This document shows, one piece after another, positions 1 through 64,000 of a DNA stretch of 64,000 nt (position 1 is the first letter of the stretch; every line of letters begins with the position of its first letter). The DNA lies in the NCBI GenBank assembly GCA_944384125.1, contig CALWSF010000017.1, positions 1 to 64,000 of the forward strand. The letters are read 5' to 3'. Origin of the DNA: an uncultured Lachnospiraceae bacterium (GTDB lineage Bacteria > Bacillota > Clostridia > Lachnospirales > Lachnospiraceae). A model generated the notes under the pieces. That model worked only from the letters and a program-made list of their open reading frames with translations. It was not told the origin of the DNA and did no database searches. Made by a program: the position numbers and the translations under genes.

Positions 1-40
1 ACAGCTTTCATTTATTAAAAGCAAAGATTCTTTTAAATGA

Positions 41-2758
41 GTATTATTATCAAATCAACTAACTTTGGAAAGAACCGAACTGACGGTAACGGATGAAAAG
101 ACCCGGATTTCCATCTCCAAGACGGATTTTGAATCGGGACTTTTTGTGAAGGGCGCAAAGCTGGCGGTCTATCGGGTAAAAACGGAGGACGGTGCATACG
201 TGCCCGACGGGGATCCGGTTGAGAGCTGGGTCAGCACCGGAACGGCTCATGTGATCGAAGGGAAGCTTCTGGCGGGACATATGTATCTGTTAAAAGAACT
301 TTCCGCGCCGGATGGATATGTGCTTCAGGAACCGTATCTTTTTACCGTTGCGGAGGACGGCCGGAGGATAAGTGCCGTAACCGATCAGAGAAACGTGATT
401 GAGGTTAAAACGGCGGACAGCCTGCATGATGCGGTGGAGCGTCTGAGTATCCAGGGAAGAAAAGGCGTCCGGCTGGAGGCGGTGCTTACGGATCGGGACA
501 CGGGAGAGGAAACCATCCTTCCGGACGGCCATGAACCTCTGCTGAGCCGTGAGGATGGTCTTTCGGAGGGACACCGCTACACCCTGGTGCAGCGTATTAT
601 ATTCAGTGATGGAAGCATTTATCCGCTGGAGAAGATGATCTTCCGCCTGACCTTCGGAGAATCCGGCACCTTCCCCATTCCGCTTCGCCGTCTGCAGGAA
701 ACCCGGCTGAAGCTTGTTTCTTCAGATGGAACAGTAGTGGAGGAATGGAGCGTGGAAAACACAGAAGGGTATGGCTACCGGCATGAGATTGTAAATAAGG
801 AGTATGAGAGTCCTGTCCGGATTTTGGTCACATCGGAAAACGGCAAGGACGGGGCAGCCGTACAGGGAGATTCCATTATCCGTTATGAGATTACATACCG
901 AAACGACGACCGTGAGGTAAAAGATCTGGTTATAACGGCAGAGCTTTCAGACGGGCTTACCTTTATGCCGGCCAATTCTTCGGCCGGAGCGGAGAAGGAT
1001 GGAAGCCGCATACACTTTACGATCCCGGATGCAGAGCCGGGAGAGGAGGGAAGCCTTACGGTAACAGCCAGCGTGGAGCCGCAGTTTACCGGGTTTTTAA
1101 GCTGCGTGGTATCGGATGGAAGCCGGGAGGCATGTGCAGTCAACCCGGCTGTCCCGGAGGGGGCACTCACAGTTTTGAGCACTGTTTCCGGAACGGATGA
1201 GACACTGAAAGAAGAGGAGATTACCTACCATATCACAATCCGGAAGAAGGATGGCAGTCCCTTCTACGGAAGCGTTTCCTATGTGGGAAGTCATTCCGGA
1301 ACCATAAAGAGCGGAGAGAGCGTTACCCTGAAGGCCAGCGAGTATATCAGCATTATCGGTCTTGCCTGGGGCAGCCAGTATGAGGTTTCCGTTGATGCCC
1401 CGGAGGATGCGGAGCCGGTTTATAAAAATCTTTCCGGAACCACAAAAAGAGAGGGTGTCAGCGTGATTGCCGCGCTGCATCGGAACGATCTGTCTGAGAG
1501 AGAACTTTTAAAGAAAGGAGAGAGCTATCGCCTGGAAGAACGGGTGCTTTTAGAGGACGGGGAGGAGCTTACGAATGTACTGAGATTTACCTTGAATGAA
1601 GAGGCATCCCTGGACGGAATCGGTGTGGCGGACCGGAAAACAAAGGTATCGATCACAAAGACGGATCTGGGAGGAAGAGAGCTTCCCGGAGCCCACCTGG
1701 TTTTAAAGGATGCAGACGGAAACGTGGTGGATGAGTGGGACAGCACTGATACGCCCCATGTGATAGAGGGAGTTCTGAAGCCGGGAGAAAGCTACACGCT
1801 TTATGAGGAAGTGGCCCCGGACGGATATGCTTACGCAGAGGAGATAACCTTTACAGTATCAGAGGACGGGACACCGGATGCTGTGTCCATGCAGGACAAG
1901 CCGACTCAGGTGGAGATCTCCAAGAAGGCGCTTACCGGTAAAGATGAACTTCCGGGTGCCCGTCTGGAGCTTCGGGACGAGAGCGGAGCACTCATCGAGA
2001 GCTGGGTATCCGGGACGGAGCCCCACCACATTGTGGGAAAACTGATTGCCGGGAAGACCTATACGCTTCGGGAGATAAAAGCGCCGGACGGGTATTGGAC
2101 AGCCGAGGAGATAACCTTTACGGTTTCTCTGGACGGAATCGTGGATCATGTGGAAATGAGAGATAAAGAAACGGAGGTAAAATTTCGGAAATACGGTTTA
2201 AAAGAAGATGGGAAGACAGAGATAGGGCTGCTTTCCGGGGCCAGGCTTCAGATTTTTGATTCAGATGGAAAAAAAGTGGCGGACTGGTATACGGACGGCA
2301 AAGAAAAGTTATTTATCGGCCTTCTGAATGCGGGGGAGACCTACACTCTGAGAGAAGCAGAGGCACCGGCCGGGTTTGGAAAAGCGGATCCGGTATCTTT
2401 TACAGTTCCTGATGACGGAAGCATTTTGACTGTCAGGATGGATGATATTCTTCTTTCTGTGGGAGAAAGGACCCCTGAGGGTAAACCTCCTGTGCCGGAA
2501 AATCCGACGGAGGGTTATATCACTGTCAGGGCAGATAGAGAAATGTCAGGACACGGGCGTATAGAACTGGAGAAAAGAAAACTTTCTCCGCTGCCTCCAA
2601 CGGGAGATTTCCGTATGTATGACGGTACAAAAATATTTTTATATCGGGTACTTTTTGCCGGGGTCTGCATGGTCTATGTGTCCGCAGCGGTAACAGCAAA
2701 ACGGAGAAAGAAATGCAGATTTATTATGTGGATTCTGCATCTGCGGAAAAAGAAATGA
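41..2758 (+). pseudogene. SpaA/prealbumin-fold LPxTG surface protein, 5' end missing
   Basis: Open frame follows a stop at 38-40; the first possible start is TTG at 65, giving 897 residues. It has no ribosome binding site and no signal peptide, so the true N-terminus is absent. Reading from 65, a SpaA-like domain spans residues about 13-110, a DUF11-like domain about 255-360, and three more SpaA-like domains about 525-612, 613-698 and 702-795. They share the pattern of a KTD-type first strand, a xWVS/WDST turn and an E-x-APDGY segment. The C-terminus has a sortase motif LPPTG at residues 843-847, a membrane segment at about 857-877 and a basic tail. Such proteins are wall-anchored adhesins or pilins with isopeptide-stabilised domains. 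The AT-rich first 64 bases look unlike the gene, so truncation, a recombination junction or a contig edge are all possible. Confidence 0.75.
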
Positions 2759-2785
2759 AAAATGTATAAAGAAAGGGGGAAGCAA

Positions 2786-3907
2786 TTGATCCGGAACAGA
2801 AATAATAAAAAAGTTAAGATTTTGGGTATGCTGGTATCAGCTATTTTACTTGTGACCGTATGGAGCGAAGTTTCTCTGGCCTCATCAATTGAAAGGGTAA
2901 AGGTGCATCTCAGTGCAGAGGACTTTGATATCTGCGGCATGCCTGTACTGGATGCGGAAAGCGGAGACGATGCGTATGAAGTATGGGAAATTAGTGCTGC
3001 GCAGGGATTTGCCGGGAATACAGGAACCTGCGGTAAAGCAGCAGGACCGGGGCGTGCCGGAGAAGAAAAAGGTGGGGAAACAGCAGGAGAGAAAGAGCGA
3101 AATGAGATGGAATCAGAGGGAAGATACCAGTATGAGGTATGGCTGTCGGCACAGGAAGAACAGTTTTTTTCAGTAATGGAACAGGAGGATATCTGTTTTT
3201 CCGGGGAAAAGGCTGTATGTACAAAAGCTGTGCGCCGTGACAGCGGACAGACTCTGGTGCTTACGTTTTATCTGGAAGAACCGGGAGAAATAACGGGATG
3301 CATTAAAAATGCATGGATGGAGGGAACGACCGGGCGATGGGAGGCCGCCCCCAATACAGAAACGTATCTGGTAATGCTTTACCGGAACGGAGAGAGAACA
3401 GGACTGCCCCACCGCACAGCCGGACTGTCCTATGATTTTCTGCCTTTGATGCAGCAGGAGGGGACTTACTATTTTAAAGTGTTTCCGCTGACGGAAAAGG
3501 GAAAGAAGGGAGAAAGTACAGAGTCAGGACAGATTAAACTGGATAAGAGTACTGTACTCGAAAACCAGGACAGGTGGCTAAGGCAGGCTGTGGAGATGGC
3601 CGGGACGGAAGAAATAGAAGGAGGTGTTTTCACAGAGGAGGACTGCAGGGTATTTGGATGGTTTCCGAAAGGAGAGAAAATTTATTATGTGGAGAAGGAT
3701 GGATGCCTGCCTCAGGAGAACTGGATTTGTGAAGATGGAGAATGGTATTATTTTGATGCACATGGGAAGGCAAAAACGAATTGCTGGCAGGAATGGAAAG
3801 GCATTTGGTACTATCTGGGGAAAGACGGGTGTATGGAAAGAGAAGTAAAGGGAGGAGATATTGAAAAAATTTTCCATAAAAACAATGAATTTGTAAAAAT
3901 ACGTTGA
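2786..3907 (+). CDS. Secreted protein with C-terminal cell-wall-binding repeats
   Basis: A 373-residue exported protein starting 27 bases after the surface-protein gene, probably cotranscribed with it. TTG at 2786 is preferred because a strong AAAGGGGG lies six bases upstream; the in-frame ATG at 2762 would have no ribosome binding site. Residues 1-33 form a signal peptide (basic N-region, hydrophobic core, ending VSLASS). The middle is not recognised and has a low-complexity Gly/Glu/Lys stretch at about 80-110. Residues about 295-360 carry two aromatic repeats of the type WxxxDGxWYYFD and WxxxWYYLGxDG, typical of choline-binding-like wall-binding modules. It is probably attached noncovalently to the envelope, perhaps as a partner of the upstream LPxTG protein. 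Specific function unknown. Confidence 0.75.
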   Translation: MIRNRNNKKVKILGMLVSAILLVTVWSEVSLASSIERVKVHLSAEDFDICGMPVLDAESGDDAYEVWEISAAQGFAGNTGTCGKAAGPGRAGEEKGGETAGEKERNEMESEGRYQYEVWLSAQEEQFFSVMEQEDICFSGEKAVCTKAVRRDSGQTLVLTFYLEEPGEITGCIKNAWMEGTTGRWEAAPNTETYLVMLYRNGERTGLPHRTAGLSYDFLPLMQQEGTYYFKVFPLTEKGKKGESTESGQIKLDKSTVLENQDRWLRQAVEMAGTEEIEGGVFTEEDCRVFGWFPKGEKIYYVEKDGCLPQENWICEDGEWYYFDAHGKAKTNCWQEWKGIWYYLGKDGCMEREVKGGDIEKIFHKNNEFVKIR

Positions 3908-3932
3908 AGGTAAGTGTAAACTGTGATAGTAT
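3904..3932 (+). promoter_or_regulatory. Probable sigma-A promoter for the riboswitch-agcS unit
   Basis: TTGAAG, a 17-base spacer and TAGTAT, overlapping the stop codon of the preceding gene and placed about 60 bases ahead of the glycine aptamer. Confidence 0.5.
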
Positions 3933-3950
3933 GTAGAACGTGAATATGAT

Positions 3951-3989
3951 TTTACCGGCTTTGCCTGTGTTTCATGCAAAGCCGGTAAA
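3951..3989. other. Perfect 14-bp inverted repeat in the agcS leader
   Basis: Arms 3951-3964 and 3976-3989 are exact reverse complements around an 11-base loop. The strong hairpin ends in A residues rather than a T-run, so it is not a standard terminator on the + strand. It lies just downstream of the predicted transcription start and abuts the glycine aptamer; it could be an mRNA-stabilising 5' hairpin. Confidence 0.6.
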
Positions 3990-3990
3990 A

Positions 3991-4086
3991 CACTCTGGAG
4001 AGTCTCCGAAAAAGGAGCGCCGAAGGTGTAAGACGGGTGCAGGTCCATGGCACCGGTTGATCTCTCAGGCAAAAGGACAGGGCATA
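3991..4086 (+). ncRNA. Glycine riboswitch, single aptamer
   Basis: The conserved glycine-aptamer elements occur in order: CTCTGGAGAG (3993-4002), CGCCGAAGGTG (4018-4028), then ATCTCTCAGGCAAAAGGACAG (4060-4080). The GGAGAG and CTCTC segments pair to form P1. No second complete aptamer follows, but a small hairpin at 4098-4117 could be the partial ghost partner described for singlet glycine riboswitches. It precedes an AgcS symporter, a common target of this class, so glycine very likely controls uptake of glycine or alanine. Confidence 0.93.
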
Positions 4087-4141
4087 CAGAAAACCACAAT
4101 GGGAAAATAGTCCCGTTGTATGCAGATGTTCTACTCTTTGG

Positions 4142-4172
4142 AGAGCTGGTTTTTTATCAGCTCTTATTTTAT
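4142..4172 (+). terminator. Intrinsic terminator of the glycine riboswitch expression platform
   Basis: Stem AGAGCTG (4142-4148) with CAGCTCT (4158-4164), followed by a T-rich tract to about 4172. It sits between the aptamer and agcS, so ligand-dependent termination is the likely mechanism. Confidence 0.8.
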
Positions 4173-4265
4173 TGCCGAAAAACGGCAGAAATTTCAGTCC
4201 GGTTCTCAGGAAAGCAGACAGTATGTCACAGGCCGGAACAATAAAACTTAGAGGAGGATGAAAAA

Positions 4266-5624
4266 GTGGACACGATTATGGAACTGGTAACAAAAGGAAA
4301 TGATTTTCTGTGGAGTTTTCTTCTGCTGGTGCTGTTGTGCGGAACGGGAATATACTATACGATCCGTCTCAGATTCATTCAGGTAAGAAAATTCGGCGAG
4401 GGCTGCAGACAGGTATTCGGGCATTTTTCTCTGCATGGAGAAAAGCATGAAAAGGGAGAAATGAGTCCTTTTCAGTCAATTGCGACAGCGATAGCGGCAC
4501 AGGTTGGGACCGGAAATCTGACAGGTGCTGCTACGGCTCTCATAGGCGGAGGTCCGGGAGCTATTTTCTGGATGTGGGTCAGTGCCTTTTTTGGAATGGC
4601 AACGATTTATGCGGAAGCTGTTCTGGCCCAGACCTATAAGACAGAGGTAAATGGAGAAATTACAGGCGGTCCGGTTTATTATATAAAAGCTGCTTTTCGC
4701 GGAACATTCGGAAAAGTGCTGGCGGCTCTTTTTGCCATATTTATTGTTCTGGCACTGGGATTTATGGGAAACATGGTGCAGTCCAACTCTATTGGTGCTG
4801 CATTTGTTGAGGTATTCCATGTTTTTGGAATGGAAATTCCGCCCGTTGTTGTCGGCCTGATTCTGGCAGCCTTTGCAGCATTTATTTTTCTGGGAGGAAC
4901 AAAGCGTCTCGCTTCTGTTGTGGAAAAAATTGTGCCGCTGATGGCAGGTGTGTACATTGTGGGAAGTCTGATCCTCATTTTTATGCACGTGACACAGATT
5001 CCGGCTGCTTTTATGATGATATTTAAAAGTGCATTTGATCCCTCTGCTGTTCTTGGTGCCGGAGCCGGCATTACAGTCAGGGAGGCCATCAGATTTGGAG
5101 TTGCCAGAGGTCTTTTTTCCAATGAGGCCGGAATGGGTTCGACTCCCCATGCCCATGCACGTGCAAAGGCGGAAACTCCCCATCAGCAGGGGCTGTGTGC
5201 AATGATCAGCGTATTTATTGATACATTTATTATTCTGAATCTGACCGTTTTCTCAGTTTTAACGACTGGTGCCATGAGCACAGGAAAAGACGGAACGGCA
5301 CTTACACAGGCGGCATTCATGAACGGATTTGGTTCCTTCGGAATTATTTTTGTGGCAGTTTGTCTTCTGTTCTTTGCCTTCTCCACAATCCTGGGCTGGC
5401 ATTTCTTCGGTCTTATTAATGCAAAATATCTGTTTGGGGAAAAGGCGGGGAAAATTTATTCTCTGATTGTGATCGTCTGCATTATTATTGGTTCTACATT
5501 AAAACTGGAGCTGGTGTGGTCCATGGCCGATTTCTTTAATGGTCTGATGGTCATTCCCAACGTCCTGGCCCTGGTTGCTCTCAGCGGGGTTGTTTTATCC
5601 GCAGCAAATAAACAAAAACATTAA
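4266..5624 (+). CDS. Sodium:alanine/glycine symporter, AgcS (AlsT) family
   Basis: A 452-residue polytopic membrane protein. GTG at 4266 has GAGGAGG eight bases upstream. Family hallmarks visible include the N-terminal block with QVGTGNLTGAATAL near residues 78-92, the GGPGAIFWMW segment and the FSNEAGMGSTPHAHA motif near residue 282. It imports alanine or glycine with Na+. The upstream glycine riboswitch points to glycine as substrate or signal. Transcription ends at the hairpin at 5640-5700. Family assignment is firm; exact substrate is inferred from the riboswitch. Confidence 0.93.
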   Translation: MDTIMELVTKGNDFLWSFLLLVLLCGTGIYYTIRLRFIQVRKFGEGCRQVFGHFSLHGEKHEKGEMSPFQSIATAIAAQVGTGNLTGAATALIGGGPGAIFWMWVSAFFGMATIYAEAVLAQTYKTEVNGEITGGPVYYIKAAFRGTFGKVLAALFAIFIVLALGFMGNMVQSNSIGAAFVEVFHVFGMEIPPVVVGLILAAFAAFIFLGGTKRLASVVEKIVPLMAGVYIVGSLILIFMHVTQIPAAFMMIFKSAFDPSAVLGAGAGITVREAIRFGVARGLFSNEAGMGSTPHAHARAKAETPHQQGLCAMISVFIDTFIILNLTVFSVLTTGAMSTGKDGTALTQAAFMNGFGSFGIIFVAVCLLFFAFSTILGWHFFGLINAKYLFGEKAGKIYSLIVIVCIIIGSTLKLELVWSMADFFNGLMVIPNVLALVALSGVVLSAANKQKH

Positions 5625-5639
5625 AAACAAATATATCAG

Positions 5640-5702
5640 AAAGGCTCATTGCCTGTCGGAATGCAGAACATCTGCGGGCAGGAATGAGCCTTTAAGTTTA
5701 TT
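5640..5702. terminator. Bidirectional terminator between agcS and the D-glutamate cyclase-like gene
   Basis: Long imperfect hairpin with arms AAAGGCTCATT-GCCTG (from 5640) and CAGGAATGAGCCTTT (to about 5693), flanked by T-rich sequence to the right and A-rich sequence to the left, as expected between convergent genes. Confidence 0.8.
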
Positions 5703-6627
5703 TGTTTTTAAGCAGCTGCTGTGCGGGAGTATCTTCGGAATGAAACGGGCAGAAGCCGGTGCGGGCGGCAGTCAGCTTTATAATGGATCTCAGAATCTCC
5801 AGGTTGCCTTCAAGAGAAATCTGATCTACAGTGAGTTCAGACTGTTTAGTGCATCCGTCAACACCTCCTGCGGATACCACCTTCTGAAGCAGCTGTGTCT
5901 CTTCTTTTTCGGTGGGGAGAAGAAAACGGCCGGTCATGACTGAAAGGAGGGAGGCAAGGCCCCATCCCCACCAGTTGGAAACGCCTCCTGCCAGCGTCAG
6001 ATCAGCACACTCAGCTGCGCAGATAGTTTCGCCGAAAGGAACATTTTCCAGAATCTGACGGGAAAATGTTCCCATTCCCATTTCGTTTCCTCCATCTCCA
6101 ATGGATATAATTTCTGTTCCGTTTTTCCTTGCTTCACGCAGAAAAGCTGAGGAATCAGTGAGCATGTCATCAATGATTTCTCCCCTCATGTTGTGATAAT
6201 GTCCATCCCGTGCCTTTCCGGGACGCTCCAGGCTGATTAGATGAGTGGGATTTGCATCCTTCATAAATGACTGTATAAAATCATCTGTATTTTGGCGGGG
6301 AAGGCGTATGAGCATAGCCTGTGGAGCCCGAAAACGCAGAGCTGCTTCCATAAGTGGATAGGAAATCCAGTCTGTTATTACAGAGACTCCGCAGCCTATA
6401 CCGGTCAGTGCCGCAGCCAGATTGGCTGTTCCTGAAGGTCCGTCTGTCTCTCCTCTCACATTTCCATCTGCGAGGCGGACCGGGAAACCGGTCAGAAAGA
6501 TAACCCGTCTGGCTCTGGCTAATGAATCAGCGGTTTCTCTCAGAGGAGAGGGCGGAAGAGACGGGAGAAGACCTCTTCCTCCGATATCCTGTCTTATAAT
6601 GGTATCTAAAGCATCGTAGTAATTCAT
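5698..6627 (-). CDS. D-glutamate cyclase-like protein (DUF4392 family)
   Basis: 309 residues; ATG with GGAGG nine bases upstream. It resembles the DUF4392 C-terminal domain of D-glutamate cyclase (mammalian DGLUCY), which interconverts D-glutamate and 5-oxo-D-proline. Visible conserved blocks are FLTGFPV near residue 45, ETDGPSGTANLAAAL near 60-74, the SLERPGKARDGHYHNMRG block near 153-170, and IGDGGNEMGMG near 196-206. Predicted cytosolic and monocistronic, with its own promoter (6771-6799) and a structured leader ending in an intrinsic terminator. Activity is inferred from family; D-glutamate turnover would fit a peptidoglycan or amino-acid salvage role. Confidence 0.82.
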   Translation of the reverse strand: MNYYDALDTIIRQDIGGRGLLPSLPPSPLRETADSLARARRVIFLTGFPVRLADGNVRGETDGPSGTANLAAALTGIGCGVSVITDWISYPLMEAALRFRAPQAMLIRLPRQNTDDFIQSFMKDANPTHLISLERPGKARDGHYHNMRGEIIDDMLTDSSAFLREARKNGTEIISIGDGGNEMGMGTFSRQILENVPFGETICAAECADLTLAGGVSNWWGWGLASLLSVMTGRFLLPTEKEETQLLQKVVSAGGVDGCTKQSELTVDQISLEGNLEILRSIIKLTAARTGFCPFHSEDTPAQQLLKNK

Positions 6628-6660
6628 TATTTTTCCTCCGGGTATTGGTATATTACAATC

Positions 6661-6704
6661 AGAAAATAAAAAGAGCCATGTATCCCTTAAGATTCATGGC
6701 TCTT
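6661..6704 (-). terminator. Intrinsic terminator in the leader of the D-glutamate cyclase-like gene
   Basis: Perfect 10-bp stem AAGAGCCATG / CATGGCTCTT (6671-6680 with 6695-6704). On the - strand it is followed by TTTATTTTCT, a good U-tract. It lies between the predicted promoter and the start codon and no gene ends here, so it should act as an attenuator. Confidence 0.75.
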
Positions 6705-6745
6705 ATTTATGGTGGGAACATCCGGGCAGGAGTCCCGATAAATAA
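6703..6745 (-). promoter_or_regulatory. Candidate structured regulatory RNA element upstream of the attenuator
   Basis: On the - strand the arms TTATTTAT (6738-6745) and ATAAATAA (6703-6710) are perfect complements enclosing 27 bases. Inside, CGGG can pair with CCCG, or GGGA with TCCC, so alternative folds exist. The closing stem overlaps the terminator stem by two bases, as in riboswitch expression platforms. It does not match a riboswitch class I recognise. Confidence 0.45.
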
Positions 6746-6770
6746 AAGAATCATTTTCAACTGTAACTTT

Positions 6771-6799
6771 ATTCTAACGGAAATCAGGGAGACTGTCAA
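6771..6799 (-). promoter_or_regulatory. Sigma-A promoter of the D-glutamate cyclase-like gene
   Basis: On the - strand TTGACA (6794-6799), a 17-base spacer and TAGAAT (6771-6776). Predicted start is near 6763, giving a leader of about 135 bases that holds the structured element and terminator. Confidence 0.72.
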
Positions 6800-6928
6800 C
6801 CCCGGTTTTGGAAAAACACGCAGAACAGAAATCAGAATAAGTACACTTACTGTGGAAAAACAGTCAGAATCCTGTTATAATTTTCAAAAGATAAATTATA
6901 ATTCAGGCAGGGAGGAGACAGGAGAGCA

Positions 6929-7252
6929 ATGTATGCCGCAAATACAATTCTGATAGTGGGGCAGGCCAAGCCCAGCCGGGAGGATGCAATTTACAATCTT
7001 CATGGCGAGTTTTATGTCAGCCTTGTTGTTGAGAGGGAGAGCGGGAAAATTCTGGATGTGGAATGCAACACGATTCTCAATGTTACGGCTAATTTTGTAA
7101 AATCAATGATTCTGGGAAAGAGTATAAAAACAGAACTGGATGATATGGAGAGAGCAATTCGCGAGAGGTATTTCGCACTGACGCAGAAGCCGTTGATCGC
7201 ATGTCTTAAAGATGCACGCAACCGGTATGTGATGGTAACGGGGCAGAAATAA
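6929..7252 (+). CDS. DUF3870 domain protein
   Basis: 107-residue soluble protein covering the whole DUF3870 family length. AGGAG lies four bases before the ATG, and a TATAAT at 6876-6881 may be its -10. The sequence opens with an ILIVGQAKPS strand, followed by a segment of the form YVSLVVExESGKILDVEC and a C-terminal YVMVTGQK strand. The family is uncharacterised; a small alpha/beta fold is likely. The gene is followed 60 bases later by ogt, perhaps in one transcript. Confidence 0.75.
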   Translation: MYAANTILIVGQAKPSREDAIYNLHGEFYVSLVVERESGKILDVECNTILNVTANFVKSMILGKSIKTELDDMERAIRERYFALTQKPLIACLKDARNRYVMVTGQK

Positions 7253-7312
7253 AACAGGTATTTTTGCCGTCTGTACCGGCAGGAATAGATAAAACAGGCA
7301 GGAGGGCACGAA

Positions 7313-7825
7313 ATGCGGTATGTCAGCAGATATCAGTCGCCGCTGGGACAGATTATTCTGGGAAGCGATGGCGAGAAGCTGTCGGGATTGTGGTTTGAGG
7401 GTCAGAAATATTTTGATAAAGAGGCTGTTAAGGCAGCTGAAGAGCGGGAACTCTCGGTATTTGAAGATACCAGACGCTGGCTTGACACATATTTCGCAGG
7501 GAAAATTCCCGATTTCACACCGCCGCTTGCAGCGAATGGCTCAGAGTTTCGCAGAACTGTCTGGGAAATTCTGCTTGAAATCCCATATGGATGCGTAATG
7601 ACTTATGGGGAAATCGCTTCACGGATAGCGAAAATGCGGGGACAGGATACGATGTCGGCTCAGGCAGTTGGCGGTGCTGTCGGCCATAATCCGGTGTCCC
7701 TTATTATTCCGTGCCACAGAGTGGTCGGCTCTGACGGAAAGATGACGGGATATGCAGGGGGGATCGAGAAAAAAATATGGCTGCTTGCGATGGAGAAGGC
7801 AGACATGCAGCGTTTTTCAGAATGA
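7313..7825 (+). CDS. ogt: Methylated-DNA--[protein]-cysteine S-methyltransferase
   Basis: 170 residues, full length for the Ogt/MGMT family. The suicide motif IIPCHRV carries the alkyl-accepting cysteine near residue 127, followed by the GYAGGIEKK region. The helix-turn-helix DNA-binding segment with the arginine finger precedes it (TVWEILLEIPYG then TYGEIA). It repairs O6-methylguanine and O4-methylthymine by transferring the alkyl group to itself. The ribosome binding site is an AGGAGG about nine bases before the ATG. Transcription ends at the hairpin 7841-7870. Confidence 0.93.
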   Translation: MRYVSRYQSPLGQIILGSDGEKLSGLWFEGQKYFDKEAVKAAEERELSVFEDTRRWLDTYFAGKIPDFTPPLAANGSEFRRTVWEILLEIPYGCVMTYGEIASRIAKMRGQDTMSAQAVGGAVGHNPVSLIIPCHRVVGSDGKMTGYAGGIEKKIWLLAMEKADMQRFSE

Positions 7826-7840
7826 AGAAATTGATATATA

Positions 7841-7870
7841 AAAACGGCAGGAAAGCTCCCTGCCGTTTTT
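7841..7870. terminator. Bidirectional terminator, ogt / purF-like
   Basis: Stem AAAACGGCAGG (7841-7851) with CCTGCCGTTTT (7859-7869), flanked by A and T runs, between convergent genes. Confidence 0.88.
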
Positions 7871-7886
7871 GTGATCTCAGAATATT

Positions 7887-9293
7887 TTATTCTTTTCCGC
7901 TCCAGCAGTAAGTGCAGAGTTTGCATGGGGAAAGTCCGATTGATTCTACCAGATCATCGAGCCGATGGAACTGAAGCGTTGTAAAATTAAGGCGCTTGCG
8001 GATTTCTTCTACCATTGCCTTGTAATTTTCACTGTCAGGATTTGCATAGTCTGCCAGAAGCTCGTCAGATACATTATCTCCCTCCCGATCCCGGATGATG
8101 CGCCGGGTAATCAGATCCAGCTCAGAGTTGGAGCGGGAAAAATTCAGGTATTTACATCCGAAAAGAAGCGGCGGACAGGCCGGGCGGATATGAACTTTCT
8201 TTGCTCCGCTCTGATACAGGAATTCGGTTGTTTCTCCCAGCTGAGTGCCGCGTACGATGGAATCATCTATTAAAAGCAGACTTTTATTCCGGATAAGCGT
8301 ATCAACAGGAATGAGTTTCATGCGGGCAATAAGGTTGCGCTGGCTCTGGTTAGTGGGCATGAAAGAACGCGGCCATGTGGGCGTATATTTAATAAATGGA
8401 CGGGCAAAAGGAATGCCGGACTCATTGGCGTATCCGATCGCATGTGCGATTCCGGAATCAGGGATTCCTGCCACAAGATCTGCATCTGCCTGATCCCGTT
8501 TTGCCAGCATTCGCCCGCAGCGATAACGCATATCTTCCACATTGATTCCCTCATAGCAGGAGGTCGGATAGCCGTAATAAACCCACAGGAAAGAACAGAT
8601 TTTCATTTCCTGTCTGGCGGGGCTCAGAGTTTCCACACCTTCTGCTGTCATGCGGACAATTTCTCCGGGGCCCAGTTCTCTGTAATCTGTGTAGCCCAGA
8701 TTGATATAGGCAAAACTCTCAAAGGAGACACAGTAGGCTCCTTCTTTCCGGCCGATTACAGCGGGAGTCCGCCCCATTCGATCGCGGGAAATGTAAATAC
8801 CCTCCGGAGTCAGAAGAAGGATCGTCATGGACCCCTGTATTTTTTCCTGTGCCAGCAGAAGCCCGTCCACAATTGATTCTGCCTGATTTATAATGGCTCC
8901 TACCAGCTCGGTGGCATTGATTTTTCCGCCGCTCATTTCCAGAAAATGAATATGGCCTTTTTCATATGCTTCCCGTACCAGTTCCTCCTGATTGGCAATC
9001 TTCCCAACCGTTGTGATGGCGTAGCTGCCAAGATGGGACTGAATCAGAAGAGGCTGAGGTTCCATATCAGAGATACAGCCAATTCCCATATTTCCCTCCA
9101 GCTCGTCCACATCGCGCTCAAATTTTGTACGGAATGGAGAATTTTCGATGTTGTGGATTGAACGGTTGAAGCCATTCGGCCCATATACCGCCATGCCGCC
9201 GCGTCTTGTTCCGAGATGGGAGTGGTAGTCTACGCCGAAAAACAGATCCAGCGTGCAGTTTGTCTTTGATGTAACGCCAAAAAATCCGCCCAT
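7887..9293 (-). CDS. PurF-like amidophosphoribosyltransferase homologue lacking the N-terminal nucleophilic cysteine
   Basis: 468 residues from the ATG at 9293, preceded by GAAAGGAAG. A longer frame to 9365 would overlap the predicted promoter. The N-terminal half is a class II glutamine amidotransferase fold (SHLGTRRGG block near residue 28), but residue 2 is Gly where active PurF has Cys. The C-terminal half is a phosphoribosyltransferase with the PRPP loop LLLIDDSIVRGTQ near residue 344. Cysteines at positions equivalent to the Bacillus PurF iron-sulfur ligands appear present (KICS, a CPPLLFGC segment, and CKLCTYC at the C-terminus). Glutamine hydrolysis is doubtful; it may use ammonia, serve a different pathway or be regulatory. 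No purine genes are adjacent. Confidence 0.82.
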   Translation of the reverse strand: MGGFFGVTSKTNCTLDLFFGVDYHSHLGTRRGGMAVYGPNGFNRSIHNIENSPFRTKFERDVDELEGNMGIGCISDMEPQPLLIQSHLGSYAITTVGKIANQEELVREAYEKGHIHFLEMSGGKINATELVGAIINQAESIVDGLLLAQEKIQGSMTILLLTPEGIYISRDRMGRTPAVIGRKEGAYCVSFESFAYINLGYTDYRELGPGEIVRMTAEGVETLSPARQEMKICSFLWVYYGYPTSCYEGINVEDMRYRCGRMLAKRDQADADLVAGIPDSGIAHAIGYANESGIPFARPFIKYTPTWPRSFMPTNQSQRNLIARMKLIPVDTLIRNKSLLLIDDSIVRGTQLGETTEFLYQSGAKKVHIRPACPPLLFGCKYLNFSRSNSELDLITRRIIRDREGDNVSDELLADYANPDSENYKAMVEEIRKRLNFTTLQFHRLDDLVESIGLSPCKLCTYCWSGKE

Positions 9294-9335
9294 TTTTAAC
9301 TTCCTTTCAAGTACTGTTATTTTGACAACGTTTTT

Positions 9336-9365
9336 ATCATAACATATTTCTGATAGATCGGACAA
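9336..9365 (-). promoter_or_regulatory. Possible promoter of the purF-like gene
   Basis: On the - strand TTGTCC (9360-9365), an 18-base spacer and TATGAT (9336-9341), about 40 bases ahead of the start codon. Confidence 0.5.
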
Positions 9366-9480
9366 TAGACAAATATATCGAAAAACAGATTCCGGCAGAA
9401 AAAGGATGAGGCAATACGACGAGTTTCCAAAAGGCGTGTCAACGAAAAATTTCGTAATAAAATCTTCTGAAATTAGACGG

Positions 9481-9517
9481 TTGTGGGTGTATGGGAACGA
9501 TGTTACACTTAGTGTAA
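9481..9517 (+). promoter_or_regulatory. Promoter with overlapping palindromic operator, polysaccharide deacetylase gene
   Basis: TTGTGG (9481-9486), a 17-base spacer and TACACT (9504-9509). The -10 lies inside the perfect palindrome TTACACT-T-AGTGTAA (9503-9517), a likely repressor site. Confidence 0.55.
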
Positions 9518-9598
9518 TTAACCTGCAGTGCAGAGAGACATATTTTATAAAGTAAAAGTGTATGCGGGATGATCATGTTTGACATAAGGAGGTTGAAA

Positions 9599-10540
9599 AT
9601 GAATAAGATAAAGAAAATGACTCTGATTTTGGCAGCAGCTGCCCTTATGGCGGCATCTTCGTCAGCCGTATATGCAGATGTGCCGTCCGGTCCCGCTGCC
9701 GATACAGAGGTTGTACAGAAAGAGGAGGTATCCGGTTCCGCTGCGGAAGCGGAAAACACTTCGGGGGCGTCAGATGCCGTTCAGGGTGGCGGACAGGAAA
9801 ATGCCGGACTTTCAGATAATGGGAGCGGAACACAGGGTACTGCTGATAATGCCGCCGGCGGCCAGACTGAAAGTTCTCAGCAGGATTCAGGCAGTCAGAA
9901 CGGGCTTATTGCCAGCGGAGGAAGATATCTGGATCCGAATAAACCAATGGTAGCCCTGACGTTTGATGACGGTCCCTATGCACCGGTAGGAAACCGTATT
10001 ATGGACTGTGCGGAGCAGTACGGCGGCCGTGTGACTTTTTTTGTTGTGGGAAATCGGCTAAATGCGTATCAGGCTGAAATAAAGCGCATGCATGATAACG
10101 GCCATGAGATAGGAAATCATACATATGAACATAAATATCTCAACAGACTGGATGCCGGGCAGATACGCAGCCAGATTGACGGATGCAATCAGGCTGTCGC
10201 GGCTGTGACAGGCGAGGTTCCGAGGCTGGTCCGTCTTCCCGGCGGCAATAAAAACAGTACGGTGCTTGCCAATATCACTCAGCCAATCATAATGTGGAAC
10301 ATTGATACACTGGACTGGAAAACCAGAAATGCAGCTCAGACGGTTCAGACTGTTTTAAGTCAGGTAAAGGATGGGGACATCATTTTGATGCATGAACTGT
10401 ATACACAGTCCGGGGATGCGGCATGTGCACTGATACCGGCTCTGACCGAGAGAGGATATCAGCTGGTAACTGTCAGTGAACTGGCCAGATTCAGAGGAGG
10501 AGCGGCAGACAAAAATGTTTATTACAGCTTTCCGCGCTGA
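9599..10540 (+). CDS. Secreted polysaccharide deacetylase (NodB/CE4 family)
   Basis: 313 residues from ATG 9599, which has AAGGAGG seven bases upstream; an earlier in-frame ATG at 9569 lacks one. Residues 1-26 are a signal peptide ending VYADV. Residues about 30-105 are a Ser/Gly/Asp/Gln-rich linker. The NodB domain follows, with TFDDGP (Asp123, Asp124), the metal-binding HxxxH (His174, His178 in GNHTYEH), the RLPGG motif near 218 and IILMHE near 263. Such enzymes N-deacetylate peptidoglycan GlcNAc or related glycans and raise lysozyme resistance. The palindrome at its promoter suggests specific control. Substrate not determinable. Confidence 0.9.
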   Translation: MNKIKKMTLILAAAALMAASSSAVYADVPSGPAADTEVVQKEEVSGSAAEAENTSGASDAVQGGGQENAGLSDNGSGTQGTADNAAGGQTESSQQDSGSQNGLIASGGRYLDPNKPMVALTFDDGPYAPVGNRIMDCAEQYGGRVTFFVVGNRLNAYQAEIKRMHDNGHEIGNHTYEHKYLNRLDAGQIRSQIDGCNQAVAAVTGEVPRLVRLPGGNKNSTVLANITQPIIMWNIDTLDWKTRNAAQTVQTVLSQVKDGDIILMHELYTQSGDAACALIPALTERGYQLVTVSELARFRGGAADKNVYYSFPR

Positions 10541-10623
10541 GCTTTGACAAAAGTGGAGCAGCCGGGGACATTCTCCTGCCGGTATCTGCGGAATATTCTA
10601 ATAGAAACGGGATAGAAAGCAGG

Positions 10624-11523
10624 ATGTGCGCTGTGAACCAGGCAAGGGAATGGATTCACTGCAATAATGCATACAGTCTGGGACTGACAGGAAAAGGAAT
10701 CGGAGTTGCCATTCTGGATACCGGAATTTTTCCCCACCGGGATTTTGATGACAGAATTACCGTATTTCGTGATATTCTGAAGAAAAGAGCTCTGCCTTAT
10801 GATGATAACGGACACGGGACGCATATAGCCGGTATCATAGGCGGCAGCGGAGCATCCTCATCGGGAAGATATCAGGGAGTTGCCCCGGGCTGCAGTGTGA
10901 TCAGTCTTAAAGTACTTGATCATAGAGGAAACGGATATGCTTCCGATGTGCTTGCAGGTCTGAGATGGATAAGGGAGCACGGAAAAGAATATGGGGTCAG
11001 GATTATCAATATATCGGTGGGATCTTTTCATAAAAGAGGAATGAGTGAGGATTCAGCCCTGGTAAGAGGCGTGGATGCGGCCTGGGATGCCGGATTTGTG
11101 GTGGTTGTGGCGGCGGGAAACAATGGTCCCGGCAGCCGTACAATTACCACACCCGGTATAAGCCGGAAAGTAATTACTGTCGGCTGTTCTGATGATGATA
11201 AGGAAGTGGACGTGGCCGGAAACCGCATGATCGATTACTCGGGCAGGGGGCCGACCAGTGCCTGTATCTGCAAGCCGGATATAGTAGCCCCAGGTTCCCG
11301 CATTGTCAGCTGCGGCGCCCGTCAGAGCGGATACCGTGTCAAGAGCGGGACTTCCATGTCCACTCCCCTTGTCTCCGGAGCCATTGCCCTTTTGCTGGAG
11401 AGATATCCGGATCTCACAAACCGTGATGTGAAGCTGCGTCTCAGAGAGAGAGCGGTTGATCTGGGACTGCCGAGAAACCAGCAGGGGTGGGGACTTCTGG
11501 ATGTGGGAAAACTTGTGGAATAG
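10624..11523 (+). CDS. Subtilisin-like serine protease (S8 family)
   Basis: 299 residues with the complete triad Asp32 (ILDTG), His64 (NGHGTH) and Ser244 (SGTSMSTP), plus the oxyanion Asn166 (AAGNNG). It consists almost entirely of the peptidase domain, with no visible signal peptide, propeptide or membrane segment, so it resembles clostridial intracellular-type or leaderless subtilases. The ribosome binding site is weak (AGCAGG close to the ATG), and the gene lies 83 bases after the deacetylase, so a common transcript is possible. It ends before the strong hairpin at 11528-11561. Substrate unknown. Confidence 0.9.
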   Translation: MCAVNQAREWIHCNNAYSLGLTGKGIGVAILDTGIFPHRDFDDRITVFRDILKKRALPYDDNGHGTHIAGIIGGSGASSSGRYQGVAPGCSVISLKVLDHRGNGYASDVLAGLRWIREHGKEYGVRIINISVGSFHKRGMSEDSALVRGVDAAWDAGFVVVVAAGNNGPGSRTITTPGISRKVITVGCSDDDKEVDVAGNRMIDYSGRGPTSACICKPDIVAPGSRIVSCGARQSGYRVKSGTSMSTPLVSGAIALLLERYPDLTNRDVKLRLRERAVDLGLPRNQQGWGLLDVGKLVE

Positions 11524-11527
11524 TAAT

Positions 11528-11570
11528 GGAGGTCGGAACTGCTGCGGCAGTTCCGACCTCCTGTCGATTT
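11528..11570 (+). terminator. Hairpin terminator after the subtilase gene
   Basis: Perfect 15-bp stem (11528-11542 with 11547-11561) and a four-base loop; the following tail is only moderately T-rich. Confidence 0.6.
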
Positions 11571-11610
11571 AACATAGGCCGGATTATTTAATGTTTTAGA
11601 TGTGGGACTT

Positions 11611-12255
11611 TCAGCGCAGAAGCCGGTTAATATCACGGTTTGCCCCGAGTATAATGAGAACATCTTCTTTTTTAAATGTATAATCGGCATTTGGAAGAGG
11701 AGAGAGAATATCATCACATTTAATAGCCAGAACTTCGATGTTATATTTTTTCCTCACGTTTACACCTACGATTGTGTTTCCAATCCAGCTGGCGGGAACG
11801 GGAATTTCAAAAATTGAATGATCCGGGGTGAGCTCAATATAGTCAAAAATGTGATCGGAACTGTACCGGACTGCAGCGCGAACGGCGGCCTCTTCTTCAG
11901 GGTAGACAACTTCATCTGCCCCGTTTCTGAGCAGAAATTTGGCGTGGATATCTCTGCTTGCCCGGGAAACAACAAAACGGGCTCCCAGATCTTTAAGAAG
12001 GGAGGTCGTTTCCAGGGAACTCTGGAAGTTGTCTCCAATAGCCACAACGCAGACATCAAAATTGCGGATTCCCAGAGATTTCATATATGTTTCATTGGTG
12101 CAGTCCCCAATCTGTGCACTTGTAACGTAGGGGAGCACCGAATTGATTCGTTCTTCTGAAGTGTCAATAGCCATAACTTCGTGTCCAAGCTCATGAAGCT
12201 TCATCGCCATTTTTGAGCCGAAACGGCCCAGCCCGATCAGTAAAATCGTTTTCAT
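11611..12255 (-). CDS. ktrA: K+ uptake regulatory subunit KtrA (RCK domain protein)
   Basis: 214 residues from the ATG at 12255, with GGAGG eight bases upstream; an earlier ATG at 12270 lies on that ribosome binding site. The N-terminus has the Rossmann nucleotide motif LIGLGRFGS, followed by an acidic IDTSEE strand end. The second half (residues about 135-214) is an RCK_C-like ligand-binding domain. KtrA forms a cytoplasmic octameric ring that gates KtrB in response to ATP/ADP and often c-di-AMP. It follows ktrB by 25 bases in one operon. Confidence 0.9.
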   Translation of the reverse strand: MKTILLIGLGRFGSKMAMKLHELGHEVMAIDTSEERINSVLPYVTSAQIGDCTNETYMKSLGIRNFDVCVVAIGDNFQSSLETTSLLKDLGARFVVSRASRDIHAKFLLRNGADEVVYPEEEAAVRAAVRYSSDHIFDYIELTPDHSIFEIPVPASWIGNTIVGVNVRKKYNIEVLAIKCDDILSPLPNADYTFKKEDVLIILGANRDINRLLR

Positions 12256-12280
12256 GATTAATTCCTCCATAATAAAAATT

Positions 12281-13627
12281 TTATCCGACCGTTACCCGTT
12301 CCTGCGGGAGAAGGGCGGGAAATTTGCCGCGGCGCGTGAGTGCGTAGAGCATTGTAAGACCTCCGACGCGGCCGAAATACATCAGCAGAATTAAGATAAT
12401 CTTCGAGGCAGTGCTGAGGCTGCCGGTAATGCCGAGAGAGAGACCGACGGTAGCAATGGCAGAGGCGGACTCAAAAACGGCTTTCATCAGATTTACATTT
12501 TCCAGCCATGCAATGAGAAATGAGGCTGTGAACAGAAGTGATAAGTACATAGCTACAATGGCTGTGGCATTTCGGAGAATGTCATATGGAATCCGGCGCT
12601 GAAAACACTGAATTCCGTCCTGATTGCGGAAGGCAGAGCGGATGCACAGCAGGGCAATTGCAAAAGTGGTGGTCTTGATTCCGCCCGCCGTAGAGCCGGG
12701 AGAACCTCCGATTATCATAAGAAGAATTGTCAGAAACTGTGACGGCTCGGACAAAAGTGTGAGATCTACCGTATTATAACCGGCTGTTCTGGGAGTGACG
12801 GCCTGAAACAGCGCCGCAAGAAAACGTTCTCTCAGCGATAAAAATCCCCAGCAGTCTCTTGAGAATTCAAAAAGAAACAGAAAAACGAAGGGCCCCAGTA
12901 TGAGAAGCAATGTTGTAAAGAGAACCAGTTTGGTCTGCAGATGGTAGAACCCATGCTGAAAACGGTGTTCCTTCACATCATCCCAGACAAAAAATCCGAG
13001 TCCGCCGACAATAATCAGAAAAATAACAGGGAGATTTATGAGAGCGTTGCCGGTAAAAGAGGTAAGTGAAGAGCACGGTCCGCTGGTTTCTCCCATAAGA
13101 TCAAAGCCGGCGTTGCAGAATGAGGATATGGAATGGAAGATGGAAAACCAGATTCCTTTCGCCAGTCCCATCTGCGGCACAAACTGAAATGCCAGAAAGA
13201 GCGCACCGAGAGCTTCAAAAAGAAGAGTTCCTTTTACTATAAAATTAGTCATTCGCAGGATTCCGCCCACCTGAGGAGCCGAGATAGACTCCTGCATTAC
13301 ATAGCGCTGTTTGAGTCCTATTTTTTTCCCTGACAGAATGGCGATGGCAATGGCAAGTGTCACGACACCCATTCCGCCTGTCTGAATAAGGAGGAGAATA
13401 ACCGCCTGTCCGAAGAAAGACCAGTGACTGCATGTATCATAGACAACCAGGCCTGTCACACATGTGGCTGAGGCTGAGGTAAAAAAAGCATCGATAAAAG
13501 GTGTGGCTTCTCCGCTTTTTGAAGAAACAGGCAGGCACAGAAGAACAGCTCCGGCCAGAATCATAAGAAAAAAACCGCCCAGAATTATTTTGGCGGGAGT
13601 GAGTTCCCGCATTTGTTTTCCAAACAT
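12281..13627 (-). CDS. ktrB: K+ transporter membrane subunit KtrB (TrkH/KtrB family)
   Basis: 448 residues if translation starts at ATG 13627, about ten bases after GGGAG. The open frame continues to a TTG at 13717, but that codon has no ribosome binding site and would leave only about 18 leader bases. Four repeated pore loops typical of TrkH/KtrB are visible, with selectivity glycines in SATCVTGL, SFCNAGFD, TPRTAGYN and IATVGLSLG. It forms the Na+-dependent K+ channel-like pore with KtrA. Promoter is a perfect consensus at 13742-13770. Confidence 0.9.
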   Translation of the reverse strand: MFGKQMRELTPAKIILGGFFLMILAGAVLLCLPVSSKSGEATPFIDAFFTSASATCVTGLVVYDTCSHWSFFGQAVILLLIQTGGMGVVTLAIAIAILSGKKIGLKQRYVMQESISAPQVGGILRMTNFIVKGTLLFEALGALFLAFQFVPQMGLAKGIWFSIFHSISSFCNAGFDLMGETSGPCSSLTSFTGNALINLPVIFLIIVGGLGFFVWDDVKEHRFQHGFYHLQTKLVLFTTLLLILGPFVFLFLFEFSRDCWGFLSLRERFLAALFQAVTPRTAGYNTVDLTLLSEPSQFLTILLMIIGGSPGSTAGGIKTTTFAIALLCIRSAFRNQDGIQCFQRRIPYDILRNATAIVAMYLSLLFTASFLIAWLENVNLMKAVFESASAIATVGLSLGITGSLSTASKIILILLMYFGRVGGLTMLYALTRRGKFPALLPQERVTVG

Positions 13628-13741
13628 CTGATATATTCTCCCGAAATCCGGCGCCAGCTGTCGGCTGTGGCCGCCGTATATTTTAAGCAGGCTTTTCCAA
13701 GCAGGGAAAAACCACAAAAAGATCTGTTAAAAGTATATCCA

Positions 13742-13770
13742 ATTATATAAGGCTCCGGCGTATATGTCAA
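13742..13770 (-). promoter_or_regulatory. Consensus sigma-A promoter of ktrBA
   Basis: On the - strand TTGACA (13765-13770), a 17-base spacer and TATAAT (13742-13747), both consensus hexamers. Nothing else was recognised between here and the recA promoter apart from A+T-rich sequence. Confidence 0.85.
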
Positions 13771-14019
13771 CGCATTGAACCGCTAAAACAGGGTAAAAAA
13801 GTCTGTTCAACAGAATCTAAATATAGTATAATAATAAAAGACATTCTGTTTTGCACATCTGCCGGCGTTGAACCGGTAAATTTTCAAACTATTTCCCTGT
13901 ATTTGTCCAGTAGTTATTTTATATTTCTTTTTGGTTGCTGTCCGCAGATGACTGTATTTCTGCGCAGAAAGGTAATTTTTCCGGAGATTGTCAGAGCTTT
14001 TCGGTTCTGTAAATAAAGG

Positions 14020-14048
14020 TTGACATTTCCGGATGTGTATACTATGAT
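14020..14048 (+). promoter_or_regulatory. recA promoter
   Basis: TTGACA (14020-14025), 17-base spacer, TATGAT (14043-14048), followed directly by the LexA box. Confidence 0.85.
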
Positions 14049-14061
14049 AAGAATCAGAACA

Positions 14062-14073
14062 GAACATTTGTTC
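14062..14073 (+). promoter_or_regulatory. LexA (SOS) operator of recA
   Basis: GAACATTTGTTC matches the Gram-positive LexA box GAAC-N4-GTTC and lies just downstream of the -10, so LexA bound here would block transcription of recA-recX. Confidence 0.88.
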
Positions 14074-14099
14074 GCATCTGAGGGATGATGGAGGAGAAG

Positions 14100-15158
14100 A
14101 TGAACAGAGATGATAAACTGAAGGCACTTGATGCCGCACTGACACAGATAGAAAAGGCATATGGAAAAGGCTCAGTGATGAAACTGGGGGATTCCGGAGC
14201 CAATATGAACATAGAGACGGTGCCCACCGGTTCACTGAGCCTGGATATTGCCCTGGGGCTTGGGGGTGTGCCAAAAGGAAGAATCATAGAAGTGTATGGT
14301 CCGGAGTCCAGCGGAAAGACAACGGTAGCACTTCACATGGTAGCCGAAGTTCAGAAGAGAGGCGGAATCGCCGGATTTATAGATGCAGAGCATGCTCTTG
14401 ACCCGGTTTATGCGAGAAATATTGGTGTTGATATCGACAACCTTTATATATCTCAGCCGGACAACGGAGAGCAGGCTCTGGAGATTACTGAGACGATGGT
14501 AAGATCCGGCGCGATAGATATTGTTATTGTTGACTCTGTGGCAGCACTTGTTCCCAAGGCCGAGATTGACGGCGAGATGGGAGATTCCCATGTGGGTCTG
14601 CAGGCCCGTCTGATGTCTCAGGCGCTCCGTAAGCTTACAGCGGCTATCAGCCGTTCCAACTGCATTGTTATTTTCATCAATCAGCTTCGTGAAAAGGTTG
14701 GCGTTATGTTTGGAAATCCGGAGGTTACGACAGGAGGAAGGGCTCTTAAGTTCTATTCGTCAGTCCGCATGGATGTCAGAAGAGTTGAGGCGCTTAAGCT
14801 GGGAGGCGAGATAATCGGAAACCGTGTCCGGATCAAGGTTGTTAAAAATAAGATTGCGCCTCCATTTAAGGAAGCCGAATTTGATATTATGTTCGGAAAG
14901 GGCATTTCCAGAGAGGGAGATATACTTGACCTGGCTGCCAGAGAAAACATTGTGGAGAAAAGTGGTGCCTGGTATGCCTATGAGGGAAATAAGATAGGTC
15001 AGGGCCGTGAAAATGCGAAAAACTTTCTTCAGTCCAACCCGGAACTCTGCCGTGAGATTGAAAGCAGGGTTCGTGAGAAATACGGACTGGGAGACGGCAG
15101 CTCTCCCGCGGTAAATATGAATGAAACAGTACAGGGATCTGAGGACGCACAGGAGTAA
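14100..15158 (+). CDS. recA: Recombinase RecA
   Basis: 352 residues from ATG 14100, five bases after GGAGG; the ATG at 14085 would add five residues but lacks spacing. Walker A GPESSGKT lies near residue 66, Walker B-type [11 protein letters not shown] near 141, and loop regions L1/L2 are intact. It forms filaments on single-stranded DNA, drives strand exchange and stimulates LexA cleavage. The LexA box and RecX downstream complete the normal SOS arrangement. Confidence 0.98.
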
Positions 15159-15169
15159 GGTGTGACAGT

Positions 15170-15757
15170 ATGACAGTGGACAGAATAGAGTCCCTGGACA
15201 GGCAGAAGAGCAAAGTCTTCGTTGACGGAGACTTTGCCTTTGTTTTATATGCCGGGGAATTAAAAAAATTTGGTATAGAGGAAGGAAAAAGTCTGGAGCC
15301 GTCCATATATGAGGAGGCAGCTTCAGTGGTATATGTCAGAGCACGGGAGAAAGCTTTGCGCCTGCTGGAGACGAGATCACGAACGGAGTGGGAAATTCGC
15401 CGGAAGCTGAGAGCCGCTTTCTGCGGGGAGAAGACGGAAGAGGCGGTCATTGCATTTCTGAAAGAGTACGGTTTTCTGGATGACAGAAAATATATTCAGA
15501 ATTACATCGAAATTTATGGAAAAAAGAAGAGCAGGGCTGAGCTGATTCAGGGACTGTGCAGAAAGGGAATCAGCAGAAGTCTGGCAGGAGAATACTGCCG
15601 GGAAACGGATTCGAGGGAAGCGATTGAAAAACTGCTTCAAAAACGTGGATACACGGCTTCGGATTGCTCCAGGGAGGAGCGGGAAAAGACGGCGGCATAC
15701 CTTTTGCGGCGCGGATTTTCCTGGGAAGATATCCGTGCATGCCTCTGTGAAATATAA
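15170..15757 (+). CDS. recX: Regulatory protein RecX
   Basis: 195 residues starting 11 bases after recA, evidently cotranscribed. It shows the RecX pattern of repeated three-helix units, including a segment of the form RTEWEIRRKL and an FLKEYGFLDD block followed by YIEIYGKKKSRAEL. RecX caps or inhibits RecA filaments. Charged and helical with no membrane segment. Confidence 0.92.
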   Translation: MTVDRIESLDRQKSKVFVDGDFAFVLYAGELKKFGIEEGKSLEPSIYEEAASVVYVRAREKALRLLETRSRTEWEIRRKLRAAFCGEKTEEAVIAFLKEYGFLDDRKYIQNYIEIYGKKKSRAELIQGLCRKGISRSLAGEYCRETDSREAIEKLLQKRGYTASDCSREEREKTAAYLLRRGFSWEDIRACLCEI

Positions 15758-15787
15758 CCGAAACGGCGCGCGGGAGGTTTATTATAC

Positions 15788-15816
15788 TTGACATAATGTA
15801 TAAAACAGTTTAAAAT
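15788..15816 (+). promoter_or_regulatory. Promoter of rny
   Basis: TTGACA (15788-15793), 17-base spacer, TAAAAT (15811-15816), about 50 bases before the GTG start. Confidence 0.78.
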
Positions 15817-15865
15817 TATATCGTTGTATTCTTGTACAATGAAAACTAAATAAGGAGGTGCTCCT

Positions 15866-17410
15866 GTGTCACAAGTAATAATTCCGATCTTAACAGGTAT
15901 TATTGTAGCAGCTATTACTTGGTTCGCGGCAATCCAGTATCGCCAGAAGAAATATGAAGCGAAAATTGGAAGTGCGGAAGAGCGGTCAAGGGAAATAATA
16001 GATGAAGCCTTAAAAGTTGCTGAGACTAAGAAGCGAGAAGCTCTCCTTGAAGCGAAGGAAGAGTCCTTAAAGACGAAGAATGAGCTTGAAAAAGAAACAA
16101 AGGAAAGAAGAGCGGAGCTTCAGCGCTATGAACGGCGTGTGCTGAGCAAAGAGGAAAACCTGGACAAGAAAGCAGAAGCAATGGAAAAACGGGAAGCGGG
16201 TATGAATGCCAAGGAGGAATCCCTCAGACGGAAGACTGCCGAGGTAGAGGCACTGTATGAGAAGGGAATGCAGGAACTGGAGAAGATCTCCGGGCTTACA
16301 TCCGAACAGGCCAAGGAATATCTGCTGCGTTCCGTTGAGGAAGAAGTAAAGCACGACACGGCAAAGCTTATCAAGGATCTGGAGACGAAGGCGAAGGAAG
16401 AAGCGGATAAAAAGGCCAAAGATTATGTGGTTACCGCAATTCAGCGCTGCGCTGCGGATCATGTGGCGGAGACGACAGTTTCGGTGGTACAGCTCCCCAA
16501 CGATGAGATGAAGGGACGTATCATCGGACGTGAGGGACGAAATATCCGGACTCTGGAAACACTGACAGGTGTGGAACTCATCATTGATGATACACCGGAG
16601 GCGGTAGTACTTTCCGGTTTTGATCCGATTCGCAGAGAGGTAGCCAGAATTGCACTTGAGCGTCTGATTGTGGATGGAAGGATTCATCCGGCCAGAATTG
16701 AGGAGATGGTTGAGAAGGCGCAGAAGGAAGTGGAGACCATGATGCGTGAAGAAGGGGAAGCAGCTCTTCTGGAGGTTGGTATTCACGGAATTCATCCTGA
16801 GCTTGTCAAACTTCTCGGAAAGATGAAGTTCCGGACAAGTTATGGACAGAACGCACTTAAGCATTCCATTGAGGTTGCACAGCTGGCAGGTCTTCTCGCT
16901 GCGGAAGTAGGAGTTGATGTGCGGACAGCAAAACGTGCAGGTTTATTACATGATATTGGTAAAGCAGTAGATCACGAGCAGGAGGGAACCCATGTTGAAT
17001 TGGGTGTTGCTCTCTGCAGAAAGTTTAAGGAGTCAGCGACAGTTATTAACGCAGTTGAGTCGCATCACGGCGATGCGGAAGCGCAGAGTCTGATCGCATG
17101 TCTGGTACAGGCGGCGGATACGATTTCGGCGGCGAGACCGGGCGCAAGAAGAGAGACTCTGGAGACATATACAAACCGGTTAAAACAGCTGGAAGATATT
17201 ACCAATTCCTATAAAGGAGTAGAAAAGTCGTTCGCGATGCAGGCTGGACGAGAGGTACGGATTATGGTCGTACCGGAGCAGATCAGCGATGACGATATGG
17301 TATTGATGGCGAGGGAAATTTCCAAGAGAATTCAGGAAGAGCTTCAGTACCCCGGCCAGATAAAAGTGAATGTAATCCGCGAGTCAAGAGTTACGGAATA
17401 TGCAAAATAG
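15866..17410 (+). CDS. rny: Ribonuclease Y
   Basis: 514 residues; GTG start with AAGGAGG seven bases upstream. In order: an N-terminal membrane anchor (residues about 3-22), a long charged coiled coil (about 30-190), a KH domain ([15 protein letters not shown] near 215-230), and an HD phosphohydrolase domain ([12 protein letters not shown] near 360). It is the membrane-bound endonuclease that starts bulk mRNA decay in Firmicutes. Monocistronic, ending at a strong terminator. Confidence 0.97.
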
Positions 17411-17487
17411 CTTTCCGGAGAGAACAAACGGCAGCGGTTTATGATCGGGCGGTTCCTTGCAGCTGAGTCAGGTACCGCAGATAGCAG

Positions 17488-17545
17488 AAGCCCGGAGAAT
17501 AACAGAATTTCAAAGAATATGAATTCTGTTATTCTCCGGGCTTTC
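17488..17545. terminator. Terminator after rny
   Basis: About 20-bp stem AAGCCCGGAGAATAACAGAAT.. with its exact complement ending CCGGGCTTT near 17543. Confidence 0.85.
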
Positions 17546-17631
17546 AGCGTATTCAGGGGCTGTTTTTCCATGATAAAAATATATGCTGTTTTTTTGAGTG
17601 TATCTCAATGAAAGTTTGTTAATTATTTTGC

Positions 17632-17660
17632 TTGCAATAAAACTGTAAGCCGGTTATTAT
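17632..17660 (+). promoter_or_regulatory. Promoter of the proC operon
   Basis: TTGCAA (17632-17637), 17-base spacer, TATTAT (17655-17660). Confidence 0.7.
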
Positions 17661-17739
17661 AGCAGGATAAAGAACCATGCGAAAATGTAATGATGCCGGA
17701 ACAGACTAAAAACGGAAATCCGGCAGGAAGTGAGGAAAA

Positions 17740-18534
17740 ATGGCTAAAATCGGTTTTATTGGAATGGGAAATATCGGGTATGCGATTCTCCGCAGCCTTT
17801 TAACAGTGTATGACAGAGAGGATTTGACTTTTACCGATTTAAACAAACGGAAAGTGGCTCAGGTTGAGCGTGAAACGGGAATAAAGGCGGTGGGCAGCAA
17901 TCAGGAATGCGCAGCCGCAGCAAAATATATTGTGCTTGCGGTAAAACCGCAGTTTTATGATGCGGTGCTGGCTGATATTAAAGATACAGTAACAAAAGAA
18001 AATATTATTATTTCAATTGCTCCGGGTGTCAGCATTGACAGTGTGAATGAAAAACTGGGCGGCGATCGCAGGATTGTTCGTGCCATGCCGAACACACCTG
18101 CCCTTTTGGGAGAAGGAATGACAGGAGTCTGCTATGATCCGAAGCTTTTTGAGGAAGTGGAAAAGCAGATGATTACCAAATTTTTTGAGTCTTTCGGAAA
18201 AATGGAGGTGCTTCCGGAATATCTTATGAATGCGGTTGTCTGCATAAGTGCCAGTGCGCCGGCATACATTTATATGTTTATAGAGGCGCTGGCTGATGCC
18301 GGTGTAAAGTATGGCATGCCGCGTGATATGGCGTATCGCATGGCTGCTCAGGGTGTAGTGGGAAGTGCAAAGATGGTGCTGGAGACAGGAAAGCATCCCG
18401 GCGCTCTTAAAGATGATGTATGCTCTCCGGGAGGAACTACTATTTATGCGGTTGCCATGCTGGAGGAGTACGGTCTGCGTAATGCAGTAATCAAGGCATG
18501 TGATGCCTGTTATGAAAAATGTATTGACATGTAA
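17740..18534 (+). CDS. proC: Pyrroline-5-carboxylate reductase
   Basis: 264 residues, the normal ProC length. The N-terminal Rossmann motif is GFIGMGNIGYA. The AVKPQ segment near residue 68 and the C-terminal signature DDVCSPGGTTIYAV near 227-240 are both present. It makes L-proline from pyrroline-5-carboxylate with NAD(P)H in the cytosol. First gene of an apparent proC-NUDIX-spoIIM unit. Confidence 0.96.
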   Translation: MAKIGFIGMGNIGYAILRSLLTVYDREDLTFTDLNKRKVAQVERETGIKAVGSNQECAAAAKYIVLAVKPQFYDAVLADIKDTVTKENIIISIAPGVSIDSVNEKLGGDRRIVRAMPNTPALLGEGMTGVCYDPKLFEEVEKQMITKFFESFGKMEVLPEYLMNAVVCISASAPAYIYMFIEALADAGVKYGMPRDMAYRMAAQGVVGSAKMVLETGKHPGALKDDVCSPGGTTIYAVAMLEEYGLRNAVIKACDACYEKCIDM

Positions 18535-18555
18535 AGGCGGGGGGAATAAGTTGTC

Positions 18556-19125
18556 ATGAGAGAAAACGGGGAGAGAGCAGAAAAAAATATTCCTGTTAAG
18601 CGTCTGTCCAGAAATCTGAAATATCAGGGAGCCATACTGAAAGTATATGAGGATACGGTTCAGGTTAACGGACATGAGGCGAAATGGGACTTTATTCATC
18701 ATGACGGTGCAGCTGCGGTTGTACCCGTTACAGATGAGGGGAAAATACTGATGGTCCGTCAGTACCGGAATGCACTGGATCGCTATACTCTGGAGATTCC
18801 GGCAGGAAAGCTGGATGAGCCTGATGAGCCGAAAATAAAATGCGCATACAGGGAACTTGAGGAAGAGACGGGATTTTATTCAGAAAATCTGGAGTATCTT
18901 CTGAGTGTTAATACGACGATTGCTTTCTGCGATGAAGCGATAGATATCTTTCTGGCCAGGGATTTAAAACCGTCGGCACAGCATCTTGATCCGGACGAGG
19001 AGATTGAAGTGGAGGAGTGGGAGCTTTCGGATCTTCTGGACCTTATTTATACCGGAAAGATGACAGACGGGAAAACTGTAGCGTCAATTCTTGCATATGC
19101 CTGCAAATATGGAAACAGTAAATAA
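18556..19125 (+). CDS. NUDIX hydrolase, ADP-ribose pyrophosphatase type
   Basis: 189 residues. The Nudix box GKLDEPDEP..AYRELEEETGF is complete (glycine near residue 80, RELEEETG near 96-103). N-terminal strands resemble the NudF dimerisation region. It most likely hydrolyses ADP-ribose to AMP and ribose 5-phosphate. The start codon follows a GGGGGA-type ribosome binding site, 21 bases after proC. Confidence 0.9.
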   Translation: MRENGERAEKNIPVKRLSRNLKYQGAILKVYEDTVQVNGHEAKWDFIHHDGAAAVVPVTDEGKILMVRQYRNALDRYTLEIPAGKLDEPDEPKIKCAYRELEEETGFYSENLEYLLSVNTTIAFCDEAIDIFLARDLKPSAQHLDPDEEIEVEEWELSDLLDLIYTGKMTDGKTVASILAYACKYGNSK

Positions 19126-19194
19126 GAAGTTGAGGCCGATGTGTCATAGAGAGAAGAGGCACGGCATAAAGATTAAAAAAAGCCGGGAGTACAG

Positions 19195-19752
19195 ATGAAA
19201 GAAGCTGTTGTTTTTCAGAAAACAGATATACTTCGACTGGCGGCGATTTGTCTTTTCGCCGGAAGTGTGACAGGAACCGTGTGGGCTAACGGAATGGGGG
19301 CGGAACTTCGGGAACAGATAGGGGCATACACTCAGGTCTGTATTTCAGGAGAATATTTGGGCGAATTGGGTACCGAAATGCTGGCGGAGGTTTTTCTGCG
19401 GCGTGCATTGGCAGCAGCAGCAGGCTGGCTTATCGGGATGACACTTCTGGCCCGGCCGGCAATCTGTGTTTTAGCGGCCGGCACAGGATTTTCCATGGCG
19501 TTTCTCATATCCTGCATGACTGTTCAGTGGGGAGCGGGAGGTCTTCCTGTCTTTGTTGCTTCTCTGCTGCCGCAGTGGCTGTTATATGTTCCGGTGGCTG
19601 CGGTTCTGCTTTCCTGGGCAATGGCAGGACAGGAGAAAACTCATCTGCCCGGATTTGCGGTTCTGCTTCTTCTGTTATTTGCCGGCTCTGTGACAGAACT
19701 CTGGTTCAATCCGGTTGTTCTGCAGGCAATCATTTCAATATGCGGAATTTAA
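19195..19752 (+). CDS. spoIIM: Stage II sporulation protein M-like membrane protein
   Basis: 185 residues with about five hydrophobic segments and FAGSVTGTVWAN in the first. SpoIIM acts with SpoIID and SpoIIP in septal peptidoglycan thinning and engulfment during sporulation. The call rests on length, topology, the GSxxGxxWAN-like N-terminal pattern and the position between a NUDIX gene and xerD, a familiar clostridial order; sequence similarity is moderate. It implies an endospore-forming organism. Confidence 0.75.
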   Translation: MKEAVVFQKTDILRLAAICLFAGSVTGTVWANGMGAELREQIGAYTQVCISGEYLGELGTEMLAEVFLRRALAAAAGWLIGMTLLARPAICVLAAGTGFSMAFLISCMTVQWGAGGLPVFVASLLPQWLLYVPVAAVLLSWAMAGQEKTHLPGFAVLLLLLFAGSVTELWFNPVVLQAIISICGI

Positions 19753-19758
19753 AAACAG

Positions 19759-19808
19759 ACAACATGTTGGGGAATAAAAAGTATTTTTCCAACATGTTGT
19801 ATTTTTAT
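19759..19808 (+). terminator. Terminator after spoIIM
   Basis: Stem ACAACATGTTGG (19759-19770) with CCAACATGTTGT (19789-19800), then ATTTTTAT. Confidence 0.85.
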
Positions 19809-19850
19809 GTAAATCAGTTCGAAAATACCGGTAAAGTGGGAAAATTATAT

Positions 19851-19879
19851 TTGATTTTATGGTAAAAGGCGGATATAAT
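19851..19879 (+). promoter_or_regulatory. Promoter of xerD
   Basis: TTGATT (19851-19856), 17-base spacer, TATAAT (19874-19879). Confidence 0.72.
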
Positions 19880-19938
19880 GGTACGTACAGGCGGTTTTTT
19901 GCCATATTATGGAGGATGGATGATTAGGGGAAAAGGGT

Positions 19939-20787
19939 ATGACCGGGGAAATTGAGGAGTATGCAAACTATTTGCGGGACGTGAAAAAGATGTCCGGCAA
20001 CACAGTGCTGTCATATCGGCGCGATCTGCTGCAGATGGCGGCATATCTGGGGGAAAGAGGAATTCATGAAGCATCGAGAGTTACAAAGACAAGTCTGAAT
20101 TCCTATATACTGTTTATGGAGAAAGAAGGAAAGGCTTCGACTACGATATCACGGATGCTGGCGGCGATGAAGTCATTCTTTCATTACGAATTTACTCAGG
20201 GGAAAATCCGGAAAAATCCGGCGGAGCTGGTACATGCCCCAAAGATTAAGAAAAAAGTGCCGGTTATTTTGTCAGTTGATCAGGTAACAGCGCTTTTACA
20301 GCAGCCTGTGGGACGGACCCCCAAGGAGATCAGAGATAAAGCAATGCTTGAGCTTCTCTATGCTACGGGAATCCGCGTTTCTGAGCTTACAGGGCTGAAA
20401 TGTTCCGATGTCAACCGCACAATTGGATTTCTGACATGTCGTGACGGGGGCAGGGAGCGGACGATTCCGTTTGGCATGGTGGCCAAACAGGCATTGGATG
20501 ATTATTTTGAAAATGCACGGGAAGCACTTCTGAAGGGAAAAACGACAGAATGGCTGTTCGTCAACTGCAGCGGCGGTCAGATGAGCCGTCAGGGATTCTG
20601 GAAAATAATCAAATATTATCGCGATCGCGCCGGGATCAAAGAAGATATTACACCTCACACTCTTCGGCATTCCTTCGCGGCGCATTTGATTGGAAGCGGG
20701 GCGGACATGCACGCAGTACAGACGATTCTGGGGCATTCAGATGTGGCGACAACGCAGATGTACGCTGCTTACATGATGAAACAATAG
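19939..20787 (+). CDS. xerD: Tyrosine recombinase XerD-like
   Basis: 282 residues. The N-terminal SAM-like DNA-binding domain covers residues about 1-90 and the catalytic domain about 105-282. Catalytic residues are visible: the first Arg in ATGIRVSEL, HTLRHSFAAHL (His-x-x-Arg), the GHSD loop and Tyr near residue 275 in TTQMYAAY. With dif sites it resolves chromosome dimers. The C-terminus is slightly short, ending soon after the nucleophile. No dif site was recognised in the window. Confidence 0.9.
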   Translation: MTGEIEEYANYLRDVKKMSGNTVLSYRRDLLQMAAYLGERGIHEASRVTKTSLNSYILFMEKEGKASTTISRMLAAMKSFFHYEFTQGKIRKNPAELVHAPKIKKKVPVILSVDQVTALLQQPVGRTPKEIRDKAMLELLYATGIRVSELTGLKCSDVNRTIGFLTCRDGGRERTIPFGMVAKQALDDYFENAREALLKGKTTEWLFVNCSGGQMSRQGFWKIIKYYRDRAGIKEDITPHTLRHSFAAHLIGSGADMHAVQTILGHSDVATTQMYAAYMMKQ

Positions 20788-20809
20788 GAAGAGCAGCACA
20801 GGAGGGGCT

Positions 20810-21463
20810 ATGAGTTTTACACCTGTAAGTTTGGATGAATGGGAACGGAGCAATCATTTCCAGTATTATCGCAATATACTGAAATGCGGGTACAGCGTGA
20901 CGGTGGCACTTGATGTGACGGCGTTTCACAGGCATGTACAGCGCGAGGCTATACGATTTTTTCCTGCATTTGTCTACTGTGTGTCCAGACAGATTCAGGA
21001 GATGAGAGAATTTCGGATGGGAACGGATAAGGATGGCAATCCGGGATTTTATGATTGTCTTCATCCTAATTATACGATTTTTCATGAGGACGATCATACA
21101 TTTTCTGATCTGTGGACAGAGTATACGCCGGATTTCGCTGCTTTTTATTATCGGATGACAGAAGATATGCAGAAATATGGCAGCAGAAAAGGTGTTAAGA
21201 TTAAGCCGCAGCAGCCAAAAAATTTTTACTGTATTTCCTGTGTACCCTGGCTCGATTTTACAGGGTATTCCGCCTATACACAGAGCGGAGAGCCAATGCT
21301 GTTTCCTATTATTACATATGGAAAGATAACAGAGAAAGACGGCAAAGAGACGGTTCCGTTCTGTGTCAATATTTCTCATGCAGCGGCTGATGGATATCAT
21401 ACGTCACAGTTTATAAGCGGATTGCAGGAAAAACTGAATACTTTTTCCGGAACCGTCCAATAA
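20810..21463 (+). CDS. Chloramphenicol acetyltransferase-like protein
   Basis: 217 residues, the size of one CAT (type A) subunit. The catalytic block reads ISHAAADGYH near residues 187-196, keeping the active-site His and the structural Asp-Gly of the HHxxxDG motif but replacing the first His by Ser. It starts 22 bases after xerD and may be cotranscribed. Such chromosomal CAT-like proteins often have unknown acceptors, so resistance cannot be assumed. Confidence 0.85.
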   Translation: MSFTPVSLDEWERSNHFQYYRNILKCGYSVTVALDVTAFHRHVQREAIRFFPAFVYCVSRQIQEMREFRMGTDKDGNPGFYDCLHPNYTIFHEDDHTFSDLWTEYTPDFAAFYYRMTEDMQKYGSRKGVKIKPQQPKNFYCISCVPWLDFTGYSAYTQSGEPMLFPIITYGKITEKDGKETVPFCVNISHAAADGYHTSQFISGLQEKLNTFSGTVQ

Positions 21464-21478
21464 AGAGGAAAATAAAAG

Positions 21479-21545
21479 AGGCTGCTTTACCGCGTCAGAT
21501 GCAAAAGCAAAAAAATCTGATACGGTAAAGCAGCCTTTTTGTTTT
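21479..21545. terminator. Terminator between the CAT-like gene and the small secreted protein gene
   Basis: Stem AGGCTGCTTTACCG (21479-21492) with CGGTAAAGCAGCCT (21523-21536), then a T-run. Confidence 0.88.
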
Positions 21546-21547
21546 TG

Positions 21548-22027
21548 TCAGGTAGCCGTTTCCTTTATATAGGAAACAAAGCTTTCCTTAATGGAGGTAA
21601 ATGCTTCCTGGCACGCCTTGAATTCATCACTTTCCACGTCATCATATATTTCGGAAAAGTACGGAACCAGCACATAGGTTTTATTTCCGTAAAATCCCAG
21701 AATCGTGCATTCTTCCAGAAAGCGGTAATCAGAATCTTCCAGGCTCACGATGGAAAAAAGAAGACCTGATTCATCTTTTTCATAAGAAGTTCTGTCATAT
21801 ATATCATAGGAATCTTCGTTCTGTGTCATCACAAGCTCAGAACTCCATTCCCTGGGAATTTTAAAAGAAAAGTCATCTGTGATGACCTTTGAACCGGTCA
21901 GTTTTATGGAAATGTCATCGCTGTTCTGCTCCGAAAAGCTGACAACCTGGACTGAATCAGCAGCAAAAACAGGCATGGCAAAGAACAACGAAACAATGGA
22001 ACTGCATATGATCGTTCTGAAATTCAT
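21548..22027 (-). CDS. Small secreted protein of unknown function
   Basis: 159 residues with a clear signal peptide (residues 1-22, ending VFAADS). GGAGG precedes the ATG. The mature part is acidic and beta-rich, with a region of the form FSFKIPREWS near residue 55 that resembles small extracytoplasmic domains in clostridial secreted proteins. No catalytic motif or wall-anchoring signal was recognised. Confidence 0.7.
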   Translation of the reverse strand: MNFRTIICSSIVSLFFAMPVFAADSVQVVSFSEQNSDDISIKLTGSKVITDDFSFKIPREWSSELVMTQNEDSYDIYDRTSYEKDESGLLFSIVSLEDSDYRFLEECTILGFYGNKTYVLVPYFSEIYDDVESDEFKACQEAFTSIKESFVSYIKETAT

Positions 22028-22103
22028 TCCTTTATCCTCCGTTCTGTTTTTTATTTTACCACAAACCTAAGAAAAAGTCAGCAGTAAAATCAGGAGATTT
22101 TAC

Positions 22104-22140
22104 AATGACCCGATCTCCGGATAAGAGTCGGGTCATTGCA
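22104..22140. terminator. Hairpin after the activase/dehydratase gene
   Basis: Stem CAATGACCCGA / TCGGGTCATTG between two - strand genes; the U-tract on the - strand is weak. Confidence 0.6.
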
Positions 22141-22150
22141 GAAGAATATG

Positions 22151-25100
22151 TCAGGAGATCTTTGTCTCTTTCTTGTGCTGTGTCAGATTTTTCTGAGCGG
22201 TTGCCAGCATCAGTTTGATACGGTTTAACTGATTTACCTCGCTGGCACCCGGATCGTAGTCGACAGCAATAATATTTGCCTCCGGATGACTGCGGCGGAG
22301 TTCTTTGATAACGCCTTTTCCAACGATATGATTGGGAAGGCAGCCAAAAGGCTGAGTGCAGATAATATTGGTAGTGCCGCTCTGTATCAGTTCCAGCATT
22401 TCTCCTGTCAGGAACCAGCCTTCGCCGGTCTGATTACCCAGAGAAACGTATTGCTCTGCCATGGAGGCAAGATCCCGGATACGTGCAGGCGGAGCAAAAT
22501 GAGTGCTCTTTTGCAGTTCGCGGCGTGATGTGCGGCGGAAATATTCCAGGAGAGAAATTCCCATATTGCACAGGTAAGCGGTTGAACGCTTTCCGCCCAG
22601 ATTATCTGCCTTGAAATTGCTGTTGTAGAAGCAGTACAGGAGGAAATCCATAAGATCCGGCATCACTGCCTCTGCTCCCTCGGCCTCCAGCAGTTCCACT
22701 ACATGGTTATTTGCCAGAGGAGAGAATTTAACAAGGATTTCTCCTACAATTCCTACTTTGGGCTTCACGACATTGCGCCGCGGCAGTTCGTCAAACTCCC
22801 GGATAATTCCGCGTATGTTGCGGTTGAATTCCAGCATTGACGGAGCTCGCTTTGACAGGGAGCGAATACAGATCTCTTTCCATTTCTCATGAAGAGCATC
22901 CGCGGATCCGGGCTTTGCTTCATAAGGACGTGTCGCATAGAGAACACGCATGAAAATGTCACCGTACACAATTCCCTGCATGGCTTTTGTCAGGAGAGGA
23001 AGAGTAATTTTAAAGCCCGGGTTGCTTTCCATGCCGTTGGCATTGAGAGAAATAACGGGTACCTGCGGCATTCCGGCCTTTTCCAGTGCACGGCGTATAA
23101 AGCCGATATAGTTGGAAGCCCGGCATCCTCCGCCGGTCTGGCTCATGATCACAGCGGTGTGATCCAAATCATATTTTCCTGACAAAAGTGCATCCATAAT
23201 CTGTCCCACAACAATGAGGGACGGGTAGCACGCATCATTGTTAACGTATTTCAGACCGGTGTCAATGGCAGCGCGATCAGAATTCTGTAAAACCTCCAGT
23301 TTGTAGCCGAAACTGCGGACCGCTGCTTCAACCAGATCAAAATGGATGGGAGACATCTGCGGACACAGGATCGTATAGGTTTTTTTCATCTCTTTTGTGA
23401 AGAAAACACGGTTGTATGCGCTGGAGACAACGGGCTTTTTATAATGCTTCATCTCGCGGACGCGGATGGCCGATATCAGAGAGCGGACGCGGATTCGGGC
23501 AGCTCCCAGATTATTTACCTCATCAATTTTCAGCAGAGTATATATTTTGCCGGACTGGGTCAGGATATCATTAACCTGATCCGTTGTGACAGCATCCAGA
23601 CCGCAGCCGAAGGAGTTGAGCTGGATCAGATCCAGATCCTGACGGGTCTTGACATAGCAGGCAGCCTCATAGAGACGGGAATGATACATCCACTGATCCG
23701 TCACAATGAGCGGACGCTCCACGTGTCCTAAGTGGGATACAGAGTCTTCTGTAAGCACGGCAAAGCCGTAGGAGGTAATGAGCTCCGGAATTCCGTGATT
23801 GATTTCCGGATCCACATGATAAGGACGGCCGGCGAGAACAATGCCATGGTGGCCGGTTTCCTTCATCCAGTCAAGAACCTCTTCTCCTTTTTTCTTCATA
23901 TCCTCACGGGATGCGAGAAGTTCAGCCCATGCCCTGCGGGCAGCACTGCGAATCTCCTGCTCGGGAATTCCCTGATCTTTTGTAAATTCATCAACAAGCC
24001 GTTCCGTAAGTACTGATTCATTCGTAAATGCAAAAAACGGATTGCGGAAATGAACCTTGTGATCAGACAGCGATTCCACATTATTTTTGATGTTTTCCGC
24101 ATAGGAGGTAACCATCGGGCAGTTATAGTGATTGCCTGCATCCGGAGATTCATTGCGCTCGTAGGGGATGCAGGGATAGAATATGTAGCTGAGCCCCTGG
24201 CGGATAAGCCATTCAATGTGTCCGTGTACCAGTTTTGCAGGATAGCACTCAGATTCGCTGGGGATGGATTCAATGCCCAGTTCATAAATCTGTCTGGTGG
24301 ACTGGGGAGACAGAACAGTTCTGTATCCCAGCTCCTTAAAGAAAACAGCCCAGAAGGGATAGTTTTCATACATGTTGAGAACCCGCGGGATTCCCACGGT
24401 TCCACGGGGGGCCATATCCGCGGTCAGAGGTTCATAATCAAACATCCGATGATATTTATAATCAAAAAGATTGGGGATGTCTTTCTTGGTTTTGTTTCCT
24501 CCAAGACCTCTTTCGCAGCGGTTTCCGGTAACGAACTGACGTCCGCCGTCAAAGCGGTTGATGGTCAGAACGCAGTGGTTTGTACATCCCTGGCATCTTG
24601 CCATGCTGGTTTTATATGTAAGACTTAATATCTTGTCAATAGAAAGCATGGATGTTGTTCTGGACGCATCACAGCGCTCTCTTGCGATCAGAGCCGCACC
24701 ATATGCTCCCATGATACCGGCAATGTCGGGACGGACAGCTTCACAGCCCGCAATTTTTTCAAAGCTTCTGAGAACAGCGTCGTTGTAGAAAGTTCCTCCC
24801 TGCACAACAACGTGACGTCCCAGATCAGAAGCATTTGTGATTTTAATAACTTTAAAGAGAGCATTCTTGATAACAGAGTAAGCCAGGCCGGCGGAGATGT
24901 CGGCAACGGTTGCTCCTTCTTTCTGCGCCTGTTTGACATTGGAATTCATAAACACGGTGCAGCGTGTTCCCAGATCAGTGGGATTTTTAGCAAAGAGTGC
25001 TTCTCTGGCAAAGTCTTCAACACTGTAATTCAGTGATTTTGCAAAAGTTTCAATGAAAGAACCGCACCCGGAGGAGCATGCCTCGTTGAGCTGAACGCTG

Positions 25101-26407
25101 TCAACGGTTCCATCCTTGATTTTTATGCATTTCATGTCCTGGCCGCCGATGTCAAGAATACAGTCCACATCCGGTTCAAAGGCGGCAGCAGCATAGTAGT
25201 GGGAGATTGTTTCCACCTCGCCCTCATCGAGCATAAGGGCTGACTTTAAAAGTGCCTCGCCGTAGCCTGTGGAGCATGACCATGCAATTTTTGCTGTTTT
25301 CGGAAGTTTCTCATGGATCTCCCTCATAGCCCGGATTGCAGTTGCAAGGGGGCTTCCGTTATTGTTGCTGTAAAAACGGTACAGAAGGGATCCGTCCTCG
25401 CTTACAAGAGCTACTTTGGTTGTGGTGGAACCGGCATCAATTCCCAGATAGCAGTTGCCTTCATAAGAAGCGAGATCAGCCTTTCTTACATCATGGCTGG
25501 CATGACGTTCGGAAAATTTCCGGTATTCTTCTTCGTCTGTGAAAAGAGGCTCCATGCGGTTAACCTCAAAATCCATCTTGATGCCCTGTGACAGGCGGGA
25601 GATGAGATCCTCCACGTCCACAGATACTGTATGATCCGAATTCATTGCGGCGCCTATGGCAGCAAAAAGATGGGAGTGATCCGGTGCTATGATCTGCTCC
25701 GGTCCCAGATTCAGCGTGCGGATAAAAGCGGCGCGCAGCTCAGAGAGAAAATGAAGCGGCCCTCCAAGAAAAGCGACATTTCCGCGGATCGGCTTTCCGC
25801 ATGCCAGGCCGCTTATAGTCTGATTTACTACCGCCTGAAAAATGGAGGCGGACAGATCCTCTTTTGTGGCACCCTCGTTAATAAGGGGCTGAATGTCAGA
25901 TTTGGCAAATACGCCGCAGCGGGCTGCGATAGGGTAAATTGCCTTGTAATTTTTGGCATATTCGTTCAGACCGGACGCATCCGTCTGAAGAAGAGAGGCC
26001 ATCTGGTCGATAAAGGATCCCGTTCCGCCTGCGCAGATGCCGTTCATCCTCTGATCAATGCCGCCAGTAAAATAAATAATTTTCGCATCCTCTCCGCCCA
26101 GCTCGATTGCCACATCCGTCTGCGGTGCGTAATCTTTGAGTGAGGTGGCTACAGCCACAACCTCCTGAACGAACGGTATCTCCAGATGCTTTGAGAGAGT
26201 CAGTCCGCCGGAACCGGTAATAACAGGTTCCACCTTCATGGCTCCCAGTTTTTTGAGGCCCTCGCGAAGAAGCTGCGCAAGGGTTTCCTGAATATTGGCA
26301 AAATGACGTTTGTAGTCAGCAAAAAGAAGTTTGCCTTTCTCATCAATAACAGAAACTTTTACAGTTGTGGAACCAATGTCGATTCCAAGTCTATTGCAGG
26401 AATTCAT
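22151..26407 (-). CDS. Fused acyl-CoA dehydratase activase / 2-hydroxyacyl-CoA dehydratase-like protein
   Basis: About 1,418 residues from ATG 26407. Two tandem BadF/HgdC-type ATPase domains come first ([10 protein letters not shown] near residue 8, [10 protein letters not shown] near 322), each with a glycine-rich CAGGTGSF or CSSGCGSF motif that carries the cysteine of the interdomain [4Fe-4S] cluster. DUF2229 follows from about residue 650, then an HgdB-like region (about 1,010 onward, with [12 protein letters not shown] and [11 protein letters not shown]). HgdC-type activators use ATP to inject a low-potential electron into a dehydratase; this fusion is a widespread, uncharacterised anaerobe-specific relative. 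Earlier in-frame ATGs at 26461 and 26449 lack ribosome binding sites, and a probable -10 lies at 26462-26467. GGAGG lies 23 bases before 26407, with a GGGG-TTTA-CCCC hairpin between. Confidence 0.88.
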
Positions 26408-26461
26408 GTACAATCGGGGTAAACCCCTTCCCTCCTTTGTATTACACATGTATTCGGCCAT

Positions 26462-26490
26462 AGTGTAACATAGAATAAGGAAGAAAACAA
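26462..26490 (-). promoter_or_regulatory. Possible promoter of the activase/dehydratase gene
   Basis: On the - strand TTGTTT (26485-26490), 17-base spacer, TACACT (26462-26467). Confidence 0.45.
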
Positions 26491-26595
26491 TTGCTCCGAT
26501 ACGTTAAAAAGGCGCTAAAAAAGCATTATATTTGTTAAGAATGACAATAGTTTCGTCAATTTGAACGAAGACTGTTAAAATCAGCTTAAATATAT

Positions 26596-26624
26596 TTGAC
26601 AAAGGCCTGACCGGTATCTATAAT
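26596..26624 (+). promoter_or_regulatory. Consensus promoter of the rhomboid-like gene
   Basis: TTGACA (26596-26601), 17-base spacer, TATAAT (26619-26624), both perfect. Confidence 0.87.
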
Positions 26625-26701
26625 TAAAATCCAGGGGTTTTTGCCCGCTGTGCGGGAAAACTGCAATGGATTTCTTTAAAATAAGGAAAAGGATGTGTAA
26701 T

Positions 26702-27544
26702 ATGAATTTTTTCAGAAAGATGGAGCGCAAGTATGGGAGATATGCCATTCACAACCTGATGTATTATATTATTCTTCTGTACCTGGCAGGACTTGTGCTG
26801 AATGCAATCAATCCGGTTTTTTACCCGCTGTTTCTGTCTCTGAATCCGGAAGCGATTCTTCATGGCCAGGTGTGGCGGCTTGTGACGTTTCTGATATGTC
26901 CCCCGGCTTCCAGTGCTCTTATGGTGCTGATCGCTGTCTATCTTTATTATTCTCTTGGGTCCACTCTTGAGCGGGTGTGGGGAGCTTTCCGTTTTAATGT
27001 ATTTTTCTTTACAGGTGTGCTGGGGCATATTCTGGCGGCATTTTTGGTATACTTTCTTACCGGGCGGACTGTTTCCATGTCACCGTATTTTTTGAATGAA
27101 TCTCTGTTCCTGGCTTTTGCGGCAACTTTTCCGGAAACGCAGTTCTGGCTGATGTTTATTCTTCCTATCAAGGCAAAATGGCTGGGGTATGTTGCCGGCG
27201 CGGAGATTTTGTACAGCTTCTTTGTGGGAGGTTTTACCACCAAAATTGAAATTGCTGTGTCTCTTCTGAATTTTATTGTGTTTTTCCTCATGACACGGAA
27301 TTATCGTGCGGTAAATCCGGTGGAAATTGCCCGCAAACAGACATTTAAGCATGAGATGAAAAAGGCTGAGGTCCAGAAAATTATGCGGACACATCACAAA
27401 TGTGCGGTCTGCGGCCGTACGGAGAAGGATGATCCCAATCTTGAATTTCGATACTGCTCAAAGTGCGCAGGCAGCCTGGAGTATTGTCAGGACCATCTCT
27501 ATACGCATCGTCATGTGACGGAAGAAGAGCTGAAGGAGGATTAG
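26702..27544 (+). CDS. Rhomboid-like membrane protein with C-terminal zinc ribbon
   Basis: 280 residues from ATG 26702, eight bases after AAGGA; upstream in-frame ATGs lack this spacing. Six or so membrane segments span residues about 20-205, including the rhomboid-type HGQVWRLVTF loop near residue 55. Where active rhomboids have the GxSG serine motif, this protein has LNESLFLAF, so it is probably catalytically inactive. The cytosolic tail (about 235-280) carries CAVC and CSKC pairs plus a later Cys/His segment, a likely zinc site. Seven bases after it pyk begins, suggesting one transcript from the strong promoter upstream. Confidence 0.75.
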   Translation: MNFFRKMERKYGRYAIHNLMYYIILLYLAGLVLNAINPVFYPLFLSLNPEAILHGQVWRLVTFLICPPASSALMVLIAVYLYYSLGSTLERVWGAFRFNVFFFTGVLGHILAAFLVYFLTGRTVSMSPYFLNESLFLAFAATFPETQFWLMFILPIKAKWLGYVAGAEILYSFFVGGFTTKIEIAVSLLNFIVFFLMTRNYRAVNPVEIARKQTFKHEMKKAEVQKIMRTHHKCAVCGRTEKDDPNLEFRYCSKCAGSLEYCQDHLYTHRHVTEEELKED

Positions 27545-27551
27545 ACGAGTT

Positions 27552-28988
27552 ATGAAAAAAACAAAAATCATCTGCACTATGGGACCTAACACAAATGACA
27601 GAGAGATCATGAGACAACTGGCTCTGAATGGGATGGATGTGGCCCGTTTTAATTTCTCTCATGGCGATTACGAGGAACACACAGGACGCCTTGAGATACT
27701 GAAAAGTGTCCGCGAGGAACTGGATCTTCCCATAGCAGCGCTTCTTGATACGAAGGGGCCTGAAATTCGCACGGGAGTACTGGAAGACGGTAAAAAAGTC
27801 ACTCTTAAGGAGGGAGAAACCTACACCCTCACTACAGAGGAAATTGTGGGAAATGATAAAAGAGGTTACATCAATTATGCGGGTCTTGTACAGGATGTTA
27901 CACCGGGAGACAGGATCCTGATTGATGATGGTCTTATAGAACTGCGGGTAGAAGATATTTCCGGAAATGACATTGTATGCCGTATTGTAAACGGCGGAGA
28001 GCTGGGAGAAAAAAAGGGAGTTAATGTTCCCAATGTGCGTATCAAGCTTCCGGCCCTGACGGATAAGGACAAAGAGGATATTCGTTTTGGAATTAAGGCC
28101 GGGTTTGACTTTGTGGCTGCTTCGTTTGTGCGCAATGCAGACGCAATCCGACAGATAAGGGATATTCTGGAGGAAAGCGGATCTGCTATGCAGATTATTG
28201 CCAAGATCGAGAATGAAGAAGGAATTGAAAATATTGATTCCATTCTTGAAGTCAGTGATGGCATTATGGTAGCCCGCGGCGATATGGGAGTGGAGATACC
28301 GGCTGAAAAAGTTCCGTATATTCAGAAAATGCTGATAAAAAAATGCAACAAGGCATGCAAGGTTGTAATCACTGCCACCCAGATGCTGGATTCCATGATT
28401 CGTAATCCCCGTCCCACCAGAGCGGAGGTAACGGATGTGGCCAATGCAGTGTATGACGGCACGGATGCAGTCATGCTTTCCGGAGAGACGGCAATGGGGC
28501 ATTATCCTGTGGAGGCTGTCCGGATGATGAGCCAGATTGTGGAAGATTCTGAACAGCATCTTGATCGGGCTTTTTATCGGAACAGAAAAGTATCTGAGGA
28601 AAATATAAAAAATATTTCTAATGCAGTGTGCTATGCATCCGTTGCGACTGCCTATGATCTGGATGCATCCGTTATTGTTGCGCCCAGTATCAGTGGATTT
28701 ACTACAAGAATGCTGTCAAAATGGCGTCCCAATGCCCTGATTGCAGGTCTTTCTCCCAGCATGACTGCAGTTCGTCAGATGCAGCTTTACTGGGGGGTCA
28801 AGCCGTTCCATGCAAGGCGGGCGGAGTCGACAGACGTGCTGATACAGTCATCCATAGAGCTATTGAAGGAAAAGGGAGTTGTAAAGAGCGGAGAGATCAC
28901 GGTCGCTACGGCAGGAGTTGTGACGCGTGCCAATCGTCATGAGCCGGCGCCGGATACAAATATCATGCGCGTAGTGGTAGTAGAGTAG
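27552..28988 (+). CDS. pyk: Pyruvate kinase
   Basis: 478 residues, the short form without the extra C-terminal PEP-utiliser-like domain of Bacillus Pyk. Signatures include KIICTMGPN at the N-terminus, RFNFSHG near residue 35, LLDTKGPEIRTG near 65, IIAKIENEEGIENI near 215 (catalytic Lys) and VMLSGETAMG near 310. It converts phosphoenolpyruvate and ADP to pyruvate and ATP. The start is seven bases after the rhomboid-like gene. Confidence 0.97.
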   Translation: MKKTKIICTMGPNTNDREIMRQLALNGMDVARFNFSHGDYEEHTGRLEILKSVREELDLPIAALLDTKGPEIRTGVLEDGKKVTLKEGETYTLTTEEIVGNDKRGYINYAGLVQDVTPGDRILIDDGLIELRVEDISGNDIVCRIVNGGELGEKKGVNVPNVRIKLPALTDKDKEDIRFGIKAGFDFVAASFVRNADAIRQIRDILEESGSAMQIIAKIENEEGIENIDSILEVSDGIMVARGDMGVEIPAEKVPYIQKMLIKKCNKACKVVITATQMLDSMIRNPRPTRAEVTDVANAVYDGTDAVMLSGETAMGHYPVEAVRMMSQIVEDSEQHLDRAFYRNRKVSEENIKNISNAVCYASVATAYDLDASVIVAPSISGFTTRMLSKWRPNALIAGLSPSMTAVRQMQLYWGVKPFHARRAESTDVLIQSSIELLKEKGVVKSGEITVATAGVVTRANRHEPAPDTNIMRVVVVE

Positions 28989-29004
28989 AAAAACATGAGT
29001 TTTT

Positions 29005-29036
29005 CGCCGCCCGGAAGTTCCCAGGCGGTTTTTATA
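29005..29036 (+). terminator. Terminator after pyk
   Basis: GC-rich hairpin CCGCCCGG-AAGTT-CCAGGCGG followed by TTTTTAT. Confidence 0.78.
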
Positions 29037-29079
29037 AAATGGACACACTATTATTTTAAAATATTCGGAGGATGAGAAA

Positions 29080-30348
29080 TTGGAGAAGAAACCATTTGTG
29101 ACGCTGGAAAAGCTTCAGGAGATAATTAAGACATATCCAACACCTTTTCATCTCTATGATGAGAAGGGGATAAGGGAAAACGCTGAGAGACTTCTGCGTG
29201 CATTTTCATGGAATAAAGGCTTCAGAGAATATTTTGCGGTCAAGGCAACGCCGAATCCTTTTGTGATTGATATTCTTAAGAAGCTGGGATGCGGTGTGGA
29301 CTGCTCGTCCATGACTGAGCTTATGATGGCCCGGGCGATGAAGTATGAGGGGGAAAAAATCATGTTTTCTTCCAATGACACGCCGCCGGAGGAGTTTAAG
29401 CTGGCTGATGAGCTGGGTGCAATCATTAATCTTGATGATTTTACGCACATTGATTTTCTGGAGAAGACCATAGGGAAGATTCCCGAAACTATCAGCTGCC
29501 GTTACAATCCGGGCGGACTCTTTAAAATCAGCAATGATATTATGGATAACCCGGGGGATGCCAAATACGGAATGACTACCGAACAGCTTTTTGAAGCATT
29601 TCGTGTTCTGAAGTCCAAGGGAGCGAAGCGATTTGGTATTCATGCTTTTCTTGCCAGCAATACAGTTACAAATGAGTACTATCCGATGCTTGCAAAGGTT
29701 TTATTTGAAGTGGCGGTAAAGCTGAAAGAGGAGACGGGCGCTGATATTCGTTTTATCAATCTGTCTGGGGGAATCGGAATCCCTTATCGTCCGGATCAGG
29801 AACCCAATGATATCTATGCCATAGGGGAAGGTGTGCGAAAGGTCTACGAGGAAGTTCTCGTACCGGCCGGCATGGGTGATGTGGCTCTCTATACAGAGCT
29901 GGGACGTTTTATGCTGGGGCCATACGGCTGCCTCGTTACCACAGCGATTCATCAGAAGCATACTCACAAGGAATATATTGGTGTGGATGCCTGTGCGGTC
30001 AATCTGATGCGGCCCGCGATGTACGGAGCATATCATCATATTACCGTAATGGGGAAGGAGAATGCGCCCTGTGATCACAGGTATGACGTTACAGGTTCTC
30101 TCTGTGAGAATAATGATAAATTTGCTATTGACAGAATGCTCCCGGAGATTAATGTGGGAGATATCCTGGTAATTCACGATACGGGAGCTCACGGCTTTTC
30201 GATGGGATACAACTACAACGGAAAACTGCGTTCAGCTGAACTTCTTCTTAAAGAGGATGGCTCTGTTCAGATGATTCGCCGGGCGGAGACGCCGAAGGAC
30301 TATTTTGCAACATTTGATTTCTGTGATTTGTTCCGGGATGTGAAATAA
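29080..30348 (+). CDS. lysA: Diaminopimelate decarboxylase
   Basis: 422 residues; TTG start eight bases after GGAGG. It is a fold-III PLP decarboxylase: the PLP lysine lies in FAVKATPNP near residue 50, the glycine-rich phosphate loop is LSGGIGIPY near 229, and the ELGRFMLGPYG block near 270 and the C-terminal CENNDKFA segment are present. The terminal step of lysine biosynthesis, meso-DAP to L-lysine. No lysine riboswitch was seen upstream. Confidence 0.93.
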   Translation: MEKKPFVTLEKLQEIIKTYPTPFHLYDEKGIRENAERLLRAFSWNKGFREYFAVKATPNPFVIDILKKLGCGVDCSSMTELMMARAMKYEGEKIMFSSNDTPPEEFKLADELGAIINLDDFTHIDFLEKTIGKIPETISCRYNPGGLFKISNDIMDNPGDAKYGMTTEQLFEAFRVLKSKGAKRFGIHAFLASNTVTNEYYPMLAKVLFEVAVKLKEETGADIRFINLSGGIGIPYRPDQEPNDIYAIGEGVRKVYEEVLVPAGMGDVALYTELGRFMLGPYGCLVTTAIHQKHTHKEYIGVDACAVNLMRPAMYGAYHHITVMGKENAPCDHRYDVTGSLCENNDKFAIDRMLPEINVGDILVIHDTGAHGFSMGYNYNGKLRSAELLLKEDGSVQMIRRAETPKDYFATFDFCDLFRDVK

Positions 30349-30612
30349 AGGCAGAGGTCCGGAAAAGGAGTAAAAAAGGCGGGGAGAAAGAAAAAGCATA
30401 GAATAAAATATGAAGTGATGAAAACTCAATAATGCAATTCAACGTGATTTTATTGCACGGAGTGATTTAATATTAAGAATATCTTCATAATTTATTCAAA
30501 GACTATACAAACATTTTCGTCAGAAGCATGCTATACTATAACCATAATAAATGCATGATACAAAAGTAATTAATCCTTTAACCTTTTTGAAATCCGAATT
30601 CCTAACGAAGTT

Positions 30613-30640
30613 GTCCTGTGCGAAAGCACAGGACTTTTTC
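30613..30640 (+). terminator. Intrinsic terminator in the lysA-aroF gap
   Basis: Stem GTCCTGTGC (30613-30621), GAAA loop, GCACAGGAC (30626-30634), TTTTT. It lies 265 bases after lysA and about 80 bases after a TATACT at 30531-30536, so it may end lysA mRNA or a short independent RNA. The rest of the 400-base gap is AT-rich without a recognised gene. Confidence 0.87.
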
Positions 30641-30682
30641 GGTTTGCAAAACTTTCTGTATGAGAAAGAAAGTTGTTTTCTA

Positions 30683-30711
30683 TTGCTGAATAAAACTTTC
30701 TATATTATAAT
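30683..30711 (+). promoter_or_regulatory. Promoter of the DAHP synthase gene
   Basis: TTGCTG (30683-30688), 17-base spacer, TATAAT (30706-30711), about 40 bases before the start codon, leaving no room for a T-box leader. Confidence 0.78.
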
Positions 30712-30749
30712 TACTTTCGACTTAAAATCATTAACAGGAGGAGAATACC

Positions 30750-31778
30750 ATGGGATTTGAATATGTCAGCAAGCTGCCAACCCCTGATGAGATACGAGAG
30801 CAGTTTCCGCTGCTTCCGGAACTGGCAAAGGAAAAGGCCAGAAGAGATGCGGAGATAAGAAATGTTTTTATGGGGAAAAGTGATAAATTTCTTGTTATTA
30901 TCGGTCCGTGTTCCGCTGACCGGGAGGATTCGGTCATTGATTATGTAAATCGACTTGCAAAAGTGCAGGAAAAAGTAAAAGACAAGCTGATACTTGTTCC
31001 GCGCATATACACCAATAAGCCCAGAACAACCGGAGATGGCTACAAGGGGCTGCTTCATCAGCCCAATCCGGAAAAAAAGCCCAATCTGTATGAAGGGCTG
31101 ATTGCCATCAGAAAGCTTCATATGAGGGTTATCGAAGAAACAGGTTTTTCAACGGCAGATGAGATGCTTTATCCTGAAAATCTGACTTATCTTTCAGATG
31201 TAATGTCTTATATCGCTGTCGGTGCCCGCTCCGTTGAAAATCAGCAGCACCGCCTTGTGTCCAGCGGCATTGATGTTCCGGTGGGAATGAAAAATCCTAC
31301 CAGTGGTGCGCTTTCTGTTATGCTTAACGCTGTACATGCAGCACAGCATGGCCACGAGTTTATCTATCGCAGCTGGGAAGTCAAGACAAAGGGTAACCCG
31401 CTGACACATACGATTCTGCGCGGAGCAGTCAATAAGCATGACCAGTGTCTTCCCAATTATCACTATGAGGATCTGAAACTTCTTCTGGAACTTTACCGTG
31501 AGAGAGATCTGCAGTATCCTGCCTGTATTGTGGATGCAAATCATTCCAATTCCAACAAACAGTATATGGAGCAGATCCGCATTGTGAAAGAAGTTCTTCA
31601 CAGCCGCCGACATTCCGAGGACATTCACAGTTTTGTCAAAGGTGTGATGATCGAAAGTTATATTGAACCTGGCTGCCAGAAGGTGGGCGAGCACTGTTAT
31701 GGGAAGTCGATTACGGATCCCTGTCTCGGATGGGACGATTCAGAGAGACTTCTGTACGATATGGCGGATGTGCTGTGA
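30750..31778 (+). CDS. aroF: 3-deoxy-7-phosphoheptulonate synthase, class I (AroG/AroF type)
   Basis: 342 residues; AGGAGG eight bases before the ATG. Class I signatures seen are LPTPDEIR near the N-terminus, VIIGPCSADR near residue 50, VPRIYTNKPRTTGDGYKG near 87, the MKNPTSG block near 181 and DANHSNSNKQ near 255. It condenses PEP with erythrose 4-phosphate as the first step of the shikimate pathway. Feedback specificity cannot be read from the sequence. Monocistronic. Confidence 0.95.
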   Translation: MGFEYVSKLPTPDEIREQFPLLPELAKEKARRDAEIRNVFMGKSDKFLVIIGPCSADREDSVIDYVNRLAKVQEKVKDKLILVPRIYTNKPRTTGDGYKGLLHQPNPEKKPNLYEGLIAIRKLHMRVIEETGFSTADEMLYPENLTYLSDVMSYIAVGARSVENQQHRLVSSGIDVPVGMKNPTSGALSVMLNAVHAAQHGHEFIYRSWEVKTKGNPLTHTILRGAVNKHDQCLPNYHYEDLKLLLELYRERDLQYPACIVDANHSNSNKQYMEQIRIVKEVLHSRRHSEDIHSFVKGVMIESYIEPGCQKVGEHCYGKSITDPCLGWDDSERLLYDMADVL

Positions 31779-31879
31779 TTTTTTGTCTGTGCTGTCTTTG
31801 GAATATCTGTCTGAGGATATTCCAAAATGCTGCGAATACGGATAATAGATGGAACGATTATATAATTTGTCCGTAAAAC

Positions 31880-31908
31880 TTGACGAAATCGAGATTTCAT
31901 AATAAAAT
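31880..31908 (+). promoter_or_regulatory. Orphan promoter in the aroF-MATE gap
   Basis: TTGACG (31880-31885), 17-base spacer, TAAAAT (31903-31908). No open reading frame follows before the terminator at 32158-32199. Confidence 0.6.
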
Positions 31909-31914
31909 AATGTA

Positions 31915-32199
31915 TATCAAAAAAATTTAAAAATTTTTTTGATCAACGTGCAATAAAATGCATACGCAGTGCATTAACTTATTGAACGGATGAAAATCAT
32001 TTCTGTTCGGAAGTCCGATGACGGAGAACTAACATAACAAAAAATCAAGTTACTCGAAATTCCTTGATGCATTACACTCCGTTACGAATCCGCCTTCGGT
32101 TACTTCACGACAGAATCACTTCGGTGTATGGTAAACAACCAGTACCTGACGCCGAATAAAAAAACACCGGACTGAATTATCAGTGGCGGTGTTTTTTTA
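31915..32199 (+). ncRNA. Candidate non-coding transcript, unclassified
   Basis: About 285 bases between a good promoter and a strong terminator, without a credible ORF. Hairpin potential includes a long A/T palindrome at 31916-31943, TGCA..TGCA near 31960-31974, GAAC..GTTC near 31984-32008 and ATCAAG..CTTGAT near 32043-32068. It does not match 6S, SRP, tmRNA or RNase P RNA by eye. It could also be a decayed element. Confidence 0.35.
32158..32199 (+). terminator. Terminator upstream of the MATE gene
   Basis: Stem AAAACACCG (32161-32169) with CGGTGTTTT (32187-32195), then further T residues. Confidence 0.85.
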
Positions 32200-32283
32200 T
32201 GCTGTAAAAAAGCAAAGAGTTTTCTGTCATGTTAAAGATACATCCGGGGATATATCCTGTGGCCAAGAGCCGTTTTTTCATGA

Positions 32284-32330
32284 TTAAAATATATATTGAC
32301 TTTTTTTATGAAAAAGGTTATAAAGGGACT
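32284..32330 (+). promoter_or_regulatory. Promoter/operator element A of the MATE gene (shared with the ABC operon)
   Basis: TTGACT (32296-32301), 17-base spacer, TATAAA (32319-32324). The spacer holds a T-run/ATG/A-run near-palindrome. The whole 46-base block is almost identical to 39389-39433, with both hexamers and flanks conserved. Confidence 0.75.
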
Positions 32331-32385
32331 ACATGCCTGCTTTCTGCATCTGCGGCGGCAGGCCGGATCTGAGGGGAGAGAAGGT

Positions 32386-33750
32386 ATGAAAATAGAGAAT
32401 GATCTGGGACGGGATGATATCCGGCGTCTGGTGCTTCGTCTGGCCATTCCGTCCATGCTGGCGCAGCTTGTGAATGTTCTTTACAGTGTAGTGGACAGAA
32501 TTTACATAGGAAATATTCCGGTAATCGGCGAGACAGCTCTGGCAGGCGTGGGGGTAAGCGGCCCGATTGTGACAATGATTTCTGCTTTTGCCTATCTGGT
32601 GGGGATTGGCGGATCGCCTCTTATGAGCATCCGGATGGGCCAGAAAAATATGGAAGAAGCGAAAAAGATACTTGCCAACAGTTTTTTAATGCTGATAGCA
32701 ATTTCAGCGGTTATTACAGTATTTCTTCTGTCAACAAAGCGCTGGATTCTGATGCAGTTTGGAGCGAGTGAAGCGATTCTTCCTTATGCGGAACAGTATT
32801 TTTCAATTTATGTGACAGGCACCATATTTGCGCTTTTGTCGGTCGGCATGAACCAGTTTATAATCTGTCAGGGGTTTGCCAGAATTGGAATGATTTCGGT
32901 GGCGCTGGGGGCTGTTATCAATATTGTACTTGATCCGGTATTTATATTTCTGCTGAATATGGGAGTGTCGGGAGCTGCACTGGCAACTGTCCTGTCGCAG
33001 CTGGCATCCTGCCTGTTTGTTCTGATTTTCCTGATGGGAAAACAGGTTCCGGTGCGTCTCAGCTTTGGAGGATATGATATCAGGCTGATGCGCCGTATTA
33101 CTGTGATGGGGCTTTCTCCATTTCTTATCATTGCTTTTGACAATGTACTGCTTATTGCATTGAATACGGCAATACAGCGGTGGGGAGGAACAGAAGCAGA
33201 TACTCTTCTTACCTGTACTGCCATAGTTCAGAGTTTTATGCTGATTGTAACGATGCCTCTTGGAGGTATTACTTCGGGAACCGGAGCGATCCTTGGCTAT
33301 AATTTCGGAGCAAGACGGCCGGATCGCATACGAAGTGCCCAGAAATACATTGTACTTCTGGCGCTGGCATTCAATTCGTTTATGTTCCTGATATCAAGAA
33401 CAGCAGCCAAATATTTTGTATTCCTCTTTACCCGCAATGAAGCATATGTAAGTCTGACAGTATGGGCCATCGGAATATATACGCTGGGAATTATTCCTCT
33501 CGCTGTACAGTATGCGATAGTAGACGGGTATACGGGAATGGGTGTGCCGTCATTAGCCGTTTTTCTGTCCATGTTCAGAAAAACGCTGTTTTTGGGAAGC
33601 GTATTTGTCATCCCCCATTTTTTGGGAATTGAGAATGTATTTTTATCGGAGGCCATTTCCGATTTTGGGGGAACCGCACTTTCAGTTGTGGTTTATCTGC
33701 TTACTATCAGGAAAATCCTCAGACGATGTGAGAATGAGCCGGAATTATAA
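32386..33750 (+). CDS. MATE family efflux transporter
   Basis: 454 residues from ATG 32386, preceded by GGGGAGAGAAGG. The frame runs upstream to 32296, but that extension covers the promoter. About twelve membrane segments in two similar halves are visible. The N-terminal block IPSMLAQLVNVLYSVVDRIYIG is a clear MATE signature, as is the later GYNFGARRPDRI loop near residue 306. It exports an organic compound using Na+ or H+. Its promoter nearly duplicates that of the chelate-type ABC transporter operon seven kilobases away, suggesting coregulation and possibly a shared metabolite. Confidence 0.92.
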   Translation: MKIENDLGRDDIRRLVLRLAIPSMLAQLVNVLYSVVDRIYIGNIPVIGETALAGVGVSGPIVTMISAFAYLVGIGGSPLMSIRMGQKNMEEAKKILANSFLMLIAISAVITVFLLSTKRWILMQFGASEAILPYAEQYFSIYVTGTIFALLSVGMNQFIICQGFARIGMISVALGAVINIVLDPVFIFLLNMGVSGAALATVLSQLASCLFVLIFLMGKQVPVRLSFGGYDIRLMRRITVMGLSPFLIIAFDNVLLIALNTAIQRWGGTEADTLLTCTAIVQSFMLIVTMPLGGITSGTGAILGYNFGARRPDRIRSAQKYIVLLALAFNSFMFLISRTAAKYFVFLFTRNEAYVSLTVWAIGIYTLGIIPLAVQYAIVDGYTGMGVPSLAVFLSMFRKTLFLGSVFVIPHFLGIENVFLSEAISDFGGTALSVVVYLLTIRKILRRCENEPEL

Positions 33751-33785
33751 AAAACCCGCTGGCCGGAAACGGCCGTCGGGTTTTC
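33750..33785. terminator. Terminator between the convergent MATE and TAXI genes
   Basis: Stem AAAACCCG-CTGGCCG, GAAA loop, CGGCCGT-CGGGTTTT; it reaches the stop codon of the - strand gene. Confidence 0.87.
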
Positions 33786-34809
33786 AGTCTGACTTGGGAA
33801 ATGAAATTCCGGTATCTTCATAATACTGTTTTGCTCCGGGGTGGAGAGGAACAGGTATATCACTGTACATGAACTCTCTGTCATTGAGGGAACACATGGA
33901 TTTGTGGGCTTTACTGAGTTCAGGGCGTGCTTCATCCAGAATTCTGGTAATGTTATAAACCAGTTCTTCATCCATGGAAATATCAACGCACAAAAGACAT
34001 TTAATACCGAAGGTTTCCACATCTTCTTTCTGTCCGGGGTATGTGCCGGATGGGATAACAGTTCTGTAGTAGAAAGGGTTGGCTGAGAGAATTTCATCCA
34101 GCTCTTTTTCTGTGTATTTCAGAAGGCGGCATGGAGTTGACTGTGCAAGTTCTGTCAGACCGCTTATGGGAACACCGGCAAAGCCATGAATGGCCTCCAG
34201 TTTTCCGCTTTTCACTTCTTCGCCTCCTGAACCTAAGCCAAAGTTAACAAGCTGTACATCTCCCTCATCTATTCCGACAGCCAGGAGTGACATGCGGGCT
34301 GCAAGATCGGAGGCCGAGTTCTGTGGGCCCACAGCGGCGCGGTGTCCTTTGAGATCATGGACATAAGTAAGTCCTGTGGAGACGGGAGACATCCAGTTGG
34401 AGATACTGGAGTATATAGCGGCAACGGCCCGGAGATTTTTCTGCGGGTTTCCATTAAACTCTTCCGTGCCTGAAAAGGCAGCTCCAGCCACATCGGCACT
34501 GATCAGTGCCATGTCAAACTGTCCCTCCGAAATTCCCCTGACGTTGGCGGGAGAGCCATTGGAGGCGCTTACGTTTACTTCCAGGTCGGCTTCACGGGAG
34601 CTGATAAGCTCCGCAAGAGCACTTCCCACCGGGTACATGGTTCCTCCGCTGTCAGCGGTTCCGATGGTCAGGACGCGCAGAGGGGTTTCTGTCTTCTGGC
34701 CGTTATCGGACGCCTGCCCCGTTTGAGGAGATCCCGAACAGGCAGAGAGGACAGCAGCAAAAATCAGGAATATAAAATAAAGGAGTTTCGGCTTTTTTGT
34801 GTTTTTCAT
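33784..34809 (-). CDS. TAXI family TRAP-type solute-binding lipoprotein
   Basis: 341 residues. Signal peptide with lipobox LSAC (Cys near residue 24) followed by a Ser/Gly/Gln linker. The TAXI fold is shown by LTIGTADSGGTMYPVGSAL near residues 47-65, the SASNGSPANVRGI block near 80-92 and the segment GPQNSASDLAARMSL near 155. TAXI proteins bind carboxylates such as glutamate or 2-oxoglutarate for TRAP transporters. No TRAP membrane subunit lies nearby; the neighbour is GltS, followed upstream by a CitA/CitB-type two-component pair. It may act as a glutamate sensor partner or serve a distant permease. Confidence 0.88.
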   Translation of the reverse strand: MKNTKKPKLLYFIFLIFAAVLSACSGSPQTGQASDNGQKTETPLRVLTIGTADSGGTMYPVGSALAELISSREADLEVNVSASNGSPANVRGISEGQFDMALISADVAGAAFSGTEEFNGNPQKNLRAVAAIYSSISNWMSPVSTGLTYVHDLKGHRAAVGPQNSASDLAARMSLLAVGIDEGDVQLVNFGLGSGGEEVKSGKLEAIHGFAGVPISGLTELAQSTPCRLLKYTEKELDEILSANPFYYRTVIPSGTYPGQKEDVETFGIKCLLCVDISMDEELVYNITRILDEARPELSKAHKSMCSLNDREFMYSDIPVPLHPGAKQYYEDTGISFPKSD

Positions 34810-34939
34810 GTAGTATACCAGATTTATTTATGTGAAAATTTTGTTAAGAGTCATGTCTCAGTATAACATAAAACCGGCTGCTCCCTCAAGATGTTAAAAA
34901 AAATTTTGCGGACGAAGAAGGAATTCTTTTGCGTAACAA

Positions 34940-34980
34940 AAAAATATCTCCGATCGCGGTGCGATCGGAGATATTTTTAA
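34940..34980. terminator. Terminator after gltS
   Basis: About 17-bp stem AAAATATCTCCGATCGC / GCGATCGGAGATATTTT with a three-base loop, between gltS and the TAXI gene. It implies the TAXI gene has its own promoter or depends on readthrough. Confidence 0.87.
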
Positions 34981-35012
34981 AAAGTAATCTGCACTTTAGT
35001 CCGTTTCCTCTG

Positions 35013-36263
35013 TTATGCGATCAGGCTTCCGAAAATAGAAAGGAAGATGGGATTGTAAATATCGTCAATAATAACGGCAAAGGACGGATAAAGAACCCAT
35101 GCAATGTTGTGCCAGCCATACTCATCCATAACAGCTTTTTCATTGGCAACGGCATTGGGACCTGAACCGCAGCCCCATCCGCAGTTTCCGGCGGCCATAA
35201 CGGCAGCGCCGTAATCGCGTCCGAACATGTTGTAGGAGATGAAAATCGCAAACAGTGCCATGAGGATTGCCTGTGAGAGGAGAATAATTCCCATCTGTCC
35301 GGCAACGGGAGCCAGCTTGGTAATGTCGATGGTCATCAGCACGAGAGCCAGGTAGAGTTCAAGGAACATATGCTCAATTGCATCAACTTCCGGTACGTAG
35401 AATTTAATGTTGCAGGCTTCCATGACATTTCTTGCAATTGCTCCTGCGAAGAGGCAGCCGATGAATTTGGGCATCTCAATCATAGGAATGTTGTCAAGAA
35501 TGCAGTAGATCGGCATTCCCAGCGCAGCAATCAGAAGGGTCATGGCAAACATGGAAATCATTCTTCCATTGTTAAGCAGCGGCTTCTCGTCAAGGGAAGC
35601 GGTTTCCGGTTTGTCATTGGGGTCTGCTTTCAGGCCGTGGTGTGCAATAAGAAATGCAGCTACAGGACCGCCGATCAGAGAACCCATGATATTTCCCATG
35701 GTTCCGGCTGCAACGCCAATGGTGGTAGCGTCCTGGGCACCCATTTTTTCAAAAATGGAGCCGAATGCAGAAGCCGTTCCAACGCCGCCGGACATGGAAG
35801 CAGAAGAACACTGAAGGGCAAGGAGCGGATGAAGACCAATCAGGTTTCCAATGAAGACGCCCATCAGATCCTGCAGTGTGATCAGAAGGCAGGCTGCAAT
35901 GGCAATGTAAATGCAGAGCTTGCCTCCGGCACGTTTGAGCATTTTAAAACTGAATCCGAATCCTACACAGAGGAAGAACAGGTTCTGACAGAGATCCTGC
36001 ATGACTGTTGAATCAAATGAAAAGCCGATAACGCCGGCTCCCTTAATGATAGATACAATAATGGAAAAAATAATGCCTGATACGACGGGAGCCGGTATGG
36101 CATACTTCTGAAGAAGCCGGGAATGTCCTACAATGGCCCGTCCGAGGAAAATTACGATGGCTGCAAAGCCAAGTGTGGTCAGGTATTCGAACTTAAACGT
36201 GGCAACTGCCCCATCAGCTGCCGGAGTATATGTACCGAAATACCCCATGATTGTCTCTAACAT
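35013..36263 (-). CDS. gltS: Sodium/glutamate symporter, GltS family
   Basis: 416 residues, about 10-12 membrane segments. The family hallmarks are the repeated re-entrant loops: MSGGVGTASAFG near residue 155 and the glycine-rich GNCGWGCGSGPNAVANE block near 365. The ATG has GGAGGG nine bases upstream, and that site can pair with a complementary stretch in the leader. Imports glutamate with Na+. It lies downstream of a citrate/malate-type sensor kinase and regulator on the same strand, so those probably control it. Confidence 0.92.
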   Translation of the reverse strand: MLETIMGYFGTYTPAADGAVATFKFEYLTTLGFAAIVIFLGRAIVGHSRLLQKYAIPAPVVSGIIFSIIVSIIKGAGVIGFSFDSTVMQDLCQNLFFLCVGFGFSFKMLKRAGGKLCIYIAIAACLLITLQDLMGVFIGNLIGLHPLLALQCSSASMSGGVGTASAFGSIFEKMGAQDATTIGVAAGTMGNIMGSLIGGPVAAFLIAHHGLKADPNDKPETASLDEKPLLNNGRMISMFAMTLLIAALGMPIYCILDNIPMIEMPKFIGCLFAGAIARNVMEACNIKFYVPEVDAIEHMFLELYLALVLMTIDITKLAPVAGQMGIILLSQAILMALFAIFISYNMFGRDYGAAVMAAGNCGWGCGSGPNAVANEKAVMDEYGWHNIAWVLYPSFAVIIDDIYNPIFLSIFGSLIA

Positions 36264-36271
36264 AGAAACGC

Positions 36272-36358
36272 ACCCTCCATTCTTATTTTGTGATTCTGAA
36301 TTTAATAAAATTTACAGAATCCTTATGTTTGTAAATATTTTATAAAAAATGGAGGGTA
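36272..36358 (-). promoter_or_regulatory. gltS leader with nested inverted repeats sequestering the Shine-Dalgarno
   Basis: Outer arms ACCCTCCATT (36272-36281) and AATGGAGGGT (36349-36358) are perfect complements; the copy nearest gltS contains its ribosome binding site. Nested inside, GATTCTG (36292-36298) pairs with CAGAATC (36315-36321). The fold would hide the ribosome binding site; as DNA the inner repeat could be a regulator site. Confidence 0.55.
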
Positions 36359-36402
36359 AACGCTAGTTTTTGTAATTATGAAACATGCTTTAGTAAGTAT
36401 TG

Positions 36403-37101
36403 TTACCTGCTGTTTCGTTTGTGGGAGGCACACTGATATTTAATGGAAGGACGCCCGCCTGTCTGATAATCAACGGCTGTGATAAGCTCTCCGGTCTCAA
36501 CCATATAATTAAGGTAACGGCGGATGGTAATGCGTGAAAGATGGACCTGTTCGGCAACCTGCTCACTGGACCAGGCGGAATCACGGTGCTCTTTGAGAAA
36601 ACGGCGGACGAGTTCCAGTGTTGTCTCGTTGAGGCCCTTTGTCAGGTGCGGAGAGGCGGAGGGAAGGCCGCCCGGGGTAAGAAGCCGGTCGATTTCTCCC
36701 TGATCCATGCCGGAACCGACGCGGTTCAGGTTTTCCTGAAGCCTTGCAAAGCGTTCAAGTGCCGAGCGAAAACGTTCGTATTCAAATGGTTTAACAAGGT
36801 AATCCACAACGCCGCGTGACAGGAGCTGACGGACTGTGTCAGTATCGTTGGCGGAGGTAACCATGATGACAGAGGGAGTCAGACCGGATGCATGGAGCCG
36901 ATCAATAAATTCTGCTCCGTTCATCAGCGGTGTATAGTAGTCAAGTATAATAAGATCGGTGCTTTTTGTTTTCAGAAATTCCAGTGCAGGGATGCCGCTT
37001 CTGAAAATCCCGGCCACATGGAAAGAGGGAGTAAGCTCCACGTACTGGCGGTTTATGGCCGCTACCATTGGATCGTCTTCAATAATGATGACCTGATACA
37101 T
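36403..37101 (-). CDS. Response regulator, CitB/DcuR (CitT) family
   Basis: 232 residues. Receiver domain about 1-120 with IIIEDDPMV acidic pocket, phospho-acceptor Asp near 54 (LIILDYYTPLMNG), conserved Thr/Ser and Lys104 (YLVKPFEYERF). The C-terminus (about 160-220) is a helix-turn-helix typical of citrate/malate-type regulators (SRITIRRYLNYMVETGEL). Its start overlaps the kinase stop by one base (TAATG), so translation is coupled. The probable target is gltS immediately downstream. Confidence 0.92.
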   Translation of the reverse strand: MYQVIIIEDDPMVAAINRQYVELTPSFHVAGIFRSGIPALEFLKTKSTDLIILDYYTPLMNGAEFIDRLHASGLTPSVIMVTSANDTDTVRQLLSRGVVDYLVKPFEYERFRSALERFARLQENLNRVGSGMDQGEIDRLLTPGGLPSASPHLTKGLNETTLELVRRFLKEHRDSAWSSEQVAEQVHLSRITIRRYLNYMVETGELITAVDYQTGGRPSIKYQCASHKRNSR

Positions 37102-38765
37102 TATGATATCTCCTTTCTCGTGAAGGTAAGAGTAAAGCAGCTTCCCTCATCCGGTTCTGTATCAATAGTTATATCTCCATGATAATCTCCGGCGATACGC
37201 TGGAGAAGGAACAGGCCGGTTCCCCGGTTTTTTCCTTTGGAGGAAACCCCTTTTTCAAATATATGTTCGAGGAGCTCCGGCCGGATACCTCTGCCGGTGT
37301 CTTCACAGATTATAATATTTACGTCCGGCCGGCAATAGAGGCTGAGGCGTATTTCTTTCGTGTCTTTTTGGCATTCAGCCAGTTCTTCAATGGCATTTTC
37401 CACAAGATTACCGATGATAGTTATATATGTATCGACCGGGAGCAGGAGATCTCTCTCAAAGCAGGAGCTGTCGGGGGCGACAGTCATCTGTATGCCCAGT
37501 TCAGCAGCGTGCATCATTTTGCCGATGACAAGGGCACAGAGACGGGATACACGGATACAGTTCGCAGCTTCACGGACCGACTGGCTGGTTACAAGACTGC
37601 TGTTTGTAATAAAATCAATAGCTTTCTGAATTTCTCCCGTATGAAGATAACCAAGGATAATATGAAGTTTGTTGAGAAATTCGTGATTGAAAGCCCGGAG
37701 GGTATCCAGCATATTATGTGCTCCGGAGAGTTCATCAGAGAGCTGCAGCATTTCTGTTCGATCAGCCAGGATTACAATTATGCCGCGGATAGAATGGCCG
37801 GACTGACCATGAATGGGTACCTCACTGATGAGAAGCGTTCTTCCGTTTATTTCAACAGTTCGGGGCGGACTGCTCTCTCCGGAGGCCAGGATCCGGAGAA
37901 GCTGTGTCTGAGGATAAACATCGGAAAGCGTACAGCCGCTTATAGAATGGTTTTCTGTGGACAGAAACTGTTTCGCGGTGCGGTTTGCAAACAGAATCTG
38001 GCCATTTCGATCCGTGGCGACCAGGCCTTCTGACAGAGAATTCATTACTTCAGCCTGTCTGGTATACAGAGCGGCCAGTTCTTCCGGATTAAAACCGAGA
38101 AGAGAGCGGCGCAGATAGGCAATAAAAGTGTGGGTCAGAGAGATACTTACCATCATCATGATGAGAAAAATAAATGCGTGCAGCAGAAAAATATATTTGT
38201 GGCGGGCTGTGATGGCAGAATTGAAAATAGAGACCATCACAAAACCGATAATTTCATTGCTTTCATTTCTGACGGCATGAAAGGCCCGACGCTGTGTGCC
38301 AAATGTTCCGTAGCCTGTAGTAATATAGGGAGCGCTGCCGCTCAGAATATCCGTCTCGTCTCCGTCTACAAAGGTTTCTCCTGTTTTAAGGCGGTCTGTG
38401 TGATAGAAACGCAGACCGTTTGTATCATAGATGACAACAACATTTATGTCAGGAATATTGGAGGAAAGAGAGTCAAGATCCAGTTTGACATTGGCGTCAG
38501 GATATCCGTTTTCCAGCATTTGTATTACTTCAGGCATGGAGGCAATATACGAAGCTGTGCCGCTGATGATTTTATCTGTGTTTTTGCGCTCCCTTGAAAT
38601 ATCAAAATAAAGAGTAATGCCCAGGGAGCACAGGGTAATCAGTGCACACAGGAGGAGAAAGGTGCGATATAGTGCCTGCTCCAGTGTCTGCTTTTTGTAT
38701 ACTTTTCGTGCCAGAAATTTTTTTATGCGAATTTTTATTTTTCTGAGGAGTTTTCTTTTGGCCAT
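37101..38765 (-). CDS. Sensor histidine kinase, CitA/DcuS family
   Basis: 554 residues. Membrane segment at about 33-55, an extracytoplasmic PAS/Cache-like sensor about 56-185, second membrane segment about 192-215, cytosolic PAS about 232-330, then the Spo0B-like phosphoacceptor region (FNHEFLNKLHIILGYL, His near 370) and an HATPase domain with NLVENAIEEL near 445 and CEDTGRGI. Family members sense di- and tricarboxylates; glutamate or a related carboxylate is plausible here given the linked gltS and TAXI genes. Promoter at 38816-38844. Confidence 0.92.
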   Translation of the reverse strand: MAKRKLLRKIKIRIKKFLARKVYKKQTLEQALYRTFLLLCALITLCSLGITLYFDISRERKNTDKIISGTASYIASMPEVIQMLENGYPDANVKLDLDSLSSNIPDINVVVIYDTNGLRFYHTDRLKTGETFVDGDETDILSGSAPYITTGYGTFGTQRRAFHAVRNESNEIIGFVMVSIFNSAITARHKYIFLLHAFIFLIMMMVSISLTHTFIAYLRRSLLGFNPEELAALYTRQAEVMNSLSEGLVATDRNGQILFANRTAKQFLSTENHSISGCTLSDVYPQTQLLRILASGESSPPRTVEINGRTLLISEVPIHGQSGHSIRGIIVILADRTEMLQLSDELSGAHNMLDTLRAFNHEFLNKLHIILGYLHTGEIQKAIDFITNSSLVTSQSVREAANCIRVSRLCALVIGKMMHAAELGIQMTVAPDSSCFERDLLLPVDTYITIIGNLVENAIEELAECQKDTKEIRLSLYCRPDVNIIICEDTGRGIRPELLEHIFEKGVSSKGKNRGTGLFLLQRIAGDYHGDITIDTEPDEGSCFTLTFTRKEIS

Positions 38766-38815
38766 TGGTGTTTCCTCCCGGGGAGCCTCCTGCTTTGTCT
38801 GTCATATTTTGTTGT

Positions 38816-38844
38816 ATTGTAGCATGCTCTGCCATAGCTGACAA
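38816..38844 (-). promoter_or_regulatory. Promoter of the sensor kinase/regulator operon
   Basis: On the - strand TTGTCA (38839-38844), 17-base spacer, TACAAT (38816-38821), about 50 bases before the kinase start. Confidence 0.75.
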
Positions 38845-38878
38845 GCAAAATGGGGTTTCTTAAAAAGAGGGAGATTAT

Positions 38879-39028
38879 ATGCCATCAAAGAAAAAGACGA
38901 AAACAGTTACTTCCGGTGAATTTCTGGAAATCGCGAAGCAGCGAACCGGTCAGTTCGCAAAGCAGGTGTTTGAAAATATGGAATGGGACAGATTGCAGCT
39001 GGATTCTCATATAAGGCTGCCCGGATAG
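38879..39028 (+). CDS. Small basic protein, 49 residues, unknown
   Basis: ATG at 38879 with GAGGGAG five bases upstream, divergent from the kinase gene. The N-terminus is MPSKKKTKTVTSGEF and the protein ends RLPG. No family recognised. A second frame (38983-39168) overlaps its end and continues with a basic, helix-prone sequence, so this could be a frameshifted longer gene. The following 370 bases to the ABC operon promoter hold no other recognised gene. Confidence 0.4.
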   Translation: MPSKKKTKTVTSGEFLEIAKQRTGQFAKQVFENMEWDRLQLDSHIRLPG

Positions 39029-39388
39029 TTCTGGAAAGAAAACACATGCCTGTTCGCAAAAAAGTACAGAAATCGGGGAACCACATAATCAAGCAAAAAA
39101 ATCCTCGGGAAAAGAACTGGGCTCTAAAAAATGAATGTGCCGCCGGCCGTAGCCGGAGGAAAGTTTAAAAGATATTGATATTATATGTAAAATCCTGTTT
39201 TTTACGGAAGCGTTCTTGCTTGAGAGGCATAGGCAATGCGCTGGGGCAAAAGTAAGTTGACAAAGAGAGATTGGGAGCATTAAGATGCTGTTCTGCATCA
39301 GAGAGATATATCAGTTTCAGGGATAATAGTAACATACAGGATGAAATTTTTGTGACATAAAAATAAAATGTATAATATTTTTTTTTGA

Positions 39389-39433
39389 CTAAAATATATA
39401 TTGACTTTTTTCATGAAAAAAGGTATAAAGGGA
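39389..39433 (+). promoter_or_regulatory. Promoter/operator element B of the ABC transporter operon
   Basis: TTGACT (39401-39406), 17-base spacer, TATAAA (39424-39429). The spacer region contains the perfect palindrome TTTTTTCATGAAAAAA (39405-39420). A second TTGACT lies 16 bases upstream (39385-39390). Nearly identical to 32284-32330. Confidence 0.77.
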
Positions 39434-39531
39434 CTGGATTTATTTTTTTTTCGTGAATTTAAAATGGAAGAGAGACCGGAGTCAGAGTCGGAAAGATAAT
39501 GTACTTCATATATAGACAAAATATATTGAAA

Positions 39532-39546
39532 TTATCAATATGATAA
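39532..39546. promoter_or_regulatory. Palindrome in the ABC operon leader
   Basis: TTATCA-ATA-TGATAA is a perfect inverted repeat located between the promoter and the binding-protein gene; a possible second operator. Confidence 0.4.
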
Positions 39547-39601
39547 AGTTGTTTTGGGGTAAATGTGGTAGCAAAAAAATATAATAAACCAGGAGGTAAA
39601 A

Positions 39602-40723
39602 ATGAGAAAGTCAGTTGTTGCTTTAATGTTGGTGTTGACCATGTCAGTCACAGCCACAGCCTGCGGAGGTCAGCAGACAGAACAGGAAACTGTGGAGGGA
39701 ACTGTACAGGAGACTGCAAAAGAAGTGTCAGAAGAAACGGAATCGACTACACGTACCTATGTTGATATGGATGGTACGGAAGTTCAGCTTCCGGAAAAAA
39801 TCAACACTGTTGTGGATGTGTGGGCTGCGAATAATCAGGTTTTGGTTCTGCTGGGAGTTTCAGATCGTTTAGTTGGTACGATTTCAACTGCGAAAGATGT
39901 TGAATTTATGCAAAAGCTGAATCCTGGGATAACGGAGCTTCCTTCCCTGATTGAAGGAGAAGAAATCAATGCGGAGGAAATGCTGAAAGTTAATCCTGAT
40001 GTTATTATCGTAAATGACAGAGGAGTGGAAGCTGCGCGTTCAACCGGGATTCCCACAGTAAACCTCCATTTTTCAGATTTTGAGAGTCTGAAAGAGATGG
40101 TTCTTAAGACTGCGGAAGTATTTGGGGAAGATGCCGTAATGGACAAGGCGAAAGCCTTTAATGACTATTTTGACAGTAATCGTAAAATGATTGCGGATAT
40201 TGCTGCAAAAATACCTGATGAAGAGGTAAAAAAAGTTTATTATGCGCGAAATGACAGCGGTTCAATGTTAAAAACAGACGGTGCCAATACGATGGCAAGC
40301 GAGTGGATGGAGACCATTGGATGTGAAAATATTGCTTCTTCCATAGATGGATTTAATCAGGAAATAAGTTTTGAGCAGATTTTGAAAGAAAATCCGGACG
40401 TAATTATACTTATGGATGTTGATGGAGCAGCTGAGATTCGTGATGAAATTCTTAGTGATCCGAATTGGCAGAGTGTTACGGCTGTGCAAAATGGTGAAAT
40501 TTATTTGAATCCTTCAGGTGTATTTTATTGGGATCGATACAGTACTGAGGAGGCAATGCAGATCCTGTGGGCGGCGGTTACAGTTTATCCGGAGTATTTT
40601 AAGGATATTGATATCGTGGAAGAAACAAAGAATTTCTATGACACATTTTTCGGATACCAGCTTTCTGACGAAGAGGTAAATCAGATTCTCAATACAGAAG
40701 AAAATACTAATATAGTACAGTAA
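39602..40723 (+). CDS. ABC transporter substrate-binding lipoprotein (iron-chelate/cobalamin type)
   Basis: 373 residues; ATG after AGGAGG. Signal peptide with a cysteine near residue 21 (TATACGG) and an acidic Glu/Thr linker. The mature protein has the class III periplasmic-binding fold of FepB/BtuF: an opening VDMDGTEVQLPEKI strand, NPDVIIV near residue 137, and the closing GVFYWDRYSTEEAMQ helix near 305. The ligand is a metal chelate or corrinoid-like compound; the sequence does not say which. First gene of a four-gene operon. Confidence 0.9.
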   Translation: MRKSVVALMLVLTMSVTATACGGQQTEQETVEGTVQETAKEVSEETESTTRTYVDMDGTEVQLPEKINTVVDVWAANNQVLVLLGVSDRLVGTISTAKDVEFMQKLNPGITELPSLIEGEEINAEEMLKVNPDVIIVNDRGVEAARSTGIPTVNLHFSDFESLKEMVLKTAEVFGEDAVMDKAKAFNDYFDSNRKMIADIAAKIPDEEVKKVYYARNDSGSMLKTDGANTMASEWMETIGCENIASSIDGFNQEISFEQILKENPDVIILMDVDGAAEIRDEILSDPNWQSVTAVQNGEIYLNPSGVFYWDRYSTEEAMQILWAAVTVYPEYFKDIDIVEETKNFYDTFFGYQLSDEEVNQILNTEENTNIVQ

Positions 40724-40745
40724 TATACAGACAAGAGGTAAAAAA

Positions 40746-41759
40746 GTGCCGCGCAATTCAAAAAAGACCAGAGTGATATGGATATGTTTTTTCATTTATA
40801 TCATAGTATTTTTTATATCTATCGGAATAGGCCGGTATTACGTTTCCATAGAGGATATTTTCAAAATTCTTGTTTCCTCTGTTTTGCCCATTAATCAGAC
40901 GTGGGATCCTGCGATGGAACGAGTGGTCCTGTACATACGTCCCTCGCGCCTGTTTGTGGGTTCTCTGGTTGGAGCTTCGCTTGGTCTTGCGGGAGCTACT
41001 TTTCAGGGACTTTTTAAAAACCCGCTTGTATCTCCGGATATTCTGGGTGTATCTTCCGGAGCTGGTTTCGGCGCTGCGGCTGCGATATTACTGGGAGCAG
41101 GAGCTGTAGGAATACAGCTCTCTGCCCTGCTGTTTGGCTTGCTTGCGGTTGCGGCTGTTTATTTAATATACAAAGCGTTTAGAAGCCCTAATATTTTAAT
41201 GTTAGCTTTAGCGGGCATAATTGTAAATGGTTTCTTTTCTTCTGCCCTGTCGCTGACGAAATATATGGCTGATCCTAATGATACATTGCCGGCTATAACT
41301 TTCTGGCTTATGGGAAGTCTGGCAGCAGCGGACTATGATGATCTTATGTTTATGATAATTCCGATTCTGGCTGGCTCTTTTGGAATAATCTTTCTGCGGT
41401 GGAAGATAAATGTTCTGTCTCTTGGCGATTCTGAGGCAAAGGCGCTTGGTGTGAATGTTAACAGACTGCGGTTTCTGCTTGTTTTGTTTGCGACTGTTAT
41501 AACAGCTGTGTCGGTGTGTGTGAGCGGAACAATTGGCTGGATAGGTCTTGTAGTTCCCCATCTTGCGAGAGCGTGTACGGGGGACAATCACAGTCGTCTG
41601 CTTCCTTTTTCCTGTATTTTAGGTGCGTTGCTGCTGATAATTCTGGATGACATATCCCGGAGCCTGACCGGAGCGGAAATTCCGCTGGGTATTTTGACTG
41701 GTATTGTTGGAACGCCTGTGTTTGCACTGCTTCTTATAAGGCAGAAGAGGATATTATGA
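40746..41759 (+). CDS. ABC transporter permease, FecCD family
   Basis: 337 residues with about nine or ten membrane segments; GTG start after AAGAGG. Family motifs: RPSRLFVGSLVGASLGLAGA near residue 58, FQGLFKNPLVSPDILGVSSGAGFGAA near 83-107 (including the NPLxxPDxLG block), and IGWIGLVVPHLAR near 260, the ATPase-contact region. It forms the membrane channel for the upstream lipoprotein. Its stop overlaps the ATPase start by four bases. Confidence 0.93.
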   Translation: MPRNSKKTRVIWICFFIYIIVFFISIGIGRYYVSIEDIFKILVSSVLPINQTWDPAMERVVLYIRPSRLFVGSLVGASLGLAGATFQGLFKNPLVSPDILGVSSGAGFGAAAAILLGAGAVGIQLSALLFGLLAVAAVYLIYKAFRSPNILMLALAGIIVNGFFSSALSLTKYMADPNDTLPAITFWLMGSLAAADYDDLMFMIIPILAGSFGIIFLRWKINVLSLGDSEAKALGVNVNRLRFLLVLFATVITAVSVCVSGTIGWIGLVVPHLARACTGDNHSRLLPFSCILGALLLIILDDISRSLTGAEIPLGILTGIVGTPVFALLLIRQKRIL

Positions 41760-42535
41760 TAACATATACAGCTGATAATATTTCATTTGCATATCCAAAA
41801 GGGAAATTAGTCCTTAAAGATATTAATATGTCAGTATCAAAGGGCACAGTTTTCACGATACTGGGAACAAATGGCACCGGAAAAAGTACACTGCTTAACT
41901 GTATAGCGGGACAGCTGACTCCTTTATCGGGGAATGTATCGATAGGCGGGAAATCTGTTAAGGATATGACTGTAACGGAGTTTTCGCGTCATGTGGCATA
42001 TGTTGGCCAGATGCATTATCCTGTATTTGCGTATACAGTGCGTGAAGTTGTTGTAATGGGGCGGACTCCTTATCTTGGAATGACCGGTTCTCCCAGGAAA
42101 TCTGATTATGAAATAGCGGATGACATGATGGATCTGCTCAAGATTTCCCAGCTTGCCGAAAAATCATACTTAGAGATAAGCGGCGGGGAGCGCCAGCTTG
42201 TTATGCTGGCTCAGGCTTTGGCTCAGACTCCGGATTTCCTTGTGCTGGACGAGCCGACAAGCCATTTGGATTTTGGAAATCAGATTCGTCTTCTGGATAT
42301 AATTCAGAATGTAGCCTCAGAAGGGTATGGCGTAATACTGACATCACATTTTCCTGATCATTCACTGATGTTTGATCACACGGTAGGAATACTGCATAAT
42401 GGAAGTTTTATTAGTGTGGGACCTGCAAAAGAAGTAATAACAGAGCAGAACATGCAGGATATATATAAAATTCAGGTCAGTGTCAGTTATAATGATATAT
42501 TGATGCGAAAAACTTGTCTGCCAAAAGGAAAATAA
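41756..42535 (+). CDS. ABC transporter ATP-binding protein (FepC/BtuD type)
   Basis: 259 residues; ATGA overlap with the permease. Walker A GTNGTGKST near residue 38, Q-loop in VGQMHYPV, signature LEISGGERQL near 139, Walker B FLVLDEPTSHLD near 161 and a switch His (TSHFPDH) are all intact, so the transporter should be functional. Confidence 0.94.
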   Translation: MITYTADNISFAYPKGKLVLKDINMSVSKGTVFTILGTNGTGKSTLLNCIAGQLTPLSGNVSIGGKSVKDMTVTEFSRHVAYVGQMHYPVFAYTVREVVVMGRTPYLGMTGSPRKSDYEIADDMMDLLKISQLAEKSYLEISGGERQLVMLAQALAQTPDFLVLDEPTSHLDFGNQIRLLDIIQNVASEGYGVILTSHFPDHSLMFDHTVGILHNGSFISVGPAKEVITEQNMQDIYKIQVSVSYNDILMRKTCLPKGK

Positions 42536-42538
42536 ATA

Positions 42539-43090
42539 ATGTCTGCGTTTATTGTCAGTGTGGGAGGCCCTTCATCCTCCGGGAAAACAACATTCTGCTA
42601 CAATTTATCAAAGAAATTTGCGGAGTTCAAAGTCAAAGTGATTTCGCTTGACAATTACCGTACAGAAAATATCGGGAAAGCAGTCTCTCCTACATCCGGA
42701 GTTGAATATACAGATTGGAGCAATCCTGAATATATTGATATAGATAAGGTAATGGCGTGTATCCGGGATGAAAGTGAAAAGGCGGATCTGATATTTGTTG
42801 AGGGGCTGTGCTCCCTGTATTTTCATGATATACGTGAAGTGTCGAATCTCCGAATATATTTGGATGCATCAGCAGAAAGTCGTATTTTCCGGCGGATAAT
42901 GAGAAACACTCGCAGGGATGGGAGCAGCGTGAAGTCAGTCGGCGAGTATCATCTGGACTCAGCCCGGTTTTCTGAGAAAAAATATGTGGAAAATACAAAA
43001 GTGTTTTCTGATCTTGTTCTTGATGGGGAATTTATAACAGATAGAGGTATGAGTGTCATTTATTTATATATACATAATGCAATTATGTGA
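42539..43090 (+). CDS. Uridine kinase-like P-loop kinase in the ABC operon
   Basis: 183 residues starting three bases after the ATPase. P-loop GGPSSSGKT at residues 9-17, a DNYR acceptor-binding motif near 39 as in uridine kinase/phosphoribulokinase proteins, the acidic VEGL strand near 86, and an arginine-rich lid (RRIMRNTRRDG) near 118-128. Family members phosphorylate nucleosides or similar hydroxyl compounds. Linkage to a chelate-type importer suggests it phosphorylates the imported molecule or a breakdown product. No known metal or B12 enzyme was recognised here, so the substrate is open. Confidence 0.8.
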   Translation: MSAFIVSVGGPSSSGKTTFCYNLSKKFAEFKVKVISLDNYRTENIGKAVSPTSGVEYTDWSNPEYIDIDKVMACIRDESEKADLIFVEGLCSLYFHDIREVSNLRIYLDASAESRIFRRIMRNTRRDGSSVKSVGEYHLDSARFSEKKYVENTKVFSDLVLDGEFITDRGMSVIYLYIHNAIM

Positions 43091-43205
43091 TTTCTGAATC
43101 AACAGGAAAGAATGCAGGAAGAGCATGAGAAAACTCCGGGGACGGAAAGCATGAATAGTATTTTTGTTTTCCGTGAAATAATATTTGTAAATTTAAAAAA
43201 AACCC

Positions 43206-43234
43206 TTGCTATTTTGGAGGGAATTGGTTACAAT
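43206..43234 (+). promoter_or_regulatory. Promoter of gap
   Basis: TTGCTA (43206-43211), 17-base spacer, TACAAT (43229-43234). Confidence 0.7.
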
Positions 43235-43299
43235 ACAGGGTAGGTTGATTAATATTTAACAATCATGCACTTTAGAAAATTTCTAGGAGGAATGAAATC

Positions 43300-44313
43300 A
43301 TGGCAGTAAAAGTTGCAATTAATGGTTTTGGCCGTATTGGCCGTCTGGCTTTCAGACAGATGTTCGGTGCCGAGGGCTATGAGGTAGTAGCAATCAACGA
43401 TCTGACAAATCCGGCGATGCTGGCTCATCTTTTAAAGTATGACTCTGCTCAGGGAAGATATGAGGGACATACGGTTGAGGCAGGAGAGGACTTCATCGTT
43501 GTAGACGGCAAGAAGATCACAATCTATGCAAAGGCTAACGCTGCTGAGCTTCCGTGGGGAGAGATTGGTGTAGATGTAGTACTGGAGTGCACAGGCTTCT
43601 ATACATCCAAGGCTAAGGCACAGGCTCATATTGATGCCGGTGCCAAGAAGGTTGTTATCTCTGCTCCGGCAGGCAATGATCTTCCGACTATCGTATACAA
43701 TGTAAACCATGAGACACTGAAGCCGGAGGACAAGATTATCTCTGCTGCTTCCTGTACAACAAACTGCCTGGCTCCTATGGCAAAGGCTCTTAATGACTAT
43801 GCTCCGATTCAGTCCGGTATCATGTCCACGATTCATGCATACACAGGCGATCAGATGATTCTTGACGGACCGCACAGAAAAGGCGATCTGAGAAGAGCAA
43901 GAGCCGGCGCTGTAAATATTGTTCCCAACTCCACAGGCGCTGCAAAGGCAATTGGCCTTGTTATTCCGGAACTGAACGGCAAGCTTATCGGCTCCGCACA
44001 GCGTGTTCCGGTACCGACCGGCTCCACTACCATTCTTACGGCTGTTGTTAAGAAGGCAGACGTGACAAAAGAGGGTATCAATGCCGCTATGAAGGCTGCT
44101 GCAACAGAGTCCTTCGGATACAATGAGGATGAGATTGTTTCCTCCGATATCGTTGGAATCCGTTATGGTTCCCTGTTCGATGCAACTCAGACCATGGTTT
44201 CTCCGATTGGAGATGACTTATATCAGGTTCAGGTTGTTTCCTGGTATGACAATGAGAATTCCTACACAAGCCAGATGGTTCGCACCATCAAATACTTCGC
44301 TGAGCTTGCATAA
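43300..44313 (+). CDS. gap: Glyceraldehyde-3-phosphate dehydrogenase, type I
   Basis: 337 residues; AGGAGG before the ATG. NAD-binding [10 protein letters not shown] at the N-terminus and the catalytic [10 protein letters not shown] with the nucleophilic Cys near residue 152. Oxidises glyceraldehyde 3-phosphate to 1,3-bisphosphoglycerate. First of the gap-pgk-tpiA cluster; a hairpin in the gap-pgk spacer may lower expression of the distal genes. Confidence 0.97.
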
Positions 44314-44366
44314 AAAGTCCGGCACAGAGTAAGGCTTTTAAAGATTTCAGTTTAAGGATTCAGGAT

Positions 44367-44403
44367 GGGTCCGGTCCACAGGACCGGGCCCGTTTTTCGT
44401 TTT
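44367..44403 (+). terminator. Hairpin with T-run between gap and pgk
   Basis: GC-rich stem GGGTCCGGTC / GACCGGGCCC followed by GTTTTTCGTTTT; a partial terminator within the glycolytic operon. Confidence 0.75.
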
Positions 44404-44436
44404 ATTGATAACATTTCATTTGAGAGGAGAGATCAT

Positions 44437-45642
44437 ATGCTGAATAAGAAATCAGTTGATGATATCAATGTAAAGGGCAAACGCGTTCTGGTGCGCTGCG
44501 ATTTCAATGTGCCCCTTAAAGAAGGAAAAATCACGGATGAGAACCGTCTTGTCGCAGCTCTTCCGACCATTAAAAAATTAATTGCTGACGGAGGAAAAGT
44601 TATTCTCTGTTCCCATCTGGGCAAGCCGAAGGGAGAGCCGAAGCCAGAGCTTTCTCTTGCTCCCGTTGCAGTTCGTCTTTCCGAGCTTCTCGGTCAGCCT
44701 GTGACCTTTGCGGCTGATCCCGAGGTGGTAGGCCCCAATGCGAAGGCAGCTGTGGCAGCCATGAAAGACGGAGATGTAGTTCTTCTTGAAAATACCCGTT
44801 ACAGAGCAGAGGAGACAAAGAACGGAGAAGCGTTCAGCAGGGAACTGGCATCTCTCTGTGATGTATATGTGAACGATGCATTCGGAACGGCTCATCGCGC
44901 TCACTGCTCTAATGTAGGAGTAACCCAGTATGTGGATACAGCTGTTGTGGGTTATCTGATGCAGAAGGAAATTGATTTCCTGGGCAATGCAGTAGATAAT
45001 CCGGTTCGTCCGTTTGTGGCCATTCTGGGCGGCGCCAAGGTAGCTGACAAACTGAATGTTATTTCCAATCTTCTTGAAAAATGCGATACACTCATCATCG
45101 GCGGCGGCATGGCTTTCACATTCCTGAAGGCACAGGGAAAAGAGATTGGAAAATCTCTTGTTGATGATACAAAGCTTGATTACTGCAGAGAGATGGTTGA
45201 AAAGGCGGAAAAGCTGGGTAAGAAGCTGCTTCTTCCGGTTGATGCTGCAGTGGCCGGAGCGTTTCCGGATCCTATTGACGCGCCGATTGAAGTGCAGAAT
45301 GTTTCTGTAGATGCGATTCCGGCGGATACAATGGGCCTTGATATCGGAACGGAGACAGCAAAGATTTATGCTGATGCTGTGAAATCTGCAAAGACAGTTG
45401 TGTGGAACGGACCCATGGGCGTGTTTGAAAACCCGACTCTGGCACAGGGAACCATCGCTGTGGCAAAGGCTCTTGCGGAGACAGAGGCAACCACGATCAT
45501 TGGCGGCGGCGATTCTGCGGCAGCCGTAAACCAGCTTGGCTTTGGCGACAAGATGACCCATATTTCCACAGGCGGCGGTGCTTCTCTGGAATTCCTGGAG
45601 GGCAAGGAGCTTCCGGGAGTGGCAGCTGCAAACGACAGATAA
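44437..45642 (+). CDS. pgk: Phosphoglycerate kinase
   Basis: 401 residues from ATG 44437 after GAGAGGAGAG; the frame extends upstream across the terminator, which is not coding. Signatures [12 protein letters not shown] near residue 17, the nucleotide-binding [11 protein letters not shown] near 202, and the C-terminal GGGDSAAAV loop near 357. Transfers phosphate from 1,3-bisphosphoglycerate to ADP. Confidence 0.97.
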
Positions 45643-45720
45643 TCATTTGAAAATAAAAACTGCGGGCCGCTCTTGGAAGGCGGCCTGCGTGATGATAAAT
45701 GCGAGAGGATGGAATTCATT

Positions 45721-46470
45721 ATGGCAAGAAGAAAAATTGTAGCCGGAAACTGGAAGATGAACATGACGCCGTCAGAGGCAGTGGCTCTGGTTGAGACTTT
45801 AAAACCCCTTGTTGTGTCTGATGATGTGGATGTTGTATTCTGTGTACCGGCAATTGATATTATTCCGGTTGTTGCAGCCTGCGAGGGAACCAATATCGCA
45901 GTGGGTGCTGAGAACATGTATTTTGAGGAAAAAGGCGCTTTCACAGGCGAAATTGCTCCGAATATGCTTACTGATGCCGGTGTAAAATATGTGATTATCG
46001 GCCACTCCGAGAGAAGAGAATACTTCGCTGAGACGGATGAGACTGTAAATAAGAAAGTCCTGAAGGCATTTGAGCATGGCCTTACTCCCATTATCTGCTG
46101 CGGAGAGTCCCTGACTCAGAGAGAGCAGGGAATTACTCTTGACTGGATTCGTCAGCAGATCAAGATTGCATTCCTCAACGTGACGGCAGATCAGGCTAAG
46201 AAGGCTGTTATTGCCTATGAGCCGATCTGGGCAATCGGAACAGGAAAAGTGGCAACGACAGAGCAGGCTCAGGAGGTATGCGGCGCAATCCGTGCATGCA
46301 TTAAAGAGCTTTATGGCGAAGAGACAGCATCCGAGATCCGCATTCAGTACGGCGGTTCCGTATCTGCAGCATCTGCTCCGGAGCTTTTTGCCCAGCCTGA
46401 TATCGACGGAGGCCTGGTAGGCGGAGCTTCCTTAAAAGCTGATTTTGGCAAGATTGTAAATTATAAGTAA
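45721..46470 (+). CDS. tpiA: Triosephosphate isomerase
   Basis: 249 residues from ATG 45721, the normal length; homology begins exactly at [14 protein letters not shown]. Catalytic Lys in NWKMN, catalytic His in IIGHSERRE near residue 96, and the catalytic Glu in [11 protein letters not shown] near 167. A GC-rich hairpin at about 45662-45690 lies between pgk and tpiA. Confidence 0.97.
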
Positions 46471-46492
46471 TTTCTGTTATCAGAAAAGGAGA

Positions 46493-46556
46493 TTGCCTGA
46501 AATGCAGAGGGAATTCCGGAATATGGAATATCCTCCGGGTTTCAGGCAGTTTTTCG
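46493..46556 (+). terminator. Terminator after tpiA
   Basis: Stem TGCCTGAA / TTCAGGCA with an extended inner pairing, followed by GTTTTTC. Confidence 0.78.
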
Positions 46557-46608
46557 TTATGCCTGAAATTAAATATGAAACCCGGCAGTAAGCCGCGGAC
46601 GCTCCCGT

Positions 46609-46637
46609 TTGATTTCTTTTTCTGTACGTGGTATAAA
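46609..46637 (+). promoter_or_regulatory. Promoter of the tyrosine phosphatase gene
   Basis: TTGATT (46609-46614), 17-base spacer, TATAAA (46632-46637). Confidence 0.65.
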
Positions 46638-46680
46638 TACAGAGAGCATATTTGTGATGGTATAAGAAGGAGGCAGGGTA

Positions 46681-47421
46681 ATGTATGATGTGCCTATCAG
46701 ACGGATTCGTCTGGAGAATGGAGAAAATATCAGGGATTTAGGTGGTTATGAGACGTCAGACGGACGTGTGACAAAGTTCGGATGCCTGTTCAGAGCCGGC
46801 GGGGTGGATCGACTTACCGCGGCTGAGTGGAATAAACTGACTGCTCTGGGGGTGCGTACCGTTCTGGATCTGAGAAGTGAATCGGAGGTGTCACGTCAGC
46901 CGGATCGCGTACCTGAGGGGATATCCTGGTATCACTGTCCTCTGCAGGAGGAGCAGATTGATGCGCGGGATCTGTCAGGATCGGCTGAAAAGGCATTTCT
47001 GGGAAGTCTGACAGAAGGCTATCTGAATATTGTAAGAAAGAACGGCGGACGTCTGGCGAAAGCTTTGAGCCTGCTGACAGAAGCTCTCGGGCAGGGAGGC
47101 GTGCTCTTTCACTGTACGGCGGGAAAGGACAGAACGGGTATTGTGGCTTCCTCTGTCCTGTATTTATGCGGTGTGGAAAAGTGTGATATTGTAGCGGATT
47201 ATGAGGTAACATTTACTTATAACAGGAAGGGAATGGAAAAGCTCCTCGCGGCACTTGGACCGGAGACGGGAGAGAAGATAATGCCGTATCTCCGTTCGGA
47301 TGCTGAGAGTATGGAGAGACTTGTTGAGCTCTACAGGGAAATAGATCTGGAAAAATATCTGGCTTCTTACGGTTTTTCTCCGGCAGATGCAGAACTTTTG
47401 AGAATGCGTTTCTGCTCCTAA
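46681..47421 (+). CDS. Protein tyrosine/serine phosphatase (Y_phosphatase3/IphP type)
   Basis: 246 residues; AGGAGG before the ATG. N-terminal NIRDLGGYET block near residue 18 and TVLDLRSESEV near 60 are typical of this family, and the catalytic loop HCTAGKDRTG carries Cys145 and Arg151. No signal peptide, so cytosolic. Members dephosphorylate phosphotyrosine/serine proteins or phosphoinositides. It sits between tpiA and gpmI but has its own promoter, so a link with glycolysis is uncertain. Confidence 0.9.
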   Translation: MYDVPIRRIRLENGENIRDLGGYETSDGRVTKFGCLFRAGGVDRLTAAEWNKLTALGVRTVLDLRSESEVSRQPDRVPEGISWYHCPLQEEQIDARDLSGSAEKAFLGSLTEGYLNIVRKNGGRLAKALSLLTEALGQGGVLFHCTAGKDRTGIVASSVLYLCGVEKCDIVADYEVTFTYNRKGMEKLLAALGPETGEKIMPYLRSDAESMERLVELYREIDLEKYLASYGFSPADAELLRMRFCS

Positions 47422-47486
47422 ATAAAGCGGTAAGAATGTGACTGTCATTTCAGAAAAGATTATGTGAAAAATTTGTCATTCTCCTA

Positions 47487-47515
47487 TTGAAACTTCATGG
47501 AAAATCATGTAAAAT
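47487..47515 (+). promoter_or_regulatory. Promoter of gpmI
   Basis: TTGAAA (47487-47492), 17-base spacer, TAAAAT (47510-47515). Confidence 0.7.
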
Positions 47516-47600
47516 TATGAATTGGCAAAAAGAAAAGATGAGACAATATAATTACGGGTGCCTGAACCGATAGATGAATCAGGAGAAAAGGAGACCGATT

Positions 47601-49142
47601 ATGAAAAAGAAACCGACTGTGTTAATGATACTTGACGGCTACGGACTGAATGACAACTGTGAGCACAATGCCATATGCGAGGCAAAAACGCCGGTAATGG
47701 ATCAGCTGAAGAGCCAGTGTCCTTTTGTCCGGGGAAATGCCAGCGGACTGTCTGTGGGTCTGCCTGAGGGACAGATGGGAAATTCAGAGGTCGGACACCT
47801 CAATATGGGTGCAGGCCGTATTGTATATCAGGAGCTGACCAGAATTACAAAATCCATTGAGGATGGCGACTTTTTTGAAAATGAGGAGCTGCTTACAGCG
47901 ATCAGAAACTGCAGGGAGAAAAATTCCGCACTTCATCTGTTCGGACTCGTTTCCGACGGGGGCGTTCACAGCCACAATACCCATATTTATGGTCTTCTGG
48001 AACTGGCAAAGAAAAACGGACTTGAAAAAGTATTTGTACATTGCTTCCTGGACGGCCGCGATACTCCGCCCACATCGGGGAAAGAGTTTGTTGCAGAGCT
48101 TGAGGCAAAGATGGCAGAGCTGGGAGTTGGAAAAGTCGCCTCTGTTATGGGACGTTATTATGCCATGGACCGCGACAAAAACTGGGACAGGGTTGAGAAG
48201 GCATACGATGTTCTGACCAGGGGCTGCGGCGAGAGGAGAGCCAGCGCTACAGGAGGAATTCAGGCATCCTATGATCAGGAGATCAACGATGAGTTTGTTG
48301 TGCCGTTTTCTGTGGAGGAGAATGGAAAACCTGTTGCAACCATACAGGATGGAGATTCTGTAATTTTCTATAATTTCCGCCCGGATCGCGCAAGGGAAAT
48401 TACAAGAGCGTTCTGTGATGATTCCTTTGACGGTTTTGAGAGAGGACGCCGTCTGGATCTTGTATATGTATGCTTTACAGATTATGATGAGACAATCGGA
48501 AATAAGCTGGTTGCATTTAAAAAAGAAGAGATACGCAACACTTTTGGAGAATTTCTGGCATCTCACGGCATGACGCAGGCGAGAATCGCAGAGACCGAAA
48601 AATATGCACATGTTACGTTTTTCTTTAACGGCGGTGTGGAAGAACCCAATCCAGGCGAGGATCGGATACTCGTGCCGTCACCCAAGGAGGTTCCAACTTA
48701 TGACCTGAAGCCTGAGATGAGTGCCCCCAAGGTTTGCGACAAGCTGGTTGAGGCAATTGAATCGGGTAAATATGATGTGATCATAATTAATTTTGCCAAC
48801 CCGGATATGGTTGGCCATACAGGAGTGGAATCAGCTGCCATTAAGGCCATTGAGACAGTGGACAGCTGTGTGGGAAGAACCGTGGATGCTATTAAAGCTG
48901 CCGGCGGAATTCTGTTTATCTGTGCAGATCACGGAAATGCGGAAATGATGGTGGATTATGCTACCGGAGAGCCCTGGACGGCTCATACGACAAATCAGGT
49001 TCCGTTTATTCTTGTGAATGCGGATCCTTCCTTTAAACTGCGTGAGGGGGGCCGCCTTGCAGATATTGTTCCGACTCTTATTGAGTTAATGGGAATGGAG
49101 CAGCCGGCTGAGATGACCGGAAAGTCACTGCTGATAAAGTAA
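47601..49142 (+). CDS. gpmI: 2,3-bisphosphoglycerate-independent phosphoglycerate mutase
   Basis: 513 residues from ATG 47601, seven bases after AAGGAG; an earlier ATG at 47574 has no such site. The metal-site motif VLMILDGYGL near residue 7, the catalytic Ser in GNSEVGHLN near 62, and FICADHGNAE near 435 are intact. It interconverts 3- and 2-phosphoglycerate using Mn2+. With gap, pgk, tpiA and pyk in this window only enolase is missing from lower glycolysis. Confidence 0.97.
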   Translation: MKKKPTVLMILDGYGLNDNCEHNAICEAKTPVMDQLKSQCPFVRGNASGLSVGLPEGQMGNSEVGHLNMGAGRIVYQELTRITKSIEDGDFFENEELLTAIRNCREKNSALHLFGLVSDGGVHSHNTHIYGLLELAKKNGLEKVFVHCFLDGRDTPPTSGKEFVAELEAKMAELGVGKVASVMGRYYAMDRDKNWDRVEKAYDVLTRGCGERRASATGGIQASYDQEINDEFVVPFSVEENGKPVATIQDGDSVIFYNFRPDRAREITRAFCDDSFDGFERGRRLDLVYVCFTDYDETIGNKLVAFKKEEIRNTFGEFLASHGMTQARIAETEKYAHVTFFFNGGVEEPNPGEDRILVPSPKEVPTYDLKPEMSAPKVCDKLVEAIESGKYDVIIINFANPDMVGHTGVESAAIKAIETVDSCVGRTVDAIKAAGGILFICADHGNAEMMVDYATGEPWTAHTTNQVPFILVNADPSFKLREGGRLADIVPTLIELMGMEQPAEMTGKSLLIK

Positions 49143-49157
49143 TGACTTAAAAATAAA

Positions 49158-49205
49158 AAAGCGCTGCACATGGGCGATGCTGTGTCCCCTGTGCAGCGTT
49201 TTCTT
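49158..49205. terminator. Terminator between convergent gpmI and the zinc-ribbon gene
   Basis: Stem GCGCTGCACA..GGG with CCC..TGTGCAGCG, then TTTTCTT; A-run on the other side. Confidence 0.82.
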
Positions 49206-49211
49206 ACGTAT

Positions 49212-49886
49212 TTATATATGGTTTTCGTAAAGCTTCTCATAGAGTTCATCTGTAAGGTAGTCAACATAGGCCGGGTCAGGGAGATCCTGTCCGGTAATCA
49301 GATGATCCTGGATGATTTCGTATCTCTTGAGCGCAAGCTCTTCATCTTTAAGCTGCGGATCTTCTGCAAGAAGTTTTTGATCAAGCTCAGAACCGTTCCA
49401 CCGGGATGTGAACCAGTCAATGATTTCTTTTGTTCTCTGTTCTTCGTCCTGCATTTTCTCAGCGGCCCGGGCGGCTGAGCGCCTGGACGTAAAAGAGACA
49501 AGCAGGAAGATAACTCCCATGACGGTAAGGACTATCTGGAACAGGATCCGCGATGCTCCGGCCATAGGAATGTGTATCACGCCGGTCCAGCACAGAATCG
49601 CAGCGACGGCAGCGACACCTCCCACCAGAAGAAAGGCTGAACTGGAGGAGCGGAGATCCTCGCTTTTCTGACGGCTGGAGATGTAGGAAACAGATGGTTT
49701 TGCGCAGCTGCGCGGAATCTCTCCGGCGGCGGCAAGCTGTTCTGACAGTTCCTGATCCTGGGCTTCTTCATATGAAGGTTCAGAGGCGGTAACATCTTCC
49801 TTTGAGGCGACAAGAGGGCCGCCGCAGTCGCTGCAGACAGTAATTCCTTCGACAAATTCCATGTCGCATTTGGGACAGTATGGCAT
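49212..49886 (-). CDS. Membrane protein with N-terminal zinc ribbon, unknown function
   Basis: 224 residues; GGAGG before the ATG. Residues 4-22 form a zinc ribbon (CPKC and CSDCG). An acidic/Gln linker follows, then two hydrophobic segments at about 85-103 and 113-130, and a charged helical C-terminus rich in Glu, Asp and Leu with an ALKRYEIIQDHL stretch. No enzyme motif. Such proteins are common but uncharacterised in Lachnospiraceae. The 345-base gap to degV holds no recognised gene. Confidence 0.7.
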   Translation of the reverse strand: MPYCPKCDMEFVEGITVCSDCGGPLVASKEDVTASEPSYEEAQDQELSEQLAAAGEIPRSCAKPSVSYISSRQKSEDLRSSSSAFLLVGGVAAVAAILCWTGVIHIPMAGASRILFQIVLTVMGVIFLLVSFTSRRSAARAAEKMQDEEQRTKEIIDWFTSRWNGSELDQKLLAEDPQLKDEELALKRYEIIQDHLITGQDLPDPAYVDYLTDELYEKLYENHI

Positions 49887-50236
49887 TGAAAAATCCTCCC
49901 TGTATGTAAAGTTATTGCTGGAACACCAAAAAGACGGAAGATGAAAACTGCATGCAGGATTTTCATACTCTTTCTGCTTTCTGGCGGACAGCAGGACATG
50001 TTATCATTATAAAGCAGTAAGAAAATTACGTCCAGTTAAAGTTTGGCGGGACAGAACGGGATAAAGGTGTAATAAGCTTCCAGAAAAGATTTACTGTTTT
50101 GGCTTCCATTTGAAGAGAAAATACGATAGAATAATTACATTCGCAGCCATTTTGCTGTTTTGCGGACTGGGCGGAGAATTCTGTCTGTGGACTGACATCA
50201 GGCGGACAGGGACAGAGTGACAAGGAGGAAATGGAG

Positions 50237-51106
50237 ATGAAAATTGCGGTTGTGACAGACAGCAACAGCGGTATTACGCAGGCTCAGGCAAAGGAACTGG
50301 GAGCTTTTGTTCTGCCCATGCCGTTTATGATTGACGGAAAAGAATATTTTGAAGATATTACACTGACACAGCAGGAGTTTTATGAGAGACTGGAAAAAGG
50401 CGGGGATATCAGTACGTCTCAGCCATCGCCGGATGCGATTACGGGGCTCTGGGATAAACTTCTTAAAGAGTATGATGAAATAGTCCACATCCCTATGTCC
50501 AGCGGATTGTCAGGTTCCTGTCAGACTGCCAGGCTTCTGGCCGAAGAGTACGAGGAAAAGGTGCAGGTGGTGGACAATCATCGTATTTCGGTTACGCAGC
50601 GCCAGTCTGTTCTGGATGCACTGAAGATGGCAAAGAGCGGTATGAGTGCGGAGATGATCAGAAGAAAAATGGAGGAGACGGGAGCGGATTCTACCATTTA
50701 TATTACGCTGGATACACTTAAGTATCTGAAGAAAGGCGGCCGTATCACACCGGCTGCAGCAGCTCTGGGCACACTTCTGCGCATTAAGCCCGTTCTCACG
50801 ATTCAGGGAGAAAAGCTGGATGCCTATGCCAAGGCCAGAACCATGAAGCAGGCCAGGGCTATGATGACAGCTGCCGTTACAAGAGACATGGAAGAACGCT
50901 GGGGAGATGTCACGGGAGAAAAAACATGGATTCAGGTAGCTCATACATGTAATATCAGAGCTGCGCAGGAGCTGGCAGAAGAGCTTTCGCAGCTGTTTCC
51001 GAAAGCAGAGATTTATGTGGATGCTCTGTCTCTGAGCGTCGCCTGTCATATTGGACCCGGCTCTCTGGCAATTGCGGCTGTAAGACATCTGGAGCTGTGT
51101 GAATGA
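50237..51106 (+). CDS. DegV family fatty-acid-binding protein
   Basis: 289 residues from ATG 50237, about eight bases after AGGAGG; the ATG at 50231 is too close to it. The N-terminal VVTDSNSGIT, the STSQPSPD loop near residue 61, the PMSSGLSGSC block near 90 and the C-terminal GPGSLAIA are family signatures. DegV/FakB proteins bind acyl chains and present them to FakA kinase. No FakA gene is nearby. Confidence 0.93.
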   Translation: MKIAVVTDSNSGITQAQAKELGAFVLPMPFMIDGKEYFEDITLTQQEFYERLEKGGDISTSQPSPDAITGLWDKLLKEYDEIVHIPMSSGLSGSCQTARLLAEEYEEKVQVVDNHRISVTQRQSVLDALKMAKSGMSAEMIRRKMEETGADSTIYITLDTLKYLKKGGRITPAAAALGTLLRIKPVLTIQGEKLDAYAKARTMKQARAMMTAAVTRDMEERWGDVTGEKTWIQVAHTCNIRAAQELAEELSQLFPKAEIYVDALSLSVACHIGPGSLAIAAVRHLELCE

Positions 51107-51134
51107 TAGTAAACAATCAGGGAGGCGGCAGCGC

Positions 51135-52598
51135 ATGAAAAAATGGGAACTGAAGCTGCGGCGGCCGATTTCCATGAAGCTGCCGCTTCTTTTCTGTTTT
51201 ATGCTCATTACATTGATTCCTCTTATGGTTCAGACTCGTTTTTTGTCGTCATATTTTCGTCAGAGTCAGATAGAGGAAAGTATGATAGAGGCACAGAATC
51301 AGTGTCTCATTCTTACAAACAAGATAAAAAATACAGATTATATTAACAGTACAATCAACAACAATTTTAATCAGGCTCTGGATGCGGAGATTAACACGAC
51401 AGCGGATCTTCTAAACGGGCGGATTGTTGTTGTGGACAGCAGTTTTCGTATTATCCGTGACACGTTTGAGCTGTCAAAAGGCCGGACGGTTCTGATTGAG
51501 GAAGTTCTGAAAGCATTTGACGGCGAAACATTTACCCGTCTCAATAAGGAGAAAGAATATTTTTATGTTGTTCAGCCAATTTATGGAAAGAGAGAAAAAG
51601 CCGGGACAGAAGGAGCTGACATTGTGGACGGCGTTCTTCTGATGACTGCGTCCACGGAAAATCTGACGAGAGTCGGCGAGAGGATCATGCATAAAACAGG
51701 ATTCCTTCAGCTGGTTATGATGTGTTTTGTGGCTGCGGCGGATCTGGTAGCTGCTGTAGTTCTGCTTAAGCCGTTTAAAAAACTTCAGCAGCAGTTAAAT
51801 ACAGTGGCGGAGGGAGATCTGGATCAGAGCATTGATCCTGGTATATATGAAGAGACCCGTGCTATCTCCGAGGCGGTCAATCAGGCCGTGGGAAAACTGA
51901 AAACACTTGATCAGTCAAGGCAGGAATTTGTCTCCAATGTATCTCATGAGCTTAAAACGCCCATTACTTCCATCCGGGTTCTTGCGGATTCTCTTATGGG
52001 GATGGAGGATGTTCCCGCAGAGCTCTATCGTGAATTTATGGAGGATATATCTGATGAGATCGATCGTGAGGGGAAAATTATAGATGATCTTCTTACCCTT
52101 GTGCGTACGGACAAGTCTGCACCGGATCTGAATATTGCTTCTCTTTCCATCAACACACTTCTGGAGCAGATACTGAAAAGGCTGCGTCCTATTGCCAAAA
52201 AGAGAAATATTGAGGTGGTGTATGAAAGTATCCGGGAGGTAACTGCAGATGTGGATGAGGTCAAACTCAGCCTTGCTCTCAGTAACCTGGTGGAGAATGC
52301 AATTAAATATAATCGTGAAGAAGGCTGGGTCCGGGTTACTCTGGATGCGGATCACAAATTCTTTTATGTAAAAGTAGCTGATAATGGTGTGGGCATACCG
52401 GACGAGTTTCAGGAAAGGGTTTTTGAGCGGTTTTACCGTGTAGATAAAGCGCGGTCCCGTGAGACTGGCGGAACAGGATTGGGGCTGGCTATTACGAAAA
52501 ATATTGTGATGATGCATCAGGGTGCGATCAAACTTCAGAGCAAAGAGGGAGAGGGAACAACCTTTACTGTTCGGATTCCCCTCAATTATATTCCATAG
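51135..52598 (+). CDS. Sensor histidine kinase without adjacent response regulator
   Basis: 487 residues from ATG 51135 after GGGAGG; an ATG at 51099 overlaps degV. First membrane segment about 15-35, extracellular sensor about 36-195, second segment about 198-218, HAMP about 220-272, HisKA with SNVSHELKTPITSIR (His near 283), then HATPase boxes NLVENAIKYN, DNGVGIP and GGTGLGLAI. WalK/PhoR-like kinase. Only 16 bases separate it from a GerMN lipoprotein gene, an arrangement reminiscent of actinobacterial MtrB-LpqB. Its regulator must be elsewhere. Confidence 0.93.
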   Translation: MKKWELKLRRPISMKLPLLFCFMLITLIPLMVQTRFLSSYFRQSQIEESMIEAQNQCLILTNKIKNTDYINSTINNNFNQALDAEINTTADLLNGRIVVVDSSFRIIRDTFELSKGRTVLIEEVLKAFDGETFTRLNKEKEYFYVVQPIYGKREKAGTEGADIVDGVLLMTASTENLTRVGERIMHKTGFLQLVMMCFVAAADLVAAVVLLKPFKKLQQQLNTVAEGDLDQSIDPGIYEETRAISEAVNQAVGKLKTLDQSRQEFVSNVSHELKTPITSIRVLADSLMGMEDVPAELYREFMEDISDEIDREGKIIDDLLTLVRTDKSAPDLNIASLSINTLLEQILKRLRPIAKKRNIEVVYESIREVTADVDEVKLSLALSNLVENAIKYNREEGWVRVTLDADHKFFYVKVADNGVGIPDEFQERVFERFYRVDKARSRETGGTGLGLAITKNIVMMHQGAIKLQSKEGEGTTFTVRIPLNYIP

Positions 52599-52613
52599 AA
52601 GAAGGGATGAGAC

Positions 52614-53552
52614 ATGAGACAGCTGAAATCAGTTTGGAGAACAGCAGCCTGGATACTGGCAATGGTTTTTCTGTGTCAGACTCTGTCGGCATGCAGAGGC
52701 GGGGAGTCTGCAGAGACTGCAGACAGTGCATACAGTATCTATTATCTTGATTCTACAAGAACAAAGCTGGTAAGCGTGCCCTATGAGACAGAGACTGAGG
52801 ATCAGGAGCTTCTTATCGGAGAACTGGCAGGGCAGATTCTGAAGGTTCCGGAAGATCCGGATTATCAGGCCATATTGGGGGACAATGTGGTGCTTCTGGA
52901 CATCAGCCGCCAGAATGATATTCTTACCCTGAATTTCAGTAAGGAATACAGCGGGATGAAGCCGGCCAGAGAGGTGCTCTGCCGGGCAGCGCTGGCAAAG
53001 ACATTTACACAGGTGTCCGGAATTTCATATATCAGTATTACGTGTGAGGGACAGCCGCTGCTGGACAGTCACGGCAATCCGGTGGGCCCCATAGCGGGAA
53101 CGGATTTTCTGGACAGTGTTTCTGATGTCAATTCTTTTGAGCGTGTGGAAATTACGCTTTATTTTGCCAATGAAAACAGAGACGGTCTGGTAAAAGAAAC
53201 GAGAGAGGTTATTCACAGCATGAACACATCACTTGAGCGCCTTGTGGTGGAACAGCTCATAGCCGGCTCTCAGGAGGGAAACAATCCGGTGCTTCCGAAG
53301 GACACCCGGATTCTCAGTATTTCTCAGACGGATAATATCTGTTATGTTAATCTGGACGGGACATTTCTGACAGGGGATCTTCAGGTGGCGGAGTACATTC
53401 CTGTGTATGCACTGGTCAATTCTCTGACAGAGCTTCAGACAGTAAATAAGGTACAGCTCAGTGTCAATGGTTCAGCGGATGTGATGTACCGGAATGTGAT
53501 TTCTCTGTCTCTGCCTCTTGAGAGACAGGAAAAATATATTGTGGAGGAATAA
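52614..53552 (+). CDS. GerMN domain lipoprotein
   Basis: 312 residues. Signal peptide with lipobox LSAC (Cys near residue 27). Two GerMN domains at about 45-150 and 180-295 (VVLLDISRQNDILTLNFS in the first, ICYVNLDGTFLTG in the second). GerMN domains occur in the spore germination protein GerM and in LpqB, a modulator of the MtrB kinase. Being directly downstream of an orphan kinase, it probably modulates that kinase at the membrane surface. Confidence 0.88.
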   Translation: MRQLKSVWRTAAWILAMVFLCQTLSACRGGESAETADSAYSIYYLDSTRTKLVSVPYETETEDQELLIGELAGQILKVPEDPDYQAILGDNVVLLDISRQNDILTLNFSKEYSGMKPAREVLCRAALAKTFTQVSGISYISITCEGQPLLDSHGNPVGPIAGTDFLDSVSDVNSFERVEITLYFANENRDGLVKETREVIHSMNTSLERLVVEQLIAGSQEGNNPVLPKDTRILSISQTDNICYVNLDGTFLTGDLQVAEYIPVYALVNSLTELQTVNKVQLSVNGSADVMYRNVISLSLPLERQEKYIVEE

Positions 53553-56213
53553 GTGATAAAAAGGCCTGTTGTGTGGATGACGGCGGCTTTTGTACTTGGA
53601 GAGGTCATAGCCTGTCTGATCGACAGAACAGCGGTTTTATCAAAACTGTCAGTTGCCGTTATTCTGACAGTCTTATTATGTGCCGGATTTTTGGCAGCAG
53701 CATCAGCCTGCCTTTATGAAGCTGAAAGTCTGAGGCAGAGGAAAAAAAATAATGGAAGAGCCGCTCACTGTGGTCAAGTTTCTTTTGCCGCTATTTTACT
53801 TTTTCTGTTTATGGCCGGTGCGATTCGGATGGCACAGGAGCAGAAGAAAGATCCTCTGGAGGCATATCTGGAAGAAAATGATGTCGCAGAAGAGGCAGTG
53901 ATATCAGGAACAGTTTGGGATATTTCTGCAAAAAACGGGTGGTATACTCTGATCCTGTCGGATGTGTCAGTGCGGTTGTCGGGAAAGGAATACCGGCAGA
54001 AACGGCTGGCAGTATCGGGAAAAGAGACCGAGATTCCGGTACTCTCGTCTCTGTCCTGCGGGACAGAGGTACTGGCAGGGGGGAAAGCAGAATTGCCGGA
54101 TGAGGCGAGAAATCCGGGAGAATTTTCCTACAGACTTTATTATCGGGGGCTGAAAGTCAGGTGTCAGATTAAGGCGGACTGGCTGACGGCGGGGAAGAAT
54201 ACCGGAGCCCCTCTGGAGCGTCATGCCGACAAATTCCGGAAATTTGCGAAAAAGGCGCTTGGGGATATATGTTCGGAGCGGGATGCAGGAATTTTCTGTG
54301 CCGTGCTCCTGGGAGACAAATCAGAGCTCGATGAGGGGCTGAAGGATCTGTTTGAAGACAGTGGAATTGCCCACATCCTGGCTGTGAGCGGACTGCATGT
54401 TTCCCTGATCGGACTGAGCATCTATGCTGTTTTAAGAAAGCTTGGCTTCAGCTATGGGCTTTCAGGGGGGATTTCATCATTTATCCTGCTGTTTTACGGG
54501 ACAGTTACAGGATTTGGAGCATCTGTATTCCGTGCGGTATTTATGGTACTGTGCTCCATGGCCGCAGCCTGTATGGGAAGAAGCTACGATTTGCTTTCAG
54601 CCATGTCCCTGTCACTTTTTCTTCTTGCTGCAGATTCGCCGTTTCTTCTGTTTTCCGGAGGACTTCAGCTGTCATACGGTGCGGCTGCGGTAATTGGCCT
54701 TGAGCAGAATTTGCAGAGACAGAGGGAAAAAGAACGCATCCTGTCAGGAAAAAGCAATAAGGAGCGAATCTTTGGAAAAACAGAGAAAAACAGTCGTTTT
54801 TCCGGTGTCGTTTTTCTCTTTTTCTCGGGTCCTGTATCATGTCTGCTGGGAGCACTGCGCATGAGTGCGGCTATTCAGCTCTATACACTTCCTATTATTC
54901 TGTATCATTTCTTTTCATTTCCGCCATGGGGAATTTTTCTCAATCTTCTGGTTATTCCGCTGATGTCTTATGCGGCAGGTTCAGGGATTATTGCACTTAT
55001 TTTCTGCGGAATATGCCAGTTCGTTTTATGGGTATCGGAGGGGATTGGTGCATCTGCGCCAGGCAGTTTTTTTGTATCACTGCTCAGTGCTCTGGCGGGA
55101 GGATTGCGGGCGGCAGCTTTTGCTTCGGTCGGTCCGGGACATTATATATTTTCTCTCTATGATATCGTATGCCGGTGGTCACAGAAACTTCCTTTTTCAT
55201 CACTTTCCGCCGGGAGACCTGACTGGGTACAGATTGCTCTTTTTTACTTATTTGTTGTGTACAGATATCTCAGAAAATCCGGTTTCGGGAAAAATTCCGG
55301 AATGGGCGGCAGAGAGTGCCGGAGGGAATGTTTTTATTGCGCCATAGCGGGAACTGCTGCATCTGTATTCCTTTTTCTGCGTCCTGTCCATGGCCTGAAT
55401 ATGTGGTTCCTGGATGTGGGACAGGGAGACTGCGTCTTTATTCAGACAAAGAATATATCCATTCTGTCTGACTGCGGCAGCAGCCAGGACAGCAGGGCAG
55501 GCGAGAAAAGGCTTCTTCCATTTCTTCAGAGCCGGGGGATAACAAAACTGGACTATGTGTTTGTAAGCCATGCGGATCAGGATCATATAAACGGAATCAG
55601 ATGGCTTTTAAATTCTTCCTGCGATATTGAGGTTGGATGTCTCGTGATGCCGGAGGCGGGGAAAGGACGGACAGAGTATGAAGAGCTGGAGCTGGCGGCT
55701 TCTGAGCAGGGAGCGGAGGTTCGTTACTGGAAGAGAGGAGACAGGCTGGTTACAGGAAATTTTTCGGTAACGTGCCTTTACCCGGAGCCGGGGACAGATG
55801 AGGCAGAAAAAAATGCCCATTCACTTGTATTGTCGGTAAGGTGGAAAGAATTTGGCGCACTTCTGACGGGAGATATCGGATTCAGGGAGGAAACCCTGCT
55901 GACTTCATACAGAGAGGCAGAAAGCCAGCTTTCATCAAGTGTTTTGAAAGCGGCACATCATGGCTCAGGAGAATCTTCATCGCAGTCTTTTCTGGATGCA
56001 GTCTCTCCCTCTGTGTACATTATTTCATACGGAAAAGGAAATCCCTACGGTCATCCGTCCCCGGAGACGGTAAAACGAATGGAAGAGGCGGGAGGAATGA
56101 TCTGGAGTACGGCAGATTCAGGAGCTGTGAGGATTTATACAGACGGAGAAATGATGGAGGTTTCCCCGTTTTTGGAAAAACCGGGTGGACAGGAGCCGGA
56201 AAACGGTGCATAA
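53553..56213 (+). CDS. comEC: ComEC/Rec2-type DNA internalisation protein
   Basis: 886 residues; GTG starts right after the lipoprotein stop, five bases after GGAGG. In order: an N-terminal OB-like domain (about 90-215), the competence multi-spanning region (about 245-590, including ILAVSGLHVSLIG near 278), and a C-terminal metallo-beta-lactamase-like domain (about 625-880) with LDVGQGDC, SHADQDH near 672 and AAHHGS near 800. It forms the channel and probable nuclease for single-stranded DNA uptake. Length and motifs are complete, so it may be functional. No comEA is adjacent. Confidence 0.95.
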   Translation: MIKRPVVWMTAAFVLGEVIACLIDRTAVLSKLSVAVILTVLLCAGFLAAASACLYEAESLRQRKKNNGRAAHCGQVSFAAILLFLFMAGAIRMAQEQKKDPLEAYLEENDVAEEAVISGTVWDISAKNGWYTLILSDVSVRLSGKEYRQKRLAVSGKETEIPVLSSLSCGTEVLAGGKAELPDEARNPGEFSYRLYYRGLKVRCQIKADWLTAGKNTGAPLERHADKFRKFAKKALGDICSERDAGIFCAVLLGDKSELDEGLKDLFEDSGIAHILAVSGLHVSLIGLSIYAVLRKLGFSYGLSGGISSFILLFYGTVTGFGASVFRAVFMVLCSMAAACMGRSYDLLSAMSLSLFLLAADSPFLLFSGGLQLSYGAAAVIGLEQNLQRQREKERILSGKSNKERIFGKTEKNSRFSGVVFLFFSGPVSCLLGALRMSAAIQLYTLPIILYHFFSFPPWGIFLNLLVIPLMSYAAGSGIIALIFCGICQFVLWVSEGIGASAPGSFFVSLLSALAGGLRAAAFASVGPGHYIFSLYDIVCRWSQKLPFSSLSAGRPDWVQIALFYLFVVYRYLRKSGFGKNSGMGGRECRRECFYCAIAGTAASVFLFLRPVHGLNMWFLDVGQGDCVFIQTKNISILSDCGSSQDSRAGEKRLLPFLQSRGITKLDYVFVSHADQDHINGIRWLLNSSCDIEVGCLVMPEAGKGRTEYEELELAASEQGAEVRYWKRGDRLVTGNFSVTCLYPEPGTDEAEKNAHSLVLSVRWKEFGALLTGDIGFREETLLTSYREAESQLSSSVLKAAHHGSGESSSQSFLDAVSPSVYIISYGKGNPYGHPSPETVKRMEEAGGMIWSTADSGAVRIYTDGEMMEVSPFLEKPGGQEPENGA

Positions 56214-56258
56214 TAGGAGAACGGACACAAAAAAGCAGGAGACAGTGGGAGGAGTGCC

Positions 56259-57233
56259 ATGCAGACGATCAATGAGGATATCAGGGATAGAAAATTCCGC
56301 CCGGTTTATCTGCTGTTCGGGGAGGAGAATTTCCTGAAGCAGAGTTATAAACGGAAACTGAGAGAAGCCATAGCCGGCGATGATACTATGAATTATAATT
56401 ATTTTGAGGGAAAAGGTCTGGATGTGAATGAACTCATAAGCCTGGCGGATACAATGCCTTTTTTCAGTGAAAAGCGTCTGATTGTGATAGAGGACAGCGG
56501 TTTTTTCAAAAGTGCCTCTGAGCTTCTGACGGAGTATCTGCCCGGTATGCCTGACACAACCTGTCTGGTGTTTGTGGAGGATGCGGTTGACAAAAGAAAT
56601 AAACTATATAAAAAGGTCAGGGAGCTGGGACATGCCGCTGAGATGAAGCGGCAGGATGCAGGGCAGCTTTCCAGGTGGGCTGCTGGCATACTGGCTCAGA
56701 ATGGAAGAAAGATTACAAATTCTGCAATGAATCTTTTTCTGGAAAGATGCGGCGATGATATGGAGCATATACGTACAGAGCTGGAGAAACTGATTTCGTA
56801 TACAATGGGGCGTGACTCTATTGTACCCGAGGATGTGGAGGCAGTAACAACTGTCCAGCTCAACAATAAGATTTTTGAGATGGTCGGGGCGATTGTAGAG
56901 GGAAAAACAAAGCGGGCCATGGAATTTTATGAGGATCTTCTGGCACTTCGTGAACCGCCGATGAGAATTTTATTTCTGATTGCCCGCCAGTTCAACCAGC
57001 TTCTTACTGTATCAGAGATGAGAGCGGCGGGGGCGGATCGGTCAGCCATTGCATCGCGGCTGAAGGTATCGCCTTACGTGGCAGGGAAACTGAGCACACA
57101 GGCTGCGGCATTTTCGTCCGGCCGGCTTGTGGAGATTGTGGAGCACTGTGTGGAGATGGAAGAGGCTGTCAAGACGGGAAAGCTGAGTGACCGTCTGGCA
57201 GTGGAACTTCTTATAACGGGCAGGTATAAATAG
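56259..57233 (+). CDS. holA: DNA polymerase III subunit delta
   Basis: 324 residues, usual HolA length. N-terminal FRPVYLLFGEENFLKQSYK near residue 10, the central MPDTTCLVFVED strand, and the C-terminal clamp-loader region with REPPMRILFLIARQFNQL near 230. It opens the beta clamp in the clamp-loader complex. The comEC-holA order is a standard Firmicutes arrangement. Confidence 0.93.
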   Translation: MQTINEDIRDRKFRPVYLLFGEENFLKQSYKRKLREAIAGDDTMNYNYFEGKGLDVNELISLADTMPFFSEKRLIVIEDSGFFKSASELLTEYLPGMPDTTCLVFVEDAVDKRNKLYKKVRELGHAAEMKRQDAGQLSRWAAGILAQNGRKITNSAMNLFLERCGDDMEHIRTELEKLISYTMGRDSIVPEDVEAVTTVQLNNKIFEMVGAIVEGKTKRAMEFYEDLLALREPPMRILFLIARQFNQLLTVSEMRAAGADRSAIASRLKVSPYVAGKLSTQAAAFSSGRLVEIVEHCVEMEEAVKTGKLSDRLAVELLITGRYK

Positions 57234-57280
57234 AAGAAAGCTGCCCCCTCAATAATAATATCATCAAACCGGGAAATATA

Positions 57281-57342
57281 AAAAAGACAGTCCTGTGAGG
57301 AGCAGAGTTGAAAACCTCTGTGATCACAGAACTGTCTTTTTA
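57281..57342. terminator. Terminator between holA and the rubredoxin gene
   Basis: Stem AAAAAGACAGT (57281-57291) with ACTGTCTTTTT (57331-57341) plus inner pairing CTGTGA/TCACAG; bidirectional. Confidence 0.83.
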
Positions 57343-57371
57343 TAAATGCCGGCGGTACGACTGATTCTGGT

Positions 57372-57536
57372 TTATTCCTCTACCGGAGAAAAATCCTCTT
57401 TGCCGACTCCGCAGATGGGACAAACCCAGTCAGCGGGAAGATCCTCAAAAGATGTTCCCGGAGCAATTCCGTTGTCGGGATCGCCAATCTCGGGATCATA
57501 TATATAGCCGCAGGGATCACAAACGTATTTTTTCAT
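57372..57536 (-). CDS. Rubredoxin
   Basis: 54 residues; AGGAGG seven bases before the ATG. The four iron ligands are in CDPCGY (residues 6-11) and CPICG (near 39-43), spaced as in clostridial rubredoxins, and the core aromatics Tyr4, Tyr11, Tyr13 and Trp37 are present. Small cytosolic electron carrier used in oxygen and peroxide detoxification by anaerobes. Monocistronic with its own promoter. Confidence 0.96.
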
Positions 57537-57586
57537 GACAAAACCTCCTGTTTTTAATAATAGATGATTATATGTGACGTGAATTG

Positions 57587-57615
57587 ATCATATAGTACAT
57601 ATGCGAAAGCGTCAA
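57587..57615 (-). promoter_or_regulatory. Promoter of the rubredoxin gene
   Basis: On the - strand TTGACG (57610-57615), 17-base spacer, TATGAT (57587-57592). Confidence 0.78.
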
Positions 57616-57779
57616 GTACAAAATGAAATTTTTATCCGGAAGAAAAAAGTGAGCAGAATGAAAATTTTGAATTTTGACTGGATTTTCATACAGTCTCTGT
57701 TATAATAAATAATCGGGCAGATAGCACTGCGGAGAACATCTGTCCGGATATAAAGAAGGAGAGACAGGAGTTGAAAAAA

Positions 57780-59177
57780 ATGAGAAAGATGAGCTGGCTT
57801 AAAGTGGCCGGAACAGCGGCTGTTGTGGCTTTGTTTATCTCTTTTCCATCATTAGCTGATGATAATACCCGTTTTGTGGATGGAACCGATGTGAACGGGA
57901 TTGCAATTGGAGGTCTGACGCAGGAGGAGGCAGGAGCCAAGATTTCCCAGTCATACGCACAGTCCTACAAACTGACGATACTGGAGCGGGATGGGAAAAA
58001 AGAAGAAATAACAGGCGAACAGATAGGTCTTACTGTGACTGTTCCGGGAAATCTTAAAGAACTGTTGGACAGCCAGAATCTTACCGGGCGTCAGTCCGGT
58101 CCGTCAGCGGGAAATTCATATACGCTGGAGCTGACAGCTTCTTTTGACGAAGCACTTTTAAAGGCGCGGATTCAGTCTCTGGCATGTCTGTCAGGAGCCG
58201 ATATTACGGAGACCAAGGATGCGCATATATCAGAATGGAAAGAGGGAGAGCCATTTACCATAGTTCCTGAGGTTCAGGGAAACAGCCTGAATGCATCGCT
58301 GACAGAGGCGGCAATTCAGACTGCAGTAGTATCGGGTGCATCCAGTGTCGATCTGGAAGCCTGCGGATGCTATGTTCCGGTTCAGGTTACGAAAGATGAT
58401 GAAGCTCTGAATCTGCTCTGCGAGCGGATGAATCAGTGTCGGGATATGGTTATTACCTACCGGTTCGGGGAGCAGACAGAGGAGCTTAAGGGAGAAGTAT
58501 TTACTCAGTGGTTTACAGGAGGACAAGATGGTCGGGTTCAGATTGACCGGGCAAAGGCGGCGGCCTACATAGGAACTCTGGCCAGCAAGTACGACACAGC
58601 CGGTACAGCCAGGACGTTCCATACAACTGCGGGCCAGGATGTTGTTCTGACAGGACCGTATGGCTGGAAACTGGATCAGACAGTGGAGACGGATACATTG
58701 CTCCTGCTTATTCAGACCGGACAGAGTCAGGTAAGAGAACCGGTTTATGCGGCATCGGCTGCCAGCCGGACAGCTCCTGACTGGGGGAACACCTATGTGG
58801 AAGTAGATATGGGCAACCAGCATGTCTATCTCTATGAAAACGGTGCGGTTGTCTGGGATGCTCCCTGTGTAACGGGAAATGTGTCAAAAAATTATACGAC
58901 ACCTGAAGGAATTTACAGTCTTGCCTACAAGGAGACGGATCGTGTTCTCAGGGGGGCAAAGAAGGCAGACGGCACCTACGAGTATGAAAGTCCGGTATCT
59001 TACTGGATGCCGTTTAACGGGGGAATTGGCCTGCATGACGCCAACTGGAGAGATAAATTCGGAGGAACTATCTATCAGTATGCAGGCAGCCACGGCTGTA
59101 TTAACCTTCCGCCGGCAACTGTAAAGGCTTTATATGATCGGATTGACAAAGGTACTCCGGTCATCTGCCACAATTAG
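57780..59177 (+). CDS. L,D-transpeptidase (YkuD) with N-terminal PG-binding-like domain
   Basis: 465 residues from ATG 57780, nine bases after AGGAG; a TTG at 57771 sits against it. Residues 1-27 are a signal peptide or uncleaved anchor ending PSLADD. Two PG_binding_4-type regions follow at about 65-190 and 200-310. The YkuD domain covers about 335-463 with the catalytic SHGCINLPP near 441-449. It makes 3-3 peptidoglycan cross-links outside the membrane. Length and domain order match clostridial Ldt enzymes. Confidence 0.93.
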   Translation: MRKMSWLKVAGTAAVVALFISFPSLADDNTRFVDGTDVNGIAIGGLTQEEAGAKISQSYAQSYKLTILERDGKKEEITGEQIGLTVTVPGNLKELLDSQNLTGRQSGPSAGNSYTLELTASFDEALLKARIQSLACLSGADITETKDAHISEWKEGEPFTIVPEVQGNSLNASLTEAAIQTAVVSGASSVDLEACGCYVPVQVTKDDEALNLLCERMNQCRDMVITYRFGEQTEELKGEVFTQWFTGGQDGRVQIDRAKAAAYIGTLASKYDTAGTARTFHTTAGQDVVLTGPYGWKLDQTVETDTLLLLIQTGQSQVREPVYAASAASRTAPDWGNTYVEVDMGNQHVYLYENGAVVWDAPCVTGNVSKNYTTPEGIYSLAYKETDRVLRGAKKADGTYEYESPVSYWMPFNGGIGLHDANWRDKFGGTIYQYAGSHGCINLPPATVKALYDRIDKGTPVICHN

Positions 59178-59221
59178 AGAGATACGGATCGGAAATCTTG
59201 CAGATCTGCAGATAAAAAGTG

Positions 59222-59260
59222 GAAAGCGCTGTTTCATGCTTATGATTCAGCGCTTTTTTG
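59222..59260 (+). terminator. Terminator after the L,D-transpeptidase gene
   Basis: Stem AAAGCGCTG (59223-59231) with CAGCGCTTT (59248-59256), then T residues. Confidence 0.87.
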
Positions 59261-59282
59261 TATTAAGATGGTTCCGGTGCGG

Positions 59283-59311
59283 TTGACCCTGTATATGATA
59301 GCAGGTATAAT
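59283..59311 (+). promoter_or_regulatory. Promoter of the glycosyltransferase operon
   Basis: TTGACC (59283-59288), 17-base spacer, TATAAT (59306-59311). Confidence 0.75.
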
Positions 59312-59353
59312 AAAAAACAGACTGTGGAAAACGTCGATAGGGGGGAAATGGCT

Positions 59354-60403
59354 GTGAAAAGAATATCGATATTGGTTCCCTGTTACAATGAAGAAGAAAA
59401 TGTCCCGCTTTTCTGGAAGGAAATACAGCGGGTTTTCAGGGAGTCTTTAAACTGCTCCTATGAACTGGAGCTTTTATATGTGGATGACGGTTCACGCGAT
59501 GGTACGCTGCGGGAAATAAAAAAGCTGGCAAAAGAGGACAGCAGGGTAAAATATCTGTCCTTTTCGCGTAATTTTGGAAAAGAGGCTGCCCTTTACGCGG
59601 GGCTGGAGCACGTATCCGGAGATTATATTGCTGTTATGGATGTGGATCTGCAGGATCCGCCGTCGCTGCTTCCGGATATGGTAAAAACTCTGGAATCAGG
59701 AGAATATGATGTTGTGGCGACCAGACGCACAGATCGGAAGGGAGAGCCTCCGGTCCGCTCTTTTTTTGCACGGTGCTTTTACAGACTCATAAGAAAAATT
59801 TCTGATGTTGATATTGTGGATGGTGCCAGGGATTATCGCCTTATGACCCGCCAGTATGTGAACAGCCTTCTGGAGCTTAAGGAATACAACCGGTTTTCAA
59901 AAGGGCTTTTTGGCTGGGTCGGATACAGAGTGAAATGGATTTCCTATGAAAACACGCCGCGTTTGCAGGGAGAGACCAAGTGGTCATTCTGGAAACTGTT
60001 TCTTTACAGTATTGACGGAATTGTGGCATTTTCTGTGGTTCCGGCAGTTATTGCCGCCGGATTCGGAGTCTTTTTCTGTCTGATCGCGTTTCTTTCTCTG
60101 ATCTTTGTATTTGTGAGGGCCATACTTTTCGGCGATCCGGTGTCAGGCTGGCCATCTCTTGTCTGCATCATACTTTTTGTGTCCGGTCTTCAGTTCTTAT
60201 TTATGGGAATTCTGGGCGAGTATATGGCCAAGACATATATGGAGGTAAAGCGCCGTCCCGTATACCTGTGCCGTGAAAATAATCTTGAACGGAATGAAAC
60301 GGGAAACTGCAGCGGACCGGCGTCCGGACAAGGATGCAGAGAAACATTCTCAGATATGGGTAAGCATGAAGCAGAATTTTCCGGGGAGGACAGGGCGGAA
60401 TGA
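59354..60403 (+). CDS. GT2 glycosyltransferase, polyprenyl-phosphate sugar synthase type (GtrB/DPM1-like)
   Basis: 349 residues from GTG 59354, eight bases after GGGGGG; ATG 59348 is an alternative. The GT-A domain starts at ISILVPCYNEEENV, has a DDGSRDGT motif near residue 45 and the metal motif DVDLQDPP near 95. Two membrane segments lie at about 225-255 and 265-295, as in GtrB, with a hydrophilic tail. Such enzymes load a sugar onto undecaprenyl phosphate at the cytoplasmic face. The stop overlaps the next start (ATGA), so the product is probably handed to that membrane protein. Confidence 0.9.
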   Translation: MKRISILVPCYNEEENVPLFWKEIQRVFRESLNCSYELELLYVDDGSRDGTLREIKKLAKEDSRVKYLSFSRNFGKEAALYAGLEHVSGDYIAVMDVDLQDPPSLLPDMVKTLESGEYDVVATRRTDRKGEPPVRSFFARCFYRLIRKISDVDIVDGARDYRLMTRQYVNSLLELKEYNRFSKGLFGWVGYRVKWISYENTPRLQGETKWSFWKLFLYSIDGIVAFSVVPAVIAAGFGVFFCLIAFLSLIFVFVRAILFGDPVSGWPSLVCIILFVSGLQFLFMGILGEYMAKTYMEVKRRPVYLCRENNLERNETGNCSGPASGQGCRETFSDMGKHEAEFSGEDRAE

Positions 60404-62700
60404 AAATGTCAGAGGGGCCGGGAAGGAGATTTTTGAAAGCCGGAACGGTATTTTTTTCTGTAATACTTCTTTCCGTTTTTTTCTGTGCTGTGTCTGCGAT
60501 GCCTGTCGCTGCGGACTGGATCGAAACGCCGGAATGGCGCTACCTGAATGATGACGGAACATTTAAACGTGATGAGTGGGTGCAGGAGGAGGAACGGCGG
60601 TATTATCTGAACAGCGACGGGTGTGTCCAGACTGGTTTTTATACGGATGAGAACGGGAAAACATACTTTTTCGGAGATGAGGGCCTTATGATGACGGGAC
60701 TCATCATGGTGGACGGAAAAACGTATTATCTCGATGAGAACGGAGAACTGTGTCTGGGAGAACTGATTGTGAATGGGGAGAAATGCCTGTTTACGGAGGA
60801 CGGACTGCAGGGGACGGAGCTGCCGGTTCCGGCGCGCAGTAGCTTTTACCATGACAGTACGGGAAAACTGTGCCTGGAGCCGGACAGGCATTTTGAGACG
60901 GCGGGAGTGTCCTCATGGGGACTGGCTTCCTGGGCGGTTCTGGTTCTGGGAGTTCTTTTCTTTATATTTGGAAGGAGAAGGGAGGACAGATGGGAACTGG
61001 CGCTGCTTTTTGCGGCAGTGGTGTTTTCAAGTGTTCCTCTGTTTCTGCCGTATCTTTTCCGCGGCCATGATCTGGAATTCCATATATGCAGGATAATGGG
61101 AATCAGGATGTCGCTGGAAAATGGGATTATTCCGGCTCGTCTGGATGGCTTTTCCTTTAATGGTTATGGGTACGGGGAACTGATTTTTTATCCCGGTCTG
61201 TTTTTGTACATTCCGGCCGTTCTGATGTATCTGGGTGTTCCGGCGGTGGATTCAGTAAATTTCTGGATTTTTTTATGCAATGCGGCTGCTGCGGGGATAA
61301 TGTACTACAGTGTATCGGCACTTTTCCGTTCCAGGACAGCAGGATGTGTCAGCGCGATTCTCTATACTCTGGCAATATATCGTCTGGGGAATCTGTATAC
61401 ACGGAATGCTTACGGGGAGATGCTTGCGCTTATATTTCTGCCTCTTCTCATACTGGGATTTTATGAGGTTTTTTTCCGGGATGAGAAAAAATGGATGCTG
61501 CTTACACTGGCAATGACCGGAATTATGGAAAGTCATATAATAAGTGCGGTTCTGGCATTGGCGGCCTGTGCGGCGGCGGGACTGTGTTTTATCCGCCGTC
61601 TGTCAGAGCGAAAGAGGCTGGCGGCCCTGCTTTCTGCGGCTGTGTGTACTTTACTGCTGAATCTGTGGTTCATTGTCCCGTTTCTGGATTATATGAGAAG
61701 AGGAATGAATCTTGAGGCGCTGAGTTTTCCTGCGGAGCGCCTGTCAATTTCCCTCACAAAGCTTCTGGAAATTTATCCTATTGCCATGGGAGCAATGCCG
61801 GTTTTTGATGCTTCTGTCAGGGAAACGATGGGGCTTACGCTGGGGCTTCCGATCCTGGCGGTTACCGCGTTGTTTTTCTGGCAGCAGATGTCAGGAAAAG
61901 TATGGAAAGATCCGGAAAATGACAGGGCGGGAGAAAAAACGGCAAAAATATTTTTTGTAGCGGGGCTCTTTCTGTCTCTGTGTGCCACAGAGCTTTTCCC
62001 ATGGAAGCTTCTGGTAAAGATGGGATGGTTCAGGCTTGCCTCGTCTTATCTGCAGTTTCCGTGGCGGCTCCTGGGGCCGGCGGTATGTGTTCTCTCAATA
62101 GCCGGAGCTTTTGCAGTGTGCCGTCAGTGGAGCGAAAAAGAGCGCCGCTGTGCGGCGGCGGGAATTCTTGTTCTCTGTCTTCTTGTTTCTCAGCACTATC
62201 TGGATGATTTCGGTCAGAGCAAGGATTTTCTGTGGAGCGATAAAGAGATAAACAGCATGCTGACTCAGAGAGAATATCTCTATAAAGATACGGATGTGGA
62301 TCTGGCGAAGGGAAGCGAACTCCCCGCAGGGCCGGGAATAGAAATTATCGATTCAAAGAAGAATGGTCTGGATGTTGCTTTTTCCTATCGGACAAATGAA
62401 TCCGGGCAGGAGAGATATGTGGATCTTCCCCTGTTTTATTATCCGGGTTACAGAGCCGAAGACAGCGGCGGAAATGTTCTTCCGGTTGACAAATCCGAAA
62501 ATGGGCTTGTCCGGGTCCATTTTGTTTCTCAGAATGAGGGGACTGTCAGAGTGTTCTTTAAGGAGAGAATGCTGTGGCGTGTATGTGAGGCTGTTTCAGT
62601 CATAACAGCCGCCGCTCTGCTGCTTCAGGAAGTGCGCAGAAAAAACAGCAGCCGGCGGCCGGGATGCGCAGACAGGTGTGTTTCAAAAGAACAGGACTGA
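60400..62700 (+). CDS. Fusion of secreted wall-binding repeats with a polytopic GT-C-like membrane domain
   Basis: 766 residues. Residues about 12-38 are a signal-like membrane segment (ending PVAADW). About 40-165 are four or so aromatic repeats of the choline-binding type (EWRYLNDDGTFK, RRYYLNSDG, KTYFFGDEG, KTYYLDENG). From 175 to about 600 come some twelve membrane segments with the loop FRGHDLEFHICRIMG near 223, as in PTPS-related/YfhO-like GT-C-type proteins. A beta-rich extracytoplasmic tail (about 640-720) precedes a last membrane segment. Coupled translation with the GT2 gene suggests it transfers a polyprenyl-linked sugar to an envelope polymer. Acceptor unknown. Confidence 0.8.
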   Translation: MKMSEGPGRRFLKAGTVFFSVILLSVFFCAVSAMPVAADWIETPEWRYLNDDGTFKRDEWVQEEERRYYLNSDGCVQTGFYTDENGKTYFFGDEGLMMTGLIMVDGKTYYLDENGELCLGELIVNGEKCLFTEDGLQGTELPVPARSSFYHDSTGKLCLEPDRHFETAGVSSWGLASWAVLVLGVLFFIFGRRREDRWELALLFAAVVFSSVPLFLPYLFRGHDLEFHICRIMGIRMSLENGIIPARLDGFSFNGYGYGELIFYPGLFLYIPAVLMYLGVPAVDSVNFWIFLCNAAAAGIMYYSVSALFRSRTAGCVSAILYTLAIYRLGNLYTRNAYGEMLALIFLPLLILGFYEVFFRDEKKWMLLTLAMTGIMESHIISAVLALAACAAAGLCFIRRLSERKRLAALLSAAVCTLLLNLWFIVPFLDYMRRGMNLEALSFPAERLSISLTKLLEIYPIAMGAMPVFDASVRETMGLTLGLPILAVTALFFWQQMSGKVWKDPENDRAGEKTAKIFFVAGLFLSLCATELFPWKLLVKMGWFRLASSYLQFPWRLLGPAVCVLSIAGAFAVCRQWSEKERRCAAAGILVLCLLVSQHYLDDFGQSKDFLWSDKEINSMLTQREYLYKDTDVDLAKGSELPAGPGIEIIDSKKNGLDVAFSYRTNESGQERYVDLPLFYYPGYRAEDSGGNVLPVDKSENGLVRVHFVSQNEGTVRVFFKERMLWRVCEAVSVITAAALLLQEVRRKNSSRRPGCADRCVSKEQD

Positions 62701-62710
62701 GGGCAGAGAT

Positions 62711-63148
62711 TTATTCTGCCCTGGCCTGTTCCAAAGCGTCTTTCACAGCGTTCACGATTGCCTGAGAGGTGTACTGGCTGCCTTCCGGATACGTGAGATT
62801 TTCAAGGGACTGTGTGCTGCAGATCTGCTGGGACAGATCCTCCACAGCAGGAGAAATAAGCGGGTACATGGTTTCCACCGCTTCGCTGAGAGGCGTGCAG
62901 GAGACTGAGGTAATACGGTCAGAATCCACGCAGACCTCTACGTTCACGTTCTGTCCTCCCAGCGGCAGAGCAGCGCTGTATACGCCGGGTATGTAAGAGA
63001 CACTGTCTGAGGAAGTCTGGGCTGTCTCCTGTCCGGGTCGGAACATGATGAGAAACAGAGTGACTAGAAGGACGCCCAGGCCAATGAAAATGGCTGTGTA
63101 GATGATTTCCTTCATGCGCAGAACGACAATTTTGGTTTTGGAGCTCAT
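62711..63148 (-). CDS. Membrane-anchored FMN-binding-domain-like protein
   Basis: 145 residues. One membrane segment at about 16-36, then an extracytoplasmic domain like FMN_bind (YIPGVYSAAL, VNVEVCVDSDRITSV, then QYTSQAIVNAVKDAL at 125-139). The SGAT stretch that carries covalent FMN in RnfG/NqrC is replaced by EGSQYTS, so flavinylation is doubtful. The ribosome binding site GGAGGG lies in the 3' arm of the terminator after ychF, and the ATG follows the T-run. Confidence 0.7.
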   Translation of the reverse strand: MSSKTKIVVLRMKEIIYTAIFIGLGVLLVTLFLIMFRPGQETAQTSSDSVSYIPGVYSAALPLGGQNVNVEVCVDSDRITSVSCTPLSEAVETMYPLISPAVEDLSQQICSTQSLENLTYPEGSQYTSQAIVNAVKDALEQARAE

Positions 63149-63149
63149 A

Positions 63150-63198
63150 GAAAAAAGCCCTCCGGTTTTGTTTATTACATTCTATGCCGGGGGGCTTT
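63150..63198 (-). terminator. Terminator after ychF that overlaps the ribosome binding site of the next gene
   Basis: On the - strand AAAGCCCCCCGG pairs with CCGGAGGGCTTT (one mismatch), followed by TTTTTTCT. The 3' arm contains the GGAGGG of the FMN-binding-like gene. Confidence 0.78.
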
Positions 63199-63270
63199 AT
63201 TTATGCAGTTTTAGCAGAAAGGAGACTTCTGCGATTAAATTTGGATGTGGTATGCATTTTCCTAAATGAA

Positions 63271-64000
63271 TCAGACATTAAAGCGGAAGAGAACAACATC
63301 CCCGTCCTTTACCACATAGTCTTTACCTTCCATGCGGACAAGACCTTTTTCCTTGGCGGCAGTGTAGGACTTGCAGTCCAGAAGATCCTGATAATTTACG
63401 ACCTCCGCCTTAATAAAGCCGCGCTCAAAGTCGGAATGGATTTTTCCGGCGGCCTGGGGAGCCTTTGTACCCTGACGAATCGTCCATGCACGGGTTTCTT
63501 TCTCGCCGGCTGTCAGATAGCTGATGAGACCCAGAAGACGGTAGCTCGCAGCAATAAGTTTTTCAAGGCCGGATTCTGTAAGGCCGAGATCTTCCAGAAA
63601 CATTTTTTTCTCGTCTTCATCAAGCTCTGCAATTTCCTGCTCAATCTGGGCACATATAACAAAAACTTCGCTGCCATTTTCTGCGGCGAAATCCCGGACA
63701 GCTTTTACATAACTGTTTTCAGCTCCGTCATCTGCCAGATCGTCTTCTGCCACATTGGCGGCAAAAATGACCGGTTTCCAGGTAAGAAGATTGAGAGACT
63801 GAATGAAGGCAAGTTCGTCCTCGTCGTCTGTCTCAAAACTTTTTGCAAGCTTTCCGTTCTCCAGATGAGCATACATTGCCTTAAGAACTTCCAGCTCTTT
63901 GGCCAGTGCCTTGTTTCCCATGGCGCTTTTTGTTGTTTTGGAGATGCGCCGTTCAAGAACTTCCATATCGGAGAAGATAAGCTCTAAGTTGATTGTTTCG
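63271..64000 (-). CDS. ychF: Ribosome-binding ATPase YchF, C-terminal two-thirds
   Basis: Partial: the frame runs off the right edge, so the N-terminal G-domain motifs G1-G3 are outside. Visible are the helical coiled-coil arm (LERRISKTTKSA onward), a KPVIFAANVAEDDLAD segment corresponding to the adenine-specificity region, and the C-terminal TGS domain (TIRQGTKAPQAAGKIHSDF, then GKDYVVKDGDVVLFRFNV). YchF is a conserved Obg-family ATPase that associates with ribosomes. Confidence 0.95.
   Translation of the reverse strand, partial: ETINLELIFSDMEVLERRISKTTKSAMGNKALAKELEVLKAMYAHLENGKLAKSFETDDEDELAFIQSLNLLTWKPVIFAANVAEDDLADDGAENSYVKAVRDFAAENGSEVFVICAQIEQEIAELDEDEKKMFLEDLGLTESGLEKLIAASYRLLGLISYLTAGEKETRAWTIRQGTKAPQAAGKIHSDFERGFIKAEVVNYQDLLDCKSYTAAKEKGLVRMEGKDYVVKDGDVVLFRFNV

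Follow-up and report, generated by a model that had tools for sequence, protein, structure and literature searches.

Gene content and gene order of the locus

We analysed a stretch of 64,000 nucleotides from an uncultured Lachnospiraceae genome (contig CALWSF010000017.1 of assembly GCA_944384125.1, positions 1 to 64,000 of the forward strand; hereafter referred to as the window), in which a gene for a MATE family efflux transporter and a four-gene ABC importer operon are each preceded by a copy of the same promoter-like element (copies A and B, respectively; Table 1). As described in the original prediction, the two units are seven kilobases apart with a glutamate locus between them; the genes in this interval, on the opposite strand, encode a TAXI-type solute-binding protein, a glutamate symporter and a two-component system. 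The symporter scored 246.6 against the NCBIfam gltS equivalog, below the cut-off of 310.75. The importer genes form one operon (a 22-base gap and an overlap of 4), and share with importers of the FecBCD/BtuFCD type the combination of a Peripla_BP_2 binding protein, a FecCD permease and an ATPase in a single transcription unit; they differ in that the proteins remain below the equivalog cut-offs shown, and in that the operon continues into a kinase gene, which was not found at other importer loci. Between the sensor kinase gene and copy B we also observed an open frame of 49 amino acids (38879-39028, plus strand) with no significant Pfam match (best E 0.13), which may be a remnant.

Table 1 Features of the exporter and importer region (positions in the window)
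Feature	Position	Strand	Evidence or remarks
Copy A of the promoter element	32273..32330	+	Precedes the MATE gene; similar promoters at MATE in G303 and G304
-35 hexamer TTGACT, copy A	32296..32301	+	5/6 to TTGACA
Imperfect spacer palindrome CTTTTTTTATGAAAAAGG, copy A	32300..32317	+	Differs from the perfect form at 2 positions
-10 hexamer TATAAA, copy A	32319..32324	+	Spacer 17; 5/6 to TATAAT
MATE family efflux transporter	32386..33750	+	PF01554 E 4e-33; TIGR00797 above cutoff; native to the genus
TAXI-type solute-binding protein	33784..34809	-	TIGR02122 E 1.3e-75
Sodium/glutamate symporter, GltS family	35013..36263	-	PF03616 E 8.6e-82
Response regulator	36403..37101	-	PF00072 E 5.1e-22
Sensor histidine kinase	37101..38765	-	PF02518 E 9.9e-18; borders GAPDH directly in 5/7 congeners
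Copy B of the promoter element	39378..39435	+	Ahead of the importer operon, inside the lineage-specific region
-35 hexamer TTGACT, copy B	39401..39406	+	Sequence
Perfect 18-bp palindrome CTTTTTTCATGAAAAAAG, copy B spacer	39405..39422	+	Longest perfect palindrome in the window
-10 hexamer TATAAA, copy B	39424..39429	+	Sequence
Substrate-binding lipoprotein, chelate-type ABC importer	39602..40723	+	PF01497 E 1.8e-32
FecCD permease	40746..41759	+	PF01032 E 2e-86
ABC ATPase	41756..42535	+	PF00005 E 3e-31
Small uridine kinase/phosphoribulokinase-like P-loop kinase	42539..43090	+	PF00485 E 1.8e-15
GAPDH promoter region, where congener homology resumes	43177..43299	+	82.6-89.3% identity, 5 congeners; right insert edge 43177-43197, depending on the genome

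We further compared the locus with 20 kb from each of seven congeners and with a 12 kb contig from another genus. MATE orthologs were found in all seven congeners (66-82% identity), and in five of them (G302, G222, G304, G303 and G300) the gene order is MATE, TAXI, GltS, response regulator, sensor kinase, GAPDH, PGK and TPI; some of these genes are separated by other DNA, which contains none of the four importer genes. The stretches from G301 and G299 held aroF, MATE and TAXI only, the GAPDH junction lying outside them. From the sensor kinase start to GAPDH, the distance is about 250-520 bases in the five congeners, compared with 4.5 kb in the window, and neither the importer genes nor the kinase were detected in any of the eight relative stretches (E 1e-15). 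On the right, the congener alignments that resume in the GAPDH promoter region continue into GAPDH, while the left edge of the insert (about 3.8-4.4 kb) falls between 38766 and 39377 and cannot be fixed more closely, since conservation is lacking ahead of the sensor kinase. The G+C content of the four operon genes is 0.40-0.45, compared with 0.468 for the window; given that the permease (0.451) equals MATE (0.453), composition is weak evidence for a foreign origin.

Upstream of the MATE gene, between it and aroF, there is a candidate non-coding RNA gene (31909-32200, plus strand) with a promoter-like TTGACG-17-TAAAAT at 31880 and a terminator-like hairpin. It has a fold z of -7.4, with a double change in 12 of 63 consensus pairs, and was matched in 7/7 congeners (partially in G222 and G300), while a search of 53 other relatives gave no match; a second match in G302 is the opposite strand of its own terminator. 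No Rfam family matched at its gathering score, the best being AgrB (26.4 of 40 bits). This RNA gene is not always adjacent to MATE, as it lies 8 kb away in G304 and on the far side of aroF in G299 and G301. At the loci of G301 and G299 (L069 and L070), MATE starts 5-6 bases past the aroF stop, as if the two formed one operon; in the window, the candidate RNA gene separates them.

Two near-identical copies of a promoter-length element

The original prediction placed two near-identical blocks at 32284-32330 and 39389-39433. We found that the first of these matches its partner at an offset of 7105 in 43 of 47 bases, that the second ends at 39435 rather than 39433, and that the likeness runs further upstream in both, so that 32273-32330 and 39378-39435 agree in 52 of 58 bases, ungapped and at the same constant offset. 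The sequences flanking the two copies are unrelated. Compared without gaps, the two intergenic regions scored 40 (300 dinucleotide shuffles: mean 10.3, maximum 14), and the pair was the top non-self match within the 64 kb window (E 7.6e-15). A search of the genome for further copies, which had been proposed together with the prediction, located the 35-base core (≤3 mismatches) at two places only in the whole assembly (3,438,745 bases or 3.44 Mb, 141 contigs, 94% complete), with none in the reversed control. At the same tolerance, a pattern scan of 298 other family genomes gave no occurrence, nor did a slightly looser 32-base pattern in the seven congeners. According to these pattern scans of the assembly, the family genomes and the congeners, on which the uniqueness of the element rests, it is not the widespread plain repeat that had been named as an outcome speaking against a shared regulator.

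A third weak match, at 17559-17595, lacks the -35 hexamer and was set aside; it lies ahead of a gene that we take, from its protein sequence, to be proC-like, and its likeness (82% over 39 bases, E 0.023) is to the upstream half of copy A. A site at 57528 covers a start codon.

Both copies contain TTGACT-17-TATAAA, in agreement with the hexamers and 17-base spacer described originally, and match the vegetative (sigma-A) consensus at 10 of 12 positions. By hexamers and spacing they are predicted sigma-A type promoters, and both are presumably active. An automatic promoter scan did not list them, since it requires T as the last base of the -10 hexamer. The hexamers lie 62-90 bases upstream of the MATE start codon in copy A and 173-201 bases upstream of the importer operon in copy B, and the operon is also preceded by promoter-like sites at 39257 (10/12) and 39352 (9/12). 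We considered whether the importer operon has a riboswitch or a structured leader and rejected this, as no Rfam match overlaps the leader and the fold z of its 166 bases is only -1.26.

MATE promoters in related genomes

We then scanned the 600 bases upstream of MATE with a regular-expression promoter pattern at 11 loci (the own locus, seven congeners and three other genera), and found promoter-like sites in four of the seven congeners (G303, G304, G300 and G222). No such site was present in this interval in G302, G301 and G299, and the promoter is thus not universal in the genus; G302 is the closest congener by MATE identity, and its MATE follows the terminator of an RNA gene. In G222 the site is 283 bases upstream of MATE, which makes its link to the gene uncertain. 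One extra promoter-like site further upstream was returned for each of G222 and G303, as was the site of the RNA gene at the own locus. Among the other genera, G016 gave TTGACGAAAGGTGAATTATTTTATATATT, which lacks the palindrome described below, and G015 and G003 gave none.

With a looser promoter pattern, the eight genomes of the genus contained 22 places, compared with 9 in the reversed control. Outside this genome, the best of these (1 mismatch) was the promoter at MATE in G303; its counterpart in G304 was also among them (3 mismatches). Moreover, G303 has the run TAAAATATA upstream of its -35 hexamer, in common with the element of this genome. The related promoters at MATE in G303 and G304 suggest that a MATE promoter of this type is older than the insert. 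Over a 29-base core, copy A agrees with G303 at 22 positions and copy B at 21; as the two are nearly equally like G303, the direction of copying rests on position and not on letters.

Relatives of the importer and of the kinase

The binding protein had no match in 60 other genomes at E 1e-40, its best listed relatives from the 298 family genomes (up to six candidates scored per genome) were about 30% identical, and a search of genome contigs for a donor returned no relatives of it. With the permease, the donor search gave 34 loci at 31-52% identity (best 52%); no donor of the operon was found with either the binding protein or the permease. Among plasmids there was one matching record, at 33.7%. 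When the insert DNA was used as the query, the listed matches in other genomes (two candidates scored per genome) fell in the permease and ATPase genes and did not exceed 189 bases. In the own genome (2 of 38 candidates scored), 32273-32330, the sequence ahead of MATE, ranked second.

The kinase gene was not found at any of 85 importer loci, 51 of which had at least 700 bases beyond the ATPase gene. These loci comprise the 34 permease loci of the donor search (28 with room beyond the ATPase gene), 22 further permease loci (18 with room; up to seven candidates scored per genome) and 29 binding-protein loci (5 with room, most being too short to tell). Only 4 of 299 family genomes had a kinase match, one of them the own genome, and no importer gene was located within 1.5 kb on each side of the three homologs in other genomes. 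No importer protein reached the cut-off of any equivalog model listed (for the ATPase, the top 25 of 193), and hence no importer substrate can be named. No paper came up in a literature search that combined MATE proteins with siderophore export.

Origin of the shared promoter

The two copies are nearly identical, their core occurs at two places only in the assembly (≤3 mismatches), the gene order around MATE is native to the genus, and the operon is absent from the congener stretches. On balance, we think it probable that the genus's own MATE promoter was copied ahead of an importer operon inserted in this lineage, so that the two units would share a vegetative promoter with no need for a dedicated regulator. 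Copy A would be the genus's own sigma-A type promoter of the MATE exporter; an insertion confined to this lineage would have brought the importer operon and its small kinase gene in between GAPDH and the sensor kinase gene; and 58 bases almost the same as the MATE promoter, copied from it, would have come to lie ahead of them. The simplest reading is that copy A gave rise to copy B, whose source could be either within the genome or DNA from a close relative, and we infer that copying rather than convergence produced it. The same vegetative promoter sequence would then start both units, and any control acting on it would be common to the two, presumably as a by-product of copying. Shared transcription of the MATE and importer units is likely, judging from the sequence. 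Of the original proposal, a promoter sequence common to the two units, and with it probably part of their transcription control, finds good support; a specific regulator binding the spacer palindrome does not.

The shared element, from which one regulator had been proposed, includes a T-run/CATG/A-run palindrome in the spacer, which is perfect in copy B (shuffle p 0.0004) and imperfect in copy A, with two mismatches and a weak p of 0.18. A putative protein binding this palindrome could control the exporter together with the importer, with selection keeping the copies alike, and this would fit the 14 of 17 spacer bases common to A and B, the rarity of perfect palindromes of 18 bp or longer (on average 0.15 per 64 kb in 20 Markov sequences) and the separate palindrome, TTTTGGCCAAAA (p 0.0056), at the promoter of MATE in G303. 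The core of the latter, GGCC, is however different, and none was present at the promoter-like sites of G304, G300 and G222; the CATG form therefore occurs in 0/4 congener sites ahead of MATE, the three other congeners having given no site. Genome-wide the palindrome is not enriched (≤2 mismatches; 4 sites vs 6 in the reversed control), and the two sites beyond the A/B pair lie within a gene and over a start codon. Given the imperfect form in copy A, its absence from congener promoters and the lack of enrichment, and as recent copying accounts for the likeness without selection, we regard such a regulator, also one with a lineage-specific operator, as unlikely. The neighbouring response regulator was considered for this role and rejected, since the gltS upstream regions share TTAC-type repeats and not the palindrome, which leaves it no obvious candidate for A and B. 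These repeats were seen by eye at 36264-36402 in the window and in five congeners, and are a possible site of the adjacent response regulator. Distinctly improbable, in our judgement, is a scenario in which the exporter's promoter and operator were copied together to a foreign importer, one putative regulator reading the CATG palindrome and the same small molecule being exported and imported. Likewise, the metallophore export/import cycle suggested in the original prediction is not borne out, as the importer is missing from the congener stretches, no substrate-naming model was reached and the kinase was found at none of the 85 importer loci, 51 of them with room beyond the ATPase gene.

Copying may also have run in the opposite direction: the importer insert would have brought the promoter along, for instance from a close relative, and replacement or conversion would then have made the one at MATE match it. 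The identity fits either direction and the perfect palindrome sits in copy B, but related promoters are already present at MATE in G303 and G304, and the nearest match to the 29-base pattern among the importer-search loci has five mismatches (L157 and L164), which makes this order of events quite doubtful. It is very improbable that the element is a dispersed repeat or the end of a mobile element with no promoter role, or an assembly artefact. Although a 7.1 kb segment is flanked by two direct copies, there are only these two in the assembly, the plasmid collection gave no match and viral contigs no exact pattern match, the hexamers are intact in both A and B, and the insert has conserved genes at both sides; that an assembler went wrong over so short and imperfect a repeat also appears unlikely. 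Finally, both copies can be read as MKK(V/G)IKGL from an ATG at 32308 and 39413, and the frame of copy A continues into MATE, as expected of a coding block, whether for a short leader peptide (MKKVIKGL.../MKKGIKGL...) or for an extended N-terminus of MATE. However, no ribosome-binding site is visible before the ATG in either copy, the counterpart in G303 has no ATG there, and 7/7 congeners retain the start of MATE as MKIENDLG or MKLENDLG; we give a coding role almost no credence.

Relation to known systems and implications

Mobile promoters are found as several dispersed copies or spread between genomes, and no such dispersal was detected here, with two copies in the assembly and none in the 298 other family genomes. 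Like the promoters treated in studies of promoter propagation in prokaryotes (Matus-Garcia et al. 2012 and van Passel et al. 2014, as cited in PMC8049555), the element has the length of a promoter and recurs within a single genome, upstream of genes that are not related; it differs from these in having two copies 7.1 kb apart, one of them at its native site, and in being absent from the other genomes searched. With horizontal regulatory transfer or regulatory switching (Oren et al. 2014, as described in PMC5890482), our case shares the alteration of regulation through gain or replacement of non-coding DNA, whereas here the likely source is the neighbouring promoter of the host and the controlled gene is the newcomer. 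Both parallels, mobile promoters and regulatory switching, are general ones.

The proposed copying of the MATE promoter to the front of the importer operon is neat, if fairly ordinary. If this reading is right, it would provide a clean natural example of an inserted operon that gained a working promoter by copying a nearby host one. It would also show that two promoters can be almost the same without a dedicated regulator in common, a point to bear in mind when regulons are predicted from repeated motifs.
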